The notes under the pieces were generated by a model. It searched no databases. It was not told the origin of the DNA and saw only the letters and a list, made by a program, of their open reading frames with translations. A stretch of DNA of 35,433 bases from Hyphomicrobiaceae bacterium (GTDB lineage: Bacteria > Pseudomonadota > Alphaproteobacteria > Rhizobiales > Aestuariivirgaceae): positions 1-35,433 of the forward strand of contig OMIC01000014.1 of assembly GCA_900298995.1 (NCBI GenBank), given 5' to 3'. Positions 1 through 35,433 of this stretch are shown here, piece after piece. Numbering within the stretch: position 1 is the first letter of the stretch; every line of letters starts with the position of its first letter. Position numbers and translations under genes: made by a program.

Positions 1-140
1 AGGCGGGCGATGACGATGTGTTCCGCAAGATCCGCGCCGATTTCGACGCCAAGTCGGTGGCTCAGTCGGACCACCAGATCCGGCGGACCATGGACGAATT
101 GATGGCCACCGCCATCGAGCAGATCCGGGCGGCGGGCTAG
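1..140 (+). CDS. C-terminal fragment of an unidentified protein
   Basis: The reading frame is open from the left edge of the window to a TAG stop, giving about 45 residues. The visible tail is hydrophilic and looks helical, with many Asp, Arg, Ile and Gln, and ends in IEQIRAAG. I do not recognise the family from so short a piece. The following aldolase gene starts with GTG on the very next base after the stop, so the two are probably co-transcribed and translationally coupled. The aldolase context suggests a catabolic or transport function, but nothing in the fragment itself proves it. Confidence 0.6.
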   Translation, partial: AGDDDVFRKIRADFDAKSVAQSDHQIRRTMDELMATAIEQIRAAG

Positions 141-914
141 GTGGCTACCCCCCAGTTCGATCTCAGGTCGCGGCTCGCAACCGGCGAGCCGTACCTGTTC
201 ACCTGGATGACCATACCGTCGAGCGGGCTCGCCGCGCAGCTGGCGCGGCTGCCCTTTGACGGCGTTTGCCTCGACATGCAGCATGGCATGATTGGCTTTT
301 CAGACGCCGTGGGCATGATTGCCGCCATCAATGCGGCGGGCCGGCCCGCTCTGGTCCGCGCCCTGTGGAACGATCCCGCCACGCCCGGTCAGGCCTTCGA
401 TGCCGGTGCCGTCTGCCTCATCTCGCCCATGATCAACAGCCGTGCGGAAGCCGAGGCGCTGGTGCGCGCCGCGAAATATCCGCCCATGGGGGCCCGAAGC
501 TGGGGCGGCTACACGGCGCTGCAGGCCTCGGGTCTGAGCCCCGCCGACTATCTTCGCGAGGCCAACCGGCTGACCATGGTATTCGCCATGATCGAGACCG
601 CGGAGGCGCTTGCCAATGTCGAGGCGATTGCCGCGACGCCAGGGCTTGATGGCCTGTTCGTGGGGCCCTCGGATCTGTCCATCACGCTGTCGCGCGGGGC
701 GGGTATCGACAAGACGGGCCCCGCCACGCTCGACGCCATGGCGCGGATCTCGGCCGCAGCGAAGGCCAATGGCCTGGTCGCAGGGGCCTTCGGCGGCAAC
801 GCCGAGGTCATCGGCGCGTTCCGCAAGCTCGGTTTCACCTTCTTTGCGGCGGCGGTCGATGTCGACCTGTTGCACATGGGGGCGGCTGCCCTGCGCAAGT
901 CGCTCGGGGTTTGA
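141..914 (+). CDS. HpcH/HpaI-family class II aldolase (2-keto-3-deoxy acid aldolase type)
   Basis: This 257-residue protein matches the HpcH/HpaI aldolase/citrate lyase family. These metal-dependent TIM-barrel enzymes reversibly cleave 2-oxo-4-hydroxy acids, giving pyruvate plus an aldehyde. Visible family motifs are D45-x-x-H48-G (usually written DxEHG, here with Gln at the Glu position), an Arg in PALVRALW (R73), the acidic metal ligand region in MIETAEAL (E152) and the GLFVGPSDLS strand ending at D178. The length is normal for 4-hydroxy-2-oxoheptanedioate aldolases. The start is GTG directly abutting the stop of the preceding gene; no other good start lies nearby. The true substrate cannot be read from sequence. 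No homoprotocatechuate pathway genes are adjacent, so assignment as HpaI sensu stricto is not supported. Confidence 0.85.
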   Translation: MATPQFDLRSRLATGEPYLFTWMTIPSSGLAAQLARLPFDGVCLDMQHGMIGFSDAVGMIAAINAAGRPALVRALWNDPATPGQAFDAGAVCLISPMINSRAEAEALVRAAKYPPMGARSWGGYTALQASGLSPADYLREANRLTMVFAMIETAEALANVEAIAATPGLDGLFVGPSDLSITLSRGAGIDKTGPATLDAMARISAAAKANGLVAGAFGGNAEVIGAFRKLGFTFFAAAVDVDLLHMGAAALRKSLGV

Positions 915-947
915 CGCTTCCGCCATTCCGCGTCAGATTGCACCCCC

Positions 948-2192
948 ATGGATCAACGCGCTTTCCTCCCACCCGGCCATGAGGCCATTCTCGACCGTCT
1001 CATCGCGCTGGCGTTGTGCGCCGGGCCGGTCGTGTCGCAGACCGACAAGTATTTCACCAACACGAGCCGCATCGTCGCCGGACATGGCGACTCGCGCGTC
1101 ACCTTCGCGGTGTTCATGCGGCGGCGCGTTGTGGCCGCTCTCGAACCCGCCCTGCGGCTGATCCGGCATTTCGTGCCCGATGTCGAGATCCGGCGCTTCT
1201 ACGCCGAGGGGGATATCGTACCCTCTGAATCCAAGATGCTCGAAATCACGGGGTCGCTGGCGCGGCTATCGGAAGTCGAGACGCTGATGCTGCAGAAGAT
1301 CGGTTTTCCCTGCGTCTCGGCAAACAATGCCTATGAGATGTGCCGTGCCATGCCGCAGGCCGCCTTCATGGACATGCACGCCCGTCACGGCTCGGGCGCG
1401 GAGATGAACATTCTCGCGGCCTATGGCGCGGCGGTCGGATCGGCGGCGGCCAAGCGCGCGGATCCCAATGTCCGGGGCTTCATCGGGTCCTCGCAGGATC
1501 TCACGGCGCCGTTTTTCGGGGCGGAGAAGGGCATGGGCACCATGCCGCATGCGCTCGTGGGCTACACCGGCGGTGATGTGCTGGCGGCGATGAAGCTGTT
1601 TGCCAGCAGCCTGCCGGAGGTTCGGTCGCTTACGGCCCTGGTCGACTACACGGGTCATGAGGTAACCGACTCGATCGCCTGCGCGCGGTGGTTCTATGAC
1701 GAGGCTGGCCTCGGGGAGCAGGGCAAGAGCTTCGGCGTCAGGCTGGATACCCATGGTGGTCGTTTCGCCGAGGGTCTCGACTATGAGAAGTCGGTTGAAA
1801 CAGTGGGGCACTGGCTGGGCGTGCAGGGCGAGTACAACATCGTCGAGCAGGTGCTGGGCGGGCGGGCCTTCCAGCTCGATCCGAACAATATCCTCGTCGA
1901 CAAGGTGCGCCGTATCCTGTTCGGGAAGGGTGTTTCGGCAGCGGCGATCATCCACGTGCGGCGCGCCCTCGATGCGGCCGGCTACCGCCAGGCGACGATT
2001 GTCGGATCATCGGGTTTCGACCCGCAGAAGTGCCAGATCATGGGGGCAGCACGCGCGCCCGTCGATCTCGTCGGAACCGGCAGCTTCCTGCCGGCAACGC
2101 TGACCGAAACCTATGCCACCGCCGACATCATCCGCTACGACGGCGTCCGCCGGGTGAAGGTTGGCCGCGAGTTCCTGCACGACCCGGAGTGA
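948..2192 (+). CDS. pncB: Nicotinate phosphoribosyltransferase
   Basis: At 414 residues this fits the nicotinate phosphoribosyltransferase family. These enzymes make nicotinate mononucleotide from nicotinate and PRPP in the Preiss-Handler NAD salvage route in the cytosol. Recognisable pieces are TDKYFTNTS near residues 32-40, the EITGSLARLSEVET segment (99-112), DMHARHGSG (142-150), and GMGTMPHALVG with a His at 201 in the place of the phosphorylated catalytic His. Further pieces are VRLDTHGGRF and the phosphate-binding end SSGFD/GTGSFLP. The ATG is 33 bases after the aldolase stop with no strong Shine-Dalgarno, so translation may depend on coupling. The family call is secure. The gene symbol is by family, because alphaproteobacteria carry several divergent NAPRT subtypes. 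Confidence 0.88.
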   Translation: MDQRAFLPPGHEAILDRLIALALCAGPVVSQTDKYFTNTSRIVAGHGDSRVTFAVFMRRRVVAALEPALRLIRHFVPDVEIRRFYAEGDIVPSESKMLEITGSLARLSEVETLMLQKIGFPCVSANNAYEMCRAMPQAAFMDMHARHGSGAEMNILAAYGAAVGSAAAKRADPNVRGFIGSSQDLTAPFFGAEKGMGTMPHALVGYTGGDVLAAMKLFASSLPEVRSLTALVDYTGHEVTDSIACARWFYDEAGLGEQGKSFGVRLDTHGGRFAEGLDYEKSVETVGHWLGVQGEYNIVEQVLGGRAFQLDPNNILVDKVRRILFGKGVSAAAIIHVRRALDAAGYRQATIVGSSGFDPQKCQIMGAARAPVDLVGTGSFLPATLTETYATADIIRYDGVRRVKVGREFLHDPE

Positions 2193-2207
2193 GATGGAGG
2201 AAAGGCG

Positions 2208-2663
2208 ATGACAGTGCGCCGGTTGGTATTCATCGTGTCAGCGTTTTTGCTTGTCTTGGTGCAGGCGCCGGACCTCCGGGCATCTGCCAAGGTGCGCGCG
2301 GAGCCGGTCGTCCTGATTGAAATCGATGTATCCCGTCAGGTGATGAAGGTCGAGGTGAATGGCTGGTCCTATGCGCGGTGGAAGGTGTCGACGGCCGCGC
2401 CGGGCTATCACACACCGCGCGGCAGTTGGCGCCCCTTCCTGCTGAAGGAAATGCATTATTCCCGCAAATACGACAATTCACCGATGCCACATTCGATCTT
2501 CTTCCTTGGCGGCTATGCCATTCATGCCACCTATTCCATTCGCCAGCTGGGTCAGCCCGCCTCGCATGGCTGCGTGCGTCTGCATCCGCGCAATGCCGCG
2601 CGCCTCTACGCACTCATCGAGAAGCACGGGCTGAAGAGCACGCGCATAACCATCGTGAACTGA
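2208..2663 (+). CDS. Periplasmic L,D-transpeptidase (YkuD domain)
   Basis: This 151-residue protein begins with a signal peptide: a hydrophobic stretch at about residues 6-20 with a likely cleavage after ASA at about 27. A compact YkuD domain follows. The active-site signature is clear: H106 in AIHATYS and the S119-H120-G121-C122-V-R-L motif carrying the nucleophilic Cys122. Enzymes of this family form 3-3 cross-links or attach proteins to peptidoglycan in the periplasm, or act on related peptides. There is no LysM or peptidoglycan-binding domain, so it is a minimal form. A good GGAGG ribosome binding site sits just upstream. It ends 9 bp from the convergent purB. Confidence 0.9.
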   Translation: MTVRRLVFIVSAFLLVLVQAPDLRASAKVRAEPVVLIEIDVSRQVMKVEVNGWSYARWKVSTAAPGYHTPRGSWRPFLLKEMHYSRKYDNSPMPHSIFFLGGYAIHATYSIRQLGQPASHGCVRLHPRNAARLYALIEKHGLKSTRITIVN

Positions 2664-2672
2664 CGTTTGCGG

Positions 2673-3980
2673 TCAGGCGTCCCCGAACACCCGGCGGAAG
2701 ATCGTGTCCACGTGCCGGGTGTGATAGCCAAGATCGAAGAGGTTCTCGAGTTCGGCGGTGGAGAGCAGGCATGAAACGTCCCCGTCCTTCCTGAGAAGGT
2801 CGAGGAAGTTTCCTTCACCGCGCCACACCGGCATGGCGTTGCGCTGCACGGCGGCGTAGGCGTCCTCGCGGCTCATGCCCTTCTGGGTGAGTGCCAGAAG
2901 CACCCGCTGCGAGTGGATGAGGCCTCCGAGACGGTCGAGATTCCGCTGCATGTTCTCGGGATAGACGAGAAGCTTGTCGATGACGCCCGTCAGGCGCTTG
3001 AGCGCGAAGTCGAGGTGGATCGTTGCATCAGGCGCGATGCCGCGCTCGACCGAGGAATGCGAGATGTCGCGCGCATGCCAGAGCGCGACGTTCTCGAGTG
3101 CGGGAATGACGGCGGAGCGCACCAGCCGGGCGAGGCCTGTGAGATTTTCGGTGAGCACCGGGTTGCGCTTGTGGGGCATGGCGGAAGAGCCCTTCTGGCC
3201 CGGCGCGAAATATTCCTCCGCCTCCAGCACCTCTGTGCGCTGAAGATGGCGGATTTCCGTTGCCAGCCGCTCGACTGAACTGGCGACGACGGCGAGGGCG
3301 GCGAAGAACATGGCGTGCCGGTCGCGCGGGATGACCTGGGTGGAGACTGGCTCCGGCGTCAGGCCCATCTTGCGCGCGACATAGTCCTCGACCATCGGAT
3401 CGATGTTGGCGAAAGTGCCAACGGCGCCGGATATGGCGCAGGTGGCAATTTCGCCACGTGCCATCACGAGCCGCTGGCGCGCACGCTGGAATTCGGCATG
3501 CGCCTGGGCGAGCTTGATGCCGAAGGTGGTGGGTTCGGCATGAATGCCATGGCTGCGGCCGATGCAGACCGTCGTCTTGTGCTCGAAGGCGCGGCGCCGC
3601 AGGGCCTGCAGCAGGCCATCGACATCGGCGATCAGGAGGTCGGCGGCACGAACAAGCTGGACGCTGAGGCAGGTGTCGAGCACGTCGGAGGAGGTCATGC
3701 CCTGATGCACAAAGCGCGCCTCAGGCCCGACGATCTCGGCCAGATGGGTGAGGAAGGCGATCACATCATGCTTGGTGACGGATTCAATTTCATCGATGCG
3801 GGCGACGTCGAAGATGGCGTCCTTGCCCTTCTCCCAGATCTTCGCGGCGGCCTCGCGCGGCACCGCGCCCAGCATGGCAAGGGCGTCGGTGGCGTGGGCT
3901 TCGATCTCGAACCAGATCCGGAAACGGGTCTGGGGCTCCCAGATCTGGAGCATCTCGGGGCGGGTGTAACGCGGGATCAT
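2673..3980 (-). CDS. purB: Adenylosuccinate lyase
   Basis: This 435-residue cytosolic enzyme of the fumarase/aspartase superfamily acts twice in purine synthesis: it cleaves SAICAR to AICAR and adenylosuccinate to AMP, releasing fumarate each time. The superfamily signature is present as [14 protein letters not shown] (about 261-274), with the flexible-loop Ser of SSAMP. The TSSD motif (97-99), the catalytic-His region [14 protein letters not shown] (141-154) and the N-terminal start [10 protein letters not shown] are typical of bacterial PurB. Length is normal and no frameshift is visible. The 139-bp stretch upstream separates it from the substrate-binding protein gene on the same strand and is polypyrimidine-rich near the start codon; I see no terminator in it. 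Confidence 0.95.
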
Positions 3981-4119
3981 CAGAGCGCCTTGAAGGAAGT
4001 GGGGGTGGGAGCGGGAGAGGGGGGACGGCTGAGAATTGTCTTTGTCGGCCTGGTGAAATCATGAGGCTGGCCAGGTTCGCACGGGATCATGTCGAAGAAG
4101 GCACGCATCGCGGGTTCCG

Positions 4120-5277
4120 TCAGGGGGTTGTGTCGAGGACAGGCGGTGCAAGGGTTGCGGGATCAATCTCCACGTAACGCCCGTCGATCCATTTGAGCCA
4201 GGTGATGGCCGGGGCGGTGAGGTCACCCTTGGCGTCAAAGCTAATGGGTCCTGCCACTGTATTTGTTCGGTTGCCGCCGCGCAGCCAGTCCGCCAGTCGC
4301 GTCCCGTCCGTGGCACCCGTGGCATCGGCGGCTGAGACCAGCGCCTGGATGGCGGCGTAGGCGTAGAGGGTAAAGCCCTCGGCAGTCCGGTCTTCGGTCT
4401 GCCAGCGCTGGAGCAGGGTTCGGGCGGACGGGAAGCGGCGCGGGTCGTAGGTGAAGGTGAGAAGAGTTCCTTCCGCAGCCTCGCCGGCCTCCTTGCCGAA
4501 GTCCTCGGTGACCAGGGCATCTCCTGAAATCAGTTGCGCCTTCGAGCCGGCCGCCCGCAGGGCCCTCGCGAGTTCCCCGCACTCGACATAGGTGCATGCG
4601 AGGTAGACCACCTCTGCTCCGCTTGTCCTGACCTTGTCGGCCAACGCCGCGAGCGACTTTTCTCCTGCCTTGAATGTTTCATGAATTGAGACAGTTAAGC
4701 CCTTATTCTGAAGTGAGCTCTTAAATCGTTCGGCGAGGTCTGCGAAGGCTGGCGCCTCGTCCGAGAGGATGGCGATCTTGCGGTCCCGAAACTTGTCGAG
4801 CACGAGGGTTGCGGCCGCATCGGCCTGGGCGTCATCGCGCGGCACGAGGCGGATGACGTTCCAGCCGCCTTCGTCGGTGAGGCGGGGGTTGGTCGAGGCG
4901 GGGGGGATCATCACTATTCCCGCCTTTTCATAGACTTTGGAGGCGGGGATGGACGCCCCGGAGCAATAGTGGCCGATGACCGCCTTGACTCCCGCAGACA
5001 CGAAACCCGTGGCGGCCTCCACGGCCTTGCGCGGGTCACAGGCATCGTCGGCAAAGGTGAGGCTGATGCGTTCTCCGCGGATGCCGCCGGTGGCGTTGAT
5101 GTCGTCCACGGCTTGCTCGACGCCCCGGCGCAATTGCTCCCCCAGGGTCGCATTGGGGCCCGAAAACGGACCCGCGACGCCGATGGCGATGTCGGCCGTT
5201 GCTGGCAGGGCAGCTGCCAGCAGGGCGGCAAGGGAGAGGGGAAGCCGGTATCGGGTCATCTTCTGGCGCATGGGCAT
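4120..5277 (-). CDS. Branched-chain amino-acid-type ABC transporter substrate-binding protein (second LivK paralogue)
   Basis: This is a 385-residue periplasmic binding protein of the Leu/Ile/Val (Peripla_BP_6) family. A signal peptide ends near ATA/DIA, about residue 28. The mature protein opens with IAIGVAGPFSGPNATLGEQ and continues with a DDAC motif, SGASIPASKVYEKAG and IPPASTNPRLTDEGGWNV. These are all shared closely with the neighbouring paralogue downstream of position 5364, which argues for local duplication and divergence. It would deliver a ligand to the LivHMGF complex. It lies beyond a terminator from the paralogue, so it may have its own promoter or depend on read-through. The start is uncertain: three in-frame ATGs occur within seven codons and none has a strong ribosome binding site. 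Confidence 0.88.
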   Translation of the reverse strand: MPMRQKMTRYRLPLSLAALLAAALPATADIAIGVAGPFSGPNATLGEQLRRGVEQAVDDINATGGIRGERISLTFADDACDPRKAVEAATGFVSAGVKAVIGHYCSGASIPASKVYEKAGIVMIPPASTNPRLTDEGGWNVIRLVPRDDAQADAAATLVLDKFRDRKIAILSDEAPAFADLAERFKSSLQNKGLTVSIHETFKAGEKSLAALADKVRTSGAEVVYLACTYVECGELARALRAAGSKAQLISGDALVTEDFGKEAGEAAEGTLLTFTYDPRRFPSARTLLQRWQTEDRTAEGFTLYAYAAIQALVSAADATGATDGTRLADWLRGGNRTNTVAGPISFDAKGDLTAPAITWLKWIDGRYVEIDPATLAPPVLDTTP

Positions 5278-5310
5278 TCACAGTATCGGCGCTTCGCCTG
5301 AGGCGCGCAA

Positions 5311-5341
5311 CAAAAGACCCGCGCAGAGGGCTGCGCGGGTC
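5311..5341 (-). terminator. Intrinsic terminator after the first livK paralogue
   Basis: A perfect GC-rich 11-bp inverted repeat (GACCCGCGCAG at 5316-5326, loop AGGG, complement at 5331-5341) is followed on the minus strand by TTTTG. It lies 22 bp after the stop of the binding-protein gene ending at 5364. This is a textbook rho-independent terminator for that gene and it separates the two binding-protein genes. Confidence 0.85.
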
Positions 5342-5363
5342 CTGTCAGGTCAGGAAACAGGCC

Positions 5364-6479
5364 TTACTTGATCGAGGGATCCTCGAAGTACTGGCCGTCC
5401 TTGAAGGTGTACCAGACATAGACGGGGTTCACGAGGTCGCCCTTGGAGTCGAGCTTGATCTCGCCCAGCACCGTCTGGGTCGGGTTGCCAGCTCGGAGCC
5501 ACTCGGCAATCTTCTGGTTGTCCATGGACTTCGTCGCCTCGGCCGCCTGCTTGTACATCTGGAAGGCGGCGTAGGTGTAGAGCGTGTAGCCTTCCGGATC
5601 GTAGCCGGCCTTCTTGAACTCATCCACGATCGCCTTGGCTTCCGGAATGTTCCGGGGCTCGGGCGCGAAGGTGAAGATCAGGTTGGTGGCGGCTTCGCCG
5701 GCGATGGTCCAGAGTTCAGCCGAGTTCATCGAGTCGCCCGAGAGCATACGCGCCTTGAGGCCCTGCTCGCCCATCTGCTTGAGGATCAGGCCGGCTTCGG
5801 GGTGATAGCCGCCGAAGTAGACGGCTTCGACACCAGCGTCCTTGAGCTTGGACACGAGAGCCGAATAGTCCTTTTCACCGGGGTTGATCGACTCGTTGAG
5901 CACTTCCTTGAGACCGGCGGCGTTCATCGCCTTGCGGGTTTCGTCCGCGAGGCCCTTGCCGTAGGCCGACTTGTCGTCGACGACGGCAACGTTCTTGCCG
6001 GCGAAGTTCTTGGCGAGGAAGGCGCCAGCCACACGGCCCTGCGCGTCGTCACGGCCGCAGACGCGGGCAACGTTCCAGCCACCCTCGTCGGTGAACTTCG
6101 GGTTGGTGGAGGCCGGGGTGATCTGGAGGATGCCTTCTTCCTCATAGACCTTGGAGGCCGGGATCGAAGAGCCCGAGCACAGGTGGCCTGCCACGAACTT
6201 GACGCCCTTGGATGCCATCTGGTTGGCAACGCTCACGGCCTGCTTGGGGTCGCAGGCGTCGTCGCCGATCTCGAGCACCAACTTCTCGCCATTGACGCCG
6301 CCGGCAGCGTTGATGTCCTCAACGGCCTTCTTGGCGCCCTGCGAATACTGCTCGCCGAGTGCGGCCAGCTGGCCGGTGACCGGGCCAACGGTGGCCACGG
6401 TGATGTCGGCCAGCGCCGAGGTGGCGCTCAGAGCCGCCGCGAAGCCAAGGGCCACGCCGGTCATGACAAACTTCTTCAT
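5364..6479 (-). CDS. livK: Branched-chain amino-acid-type ABC transporter substrate-binding protein (LivK/LivJ type)
   Basis: This 371-residue periplasmic binding protein has a Lys-Lys N-terminus, a hydrophobic core and a likely signal-peptidase site after SALA at about residue 24. The mature part starts DITVATVGPVTGQLAALGEQ, typical of Leu/Ile/Val-binding proteins. Also present are DDACDPKQAV, LCSGSSIPASKVYEEEG and ITPASTNPKFTDEGGWNV. The start chosen is the ATG preceded by GGGAGA. A longer frame exists upstream, but it lacks a ribosome binding site and would bury the signal peptide. It is separated by 182 bp from the DUF6867 gene and followed by a strong terminator, so it is likely transcribed at a different level from the membrane components. 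Ligand specificity (branched-chain amino acids or other amides) cannot be deduced. Confidence 0.92.
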   Translation of the reverse strand: MKKFVMTGVALGFAAALSATSALADITVATVGPVTGQLAALGEQYSQGAKKAVEDINAAGGVNGEKLVLEIGDDACDPKQAVSVANQMASKGVKFVAGHLCSGSSIPASKVYEEEGILQITPASTNPKFTDEGGWNVARVCGRDDAQGRVAGAFLAKNFAGKNVAVVDDKSAYGKGLADETRKAMNAAGLKEVLNESINPGEKDYSALVSKLKDAGVEAVYFGGYHPEAGLILKQMGEQGLKARMLSGDSMNSAELWTIAGEAATNLIFTFAPEPRNIPEAKAIVDEFKKAGYDPEGYTLYTYAAFQMYKQAAEATKSMDNQKIAEWLRAGNPTQTVLGEIKLDSKGDLVNPVYVWYTFKDGQYFEDPSIK

Positions 6480-6661
6480 ACACAGTCTCCCTGTAGGTAC
6501 ACAGTTATTGCTCATATTGAGGGTGCGCCGTCGTGGCGACCCCACCTTTCATGGATCGCGCTACCGCACCCAGAAGGGCACGGACGCGCAGTCCTTGAAA
6601 AAACATCTAGCACTTCCCGGGCGGGGTCCGAAACCCCCATTTTGGCCGGTGGCCGGGGTGC

Positions 6662-7003
6662 TCAGGACCTGTTCCGCCAACTGAGGGGGCCGGCGGCCTC
6701 ATAGAGCCATGGGTATTGGCGGACCATCTTGCTGGCAAGCGTCAAACGGTAGCCCAGGAAGCACGCCGCAAGGAGCACGATGAAGTCCGTTATCAGGTAG
6801 TGCAGTGATGTCAGGTCGGCGTCAAAGAGCGCAAAATGCAGGAAACGCAACGCCAGGGTGAGTGGTACCATGGAAAGCAGCGGCATCCAGACGGGTCGCC
6901 ACTTCATTGCGAGGCCGCGCCCGGCCAGAAAAGCTGCCCCGCCACCGAAGAACACGGTCATGATCATGAAAATCCAAAGATTGTCCTCGACGAACAACGA
7001 CAT
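6662..7003 (-). CDS. DUF6867-type small membrane protein in the liv operon
   Basis: This is a 113-residue protein with three or four predicted transmembrane stretches (about residues 10-30, 40-58, 67-85), a short Lys/Arg-rich segment and a C-terminal cytosolic tail ending PWLYEAAGPLSWRNRS. I recognise it as the small uncharacterised family (DUF6867 by recollection) often sitting beside liv genes in Hyphomicrobiales. It starts 3 bp after the livF stop, so it is surely in the operon. A role as an accessory or stabilising subunit of the LivHMGF importer is inference from position only. No enzymatic motif is visible. Confidence 0.75.
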   Translation of the reverse strand: MSLFVEDNLWIFMIMTVFFGGGAAFLAGRGLAMKWRPVWMPLLSMVPLTLALRFLHFALFDADLTSLHYLITDFIVLLAACFLGYRLTLASKMVRQYPWLYEAAGPLSWRNRS

Positions 7004-7006
7004 GGC

Positions 7007-7729
7007 TCAATGTCCTCCTTCGAGGTAGGCGGCGCGAACTTCCGGGCGGGCGAGAAGTTCCCGCCCGCTGCCGGACATGGTGATGCGGCCGTTCACCATG
7101 ACATAGCCACGGTGGGCGAGTTTCAGGGCATGGAAGGCATTTTGCTCGACCAGGAACACGGTCAGTCCTTCGGTCCGGTTCAGTTCCTTGATGGCCTCGA
7201 AGATCTGCTTGACGATGAGCGGCGCGAGACCAAGAGACGGTTCGTCGAGCAGAAGCAGCCGGGGCCGTGACATCAAGGCACGGGCAATAGCGAGCATCTG
7301 CTGCTCACCACCGGAGAGGGTACCGCCCCGCTGGGCCTGGCGCTTCTCGAGGATCGGGAACATTCGGAAGGCGCGTGCCAGATCCTCGCCGAAATGCCGG
7401 GGATCACCGACCGTGGCGCCCATCTGGAGGTTTTCCAGCACTGTCATGCGCGGGAAGATGCGCCGACCTTCGGGCGACTGCGATATGCCAAGCCGTGCGA
7501 TCTTGTGAACGGCCATGCCTGTGATGTCCTGGCCGTCGAAATGGATCGAGCCGGTCCGGGCGCGCGGAGTGCCGCAAATCGTCATCATCAGCGTCGACTT
7601 GCCGGCACCGTTGGAACCGATCAGCGTCGCGATCTCGCCCGGCTGCACATCGAGATCGATGCCCTTGAGTGCCTGGATCTTGCCATAGAAGGTCTGGACT
7701 CCGCGGACCTTGAGCAGGGGTTCGCTCAT
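7007..7729 (-). CDS. livF: Branched-chain amino acid ABC transporter ATP-binding protein LivF
   Basis: This 240-residue ABC ATPase contains Walker A GSNGAGKST (38-46), the signature LSGGEQQMLAIARAL, Walker B LLLLDEPSLGL and the switch His in FLVEQN. These are characteristic of LivF, one of the two nucleotide-binding subunits of the hydrophobic/branched-chain amino acid transporter. It acts on the cytosolic face with LivG to power LivHM. Its ATG overlaps the livG stop by 4 bp (ATGA), giving translational coupling. Length is standard for the family. Confidence 0.95.
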   Translation of the reverse strand: MSEPLLKVRGVQTFYGKIQALKGIDLDVQPGEIATLIGSNGAGKSTLMMTICGTPRARTGSIHFDGQDITGMAVHKIARLGISQSPEGRRIFPRMTVLENLQMGATVGDPRHFGEDLARAFRMFPILEKRQAQRGGTLSGGEQQMLAIARALMSRPRLLLLDEPSLGLAPLIVKQIFEAIKELNRTEGLTVFLVEQNAFHALKLAHRGYVMVNGRITMSGSGRELLARPEVRAAYLEGGH

Positions 7730-8592
7730 GACTTGCCTCCCACAGCTTCGGAGACCGCTTTGGCGGCAAGTGCATCCTCGTCTTCATCCTCGACGCCCAG
7801 ATAGGCGCGGATGACGGCGGGATCGGTTTTCACATGGGTTGGGTCGCCATCCGAGATCTTCTGGCCGTAGTCGAGGACCACGATGGGATCGGAAATGCCC
7901 ATGACCACGCTCATGTCATGCTCGATCAGCAGGATGGAGACGTCGTTCTCTGCGCGGATCGACTTGAGAAGGCGGTTGAGTTCTTCCGACTCGCGCGGAT
8001 TGAGGCCCGCCGCAGGTTCGTCGAGGCACAGCAGGCGGGGATCGGTGCACATGGCGCGCGCAATCTCGAGACGGCGCTGGTCGCCATAGGGCAGATCGCC
8101 TGCGGGATCGTCGGCCCTGTCGATGAGTTTCACCTTTTCGAGCCACGCCGTGGCAAGGGCAATCGCCTCCTTTTCCGTACGCCGGAAATGGCCGCTGCCG
8201 AAAATACCGGCGATGGTGTAGCCCGAGGCCGCCATCAGCTTGTTGTGCTGCGCGACCATAAGGTTCTCGAGAACAGTCATGCCCGAAAACAGCCGGATGT
8301 TCTGGAAGGTGCGTGCCACACGGGCATTCTGAGCAATGCGGAAATCATCCATACGCTCGAGCAGGTATTCTTTTGCATCGCTGTGGCGAAGGCAGATGCG
8401 GCCCTCGGTCGGCTTGTAGAACCCGGTGATACAGTTGAACACCGTGGTCTTGCCGGCGCCATTGGGTCCGATGATTGCGGTGATCTCGCGCGGGAAGGCG
8501 TCGAAGGAGAGATCCGAGACGGCGGTGAGGCCGCCGAAGCGCATGGTCAGATGCTCGACCGATAGCACCGGTGTACGGGAGGCGGTTGCCAT
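7726..8592 (-). CDS. livG: Branched-chain amino acid ABC transporter ATP-binding protein LivG
   Basis: This 288-residue ABC ATPase has Walker A GPNGAGKTT (42-50), a LivG-type signature in which LSGGQ is replaced by YGDQRRLEIARAM, and Walker B LLCLDEPAAGLNP followed by LLIEHDMSVV. It carries a C-terminal extension of about 30 residues (EDEDEDALAAKAVSEAVGGKS) that is acidic and slightly longer than the usual approximately 255-residue LivG. It pairs with LivF under the LivHM permease. It starts 1 bp beyond the livM stop and overlaps livF by 4 bp. Confidence 0.95.
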   Translation of the reverse strand: MATASRTPVLSVEHLTMRFGGLTAVSDLSFDAFPREITAIIGPNGAGKTTVFNCITGFYKPTEGRICLRHSDAKEYLLERMDDFRIAQNARVARTFQNIRLFSGMTVLENLMVAQHNKLMAASGYTIAGIFGSGHFRRTEKEAIALATAWLEKVKLIDRADDPAGDLPYGDQRRLEIARAMCTDPRLLCLDEPAAGLNPRESEELNRLLKSIRAENDVSILLIEHDMSVVMGISDPIVVLDYGQKISDGDPTHVKTDPAVIRAYLGVEDEDEDALAAKAVSEAVGGKS

Positions 8593-8593
8593 G

Positions 8594-9982
8594 TCAGCCG
8601 TGTCCTTCCTTAACGAGATCGCCGGAGACCGCCTTGCGCTCCTTGAGGAAAACGGTCGGCTGCCGACGCGTCACGAAGCCGCGCGGCCGGAAGCGCATCA
8701 TGAGGACCATGGCGAGGCCCACGGCGAGCATGCGGAAGTGCACGGGGTCGGTACCTTCGGGCAGGTAATCCTGGAATATGGTCAACTCGCGGAAGAGTTC
8801 GAAGGAACCCATGATTGCGATGGCGGCGAAGACGATGCCGATCTGTGAGCCGAGCCCGCCCAGCACGACGATTGCCAGAATGATGGCGGATTCGATGAAC
8901 ACGAAACTCTCTGGCGATACAAAGCCCTGCCGGGTCGCAAAGAAACAACCTGCGAAACCGCCGAACATTGCGCCGATGGCAAAGGCCGTGAGCTTGGTGT
9001 TGGTGGTGTTGATGCCGAGTGATCTGCAGGCGATCTCATCCTCACGCAGCGCCTCCCATGCCCGACCGATGGGCAGCCGCCGCAGGCGGTTGGTGACGAA
9101 ATAGGTGACCAGCGCCAGGATGAGGATCACGTAGTACAGGAAGATGTAATAGTAGATGCGGTTGTGCTCGATGCCGAAGAAGTCGGCAAAGCCGCCGGGA
9201 CCCGCCGAAAAAGGAAGCCCGAAGAAAGTGGCCTTCGGGACCGTGATGCCCTGGGGGCCGTTGGTGAAGCTGAACCAGTTGATGAGGACGAGGCGGATGA
9301 TTTCGCCGAAGGCGAGCGTCACGATGGCGAGGTAGTCGCCGCGTAGTCGCAAGACGGGGAAGCCGAGGATGACGCCCCACAGCGCCGCAAGAAGCCCCGC
9401 CAGCGGCAATGTGATATAGAAGGCCCAAGGCAGCATGCCGTCGCCGAACCAGTACGGGAAGTAGATGGTGGAGAGAAGCGCATAGGCATAAGCACCGACG
9501 GCGTAGAAGGCGACGTAGCCGAGGTCGAGCAGGCCCGCGAGCCCCACCACGATGTTGAGGCCCCAGGCGAGCATGATGTAGGTGAGAATGTAGATGCTGA
9601 GGTCGATGGTGCGCCGGTCCCCGCCCGAGATGATGGGCAGCAGGATGGCGAAGGCGACAAGGACGGGAAACACCGAGGGTCCGATGCGGTCGGTGAGGCT
9701 GGCCTTTGCCGGTCCGGAAGACTTTGCCGCGGGCAGGGCGGCGGGCGGCCGGTTCCAGACGAAAAGATGCATCAACAGCCGGGCGGCGAGAATGATGCCG
9801 AGAATGATGAACACCGTGCCCCAGCGCGCCTCGAGCACTAGCGAGTACTGGGTGATGACGGATTTGTAGGACACGATGGGCACCATCAGCAGCATGCTGA
9901 CGATGGCGGTCCCGGCGAGGTCTTTCAGAATGGCCGGCCAGTCATAGGCCGTGCGGGCGGAGGCGGCGTCCTGGGCGGCCAT
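8594..9982 (-). CDS. livM: Branched-chain amino acid ABC transporter permease LivM
   Basis: This 462-residue inner-membrane permease has an N-terminal extension with two hydrophobic segments (about 20-75), the DUF3382-like region of long LivM proteins. The BPD_transp_2 core follows with [25 protein letters not shown], the conserved cytoplasmic loop [18 protein letters not shown] and the EAA-like loop [33 protein letters not shown]. The start used is the ATG two bases downstream of the livH stop; a longer open frame reaching into livH is a frame overlap and not the real N-terminus. With LivH it forms the translocation path. Confidence 0.93.
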
Positions 9983-9984
9983 GG

Positions 9985-10920
<936 letters not shown>

Positions 10921-10971
10921 GCGCCCCCCTGTTGGATTGTCTGCGGCGCAATCTACCGTGCGTCCTTGGAT

Positions 10972-11039
10972 CCGTCATAGACAGAACGGGCAGGCAAGAC
11001 AAGCGCAGGCGGCTGGTTCGCCCTTGCAATCTATGACGG
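10972..11039. promoter_or_regulatory. Widely spaced 10-bp inverted repeat in the livH/padR divergent region
   Basis: CCGTCATAGA at 10972-10981 is repeated as its exact reverse complement TCTATGACGG at 11030-11039, with 48 bp between the arms. The spacing is near five helical turns centre to centre, which would suit two operator sites on one face of DNA or a looped complex. The site lies between the start codons of livH (minus) and padR (plus). Function is inferred from position and symmetry only. Confidence 0.45.
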
Positions 11040-11083
11040 TCCGATATATTCGGCCCCAGTCTATCGGACTGCAATATATCGAA
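11039..11083. promoter_or_regulatory. Nested inverted repeats upstream of padR, probable PadR operator
   Basis: Three overlapping dyads are visible. GTCCGATA (11039-11046) pairs with TATCGGAC (11062-11069); CGATATATT (11042-11050) pairs with AATATATCG (11073-11081); CAGTC (11057-11061) pairs with GACTG (11067-11071). The common half-site is TATCGRA, seen once on the minus strand and twice on the plus strand (11062-11068 and 11077-11083). The last copy ends 11 bp before the padR ATG, which has no clear Shine-Dalgarno. Autorepression of the padR-RND operon would explain the arrangement. Confidence 0.5.
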
Positions 11084-11094
11084 CCGTTATTGGG

Positions 11095-11631
11095 ATGAAT
11101 GTCAGAACACTGTGTCTTGGCGTGCTGACGGCTGGCGAAGCCTCGGGATACGCAATCAAGAAGGAGATCGAGGAGGGGTTGTTCAGCCACTTCATCGATG
11201 CCAGTTTCGGATCGATCTATCCGGCGCTAACTCAACTTGCAGGCGAGGGGTTGGTGACGGTGCGGGCCGAGGAGCAGTCCGGCAAGCCTGACAAGAAGGT
11301 CTACGCCATCACGCCGAAGGGTCAGGGTACGCTTGCGCAGGCCGTGTCAGTGTTGCCAGGCCGCGACAAGTACAAGTCGCAGTTCCTGTTCCAGATGCTG
11401 TTGCAGGAATATCTCACACCCCCTGTGATGCTCGCGGCGGTTGAGAAACAGCTTGCCGATCTCGAAGCCGACCATGCCCGTATCAGGGCGTGCGAGTGCG
11501 CCGAGCATCCGCATGCGGGGGCACGTTTCGTGGCGGATTACGGACAGGCGGTCCTGACGGCGGCGATCGCCGTGCTGAACGAAAAGAAGAGTGAATTGCT
11601 GCGGGCCCTGCGGCCTCAGGCAGCCGAATAG
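11095..11631 (+). CDS. PadR-family transcriptional regulator
   Basis: This is a 178-residue winged-helix regulator. The N-terminal domain reads LCLGVLTAGEASGYAIKKEIEEG..., then FGSIYPALTQLAGEGLVTVRAEE with the recognition helix and wing, then KKVYAITPKGQGTLAQAV, all standard for PadR. The C-terminal half is helical (Vir-like dimerisation domain) and contains an unusual CECAEHPHAG segment with two closely spaced Cys and two His. PadR proteins usually repress detoxification or efflux genes and are released by small aromatic or drug-like ligands. Here it directly precedes, and is probably co-transcribed with, an RND efflux system. The ligand is unknown. Confidence 0.9.
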   Translation: MNVRTLCLGVLTAGEASGYAIKKEIEEGLFSHFIDASFGSIYPALTQLAGEGLVTVRAEEQSGKPDKKVYAITPKGQGTLAQAVSVLPGRDKYKSQFLFQMLLQEYLTPPVMLAAVEKQLADLEADHARIRACECAEHPHAGARFVADYGQAVLTAAIAVLNEKKSELLRALRPQAAE

Positions 11632-11651
11632 AAGAATTAGGAACGAACGAC

Positions 11652-12797
11652 ATGATACGGCGGATAATCTACCTGCTCCTGGTAACCGTGGTGCTTGGCG
11701 GCCTTGCTGGCGCCATCGCGTTCTATGCCTTCGACTTCAAGCCGAAGATGCTGGCCACCGTGATCATGGGCGCGCCCCGCCCGCCTGAAACAGTCTCGGC
11801 TGAGGTGGCGCTGAGCGAGTCATGGCAGCCAACGATCGATGCCATCGGGACACTCACCGCTTCGCGCGGGATCGACGTCACGCCTCAGGTCGGTGGGATT
11901 GTCACCGAGATCAATTTCGACTCCGGACAGGACGTCAAGAAGGATGATCTCCTCGTCAAGCTCGACACCATGCGAGAGGAAGCCGACATTCATTCCATCG
12001 AGGCTGAACTCACCAACACGGAAACGGAACTCAAGCGCCGCGAAGGTCTTGCCGCGAAGGGCATCGTCGCTGTGACGGAGCTTGACGCTCTGAAGACGAA
12101 GAAGCGGGTATTCGAGGCAACGCTCGACCGCCGCCGTGCCGAGATTGCGCAAAAACATATCTATGCACCTTGGGATGGGCGTCTTGGTCTGAGGGACATC
12201 GCACTGGGCAGCTATCTTGCTCCGGGCCAAAAGATTGTCTGGCTTCAGGCCATTGATCCCATCTTTGTGGACTTCACCGTGACCGAAGCGGATTACGGCC
12301 GGCTCCATCTCGGCGAGAAGGTCACCGCGACCTTCAATGCCTTTCCCGGACAGGAGTTCTCCGGCAAGGTGGCGGTGACGGACGCGCAGGTCTCGGGCGA
12401 CAGCCGGATGATCACGGTGAGGGCGGAACTCGACAATCCCGAGAAGAAGCTCGTTCCTGGCATGTATGCTGATGTCGAGGTGGATGTCGGCGCTACGGAA
12501 TCGGTGGTCACGGTGCCTCTGACGGCCGTGACCTACTCGCTCTATGGCGACAATGTCTTCGTGGTGAACACCGTCAAGGCCAAGGACAAGGATGGCAAGG
12601 ACGTCGATGAGTTCGTCATCGAGCGCCGGTTCGTGAAGGCCGGGCCGGTGCGCGACGGCCGCGTTGCGATTGCCAGCGGCCTCAAGGCCGGCGATCAGGT
12701 TGTAACTGCAGGCCAGAACAAGATCGACCAGGGCAGCAAGGTGGTGATCGACAATTCGATCGCTCTCAAGCTGCAGGACACGAGCACCATCCAGTAA
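11652..12797 (+). CDS. RND efflux pump periplasmic adaptor (membrane fusion protein)
   Basis: This 381-residue protein has an N-terminal signal anchor (about residues 5-27). It shows the biotinyl-lipoyl-like half motifs around VTPQVGGIVTEINFDSGQDVKKDDLLVKLD and APWDGRLGLRDIALGSYLAPGQKI, with a short alpha-helical hairpin between them. A beta-barrel and membrane-proximal domain follow, with VPLTAVTYSLYGDNVFVV. This is the HlyD/AcrA-type adaptor that links the inner-membrane RND pump to an outer-membrane channel. It lies 20 bp after padR with an AGGA ribosome binding site and 12 bp before the pump gene. No outer-membrane TolC-like gene is in the window, so a channel encoded elsewhere must be used. 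Confidence 0.93.
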   Translation: MIRRIIYLLLVTVVLGGLAGAIAFYAFDFKPKMLATVIMGAPRPPETVSAEVALSESWQPTIDAIGTLTASRGIDVTPQVGGIVTEINFDSGQDVKKDDLLVKLDTMREEADIHSIEAELTNTETELKRREGLAAKGIVAVTELDALKTKKRVFEATLDRRRAEIAQKHIYAPWDGRLGLRDIALGSYLAPGQKIVWLQAIDPIFVDFTVTEADYGRLHLGEKVTATFNAFPGQEFSGKVAVTDAQVSGDSRMITVRAELDNPEKKLVPGMYADVEVDVGATESVVTVPLTAVTYSLYGDNVFVVNTVKAKDKDGKDVDEFVIERRFVKAGPVRDGRVAIASGLKAGDQVVTAGQNKIDQGSKVVIDNSIALKLQDTSTIQ

Positions 12798-12809
12798 GGA
12801 CGCCGCTTC

Positions 12810-15800
12810 ATGCATTTCACTGACATTTTCGTGCGGCGGCCCGTCCTGGCGACGGTGGTGAGCCTGCTCATCCTGCTGGCTGGTCTGCAGGCGGTATTCA
12901 AGCTCCCGATCCGCCAGTTTCCTGAGGTCTCGGACACCAAGATCGAGATCACCACGATCTACCCCGGAGCCAACGCCGACCAGATCAAGGGTTTCATCAC
13001 GACGCCGTTGCAGCAGGCAGTGGCCTCGACCGAGGGTGTGGACATCATCGAGTCCCGTTCATCGCAGAATGTTTCCACCATCACGCTGAAGCTGCGGCTC
13101 GATGCCAACGCCGATCGCGCCCTCGCCGATGTGCTCTCCAAGATCAACGAAGTGAAGGGACAGCTGCCCGAGGAGGCAAATGATCCGATCGTGAAGCGCA
13201 CCACTGGTGCGGGTTTTGCGCTCATGTATATCAGCTTCAAGTCCGAGCAGATGTCGGCGCCGCAAATCTCGGATTACCTCGACCGTGTGGTCAAGCCGAA
13301 GCTCCAGGCCATCAGTGGCGTGGCCTCCGCCGAGATCCTCGGTGGGTCCACCTTCGCCATGCGTGTCTGGCTCGACCCCGAGAAGATGGCATCGCTCGGC
13401 ATCACGCCGCTCGATGTGCGGCGGGCACTCATCGCCAACAACTTCACGACGGCGGCGGGTGAGGTGAAGGCCGAGTTCACCCAACAGAACATCAATGCCC
13501 AGACCTCGCTGGCGACCCCCGAGCAGTTTGAAAGCCTTGTGGTGTCCACCAAGGGCGATACGGTCATTCGATTGGGGCAGGTGGCCACGGTCGATCTTGG
13601 CCGCGAGAACTACAATTCGACCTCGGCCTTCGACGGGCTGAAGGCGGTGTTCATGGGTATCCAGACGACCCCTGACGCCAATCCGCTGACCGTGATTGCG
13701 CAGGTCCGCGATGCGATGCCCGACATCCAGCGCATGCTGCCGCCGGGTCTCGAAGCGAGGATTGCCTATGACGCCACGCTGTTCATCAATGCCTCGATCT
13801 GGGAGGTGGGCAAGACCCTGCTTGAAGCTGGGGCAATCGTCATTGTCGTCATCTTCCTGTTTCTCGGCAGCTTCCGCTCGACAATCATTCCGGTCGTCAC
13901 CATACCGCTCTCCCTCATCGGAGTGGCGCTCGTGCTGGTGGCGTTCGGCTATTCGATCAATCTGCTGACCCTGCTGGCACTGGTTCTCGCAATTGGCCTC
14001 GTGGTCGATGACGCCATCGTGGTGGTGGAAAACATTCATCGCCATATCGAGGAGGGCATGCGGCCGTTCGATGCCGCGCTGAAAGGCGCACGGGAAATCA
14101 CCGGTCCCGTCATTGCCATGACCATTACGCTGGCGCCGGTCTATACCCCCATCGGGTTCACGACGGGTCTGACTGGGGCGCTGTTCCGTGAATTCGCCTT
14201 CACGCTGGCTGGTGCCGTCATTGTCTCGGGGGTCATCGCACTCACGCTGTCGCCGATGATGACCTCGAAGATGCTGAAGCCGCATGGAAAGGTGTCGTGG
14301 TTCGCGCGGCTTGTTGACCGGGTGTTTGGTGGCTTGCAGCGCTTCTATCGACGCCGCCTCGACGGCACCATCCGTCAGCGCGCCGTTTTCGCCTGGATCG
14401 CGGTACTGATGATCGTGTTGTCGGGTATCCTTTACCAGGCGATCAATCGGCAGCTGGCGCCGTCCGAGGATCAGGGTGTGCTGTTCGCCTTCGTCAACGC
14501 GCCAGAGCATACCAACCTCGACTATCTGACGACCTACACGGACAAGCTGACCGAGACGATGCTTGCGGTCCCCGAGAAGAAGAACCTGTTCGCGGTGAGC
14601 GGCTTTCCCAACATCCATTCTGCCTTCATGGGTCTCATCCTGAAGCCGTGGGACGAACGCACACGGTCGGACCTTTCGGTGATGGCTGAACTCCAGCCGA
14701 AATTCAAATCCGTATCCGGGGTGAATGTCTTCGCGACGGCTCCGTCCGCTATTCCGGTCGGTGCGGGCGAATTGCCCGTCGAGTTTGTGCTGACCTATCC
14801 GGGGGATTATACGCGTCTGTCGGAGGTTCTGGACAAGCTCAAGGCCGAGGCCATGAAGAGCGGCCTGTTCATCTTCACCAACGCCGATCTGCGGTTCCAG
14901 ACACCCCAGGCCGAAGTTGTGGTGGACAAGGATCGCGCCAATCAACTGGGCGTCACCATGCAGGATGTGGGAGCGACGCTTGCCACGCTTCTGGGCGGCA
15001 ACAATGTCAACCGCTTCACAGTTGACGGCCGCAGCTATCAGGTGATCCCGCAGGTGCCGCGCGCCGAGCGCGAGAGCATCGAGCAGATCCTGCGCTTCCG
15101 CGTGCGTGCGGCAGACGGTGCCATGGTTCCGCTCTCAGCCTTCACGACCGTCAGCAAGACGGTGCAGCCCAATGGCCTCGCAACGTTCCAGCAACTCAAC
15201 TCCGCGATGTTGCAGGGCGTGCCCTTCCCGGGCCGAACGATCGGCGAGGGCATCAGCTTTCTGCGGCAGAAGGCTGATGAAATCATGCCCGCAGGCATGG
15301 CGTATGACTTCAAGGGCGAGAGCCGGCAATTCGTAAAGGAAGGAAATACGCTCGCCGTCACCTTCGCGGTTGCATTGCTGCTGATCTATCTCGTGCTGGC
15401 AGCGCAGTTCGAGAGTTTCCGTGATCCGTTCATCATTCTGATCGGTCTTCCTGCAACAGTCTTCGGCGCACTGTTCGTCCTGTTCGTGTTGGGTGAAGTC
15501 AATGGCGCGATGATGAACAACCCACCGGTCAATCTCGGATCAGGGACGATCAACATCTATACGCAGATCGGTCTTGTCACACTGATCGGGCTGATCGCCA
15601 AGCATGGCATCCTGATGGTGGAGTTTGCAAACAAGCTTCAGGAGACGAAGGGGTATGACAAGAACCAGGCGATCAAGGAAGCCGCCGCGGTCCGGTTGCG
15701 CCCAATCCTGATGACCACGGCTGCGATGGTGATCGGTGTCGTTCCACTGCTTCTGGCGAATGGTGCGGGCGCAAAGAGCCGTTTTGACATCGGCATCATC

Positions 15801-15980
15801 ATTGCCGCGGGCATGACCATTGGAACCCTGTTCACGCTGTTCATCACCCCGGCGATCTATTCTTACATCGCGCGAGACCGCCGGCACCTGCACGACCGGG
15901 AGCGTGCATCGGATGTACTGTCACCGCCGGTTCTGGTGGCAGCGAATGACGCGAGTCCCCTCGCCAAGGCTGCTGAGTAG
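12810..15980 (+). CDS. RND multidrug efflux transporter (AcrB/HAE1 type)
   Basis: This 1056-residue inner-membrane proton/drug antiporter has the usual repeat topology, with a first transmembrane helix, a large periplasmic loop, helices 2-7, a second loop and helices 8-12. The proton-relay residues are visible: Asp400-Asp401 in GLVVDDAIVVVEN (AcrB D407/D408) and Lys931 in LIAKHGILMVEFANK (AcrB K940). The RLRPILMTTAAMVIG motif of TM11 follows. It opens with FTDIFVRRPVLATVVSLLILLAGL, typical of the hydrophobe/amphiphile efflux family. It is the last gene of the padR-adaptor-pump operon. Substrates cannot be predicted. Confidence 0.95.
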   Translation: MHFTDIFVRRPVLATVVSLLILLAGLQAVFKLPIRQFPEVSDTKIEITTIYPGANADQIKGFITTPLQQAVASTEGVDIIESRSSQNVSTITLKLRLDANADRALADVLSKINEVKGQLPEEANDPIVKRTTGAGFALMYISFKSEQMSAPQISDYLDRVVKPKLQAISGVASAEILGGSTFAMRVWLDPEKMASLGITPLDVRRALIANNFTTAAGEVKAEFTQQNINAQTSLATPEQFESLVVSTKGDTVIRLGQVATVDLGRENYNSTSAFDGLKAVFMGIQTTPDANPLTVIAQVRDAMPDIQRMLPPGLEARIAYDATLFINASIWEVGKTLLEAGAIVIVVIFLFLGSFRSTIIPVVTIPLSLIGVALVLVAFGYSINLLTLLALVLAIGLVVDDAIVVVENIHRHIEEGMRPFDAALKGAREITGPVIAMTITLAPVYTPIGFTTGLTGALFREFAFTLAGAVIVSGVIALTLSPMMTSKMLKPHGKVSWFARLVDRVFGGLQRFYRRRLDGTIRQRAVFAWIAVLMIVLSGILYQAINRQLAPSEDQGVLFAFVNAPEHTNLDYLTTYTDKLTETMLAVPEKKNLFAVSGFPNIHSAFMGLILKPWDERTRSDLSVMAELQPKFKSVSGVNVFATAPSAIPVGAGELPVEFVLTYPGDYTRLSEVLDKLKAEAMKSGLFIFTNADLRFQTPQAEVVVDKDRANQLGVTMQDVGATLATLLGGNNVNRFTVDGRSYQVIPQVPRAERESIEQILRFRVRAADGAMVPLSAFTTVSKTVQPNGLATFQQLNSAMLQGVPFPGRTIGEGISFLRQKADEIMPAGMAYDFKGESRQFVKEGNTLAVTFAVALLLIYLVLAAQFESFRDPFIILIGLPATVFGALFVLFVLGEVNGAMMNNPPVNLGSGTINIYTQIGLVTLIGLIAKHGILMVEFANKLQETKGYDKNQAIKEAAAVRLRPILMTTAAMVIGVVPLLLANGAGAKSRFDIGIIIAAGMTIGTLFTLFITPAIYSYIARDRRHLHDRERASDVLSPPVLVAANDASPLAKAAE

Positions 15981-15988
15981 ATCTTCGA

Positions 15989-16026
15989 TGAATGGTGCAT
16001 CGCCCCTTGGGGCGATGCACCATTCA
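15989..16026. terminator. Perfect 18-bp inverted repeat between convergent genes, possible bidirectional terminator
   Basis: TGAATGGTGCATCGCCCC (15989-16006) is followed by TT and its exact reverse complement (16009-16026). It lies 8 bp after the RND pump stop and 12 bp before the stop of the convergent small secreted-protein gene. No T-run follows on either strand, so it is not a classic intrinsic terminator. A hairpin of this strength could still stall polymerase or protect 3' ends. Confidence 0.5.
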
Positions 16027-16037
16027 GCCTCTTGATA

Positions 16038-16394
16038 TCAGCCGCTGTATTCACACTCGAACACGAATTCGCGGAGCGAATAGCCGGTATTGGAGATCGT
16101 TGTATTAAAGGGCTGGTGTGCGAGTTTCCAAACCATTCCGAGGGGGCAGCCCTTGCTGTCGGACAACAATGCATTGATGGCTTGTGTGCAAGGCGCTTCG
16201 GATTTGACGTTTTCGTTGACGCGGATGAGTTTCCCGTCTGCGCCGGTATTCTCGATGTTGTAAACAGTTGACTCAGCTCTTGCTGGCATTGCAGTGCATC
16301 CGACGATGATGAGGTTGGTCATGTCCGCGCGACTGCTGCCAGACGAGATCAGCAGAGCGCTTGTCGCGATGCCGAGTGCTACGATCATTTTCAT
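16038..16394 (-). CDS. Small secreted four-cysteine protein of unknown function
   Basis: This 118-residue protein has a signal peptide (hydrophobic residues 4-16, likely cleavage after SSRA at 23). The mature domain of about 95 residues has exactly four cysteines, at 33, 69, 83 and 114, spaced so that two disulfides are likely in the periplasm. I do not recognise the family. The base composition is visibly less GC-rich than that of its neighbours, which may mean recent acquisition or weak selection. The gene is monocistronic: it has its own 117-bp upstream region with hairpins and ends against the palindrome following the RND pump. Confidence 0.72.
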   Translation of the reverse strand: MKMIVALGIATSALLISSGSSRADMTNLIIVGCTAMPARAESTVYNIENTGADGKLIRVNENVKSEAPCTQAINALLSDSKGCPLGMVWKLAHQPFNTTISNTGYSLREFVFECEYSG

Positions 16395-16420
16395 GATGGA
16401 ATTGTTCCCTAGTTATCCAA

Positions 16421-16462
16421 GATCACACATGAACATGTGTGATCTCCTCATAGAGGGATCAC
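16421..16462 (-). promoter_or_regulatory. Two mutually exclusive hairpins upstream of the small secreted-protein gene
   Basis: GATCACACATG (16421-16431), AA, CATGTGTGATC (16434-16444) form a perfect 11-bp stem. The GTGATC part (16439-16444) can instead pair with GATCAC at 16457-16462, extending through CCTC/GAGG with one bulged base. The two stems share six bases and cannot form together. The element lies 26 bp before the start codon of the secreted protein and 49 bp after the aminotransferase stop, so it may be a leader switch, an operator or a 3' end structure. Confidence 0.45.
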
Positions 16463-16463
16463 G

Positions 16464-16492
16464 GTTAAATTGATATGTTTATGAAAGAACAA
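16464..16492 (-). promoter_or_regulatory. Possible sigma-70-type promoter for the small secreted protein
   Basis: Read on the minus strand, TTGTTC (16492-16487) and TTTAAC (16469-16464) are separated by 17 bp in an AT-rich patch that stands out from the GC-rich surroundings. Transcription would start close to the hairpin pair at 16421-16462. The match to consensus is only partial. Confidence 0.3.
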
Positions 16493-16511
16493 CCCAAAAG
16501 AGAAGCGCTGA

Positions 16512-17723
16512 CTAGCTCAACTGCGTCGCAGCAGACTGAAATCTCGCTATAGCCTTTTCGATATCAGCCTCGCTGCACGCGAAGGATAGGCGGATCGACT
16601 CCGGGGCGCCGAAGGCGCTGCCGGGAACAGTCGCAAGGCCATGCGCGTCCAGCAGCCAGTCGCACAAGGCTTCCGTTGTATCAATGACATTGCTTCCTGC
16701 CTTGCGTCCCAGGAGGCCTGAAACATCGGGAAAGGCATAGAATGTTGCGGGAATGGGGCCGATCCGGACGCCCGGTATGGCCTGGAGGCCGGACAGAACC
16801 ATGTCGCGGCGGCGCTGGTAGGCCCGTCGCATGTCTTCGACGGCGTCGCGGGGGCCTTCGAGGGCTGCAATGGCGGCGCGCTGCACAAACTGGTTTGCGC
16901 CGGCCGAGATGGCGCTTTGCATGCGCGCCATCGCCTTGGCGATCGGGCCCGGTGCCGCGGCATAACCAAGACGCCAGCCGGTCATGGCAAAGCCCTTGGA
17001 AAAGCCATTTACGGTGATGGTACGCTCGCGCATGCCGGGCAGTGCGCCGATCGAGGCCATGCTGCCGTCGAAGATGATGTATTCGTAGATCTCGTCCGAC
17101 ATCACCATCAAGTGCGGGTGCCGGGTCACGATGCCAGCGATATCGGCGAGTTCTTCGCGGGTCCAGACGGCGCCAGTGGGGTTTGATGGTGAATTGACGA
17201 TGATGAGCTTGGTGCGCGGCGTGATGGCTTCGGCGATGCGCCGGGCAGGAACCTTGTAGTCATCGGCGATGCCCGCAGAGAGCACGACCGGGATGCCACC
17301 TGCAAAGCGCACGGTGATCTCGTAGGACACCCAGAAGGGGGCAAGCATGATGACTTCGTCGCCGGGTCCGATGATGGACAGGATGGCATTGGCAATGGCC
17401 TGTTTCGCGCCATTGGCGAGGCAGATGTCATCGGGACCGTAATCAAGTCCGTTCTCGGTCTTGAGTTTGCGGGACAGTGCGGCGCGGAGCTCCGGAATGC
17501 CCATGACGGGCGCATAGTGGGTGAGGCCCGCCTTCATGGCCGCCGTGGCCGCGGATTGAATGTTTTCGGGGGTGTCGAAATCGGGCTCGCCCAGCGTCAG
17601 GCTCACCACATCAGCGCCACCCGCCCGCAGGGCGCGCGCGCGTTGCGACATCCGTATGATCGGACCCTCATCGGCCGTCTGGCTGCGGGACACGAGAAGG
17701 GCAGAAGGGTCGAAGCTGGTCAT
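16512..17723 (-). CDS. Class I pyridoxal-phosphate aminotransferase (aspartate aminotransferase-like)
   Basis: This 403-residue fold-type I aminotransferase shows VNSPSNPTGAVW (176-187), the SDEIYEYIIFDG segment (209-220) and the PLP-binding lysine K243 in NGFSKGFAMTGWRLGYAAAP. The GxPDFxTP opening and the HYAPVMGIPELR segment match the type I gamma AspAT group common in alphaproteobacteria, which uses aspartate or other amino acids with 2-oxoglutarate. The exact substrate is uncertain, and arginine-pyruvate or aromatic acceptors are possible. It is divergent from the small lipoprotein gene with 60 bp between start codons, and no partner genes indicate a pathway. Confidence 0.9.
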   Translation of the reverse strand: MTSFDPSALLVSRSQTADEGPIIRMSQRARALRAGGADVVSLTLGEPDFDTPENIQSAATAAMKAGLTHYAPVMGIPELRAALSRKLKTENGLDYGPDDICLANGAKQAIANAILSIIGPGDEVIMLAPFWVSYEITVRFAGGIPVVLSAGIADDYKVPARRIAEAITPRTKLIIVNSPSNPTGAVWTREELADIAGIVTRHPHLMVMSDEIYEYIIFDGSMASIGALPGMRERTITVNGFSKGFAMTGWRLGYAAAPGPIAKAMARMQSAISAGANQFVQRAAIAALEGPRDAVEDMRRAYQRRRDMVLSGLQAIPGVRIGPIPATFYAFPDVSGLLGRKAGSNVIDTTEALCDWLLDAHGLATVPGSAFGAPESIRLSFACSEADIEKAIARFQSAATQLS

Positions 17724-17783
17724 GGCTGGTGTCTATACTCCGTCGTGCTTGCCCGGTCGAGACTTGGCGGGCATAAGGCCGAC

Positions 17784-18134
17784 ATGAAAAGGTCTCTGGC
17801 ATTGATGATTCTTGGCGTCGCCGTCGTGATTACTGGCTGTGAGGGCGGTCCTGGGGCGCGTATCACTCGCAACAAGCCGGCGCCCGCTCCGGTGGCCCGT
17901 AGCGAACCGATTTTCTACAATGGCAGGACGTACCAGCTCGACTTCCGCCCAGGCGGGGCTGGCATCTACGACATGATCGTCTCGGGCATGACTGCAAAGC
18001 AGCAGAAGGACGCCATTGCCGTCGCGACATCTTCTCTGGGTTACTTTGCCTGTCCGGAAGGACAGCGCGGCAAGCTCACGCAGGAACCGGTTTACACGGC
18101 TTCGAAATGGCGCATTCAGGCGCGTTGCGGCTGA
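17784..18134 (+). CDS. Small putative lipoprotein of unknown function
   Basis: This is a 116-residue protein. The N-terminus is a lipoprotein signal (Lys-Arg, a hydrophobic stretch, then VVITGC with the lipidated Cys at 19). A Pro/Arg-rich linker follows, then a globular part containing NGRTYQLDFRPGGAGIYDMIVSGM. Two Cys near the C-terminus (FACPEG and ARCG) could form a disulfide. The start was set at the ATG just before the signal, because the longer open frame upstream lies antisense to the aminotransferase. I do not recognise the family. It is probably anchored in the inner or outer membrane facing the periplasm. Confidence 0.72.
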   Translation: MKRSLALMILGVAVVITGCEGGPGARITRNKPAPAPVARSEPIFYNGRTYQLDFRPGGAGIYDMIVSGMTAKQQKDAIAVATSSLGYFACPEGQRGKLTQEPVYTASKWRIQARCG

Positions 18135-18146
18135 ACGCTGCCTGAC

Positions 18147-19454
18147 TCAGCCGAACTGGCGGTCGAGCCAGTCGCGCGTGCGGAAATAGCGTCCAATCCA
18201 GGGCAGGAACCAGGTGTTGCCGGTATAAAGCGGATGGTCCGGGAATTCGGGGCGGTCGAAGGCGCAGATATGGTTCACCTGGCCGGCGATCTTGCGGGCC
18301 GTCTGGTGGCCCAGATAGCTCATCATGGCGATCCCGGAGCCGTTGCAGCCAAGCGCATAATGAAGGTTCTTGAATTTTCCCATGTGAGGCATCTCGTCGA
18401 GCGTGAAGGCCACATTGCCGGTCCAGGCATGGGTGATGCGCGTGCCGCGAAGCTGCGGGAAACGGTCGATCATGAAGCGGTGAAGGATGGGTGCGGTCTC
18501 GACGGGGTCGGTGTGCCCAAATTTGGCGCGGCCGCCGAAGATCAATCGCTTTCCATCGGGTGACATGCGGTAATATGTGAGGACACGACGGGTATCAGCG
18601 AAGGATCTGTTCTTCGGACTGATGGATGCCGCAAGATCGGGGCTGAGCTCCTCGGTCGCGATGATGTAGGAGCCCACCGGCACGACACGGCGCTTCAACT
18701 CCGGAGTGACATCGCCGGTATAGCCATTGGTGGCAATCAGCACGTCGCCAGCGTGAATGGACCCGCGTGGCGTCTCCACGCGCCAGCCGCCGGGCGTTTC
18801 AGTGAGCCGCGTCGCGGGTGTCCGGCTGGCGATTGGGATGTTGCGGGCCTCGCACAGGTCAAGCAGGCCCTTGAAGAACAAAGCGGGGTGAAGATGGCCC
18901 GCGCGGCCCACGACCAGGCCTCCGCGGTAGTAATCAGAACCGATCTCCTCGCGCTGGCGCTCGGGCGGAACGAGGTAGGATTCCGAGCCAGCGGTCTGGT
19001 TCAGCAGGTCGGCCTTGTGGGCCATGGTGTCGTAATGGCTCTTGCACCAGGCTCCGAGGAAATAGCCGGCACGTGTCCATCCGCAGTCAATCGCATGGCG
19101 TGCGATGAGATCCTCGATGAAACCGAAGGCATCGGCGGCATCGGTGAGAAAGGGCGCGGCCTCCTCGTCGGAGAGCGCCTTTGCCATGTAGCGCTTGCCG
19201 ACGTTGACGCCACCGGAGACCATGCCGCCGTTGCGTGAGGATCCCCCATATCCCGGCTCATTAGCGTCGAGGACGATGCAGTCAATCCCCTCGCGGTGGA
19301 GTTCGAGCGCGGCATTGAGGCCGGCGTAGCCCGCTCCGATGATCACCACCCGGGCCGAACCGGGCAGGGCGATCTCCGGCAGGGGGCGGGGTTCGTAGGC
19401 CTCCCACCAGAAGGGGCGGGGTTTGAAGTCGCTTGAGAAGATGGATGCCGTCAT
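18147..19454 (-). CDS. FAD-dependent oxidoreductase (DadA/PuuB-like amine or D-amino-acid oxidoreductase family)
   Basis: This 435-residue protein has an N-terminal dinucleotide-binding motif VVIIGAGYAGLNAALEL (GxGxxG at 40-45) and the following acidic strand-end DAN. GSSRNGGMVSGG is typical of gamma-glutamylputrescine oxidase-like proteins. A C-terminal GCNGSGIAMMSYLGHQTA FAD-contact segment is also present. Such enzymes oxidise amines or N-substituted amino acids to imines using FAD. The start is the ATG before TASIFSSDF; an upstream extension of the frame lacks homology. No aldehyde dehydrogenase or glutamine synthetase-like puu genes are adjacent, so the substrate is open. The ATG has no clear Shine-Dalgarno. 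Confidence 0.85.
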   Translation of the reverse strand: MTASIFSSDFKPRPFWWEAYEPRPLPEIALPGSARVVIIGAGYAGLNAALELHREGIDCIVLDANEPGYGGSSRNGGMVSGGVNVGKRYMAKALSDEEAAPFLTDAADAFGFIEDLIARHAIDCGWTRAGYFLGAWCKSHYDTMAHKADLLNQTAGSESYLVPPERQREEIGSDYYRGGLVVGRAGHLHPALFFKGLLDLCEARNIPIASRTPATRLTETPGGWRVETPRGSIHAGDVLIATNGYTGDVTPELKRRVVPVGSYIIATEELSPDLAASISPKNRSFADTRRVLTYYRMSPDGKRLIFGGRAKFGHTDPVETAPILHRFMIDRFPQLRGTRITHAWTGNVAFTLDEMPHMGKFKNLHYALGCNGSGIAMMSYLGHQTARKIAGQVNHICAFDRPEFPDHPLYTGNTWFLPWIGRYFRTRDWLDRQFG

Positions 19455-19532
19455 GAGGGGTGGAGATTGCGCGATCTGCGCTGAGACTTCAAGCCATTGC
19501 CAATGCCACCCGGCTGTGGTCGTTACGCGGGC

Positions 19533-20066
19533 ATGAATACGATCATCAAGACGATTGTCGCGGTCGCTGTCGCTTTCACCGTGATCTTCTACGCGGGCGC
19601 CTACCTGCTGCCCGGACAGGTGCGTGTCGAACGGAGCCTCGATATCGCGGCCCGGCCTGACAAGGTGTTTGCCATCGCCGGGGACCTCCGCCGCTGGCCC
19701 GACTGGTCGGTCTGGACAGAGGTCGATCCGAAGGTCCAGGTAACCATGGAGGGTGCCGCTTCCGGCATGGGCCAGAGCCTGCGCTGGGCGTCCAACAACC
19801 CTATGGTGGGCAATGGCGTCCTGACGGTGACAGAGCATGTTCCACCGGAACGCCTTGCCTTCGAGTCCTCCTACGGGGACTTCGGCACGGTGGTCTCATC
19901 GCTCGTTTTTGAGGGCACAGCGGACGGCACGCGCGTCACGTGGCGCTCGGAATCACCGCTGCCGGGGGTGATCGACCGCTGGGCCGGACTGTTTGCGGAT
20001 GCTGCTGTTGGCAAGGAACAAGAGGCAAGCCTCGCCAGGCTCAAGGACCTGGCCGAAGGAGGGTAG
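19533..20066 (+). CDS. SRPBCC (START-like) domain protein with N-terminal membrane anchor
   Basis: This 177-residue protein has one N-terminal hydrophobic helix (about residues 5-22). A polyketide-cyclase/SRPBCC-type domain follows, beginning VRVERSLDIAARPDKVFAIAGDLRRWPDWSVW and ending in the long C-terminal helix GKEQEASLARLKDLAEGG. The domain forms a hydrophobic cavity, and in many bacteria it is a lipid or ligand sensor rather than an enzyme. It ends 1 bp before the next gene, an SDR dehydrogenase, so the two are co-translated. The start was taken at the ATG before NTIIKTI; an earlier in-frame ATG would add a Pro-rich leader without a ribosome binding site. Confidence 0.82.
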   Translation: MNTIIKTIVAVAVAFTVIFYAGAYLLPGQVRVERSLDIAARPDKVFAIAGDLRRWPDWSVWTEVDPKVQVTMEGAASGMGQSLRWASNNPMVGNGVLTVTEHVPPERLAFESSYGDFGTVVSSLVFEGTADGTRVTWRSESPLPGVIDRWAGLFADAAVGKEQEASLARLKDLAEGG

Positions 20067-20067
20067 G

Positions 20068-20874
20068 ATGGTGGACGATAGGCCACGTGATGACCGGATC
20101 GCGCTGGTGACCGGCGGTGCGCAGGGAATTGGCCTCGCGGCCGCGCGGAGGTTCCTTGATCTTGGCTTCGCGGGTGTTCTGTTGCTGGATCGGAACGCAT
20201 CGAAATTGCAGGACGCCGTCGGGATGCTCCGGAAACTGGGGCGCGTCGAGAGTCTGGACGGCGATCTCCTCGACCCATCGCTTCCCGCGCGTGCGGTGGC
20301 GGCTGCCCTGTCCGCCTTTGGCCGACTCGATGTGGTGGTGAATGCAGCCGGGAACACCGAGCGGTGCGGCCTCGACGATACCACGGCCGCCGCCTTCGAG
20401 CGGCTGTTCGGGGTGAATGCCCGCGCCCCCTTCTTCATGATGCAGGAGGCCGTGAAGCCCATGCGGGCGCAGGGCGGCGGCGTGATCATCAATGTCTCGT
20501 CGATGCTGTCGCATGGCGGGCCTCCGAACCTCACAACCTATTCGGCTTCCAAGGCTGCGCTCAACACCATGACGCGCTCGGTGGCCAACACCGTGAAACG
20601 CGAGGGAATCAGGGCCTTTGCCATCAATCTCGGCTGGGTGAACTCCGACGGCGAGCATGCGCTGCAGACGGGTTTCCACGGCATGCCACCGGATTGGGCC
20701 GAGGCCATCGGCCGCCGCATGCCCTCGGGGCGGATGATTTCGCCGGACGATGTCGCCGGGCTGATAGCCTATCTCGTGTCGCCGTCGGCATCGATGATGA
20801 CCGGAGCGATCATCGATTACGAGCAGATGCCGGCAGGTGTCTTCGAGGCTCACCCGGCGCTGGGGCCTGAGTGA
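20068..20874 (+). CDS. Short-chain dehydrogenase/reductase
   Basis: This 268-residue classical SDR has the cofactor motif TGGAQGIG (15-22), VNAAG (91-95), a Ser in INVSSM (144/145) and the catalytic YSASK with Y158 and K162. These NAD(P)-dependent enzymes oxidise or reduce secondary alcohols. A strong GGAGGG ribosome binding site lies inside the end of the preceding SRPBCC gene, with which it forms a two-gene unit. Its C-terminus is close to, and convergent with, the carnitine-type operon (10 bp between stops). Substrate is unknown. An Asp at the end of the second strand (LLDRN) favours NAD over NADP. Confidence 0.88.
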   Translation: MVDDRPRDDRIALVTGGAQGIGLAAARRFLDLGFAGVLLLDRNASKLQDAVGMLRKLGRVESLDGDLLDPSLPARAVAAALSAFGRLDVVVNAAGNTERCGLDDTTAAAFERLFGVNARAPFFMMQEAVKPMRAQGGGVIINVSSMLSHGGPPNLTTYSASKAALNTMTRSVANTVKREGIRAFAINLGWVNSDGEHALQTGFHGMPPDWAEAIGRRMPSGRMISPDDVAGLIAYLVSPSASMMTGAIIDYEQMPAGVFEAHPALGPE

Positions 20875-20884
20875 GTAGGGGCTG

Positions 20885-21697
20885 TTAACGGCCCTTCCAC
20901 TGCGGTTTTCGCTTTTCAGCGAACGCCCGCGCACCCTCGAGCTGATCCTCGCTGGAATAGAGCACATCGACGGTCTTCAGCTTGCGGCCGGTCACCACAG
21001 CCAACGCCTGCAGCACGGGGAGATGCGATGTCTCGCGGTCGATTTCCTTGATGGCGGCAAAGACCAGCGGTGGCCCATCGGCCAGCTGGTCGGCCATCTC
21101 GCGGGCACGCGCCATCAGCCTGTCGGCAGGCAGGATCTCGTTGATGAGGCCCCAGTGCCTCGCTTCCGTGGCATCGATCCGGCGGCCGGTGAACAGGAGT
21201 TCCATGGCGACATGATAGGGAATGCGGCGCGGCAGCTTGATGGTTGCGGCATCGGCCACCGTGCCGGAATTGATTTCGGGGAGCGCGAATGTGGCGTGCT
21301 CAGCCGCGAGGATGATGTCGCAGGAGATCATGATTTCGAATCCGCCCCCGAACGCCAGCCCGTTGACCGCGCAGATGACCGGCTTGTTGAGGCCCGGCAA
21401 TTGCTGAAGGCCGCCGAACCCGCCAACGCCATAGTCGGAGTCCGGCGCTTCGCCTTCGGCGGCTGCCTTCAGGTCCCATCCGGGACAGAAGAACTTCTCG
21501 CCCGTGCCGGTGAGGATCGCCACGCGGAGCTCCGGGTCGTCGCGGAATCCTGCAAAGACATCACCCATGATGCGGCTCGTGGCCGCATCGATGGCATTCG
21601 CCTTGCCGCGCTCGATGCGGACCTCGAGTACGCGTCCGCGCCGCGTGACGACAATGGGTCCGGTGGTGGTGTCCTTGACGGTATCCTTGACGGTCAT
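20885..21697 (-). CDS. caiD: CaiD-like enoyl-CoA hydratase (carnitinyl-CoA dehydratase type)
   Basis: This 270-residue crotonase-family protein resembles E. coli CaiD strikingly along its length: KANAIDAATS, FRDDPELRVAILTGTGEKFF, GWDLKAAAEGEAPDSDYG and the C-terminus AFAEKRKPQWKGR all align. The two catalytic glutamates of CaiD (E111 and E131) correspond here to E121 (GGGFEIMI) and E141 (ALPEIN) with a constant 10-residue offset. The usual GIVPDSGG loop after E131 is replaced by GTVADAATI. The reaction would be hydration of crotonobetainyl-CoA to L-carnitinyl-CoA. It overlaps the acyl-CoA synthetase stop by 4 bp (ATGA). The CaiD comparison is from memory. Confidence 0.78.
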   Translation of the reverse strand: MTVKDTVKDTTTGPIVVTRRGRVLEVRIERGKANAIDAATSRIMGDVFAGFRDDPELRVAILTGTGEKFFCPGWDLKAAAEGEAPDSDYGVGGFGGLQQLPGLNKPVICAVNGLAFGGGFEIMISCDIILAAEHATFALPEINSGTVADAATIKLPRRIPYHVAMELLFTGRRIDATEARHWGLINEILPADRLMARAREMADQLADGPPLVFAAIKEIDRETSHLPVLQALAVVTGRKLKTVDVLYSSEDQLEGARAFAEKRKPQWKGR

Positions 21698-23730
21698 GGG
21701 GTCCTCATCTTCAGAAGGGCATCGACGGCTATGGCGCCGTCCTTGAGAACGAGCAGGGGGTTGACATCGAGTTCCTCGATCAGACCCCGGTTGGCGGCGG
21801 CAAAGGCAGCGACGGCCTCGACCGCGCGGAGAGCGGCGTCCGCATCTCCCGACTTCCCGCGATAGCCCTCGACCAGACGCCAGACCTTCAGCCTGCGCAG
21901 CGCGCGGGTGATTTCTTCGCGGGATGCGGGCAGGATCAGGGTAGCCGAATCCTGGAGGAGTTCGGTCAGGATGCCACCTGCTCCCACGGTCAGCGCCAGG
22001 CCGAACTGCGGGTCGGAGGTAAGGCCGATGATCAGTTCGGCGACCGCGCCCGTAACCATGCGTTCGACCAGAAGCTCTGGTGCCAGTCGGCCGAGCCGCT
22101 GGGCCGCGTTCTCGACTTCGCTGGCAGTCCTCAGGTTCAGGGCAACGCCGCCGGCCTCGGTCTTGTGCGCGATGGCGGTGGACGAAATCTTGAGGGTCAC
22201 CGGGTACCCGAGGCTTTCGGCGGCGGCCGTGGCCTTCTCGGCCGGACAGACCATCCCGTCGGGTACCGGAAGGCCATGGCGATTCAGGAGCTGCTTGGCC
22301 TCATGCTCGCTCAGGATGCGTGCGCCGCTGCCGGTGATCACCGGAGGCTCCATGGCGGGCGGGGTATCGGTGCGGGCCCAGTTCCGCCCGATCGCAGCCG
22401 CACACTCAAAGGCCGTGAGCGCGTCATCCAGGCCCATCATGGGCGCGACGCCAGCCTCGGAGAGTTCTGCAGCCAGCGACAGTGGCATGCCCTCGGAGAG
22501 CGAGGCAACGACGGCAGCGCGTGCACCCGTCGCCTTGGCGGCAGCCGCCATGGCGCGCGCCGTCAGGGCCCAGCTGTCAGGCTTCATCCGGGGGTGGGTT
22601 GGCGTGTCGAGAATGACCATCGCGACATCGAAACCACCGCGCAGGACTTCGGTGAAGGTGGCGGCCAGCTTCTCAGGCTGTCCCCAGATGAAGGTATGGT
22701 AGTCGAGCGGATTGTCGATGGCGACATATTCATTGAGGGTCGCTGCCACGCGTGGTTTGGTGACGGCGTCGAAGGGCGGAAAGCTGACCTTCTTCTCGAG
22801 GGCCATGTCGGCGACGAGTGCCGCCTCGCCGCCCGAACAGCTGAGTGACACCAGCCGGGCATCGGCGATTGGTCCCCCGTTGTGCAGAAACTTGAGCGTT
22901 TCCGCAAAGGCCGAAACGGAGGTCATGCGGGCAATGCCGTAGCGTTCGAAGAGGGCGTCATAGAGCTTGTCTGCGCCGGCCAGAGACGATGTGTGGCTCA
23001 TGGCGACCTTCGCACCCTGTTCCGAGCGGCCCGTCTTGAGAACGACGATGGGCACCCTGCGCTGCCGGGCGAGCATGGCCGCACGCGCGAAGGCAGGGAC
23101 ATCGGGCAGACCTTCGACATGAAGCCCGATCGCCGAGATGCGCGGGTCTGCCGAGAGAGCTTCCACCATGTCATGCATGCCGACATCGACCTGGTTGCCG
23201 ATGGAATAGACCGCTGCGACCGGAAGGCCGCGCATCATCATCGTGAAGTTGCAGGCGATGTTGCCCGATTGGGTGATCAGCGCCACGCCGCGCGGGACAG
23301 GCTCCAGACCTGTCTCGTCCGGCCACAGCGCAGCCCGTGACAGGGTGTTGACGAAGCCGTAGCAGTTAGGGCCCATCAGCGGCATTCCGGCCGCAGCGGC
23401 CAGAAGTTCCATCTGGAGATCCGTGTGTCCGGTTTCTGCAAAACCCGCCGCATAGATGACAGCGCCGCCGCAGCCTTTTCGTGCAAGCGCCCGCACCACC
23501 TCGACGGTCGGTTCGCGTTTCACCGCAACGAATGCGGCGTCGATGCCGTCAGGAAGATCCTCGGCCGACTTGAGCGTGACAACGCCTGCAAGTTCTTCGC
23601 GCTTTGGATGCACAGCATGGATCTCGCCGGTAAAGCCAAGTTCCTGTGTGCGGCGGATCGCGATGGCACACTCATTGCCACCGATGAAGGCGATGGACCT
23701 GGGGTTCAGGAGGCGAGAAAGATCTTTCAT
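21694..23730 (-). CDS. ADP-forming (NDP-forming) acyl-CoA synthetase, fused alpha-beta type
   Basis: This 678-residue protein has a CoA-binding Rossmann domain (about 1-125, starting LLNPRSIAFIG), succinyl-CoA-ligase-like domains (about 145-450) and a C-terminal ATP-grasp domain (about 460-678). GPNCYGFVN (120-128) and SHTSSLAG (245-252) match the acetate/acyl-CoA ligase (ADP-forming) family; H246 sits where the phosphorylated His is expected. The reaction is acid + ATP + CoA to acyl-CoA + ADP + Pi and is readily reversible. In this operon it probably activates a betaine acid, or runs backwards to recover ATP from a betainyl-CoA. The 47-bp gap before it is the longest inside the operon. Confidence 0.85.
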   Translation of the reverse strand: MKDLSRLLNPRSIAFIGGNECAIAIRRTQELGFTGEIHAVHPKREELAGVVTLKSAEDLPDGIDAAFVAVKREPTVEVVRALARKGCGGAVIYAAGFAETGHTDLQMELLAAAAGMPLMGPNCYGFVNTLSRAALWPDETGLEPVPRGVALITQSGNIACNFTMMMRGLPVAAVYSIGNQVDVGMHDMVEALSADPRISAIGLHVEGLPDVPAFARAAMLARQRRVPIVVLKTGRSEQGAKVAMSHTSSLAGADKLYDALFERYGIARMTSVSAFAETLKFLHNGGPIADARLVSLSCSGGEAALVADMALEKKVSFPPFDAVTKPRVAATLNEYVAIDNPLDYHTFIWGQPEKLAATFTEVLRGGFDVAMVILDTPTHPRMKPDSWALTARAMAAAAKATGARAAVVASLSEGMPLSLAAELSEAGVAPMMGLDDALTAFECAAAIGRNWARTDTPPAMEPPVITGSGARILSEHEAKQLLNRHGLPVPDGMVCPAEKATAAAESLGYPVTLKISSTAIAHKTEAGGVALNLRTASEVENAAQRLGRLAPELLVERMVTGAVAELIIGLTSDPQFGLALTVGAGGILTELLQDSATLILPASREEITRALRRLKVWRLVEGYRGKSGDADAALRAVEAVAAFAAANRGLIEELDVNPLLVLKDGAIAVDALLKMRTP

Positions 23731-23777
23731 CGCGCTATCCCCCGTGCGGGACGGACCGCTTGAGGTAAATCTTCATG

Positions 23778-24941
23778 TCACCCGCCCAATGGCCGGAGCA
23801 GGGCCCGGGAAATGATGTGCCGCTGGATTTCGCTCGTGCCTTCCCAGATGCGCTCGACGCGTGCGTCGCGCCAGATGCGTTCGAGAGGCAGATCCGACAT
23901 CAGTCCCATGCCGCCATGGATCTGGATCGCTTCGTCCGCGACGAAGGCCAGCATCTCGGTAGCTTTGAGTTTCGCCATGGCCATGTCCATGTCAGTCACC
24001 GTCTTCTGGTCGAACCTCCAGGCGGCCTCGAGCGTCAGCAGTTCCGCTGCCTTGAGTTCCATGGCCATGTCCGCGAGCTTGAAGGAGACACCCTGGAACT
24101 TGCCAATCTGTTGTCCGAACTGCTGGCGGTCCACCGCCCACTGCTTGGCGTGCTCGAGCGCACGCTCGGCCCTTCCGATGCAGGTGGCAGCCACCTGAAG
24201 CCGGGTTGCGCCCAGCCAGTCATTGGCGACCTCGAAGCCCTTGTGCAATTCACCGAGGATCTGGCTCTTGTGCACGCGGCAGTCATTGAATTCGAGAATG
24301 GAATTGTTGTAGCCGCGATGAGAGACGTTGCGGTATCCCTTGCTCACCGTGTAACCCGGCGTTCCCATGTCGATCAGGAAGGCGGTGATCAGCTTTTTCT
24401 TGCCGCGTGGAGTGTCCTCCTCGCCGGTGGCGGCGAACAGGATGACGAAACTAGCCTCATCCGCATGGCTGATGAAATGCTTGGTCCCGTTGATGACAAA
24501 ATCATCCCCGTCGGCGCGCGCGAAGGTCTTCATGCCCCGCACGTCCGAGCCCACCCCGGGTTCGGTCATCGCGAGGCAATCGGACTTTTCGCCGCGCACG
24601 GCTGGAAAGAGATACTTGTCGCGCTGCGCGCCTGCGCAGGCCATCAGGATGTTGGAGGGTCTCGCCACGCAGGTCCAGTGAAGCGCGTAGTTGGCGCGAC
24701 CGAGTTCCTTTTCGTAAAGAACCCAGGTGAGCGTATCGAGGCCTGCTCCACCAACCTCGGCTGGCATGTTGGCGGCATAGAGTCCGGCAGCAATCGCCTT
24801 CTGCCTGATTTCATCGCGGAGTTCGGGACGCAGGATGCCTGTCTCCTCGATCTCGGCTTCATGCGGATAGAGTTCGTTGACGACGAAATTGCGCGTCGTC
24901 TCGACGATCATCCGCTGTTCATCGGAGAGGGTGAAATCCAT
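23778..24941 (-). CDS. Acyl-CoA dehydrogenase (FAD)
   Basis: This 387-residue acyl-CoA dehydrogenase has the normal N-terminal helical domain, the FAD loop LAMTEPGVGSDV (123-134) and FVINGTKHFISHA. The C-terminal domain carries the catalytic-base motif RIWEGTSEIQR with Glu at 367. It is a cytosolic flavoprotein that introduces a 2,3 double bond into an acyl-CoA and passes electrons to ETF. Given its neighbours, the natural guess is gamma-butyrobetainyl-CoA to crotonobetainyl-CoA. It does not look like a close CaiA orthologue by memory, so other short-chain acyl-CoAs are possible. It starts 6 bp after the preceding SDR stop. Confidence 0.88.
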   Translation of the reverse strand: MDFTLSDEQRMIVETTRNFVVNELYPHEAEIEETGILRPELRDEIRQKAIAAGLYAANMPAEVGGAGLDTLTWVLYEKELGRANYALHWTCVARPSNILMACAGAQRDKYLFPAVRGEKSDCLAMTEPGVGSDVRGMKTFARADGDDFVINGTKHFISHADEASFVILFAATGEEDTPRGKKKLITAFLIDMGTPGYTVSKGYRNVSHRGYNNSILEFNDCRVHKSQILGELHKGFEVANDWLGATRLQVAATCIGRAERALEHAKQWAVDRQQFGQQIGKFQGVSFKLADMAMELKAAELLTLEAAWRFDQKTVTDMDMAMAKLKATEMLAFVADEAIQIHGGMGLMSDLPLERIWRDARVERIWEGTSEIQRHIISRALLRPLGG

Positions 24942-24947
24942 GCGTTC

Positions 24948-25718
24948 TCACTTGATGTGGAAGGTTTCGACGTGGCCGTCGATGGCGATGTCCTGGCCAT
25001 TGATCATGAAGGCTGCTGGCGAAGCGAGATAGACGGCCAGAGCGGCAACCTCATGGGCTTCGGTCAGGCGTTCGAGTGACTGATTGCCGACGATCTCGCG
25101 CGCCACCACGTCGAAGGGAACGCCGCGCACATCGGCCTCGCCCTGGATCACCCGGTTGATGCGGTCGCCCTTGACGGAACCGGGGCAGATGGCGTTGCAG
25201 CGGACATTGTGGCGGCCGAGTTCGATGGCCAGTGATTTTGTGAGGCCGATGACGCCCCATTTTGCGGCCGCATAGGGGGTACGGTTGCCAAAACCATGCT
25301 GGCCTGCATTCGACGACATGTTGATGATGCACCCCGAGTTCTGGGCCTTCATGACAGGCGCCGCGCGCTTGGCGCACAGAAAGTAGGAATCGAGGCAGAC
25401 TTCGAGGCATTCCCGCCACCCGGCAAGGTCAATGCCCTCCACGGGCGATGTCGGACCCTTGATCCCGGCGTTGTTGACCAGAACATCGAGACCGCCAAGG
25501 TCGTCGAGCGCATCATCGAACCAGGCGTTGATTTCGCCTTCATTGCGGACATTGACGCGGCTTGCGGCGATGTCGGGAAAGTCGTTGCGGAAACTGGCGA
25601 GCGCAGACTCGTTGACGTCGCAGATGTGAACCTTCGCGCCCTCGGCGGCGAAGGCCCTGGCGATCTCCTTGCCGATGCCATCGGCGGCGGCGGGGATCAT
25701 CACGCGTTGCTGTGGCAT
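24948..25718 (-). CDS. SDR-family oxidoreductase with an altered glycine motif
   Basis: This 256-residue SDR has VLVNNAGI (79-86), IINMSSNAG (131-139), the catalytic PYAAAK (Y149, K153) and NAICPGSV. The canonical TGxxxGIG cofactor motif is changed to PAAADGIG (residues 9-16), losing the first Thr-Gly while keeping the last Gly-Ile-Gly; D34 still suggests NAD. It lies between the L-carnitine dehydrogenase (16 bp) and the acyl-CoA dehydrogenase (6 bp). It could oxidise a hydroxy acid in the pathway, for example D-carnitine or 3-hydroxybutyrate derived from acetoacetate, but no residue proves this. Confidence 0.86.
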   Translation of the reverse strand: MPQQRVMIPAAADGIGKEIARAFAAEGAKVHICDVNESALASFRNDFPDIAASRVNVRNEGEINAWFDDALDDLGGLDVLVNNAGIKGPTSPVEGIDLAGWRECLEVCLDSYFLCAKRAAPVMKAQNSGCIINMSSNAGQHGFGNRTPYAAAKWGVIGLTKSLAIELGRHNVRCNAICPGSVKGDRINRVIQGEADVRGVPFDVVAREIVGNQSLERLTEAHEVAALAVYLASPAAFMINGQDIAIDGHVETFHIK

Positions 25719-25734
25719 GGGTCTTGGTCCTTTC

Positions 25735-26727
25735 TCAAGCCGATTTCTTCTTGCGGGCCTTCATCTCGCGCTCCAGCACCAGTCCGCTTCCGATCTTGTG
25801 CTTTCTGAAAACCTTCATCATGTCGACGAGCACCGCATTCCGCTTGGCTTCGATCGCGGCGACGCTGCGGCCATTGGCCTGTGCCTCGCAGCCTTCGACA
25901 AGGCGCCTCTCGAGCGTTTCGTTCCATTTCGGGAATTTGAGATCGGTCCAGTCCAATTCAAGGGTCGGATCGAACTGCTTGATGAAATCGCGCATGCCGC
26001 CCGGGCCGCCGGCGAGGTGATAGGTGAGGAAGGAGCCCATGAAGGCCCAGCGCATACCGGCCGAAAAGACGATTGAATCGTCGATGTCGCCCGTCGTGCC
26101 GATATCCTTGTTGAGAATATGCAGGGCCTCGCGCCACAGGGCTTCCTGCAGGCGGTCGCAGATGTAGCCCATGATTTCCTTCTTGAGGCGCAGCACATGC
26201 ATGCCGATCGACTCGAAATAGACGCCGGCCCGGTCCATGACCTCCGCGGATGTTTTCGCACCCGGCACGGTTTCGACGAGCGGCAGAAGGTAGACCGGAT
26301 TGAAGGGGTGTCCGATGATCACCCGGTCCGGATGTTTGCACTGGCTCTGGAGATTGGTTGGCAGAAAGCCCGACGAAGACGATGAGATGATGACATGCGG
26401 CGCCGCAATGGCATCGATGTCTCGGAACAGTTTGATCTTGAGGTCCTCGCGCTCGGGCGCAGCCTCATGGATGAAATCAGCCTTTGAGGCCATCTTCGCA
26501 AGATCGGTCGTGAAGCTGAGCTTGCCTTTTTTCTTCGGCTTGCCGAGCAGCGCCTCGAGCGAGGGCCAGGCGGTCTTGATCTGAGCCTTGAGCCTGGCCT
26601 CGGCGGCTGGAGAGACGTCATAGGCGATGACGTCGAAGCCTCGGAACAGGAGCCGCGCCGCCCATCCGGCTCCTATGAGGCCGGTGCCCGCGATGCCGAC
26701 GGTCTTGATGGCCTTGGTTTTTGCCAT
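25735..26727 (-). CDS. lcdH: L-carnitine 3-dehydrogenase
   Basis: This 330-residue member of the 3-hydroxyacyl-CoA dehydrogenase superfamily has GIAGTGLIGAGWA (GxGxxG, 14-19) for NAD, SSSSSGFLPTNLQ (115-127), and the catalytic His in IIGHPFNPVYLLPLVE (H140, with E152). This pattern and the lone NAD-plus-C-terminal-domain architecture are those of carnitine 3-dehydrogenase (EC 1.1.1.108), which makes 3-dehydrocarnitine. In several bacteria this enzyme is fused to a C-terminal betainyl-CoA thioesterase; here the protein ends in a Lys-rich tail (KARKKKSA) with no thioesterase domain. It is one base after the BKACE gene, whose product would cleave 3-dehydrocarnitine. The pairing makes the assignment firm. 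Confidence 0.88.
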   Translation of the reverse strand: MAKTKAIKTVGIAGTGLIGAGWAARLLFRGFDVIAYDVSPAAEARLKAQIKTAWPSLEALLGKPKKKGKLSFTTDLAKMASKADFIHEAAPEREDLKIKLFRDIDAIAAPHVIISSSSSGFLPTNLQSQCKHPDRVIIGHPFNPVYLLPLVETVPGAKTSAEVMDRAGVYFESIGMHVLRLKKEIMGYICDRLQEALWREALHILNKDIGTTGDIDDSIVFSAGMRWAFMGSFLTYHLAGGPGGMRDFIKQFDPTLELDWTDLKFPKWNETLERRLVEGCEAQANGRSVAAIEAKRNAVLVDMMKVFRKHKIGSGLVLEREMKARKKKSA

Positions 26728-26728
26728 G

Positions 26729-27622
26729 TCAGGATTTCCTTGGCGAAAGTTTGAGAATCGCGCGGCCGTCGTCCGGGCTGGCCACCTTGCTGCCGAGGAT
26801 CTCGATGATCTTCACGGCTTTCTCCACCAGCGTGCCGTTCGAGGCATAGACGCCTTTCTCGAGCCAGAGATTGTCTTCGAGACCGACGCGGACATGGCCG
26901 CCCAGCAACACGGCCTGGGCGACGGCCGGGAACTCGTTCCGGCCGATGCCGAAGGCAGCCCAGACCGCGTCCTTCGGTAACTGCGCCTTCTGATAGGCCA
27001 TCGTCTCGCTGTCATAGGGCGCGCCCCATGGAATGCCGAGGCAAAGCTGGAACAGGGGAGGGCCTTCGATCAGACCCTCGGCGCAAAGTTGCTTGGCAAA
27101 CCATAGGTTGCCGGAATCGAAGATTTCCATCTCCGGCTTCACCCCATAGGATTTGATCAGCCGGGCCTGCTCGCGCAGCTGAGTGGGGGTCTGGACGACG
27201 ATGGCGTTGCCATCGCCGAAATTCAGTGTGCCGCAGTCCAGCGTGCAGAGTTCGGGGCGCAATTCCTTCACATGAATCAGCCGCTCCTCGGGGCCGACGC
27301 AATCGGTTCCCGGTCCGAAGTCGAGCGGTTTCTCACCTGGTCCGATCTCGACGTCGCCGCCCATGCCGGCGGTCAGGTTGATGATGACGTCCTTGTTGCG
27401 GTCGCGAATGCGCTCCATCACCTCACGGTAGTAGGCCACCTTGCGGGAGCCCTTGCCGGTTGAGGGCTCGCGGACATGGCAGTGCACGACGGTTGCACCG
27501 GCGGACGCTGCCTCGAGAGCGGAATTGGCGATCTGCTCGGGCGTCACCGGAATGGCGGGGTGCTTGCCGACGGTGTCGCCGGCGCCTGTGACGGCACAGG
27601 TGATGATGACTTTGGGCTGCAT
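26729..27622 (-). CDS. Beta-keto acid cleavage enzyme (BKACE/DUF849), probable dehydrocarnitine cleavage enzyme
   Basis: This 297-residue TIM-barrel protein of the BKACE family combines a beta-keto acid with acetyl-CoA to give acetoacetate and a new acyl-CoA. The Zn ligands are clear: H47 and H49 in [15 protein letters not shown], and E230 in [10 protein letters not shown], at the same spacing as in Kce (His46/His48/Glu230 from memory). [11 protein letters not shown] at the N-terminus is canonical. Adjacency to L-carnitine dehydrogenase points to 3-dehydrocarnitine as substrate, giving betainyl-CoA plus acetoacetate. It has an AGGAG ribosome binding site 9 bp upstream and is the first gene of the operon. 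Confidence 0.88.
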
Positions 27623-27675
27623 GGGCCTGCTCCTGTTTCAGGCGCCGAAACTAAGCCCTTCCGTCATCTCTCGAT

Positions 27676-27690
27676 AGGCTTTTTTCGCCT
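27676..27690 (-). repeat. Short hairpin at the start of the carnitine operon transcript
   Basis: On the minus strand this reads AGGCGAAAAAAGCCT, a 4-bp stem (AGGC/GCCT) with an A-rich loop. It lies directly after the predicted -10 box, near where transcription of the operon would begin. A 5' stabilising stem is possible; a role as a terminator is unlikely because no U-run follows on this strand. Confidence 0.35.
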
Positions 27691-27693
27691 CGG

Positions 27694-27723
27694 ATTATGC
27701 ATTTTCCGGCATGGTCCTGCCAG
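27694..27723 (-). promoter_or_regulatory. Candidate sigma-70-type promoter of the carnitine operon
   Basis: Read on the minus strand, CTGGCA (27723-27718) and CATAAT (27699-27694) are separated by 18 bp: 4 of 6 and 5 of 6 matches to consensus. The first codon of the BKACE gene is about 70 bp downstream. The only other gene before it on this strand (DUF4864) ends just upstream of the -35 box. No obvious operator palindrome overlaps it. Confidence 0.5.
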
Positions 27724-27728
27724 CTTCA

Positions 27729-28145
27729 TCAGGTGTTGAGATCGGGTGCCCGGACAAGAGCGCAACCGCTGATCTGCCAGCTGCCGTCCGCCTGGCGCTC
27801 AAAACTGTAGATTGCCTCATAGGTGAGCCCGTCCGGCCCGAGGAGGGTTACCTTCTGGAAGGGGCGGCCATCTGCCGCTGTTCCGGTCTCGCCGAAGCTG
27901 TAGGACTGAGGCCGGTAGACCGGCTGATAGCCACGGCGCACCATGTCCATGAAGATCTCGGGGTTGGGAAAGATGCGGCGGATGCTGGGGCTGGCATAGC
28001 CATAGGCGGCCGCCCCGTCATCTGCCCGGAAAGCGTCGATCTGGGCTGAAATCACTGCCTGGAAAGCACCGGCGTCGGGTGTCTCGGCCCGGACGGGGCC
28101 GTTGGTGAGCAGGAAGGAAGCGAACAGTCCGGCGAGGAGGCGCAT
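27729..28145 (-). CDS. DUF4864 family secreted protein
   Basis: This 138-residue protein has a signal peptide ([20 protein letters not shown], cleavage likely after residue 20). A small domain follows that I recognise as DUF4864: [28 protein letters not shown], then [12 protein letters not shown] and a beta-rich end [14 protein letters not shown]. The fold resembles NTF2-like proteins. Function is unknown; export to the periplasm is expected. The open frame continues far upstream into the coxS region, but the signal peptide fixes the start. It is divergent from the cox cluster and lies upstream of the carnitine operon on the same strand. Confidence 0.82.
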
Positions 28146-28395
28146 GCTGACATCCTGGTTGGGTCTGTTGTGGAGTACGCGCACCCCTCCTGCATGGTTC
28201 AACTGGCCGGTGTGCGATGCAGCAAAAGCCTGAGCAGTCGTTTTCGGAGGGTGCAGTCCAAAAGCCGCACTTGACGCTGGTGCAATGACGGATGAGTATC
28301 CGCTATGGAAAAGGGCGATAAGCCAATACCGGGTCTTGCGTTGACCCAGCGTCAGCGCTCGAATCTGGTACTTGGGGTGCAATTCTGGGAGGAAA
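28146..28395. other. Divergent intergenic region between the DUF4864 gene and the cox cluster
   Basis: At about 250 bp this is the longest gene-free stretch. It must hold the promoters of both flanking units. TTGACG at 28271-28276 and TTGACC at 28341-28346 are possible plus-strand -35 boxes for the cox operon, but neither has a good -10 box at 16-18 bp. No convincing sigma-54 element or long palindrome is visible. A GGGAGG ribosome binding site (28387-28392) precedes coxS. Confidence 0.4.
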
Positions 28396-28398
28396 ATG

Positions 28399-28863
<465 letters not shown>

Positions 28864-28881
28864 TCAGGGGAGAAGCAAGCC

Positions 28882-31248
<2,367 letters not shown>

Positions 31249-31265
31249 GGCAGGAGGACAGAGAA

Positions 31266-32057
31266 ATGGAAAACTTCACATATCATCGTCCTGCCTCGGC
31301 TGCCGATGCGGCGGCCGCCATGAAGGGCGCCAAGGATGGCAAGTATCTCTCCGGCGGCCAGACGCTCATCCCGGCCCTCAAGCAGGGGCTCGCGTCTCCT
31401 TCCGATATCATTGATCTCGGGGGCCTCAAGAACAGTGGCGTGACGGTTGGGGCAACGGTCGTCATCAAGGCTGGTACGACCCATGCCGAGGTGGCCGCCG
31501 ATGCTGGTCTGAGGAAGGCCATTCCCGGCCTTTCGGCGCTGGCGGGCGGCATTGGCGATCCGCATGTGCGGCACCGCGGCACCATTGGGGGTTCAATCGC
31601 CAACAATGATCCGGCGGCGGATTACCCGGCTGCCTGCCTTGGGCTCGGCGCGACCATCCACACCTCGAAGCGCAAGATCGCTGCGGGTGACTTCTTCACC
31701 GGAATGTTCTCGACCGCTCTCGAAGAGGGTGAGATCGTGACCGCAGTGGAGTTCCCCATCCCGAAGAAATGCGGCTATGCCAAGTTCCCCAATCCGGCCT
31801 CGCTCTATGCTATGGTCGGTGTCATGGCGGCACAGCTGGCCGATGGATCGCCGCGGGTGGCAGTCACGGGCGCCGGCGCCGGTGTGTTCCGTGCCACAGC
31901 CATGGAGGCTGCTCTCGCCAAGGATTTCTCCGCGGCTGCCCTCAACGGCGTCGCAGTGGCGGCCAAGGGTCTCAACAGCGACCTTCATGCCTCGGCTGAT
32001 TACCGCGCGCACTTGATCACGGTCATGGCCAAGCGGGCGGTCGAGAAGGCCAAGTAA
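31266..32057 (+). CDS. coxM: CO dehydrogenase-type medium subunit, FAD-binding
   Basis: This 263-residue flavin subunit has an N-terminal FAD_binding_5 domain with LSGGQTLIP (28-36) and the RHRGTIGGSIANNDPAADYPA motif (about 103-122) for the pyrophosphate and isoalloxazine. A CO_deh_flav_C domain follows. It receives electrons from CoxS and delivers them to the quinone pool or another acceptor at the membrane. The start is the ATG with GGAGG 9 bp upstream. The gene order S-L-M differs from the M-S-L order of the classic form I coxMSL operons. Confidence 0.92.
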   Translation: MENFTYHRPASAADAAAAMKGAKDGKYLSGGQTLIPALKQGLASPSDIIDLGGLKNSGVTVGATVVIKAGTTHAEVAADAGLRKAIPGLSALAGGIGDPHVRHRGTIGGSIANNDPAADYPAACLGLGATIHTSKRKIAAGDFFTGMFSTALEEGEIVTAVEFPIPKKCGYAKFPNPASLYAMVGVMAAQLADGSPRVAVTGAGAGVFRATAMEAALAKDFSAAALNGVAVAAKGLNSDLHASADYRAHLITVMAKRAVEKAK

Positions 32058-32110
32058 GGCCCCAGACTTGCGAGTTCGGGGCCCGCGGGTGTACTCGCGG
32101 GCCTCTTTCG
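32058..32110 (+). terminator. Competing hairpins between coxM and coxD, possible attenuator or partial terminator
   Basis: GGCCCC (32058-32063) can pair with GGGGCC (32078-32083). The overlapping GGCCCGCG (32080-32087) can instead pair with CGCGGGCC (32096-32103), followed by a TCTTTCGTTT tail. The first stem begins one base after the coxM stop codon. The second looks like a weak intrinsic terminator, which would lower expression of the maturation genes relative to the structural ones. Confidence 0.5.
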
Positions 32111-32159
32111 TTTCCTGGGTTGGGGGCTGCGGCCATTGGGTGGCCAGGGGGAAGATTTC

Positions 32160-33083
32160 ATGACGAAGCAGGTGCCGACAAGCATCGACGACACGCTGAA
32201 GCTGCTGAGATCGACCGGCTATGTCGCCGGGCGTGTCCTCGCGACCGTCGCCTTCCTGTCTCTCAAGATGGGCCGCCCGCTGTTTCTCGAGGGCGAGGCC
32301 GGTGTCGGCAAGACCGAGATCGCCAAGGTGCTGGCCGAGACTCTCGGCCGCAAGCTGATCCGGCTGCAATGCTACGAGGGCCTCGACATCAGCTCGGCCG
32401 TCTACGAGTGGAACTACGCTGCTCAGATGATCGAGATCCGGCTGGCGGAAGCCTCTGGCGAACTGGACAGGGGGCGCCTTGGCCAGGACATCTTTGCCGA
32501 GCGTTTCCTGATCCGCCGGGCCCTGCTGCAGGCCCTCGACGCGCCCAAGGGTGAGGCGCCTGTGCTGCTGATCGACGAGCTTGACCGCACCGACGAGGCC
32601 TTCGAGGCCTTCCTGCTTGAGGTCCTGTCGGATTTCCAGGTGACCATCCCGGAGCTTGGCACCATCAGGGCCGCGGAACCTCCCATCGTCATCATTACCT
32701 CCAACCGGACCCGTGAAGTGCATGACGCGCTGAAACGCCGCTGCCTCTATCATTGGGTCGGGTACCCGGATGCCCGGCGCGAGCTCGAAATCGTCAGGGC
32801 CCGGCGTCCCGGAGCCTCCGAGACGCTGGCGCAGGAGGTTGTGTTGTTCGTTCAGTCGCTGCGCGGGGGCGACCTCTACAAGGCACCAGGTGTCGCCGAG
32901 ACGCTGGACTGGGTGACGGCGCTGCATGAACTCGACGCCATGTCGCTCGACCCGCAGACGGTGAATGACACGCTGGGCGTGCTGCTCAAGTATCAGGACG
33001 ACATCAGCCGCATGCAGGGCACCGAGGCCAAGCGCATCCTTGACCAGATCAAGGATGAAATCCGGACGATGGCACATACATAA
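32160..33083 (+). CDS. coxD: CoxD-like MoxR-family AAA+ ATPase
   Basis: This 307-residue AAA+ chaperone-like ATPase has Walker A GEAGVGKT (45-52), Walker B LLIDELDR (136-143) and sensor I in VIITSNRTREV. The MoxR/CoxD group works with VWA proteins; in the classic cox system CoxD matures the Mo-Cu centre by a sulfur- and copper-insertion step. The start is at the ATG before TKQVPT, with a GGGGGAAG site upstream. It is 102 bp after coxM and 5 bp before coxE, so it and coxE form a translationally linked pair. Confidence 0.9.
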   Translation: MTKQVPTSIDDTLKLLRSTGYVAGRVLATVAFLSLKMGRPLFLEGEAGVGKTEIAKVLAETLGRKLIRLQCYEGLDISSAVYEWNYAAQMIEIRLAEASGELDRGRLGQDIFAERFLIRRALLQALDAPKGEAPVLLIDELDRTDEAFEAFLLEVLSDFQVTIPELGTIRAAEPPIVIITSNRTREVHDALKRRCLYHWVGYPDARRELEIVRARRPGASETLAQEVVLFVQSLRGGDLYKAPGVAETLDWVTALHELDAMSLDPQTVNDTLGVLLKYQDDISRMQGTEAKRILDQIKDEIRTMAHT

Positions 33084-33088
33084 AGGCG

Positions 33089-34339
33089 ATGAATCCCTTT
33101 TCGACACCCGCCAACCAGAACCAACGCCCGCTGTCGGGGCGACTGGCGGACAACATCATGCATTTTGCCCGCGTGTTGCGCGAGGCGGGCATACCGGTAG
33201 GGCCTGGAGCCGTGCTTGACGCCCTTGATGCGGCGATGATGGGCTCTCTGCGGACCCGGGACGACTTCTACTGGACACTGCACGCGGTCTTTGTCAAACG
33301 ACGCGACCAGCGCGAGGTGTTCGATCAGGCGTTCCATGTCTTCTGGAAGAAGCCCAAGATGCTGGAGCAGCTCATGCAGCTGTTCTTTCATCAGGTTGCA
33401 CGCGATGCCGGCGAGAAGGCAAAGCAGGCGGGGTTCCGGCGTCTTGCCGAGGCGATGTTCGACGCGCGGGAGAGCCAGAGCCAGCAGCGCGAAAAGAAGG
33501 ATGACATCGAAATTGACGCAAGTTTCACGGCCTCGGCGCAGGAAGTGTTGCGGCGCAAGGACTTCGAGCAGATGACCGTTGCCGAGCAGGCCGAGGCGCG
33601 CGCCGCGATCGCCCGCCTCCGCCTGCTCCGAAGCGAGATCATGACGAGGCGCTGGCAGCATGCGCAGGATGGTGCGGCCATTGACATGCGCCGGACGCTG
33701 AAGGGTTCGATGCGGGCGGGTGGACATTTCATCGATCTTGCGCGTCGAGAGAAGGCTTGGCGTGAGCCGCCACTGGTGGTGCTCTGTGACATATCTGGCT
33801 CTTGTTCAAACTATTCGCGCATGTTCCTGCACTTCCTCCATGCACTCACCAATGATCGCGACCGTGTGCAGGTCTTCCTGTTTGGCACCAGGCTGACCAA
33901 CGTGACGAGGGAGCTCAAGCGCCGTGACATCGACGAGGCCATGGCAAAGGTCTCGGGGGCCGTGAAGGACTGGTCCGGTGGCACCCGGATCGGAACGTCG
34001 CTGCGCGAGTTCAACTACCGCTGGGCGCGTCGGGTGCTCACGCAGGGTGCGGAAGTGTTGATCATGACCGATGGCCTCGATCGCGAGGACACCGACACGC
34101 TGGCCAATGAAATGGAGCGGCTGCGCCGCCAGACAAAACGCATCATCTGGCTGAACCCGTTGTTGCGCTATGACGGGTTTGAGGCCGTGGCCGGCGGAAT
34201 CCGTGCCATGATGCCCCACGTCGACGAGTTCCGGCCTGTTCATTCCCTCGACAGTCTGCGTGATCTGGTGGTTGCGCTTGCCGGTCCCGCGTCGGGTGGG
34301 CACGGCGCGCGGAACTGGATTCGCAAGGCTTTGCATTAG
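33089..34339 (+). CDS. coxE: CoxE-like von Willebrand factor A domain protein
   Basis: This 416-residue protein of the CoxE family has a charged, Gln/Lys-rich, probably helical region (about 120-165). A VWA domain follows with the MIDAS motif D234-I-S-G-S, TRIGTSLREF as the second metal loop and an MTDGLDRED strand. CoxE partners the CoxD AAA+ ATPase in cofactor maturation of CO-dehydrogenase-like enzymes. It immediately follows coxD and precedes the XdhC-type genes by 11 bp, with an AGGAGGT ribosome binding site for the next gene. No signal peptide is seen, so it acts in the cytosol. Confidence 0.9.
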   Translation: MNPFSTPANQNQRPLSGRLADNIMHFARVLREAGIPVGPGAVLDALDAAMMGSLRTRDDFYWTLHAVFVKRRDQREVFDQAFHVFWKKPKMLEQLMQLFFHQVARDAGEKAKQAGFRRLAEAMFDARESQSQQREKKDDIEIDASFTASAQEVLRRKDFEQMTVAEQAEARAAIARLRLLRSEIMTRRWQHAQDGAAIDMRRTLKGSMRAGGHFIDLARREKAWREPPLVVLCDISGSCSNYSRMFLHFLHALTNDRDRVQVFLFGTRLTNVTRELKRRDIDEAMAKVSGAVKDWSGGTRIGTSLREFNYRWARRVLTQGAEVLIMTDGLDREDTDTLANEMERLRRQTKRIIWLNPLLRYDGFEAVAGGIRAMMPHVDEFRPVHSLDSLRDLVVALAGPASGGHGARNWIRKALH

Positions 34340-34350
34340 GAGGTCCTGGC

Positions 34351-34674
34351 ATGGCGGCATCCGACCATACCATTCTCGAACAAGCGGCGCGCTGGCTGGG
34401 CGAGGGCCGCAAGGTGGCACTTGCGACGGTGGTGGAGACGTGGGGCTCAGCACCCCAGCCGGTCGGAAGCCAACTGGCCATCGATGCGGAGGGGAACTTC
34501 ATCGGTTCGGTTTCCGGGGGGTGCGTCGAGGGCGCGGTGGTCACGGAGGCATTGGATGTGATTTCCTCTGGCGCGCCGCGACTGATGCAGTTCGGCGTGG
34601 CGGATGAGACCGCCTGGAAGGTGGGGTTGGCGTGCGGCGGCCGTATTGCCGTCTACGTGGAGCCGGTGACGTGA
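34351..34674 (+). CDS. XdhC/CoxI-family N-terminal-domain protein (molybdenum cofactor insertion)
   Basis: This 107-residue stand-alone version of the N-terminal XdhC_CoxI domain carries the hallmarks SVSGGCVEGAVV and VGLACGGRIAVYVEP. XdhC-type proteins bind the molybdenum cofactor and guide its sulfuration and insertion into xanthine-oxidase-family enzymes. Here the C-terminal Rossmann domain is a separate gene whose GTG start overlaps this stop codon by 4 bp (GTGA), so the pair likely form a complex replacing the single fused protein. An AGGAGGT site lies 5 bp before the ATG. Confidence 0.88.
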   Translation: MAASDHTILEQAARWLGEGRKVALATVVETWGSAPQPVGSQLAIDAEGNFIGSVSGGCVEGAVVTEALDVISSGAPRLMQFGVADETAWKVGLACGGRIAVYVEPVT

Positions 34675-35339
34675 GGCGGCAGGTACTCGACGGACTTCTG
34701 GAGGCGCGCGCCCAGCGCAGGGCAGTCGCCCTGATTACCGATCTGGCGAGCGGCGCGCAGCGTCTGGTACCTCGGAGCGAGGCTGCCAGGGATGCGCTCG
34801 CCGACAGGCTCGAGGAAGCCTTCCGCTTCGATCAGTCCAGCAGTCATGACGGCCAGTTCATCAACGTTCACAACCCGCCGCTTCGCCTGGTGATCATTGG
34901 CGCGGTCCACATCGCACAGTCGGTCATACCGATCGCACAGCAACTCGGTTACGACATAACAGTGATCGACCCGCGGGGTGCCTTCGCCACCGGCGCACGG
35001 TTTCCGGGTGTGATGCTTCACGATGAATGGCCAGATGAGGTGATCCCGACCATCGGTCTTGATCCCCGTACTGCTCTCATCGCTCTGACCCATGATCCGA
35101 AAATCGACGATCCGGCCCTGAAACTGGCGCTCGCGTCGGATGTTTTCTACATTGGTGCACTGGGCTCACGTAAAACGCAGGGCTCGCGTGTGGCGCGTCT
35201 GCGTGAGACGGGATTTGCGGAGGCCGATGTCACGCGAATCCGCGGCCCTATCGGCCTTGATATCGGGGCGCGGGGTGCGCCGGAGATTGCCGTGTCGATC
35301 ATGGCGGAAATGACACGCGCGCTGCGCCTCGGGGCTTGA
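34671..35339 (+). CDS. XdhC/CoxI-family C-terminal Rossmann-domain protein
   Basis: This 222-residue protein starts at GTG overlapping the previous stop; the longer frame starting at 34632 has no supporting signal. It contains the XdhC_C Rossmann segment LRLVIIGAVHIAQSVIPIAQQLGYDITVIDPR and YIGALGSRKTQGSRVARL, then a PIGLDIGARGAPEIAVSIMAE tail, as in full-length XdhC. The first 70 residues resemble the region linking the two XdhC domains. Together with the preceding gene it would serve molybdenum-cofactor maturation for the CoxSLM enzyme. It lies 1 bp before the next gene. Confidence 0.88.
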   Translation: MRRQVLDGLLEARAQRRAVALITDLASGAQRLVPRSEAARDALADRLEEAFRFDQSSSHDGQFINVHNPPLRLVIIGAVHIAQSVIPIAQQLGYDITVIDPRGAFATGARFPGVMLHDEWPDEVIPTIGLDPRTALIALTHDPKIDDPALKLALASDVFYIGALGSRKTQGSRVARLRETGFAEADVTRIRGPIGLDIGARGAPEIAVSIMAEMTRALRLGA

Positions 35340-35340
35340 G

Positions 35341-35433
35341 ATGAACTTTGGGGAGCTGCCGCTTGCGGAGGCTGAGGGGGCAATCCTCGCCCACACGGTG
35401 AAGCACCGCGATGGCATGTTCAAGAAGGGCCGG
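35341..35433 (+). CDS. N-terminal fragment of a molybdopterin-binding/MobA-like cofactor protein
   Basis: Thirty-one codons are present before the window ends. The opening MNFGELPLAEAEGAILAHTV matches, by recollection, the N-terminus of bifunctional molybdopterin-binding/nucleotidyltransferase proteins found beside cox and xdh genes. These attach cytidine to molybdopterin (MocA-like) to make the MCD cofactor that CoxL needs. It begins 1 bp after the XdhC-type gene. The nucleotidyltransferase domain is outside the window, so this call rests on the short N-terminus and context. Confidence 0.65.
   Translation, partial: MNFGELPLAEAEGAILAHTVKHRDGMFKKGR

Follow-up and report, generated by a model that had tools for sequence, protein, structure and literature searches.

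The six minus-strand genes between positions 20,885 and 27,622 of the window, the 35,433-nucleotide stretch of DNA that we analyzed, form, as judged by sequence comparison, a real and coherent catabolic operon, which is a version of an already known cluster type that lacks the thioesterase domain of its relatives. In our best reading, the operon probably encodes a joined route from gamma-butyrobetaine through carnitine to glycine betaine. The genes, from the 5' end, are those of a BKACE enzyme (26729..27622; PF05853, 326.6 bits); an L-carnitine 3-dehydrogenase (CDH) without a C-terminal thioesterase domain (25735..26727; Pfam 3HCDH_N, NCBIfam and tree); an SDR oxidoreductase (24948..25718; Pfam adh_short_C2, PF13561); an acyl-CoA dehydrogenase (ACAD; 23778..24941; Acyl-CoA_dh N, M and C domains, PF00441/02770/02771); a fused ADP-forming acyl-CoA synthetase (ACS; 21694..23730; Pfam ATP-grasp_5, Succ_CoA_lig and CoA_binding_2); and a CaiD-type crotonobetainyl-CoA hydratase (ECH; 20885..21697; Pfam ECH_1 and NCBIfam NF002936). 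All six translate without interruption, and the open reading frames of the window place them in one unit, the genes lying 1, 16, 6 and 47 bp apart except for one 4-bp overlap, a layout that the original prediction had given exactly to the base. Its gene names also mostly hold, with the expected Pfam domains and with clades that include CaiD and the rhizobial carnitine 3-dehydrogenases.

The carnitine half of the operon is placed by CDH and BKACE. The window CDH belongs to a 44-row clade (95/96) with the annotated carnitine 3-dehydrogenases of S. meliloti, R. johnstonii and Neorhizobium. Its best NCBIfam match is L-carnitine dehydrogenase, at 356 bits below the cut-off of 414, and it also misses the cut-off of a second curated carnitine dehydrogenase family, NF005716 (317 of 592 bits), which the S. 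meliloti and R. johnstonii proteins pass at 946 and 944 bits; the thioesterase-fused relatives L024, L026 and L029 likewise stay under 592 (512, 500 and 550 bits). The window BKACE adjoins this dehydrogenase of the rhizobial clade and is 55% identical to its counterparts next to the carnitine 3-dehydrogenases of S. meliloti, R. johnstonii and Neorhizobium; its nearest NCBIfam family is Kce of lysine fermentation (255 of 382 bits). A common operon for short- or branched-chain fatty acids, with names that mislead, would fit the generic single-domain family matches and the missed NCBIfam equivalog cut-offs. We nevertheless consider it highly improbable in view of the trees and the linkage to annotated carnitine 3-dehydrogenase loci, and BKACE with a carnitine-type dehydrogenase is not known as a part of fatty acid oxidation.

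The thioesterase domain is fused to the same dehydrogenase in a congener (G228, 84% identical) and in another member of the family (G247, 81%). We found no thioesterase match at 1e-6 across the 35-kb window, and elsewhere in the host genome (G000) there is one match, at 33%. We rejected this protein as a specific replacement, since a separate match of this kind occurs in 10 of 10 genomes examined, including those of G228 and G247, which keep the fusion; an unlinked thioesterase of this sort may still serve. The divergent AraC-type regulator that many relatives keep together with the fused domain is likewise absent from the window: no GATase1-AraC (GlxA-type) regulator lies beside BKACE there, and a relocated copy was dismissed, the best match in the genome being 43% and on another contig. 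Upstream of the operon there are only 106 bp (27623..27728, minus strand), compared with a longer stretch containing the divergent regulator in congeners. A promoter-like site lies in this gap at 27723-27694; scanning 8 kb gave one site against 1.3 expected, and the site is therefore no evidence of function. No transporter adjoins the operon. The absence of a thioesterase and of an adjoining regulator and transporter counts against the joined route, and the "complete" route that had been proposed is not supported.

The other half comprises ACS, ACAD and ECH, among which the hydratase is the best-supported member. It is 54% identical to E. coli CaiD, shares a 33-row clade with it (100/99), and scores 328 bits against NF002936 (cut-off 500), the next family reaching 216; the three G000 ECH proteins outside both of the genome's clusters of this kind are 30–36% identical to the cluster hydratases. 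The scores of CDH and hydratase below curated NCBIfam cut-offs count against the joined route. The ACAD did not show the grouping with unrelated acyl-CoA enzymes by which the original prediction would have been refuted: it lies in a 36-row clade (98/98) with ACADs of carnitine loci, while CaiA, on a long branch, and the five other G000 ACADs fall outside. It is 33% identical to CaiA, scores 180 bits against the CaiA family (cut-off 540), keeps the Glu of a WEGT motif where CaiA has SGGS, and has a short-chain ACAD as its best match among solved structures. The ACS has the CoA-binding, Succ_CoA_lig and ATP-grasp domains and the active-site His, which supports the ADP-forming type that had been assigned to it. 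All 36 aligned relatives keep His246, which we take to be the phosphorylated residue (one short piece was omitted), and R. johnstonii and Neorhizobium have a ligase of this kind, 44–46% identical, in the corresponding position. Domain make-up and active-site His are shared with the ADP-forming acyl-CoA synthetases, although the NCBIfam models of this type all stay far below their cut-offs (best 278 of 1200 bits); the best PDB match is 7cm9, listed as a "DMSP lyase" and presumably DddX.

The distance of the ACAD from CaiA, in family score and in tree position, together with its short-chain structural match and the better standing of the hydratase, would also suit an arrangement in which CDH and BKACE act on carnitine as proposed, ACS and ECH yield L-carnitine from crotonobetaine, or from crotonobetainyl-CoA that derives from D-carnitine, and the ACAD acts on an acyl-CoA other than that of butyrobetaine. 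We regard this as unlikely, as 21 loci chosen by their ACAD carry ACS in 13 cases and the hydratase in 18. The SDR could be a D-carnitine or 3-hydroxybutyrate dehydrogenase, although this is a guess: it scores 232 of 222 bits against a FabG-like NCBIfam subfamily, compared with 204 of 258 and 194 of 307 bits for the 3-hydroxybutyrate dehydrogenase subfamilies, and its best solved relative is a "3-ketoacyl-ACP reductase". D-carnitine dehydrogenases of the SDR type are known, and gene patents exist for strains of the HK4 type (see below).

The genome also contains a second, diverged five-enzyme set (C24). It comes with a transporter, a regulator next to it and an aldehyde dehydrogenase whose nearest match is betaine-aldehyde dehydrogenase. 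Identities to the window proteins are 41% for CDH, 57% for BKACE, 52% for ACAD, 41% for ACS and 51% for ECH. Two parallel sets, the accessory genes of C24 and the similar scores of both on the hydratase (window 328, C24 323 bits) and carnitine dehydrogenase (356 and 322 bits) families would fit a reading in which C24 is the true carnitine set and the window operon handles a carnitine homologue (such as delta-valerobetaine by way of homocarnitine) or some other onium acid. A first tree had CaiD nested within the operon hydratases (30 rows, 99/94), with a long-branch warning; this placement was discarded, as it vanished once long rows were removed, leaving CaiD, C24 and operon hydratases in unresolved order, which raises the homologue explanation slightly. 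It is nonetheless the window CDH, and not that of C24, on its long branch (1.13), that belongs to the rhizobial carnitine 3-dehydrogenase clade, and the hydratases of the window and of the rhizobia form a group from which C24 is excluded (27 rows, 95/93). We therefore consider a homologue as substrate improbable.

Much the same gene row occurs in Aestuariivirga, in other Hyphomicrobiales, on Rhizobium johnstonii pRL10, in Neorhizobium and on a Pseudorhodobacter plasmid. The operon is thus not the unusual arrangement it was first taken for; being common to related bacteria, the cluster is mostly ordinary. The joining of the CaiD-type half to the CDH/BKACE half recurs across Hyphomicrobiales and beyond. 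Aestuariivirga litoralis KCTC 52945 carries the operon (L007) and has another set besides (L053). All six genes stand in the same order in five of the seven named loci retrieved with the dehydrogenase, which argues that the order is not due to chance; the remaining two are cut within the cluster by the end of their contigs, so that L006 lacks BKACE and L008 stops in ACAD. L008 also has an extra open reading frame between SDR and ACAD, and its SDR matches in two frames. Among 40 order-level loci, picked mainly from the top of the match list, 19 (two of them C24-type) have BKACE, ACAD, ACS and ECH with the dehydrogenase within the fetched stretch, and all five genes are together in 6 of the 21 ACAD-chosen loci. 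ACAD-ACS-ECH without CDH or BKACE in view was seen at five loci (L104, L107, L110, L114 and L122), as well as at L120, where the contig ends, and CDH-BKACE without ACS at others; the two halves are thus separable and need not share one substrate.

For the joined route, we propose the following order of steps. The ADP-forming synthetase, placed by linkage, would make gamma-butyrobetainyl-CoA; the ACAD, by linkage and its dedicated clade, would convert this to crotonobetainyl-CoA; and the CaiD-type hydratase would form L-carnitinyl-CoA, from which removal of CoA would give L-carnitine. Carnitine dehydrogenase would then produce 3-dehydrocarnitine, and BKACE would convert this and acetyl-CoA to acetoacetate and betainyl-CoA, which would lose CoA to yield glycine betaine; homology and linkage point to the roles of the hydratase, the dehydrogenase and BKACE. 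Since the thioesterase domain of the relatives is lost, the two CoA-removal steps have no dedicated enzyme here, and CoA release would fall to the synthetase running backward or to a thioesterase encoded elsewhere. The SDR has no step in this scheme, which counts against it.

We tentatively raise the possibility that one synthetase both activates gamma-butyrobetaine and, in reverse, frees L-carnitine from carnitinyl-CoA and glycine betaine from betainyl-CoA, a thioesterase-free and energy-conserving scheme. The ligase is present in 20 of 20 thioesterase-less loci and in 13 of 18 with the domain (38 loci with BKACE and CDH, leaving out those without a BKACE over 38% identity and, as contig-cut, L006, L008, L027, L031 and L039); the 20 rows include two duplicates (L019 = L007 and L020 = L009) and three C24-type loci. 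With duplicates removed and 11 ACAD-chosen loci added, the counts are 19 of 19 and 18 of 28. On the tree, these correspond to about four losses and four independent pairs, and the sign test is not significant (p 0.5–1), so that the locus counts by themselves give the idea no support. If it were true, the part from gamma-butyrobetaine to carnitine would be neutral in ATP, and substrate-level phosphorylation would yield ATP in the last step, where relatives hydrolyze the thioester; a thioester wasted by relatives would, after gene loss, have been turned into ATP.

The closest known systems include rhizobial loci. Those of S. meliloti, R. johnstonii 3841 pRL10 and Neorhizobium sp. NCHU2750 share with the window a gene order that runs from BKACE and CDH through ACAD and the ADP-forming ligase to the CaiD-like hydratase; the pRL10 row reads GlxA-family regulator, BKACE, carnitine 3-dehydrogenase, ACAD, acetate-CoA ligase family protein and carnitinyl-CoA dehydratase. 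In S. meliloti, the ligase stretch matches in two pieces where no gene is listed, the gene table of that record being incomplete by design. The rhizobial loci differ from the window in the thioesterase domain on CDH and the GlxA/AraC-type regulator divergent beside BKACE, and they lack the SDR that stands between CDH and ACAD here. S. meliloti SM2011_c01638, to which the protein compared here presumably corresponds, is described in PMC12482172 as oxidizing carnitine and converting betainyl-CoA to glycine betaine.

E. coli caiTABCDE shares with the window a CaiD-type hydratase and the same proposed intermediates, but uses a CaiB CoA transferase and a CaiC ligase. Neither gave a tblastn match at 1e-8 within the window, in line with the predicted lack of a CaiB/CaiC pair. 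When the window was taken together with 53 further loci (order-level, plasmid and E. coli) and the 21 ACAD-chosen ones, CaiC-like matches were confined, apart from E. coli itself, to L038, L050 and L052, and a CaiB-like match to L052. The window pathway would run in the direction of oxidation, as opposed to anaerobic reduction in E. coli. The Rhizobium/Agrobacterium-like strain HK4 has an L-carnitine dehydrogenase, as the window does, and the text of PMC2131755 has it form L-carnitine from gamma-butyrobetaine along a path likened to fatty acid degradation; Table 2 of the same paper contradicts this by placing HK4 under gamma-butyrobetaine hydroxylase. A SAR11 genomic island links carnitine dehydrogenase and BKACE with genes for gamma-butyrobetaine use, but has a gamma-butyrobetaine dioxygenase (BBOX), and the passages of PMC12421898 that describe it name no CoA-ester beta-oxidation set. 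Among the matches listed for titles and abstract openings of the open-licence literature, the joined operon does not appear; an earlier description of the S. meliloti neighbor genes is possible.

Both gamma-butyrobetaine and carnitine are nitrogen compounds of common occurrence, from which gut bacteria produce trimethylamine. A route that works aerobically and retains the nitrogen in glycine betaine would be of environmental and, for L-carnitine production, industrial interest, and for Aestuariivirga and Rhizobium the loci described here supply candidate genes.

The six minus-strand open reading frames at 20885-27622 encode BKACE, a carnitine dehydrogenase (CDH), an SDR, an acyl-CoA dehydrogenase (ACAD), an ADP-forming acyl-CoA synthetase (ACS) and a CaiD-like hydratase (ECH). 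All six translate without interruption, their strands, gaps and overlap are exactly those of the original prediction, and the gene names it gave agree with the Pfam families. The operon, on contig C14 of a 2.99-Mb genome, is real and coherent, and from its sequence is best read as a pathway leading from gamma-butyrobetaine/carnitine to glycine betaine.

The hydratase scores 328 bits against crotonobetainyl-CoA hydratase (next family, 216; curated cut-off, 500), shares 54% identity with E. coli CaiD and retains both glutamates of the CaiD pair. It falls in a 33-row clade (100/99) together with CaiD and the hydratases of contig C24, with the genome's three other ECH proteins outside; a nesting of CaiD among the operon hydratases in the same tree (99/94) was lost once long rows were removed. 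The top family for the CDH is L-carnitine dehydrogenase, at 356 bits, below the cut-off of 414, and the protein groups with rhizobial proteins annotated as carnitine 3-dehydrogenase (44-row clade; 95/96). The ACAD groups with those of rhizobial carnitine loci (36-row clade; 98/98), apart from E. coli CaiA and from the five further ACADs that the genome encodes, and its deeper placement is unsure given the long branches. Unlike CaiA, it keeps a glutamate, which would fit an enzyme working in the oxidation direction. The ligase contains the three ADP-forming domains, and one of its histidines is conserved in 36/36 aligned relatives. The SDR starts (25690-25718) with MPQQRVMIPAAADGIG versus MITAAADGIG in its nearest relatives, and Pro replaces their Thr in the nucleotide-binding motif.

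Such an operon had been considered unusual; its kind proves to be widespread, and is already annotated in rhizobia. A CDH match at 1e-50 occurs in 85/297 genomes of the order. Among 40 order-level loci, taken mainly from the top of the CDH match list, BKACE lies within the fetched stretch in 29, BKACE, ACAD, ACS and ECH all do so in 19, and 22 have an AraC match of the divergent type. The ACAD is matched at 1e-150 in 23/289 genomes of the class, the window's own counted. At 21 ACAD-chosen loci (20 of the 22 other class genomes and one Pseudorhodobacter plasmid) we found ACS in 13, a hydratase in 18, BKACE in 12, CDH in 11, and all in 6. Five of these 21 (L104, L107, L110, L114 and L122) carry ACAD-ACS-ECH with neither CDH nor BKACE in view, which we read as a free-standing activation module; the two halves of the operon thus look like separable modules, often joined. 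Among plasmids, 156 records match the ACAD at 1e-100, 131 of them from Rhizobium. The whole row is present on R. johnstonii pRL10, with a GlxA-family regulator, carnitine 3-dehydrogenase and carnitinyl-CoA dehydratase, and similar rows occur in S. meliloti and Neorhizobium, so that the gene arrangement is already established in annotation. One Novosphingobium locus has only the regulator, BKACE and carnitine 3-dehydrogenase.

What is distinctive in the window's operon is the loss of a thioesterase and of a regulator. In a congener (G228), another member of the family (G247) and rhizobia, the CDH runs on into a thioesterase domain (Pfam 4HBT_2 in G228), and a passage in PMC12482172, citing Bazire et al. 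2019, assigns both carnitine oxidation and betainyl-CoA conversion to an S. meliloti protein. The domain is missing from the window CDH and from all 14 rows that share its clade (100/98), and likewise from some other branches, e.g. L037/L038 and L055/L056. At L055, from another family of the order, an HD-domain-like protein (9704-10327; 20.1 bits, below the cut-off of 22) lies between BKACE and the CDH. The window's genome has one separate match to the thioesterase domain, at 33%; such a match is present in 10/10 genomes checked, including both fusion keepers.

The gap in the proposed chemistry is therefore thioester release. Known ADP-forming synthetases are reversible and the ACS is the only one in the operon, so it could perform this step: running in reverse, it would release L-carnitine and glycine betaine with recovery of ATP, a route we put forward tentatively and consider rather unlikely. 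The ligase is present at 19/19 loci without the thioesterase versus 18/28 with it, a difference that reflects few independent events and is not significant.

The divergent AraC regulator of congeneric loci L018-L020 and L024 is absent beside the window operon, and no close copy was found elsewhere in the genome (best match 43%). Only about 100 bp now separate BKACE from a small gene, a marked shortening when this region is aligned with L018 and L020. The segment at 27623-28145 is shorter than in both, the regulator being gone together with further genes of L018, so that the operon now follows the small gene, which has the same direction and whose start is a prediction. Beside the operon are putative molybdenum hydroxylase (CO-dehydrogenase type) genes at 28372-32057 and 32136-34339 (+), accompanied by putative accessory AAA and VWA proteins, all named from their translations.

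A diverged second set of ACS, ACAD, BKACE, CDH and hydratase, 41–57% identical to the window set, is located on contig C24 of the same genome (G000:C24:63339-75401; L016 1339-13401), with an AraC-type regulator, an ABC transporter that we read as spermidine/opine-like and a luciferase-like oxidoreductase; no thioesterase was found at this set. An aldehyde dehydrogenase stretch just outside it scores best against betaine-aldehyde dehydrogenase (403 of 669 bits). PF13607 is matched four times in the genome: by the window and C24 synthetases and, more weakly, by two open frames (378 and 308 aa). The C24 set is kept in the two congeners examined (L053 and L054) and may act on a homologue of carnitine. 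Beside it (L016 15068-19604), a GXGXG/glutamate-synthase-like protein is partnered by a pyridine-nucleotide oxidoreductase, a combination reminiscent of N-methylglutamate synthase. Seven matches to the MTTB family (trimethylamine/betaine methyltransferase type) occur on contigs C1, C8, C40 and C55 of this 3-Mb genome, pointing to a probable methylated-amine metabolism in the organism.
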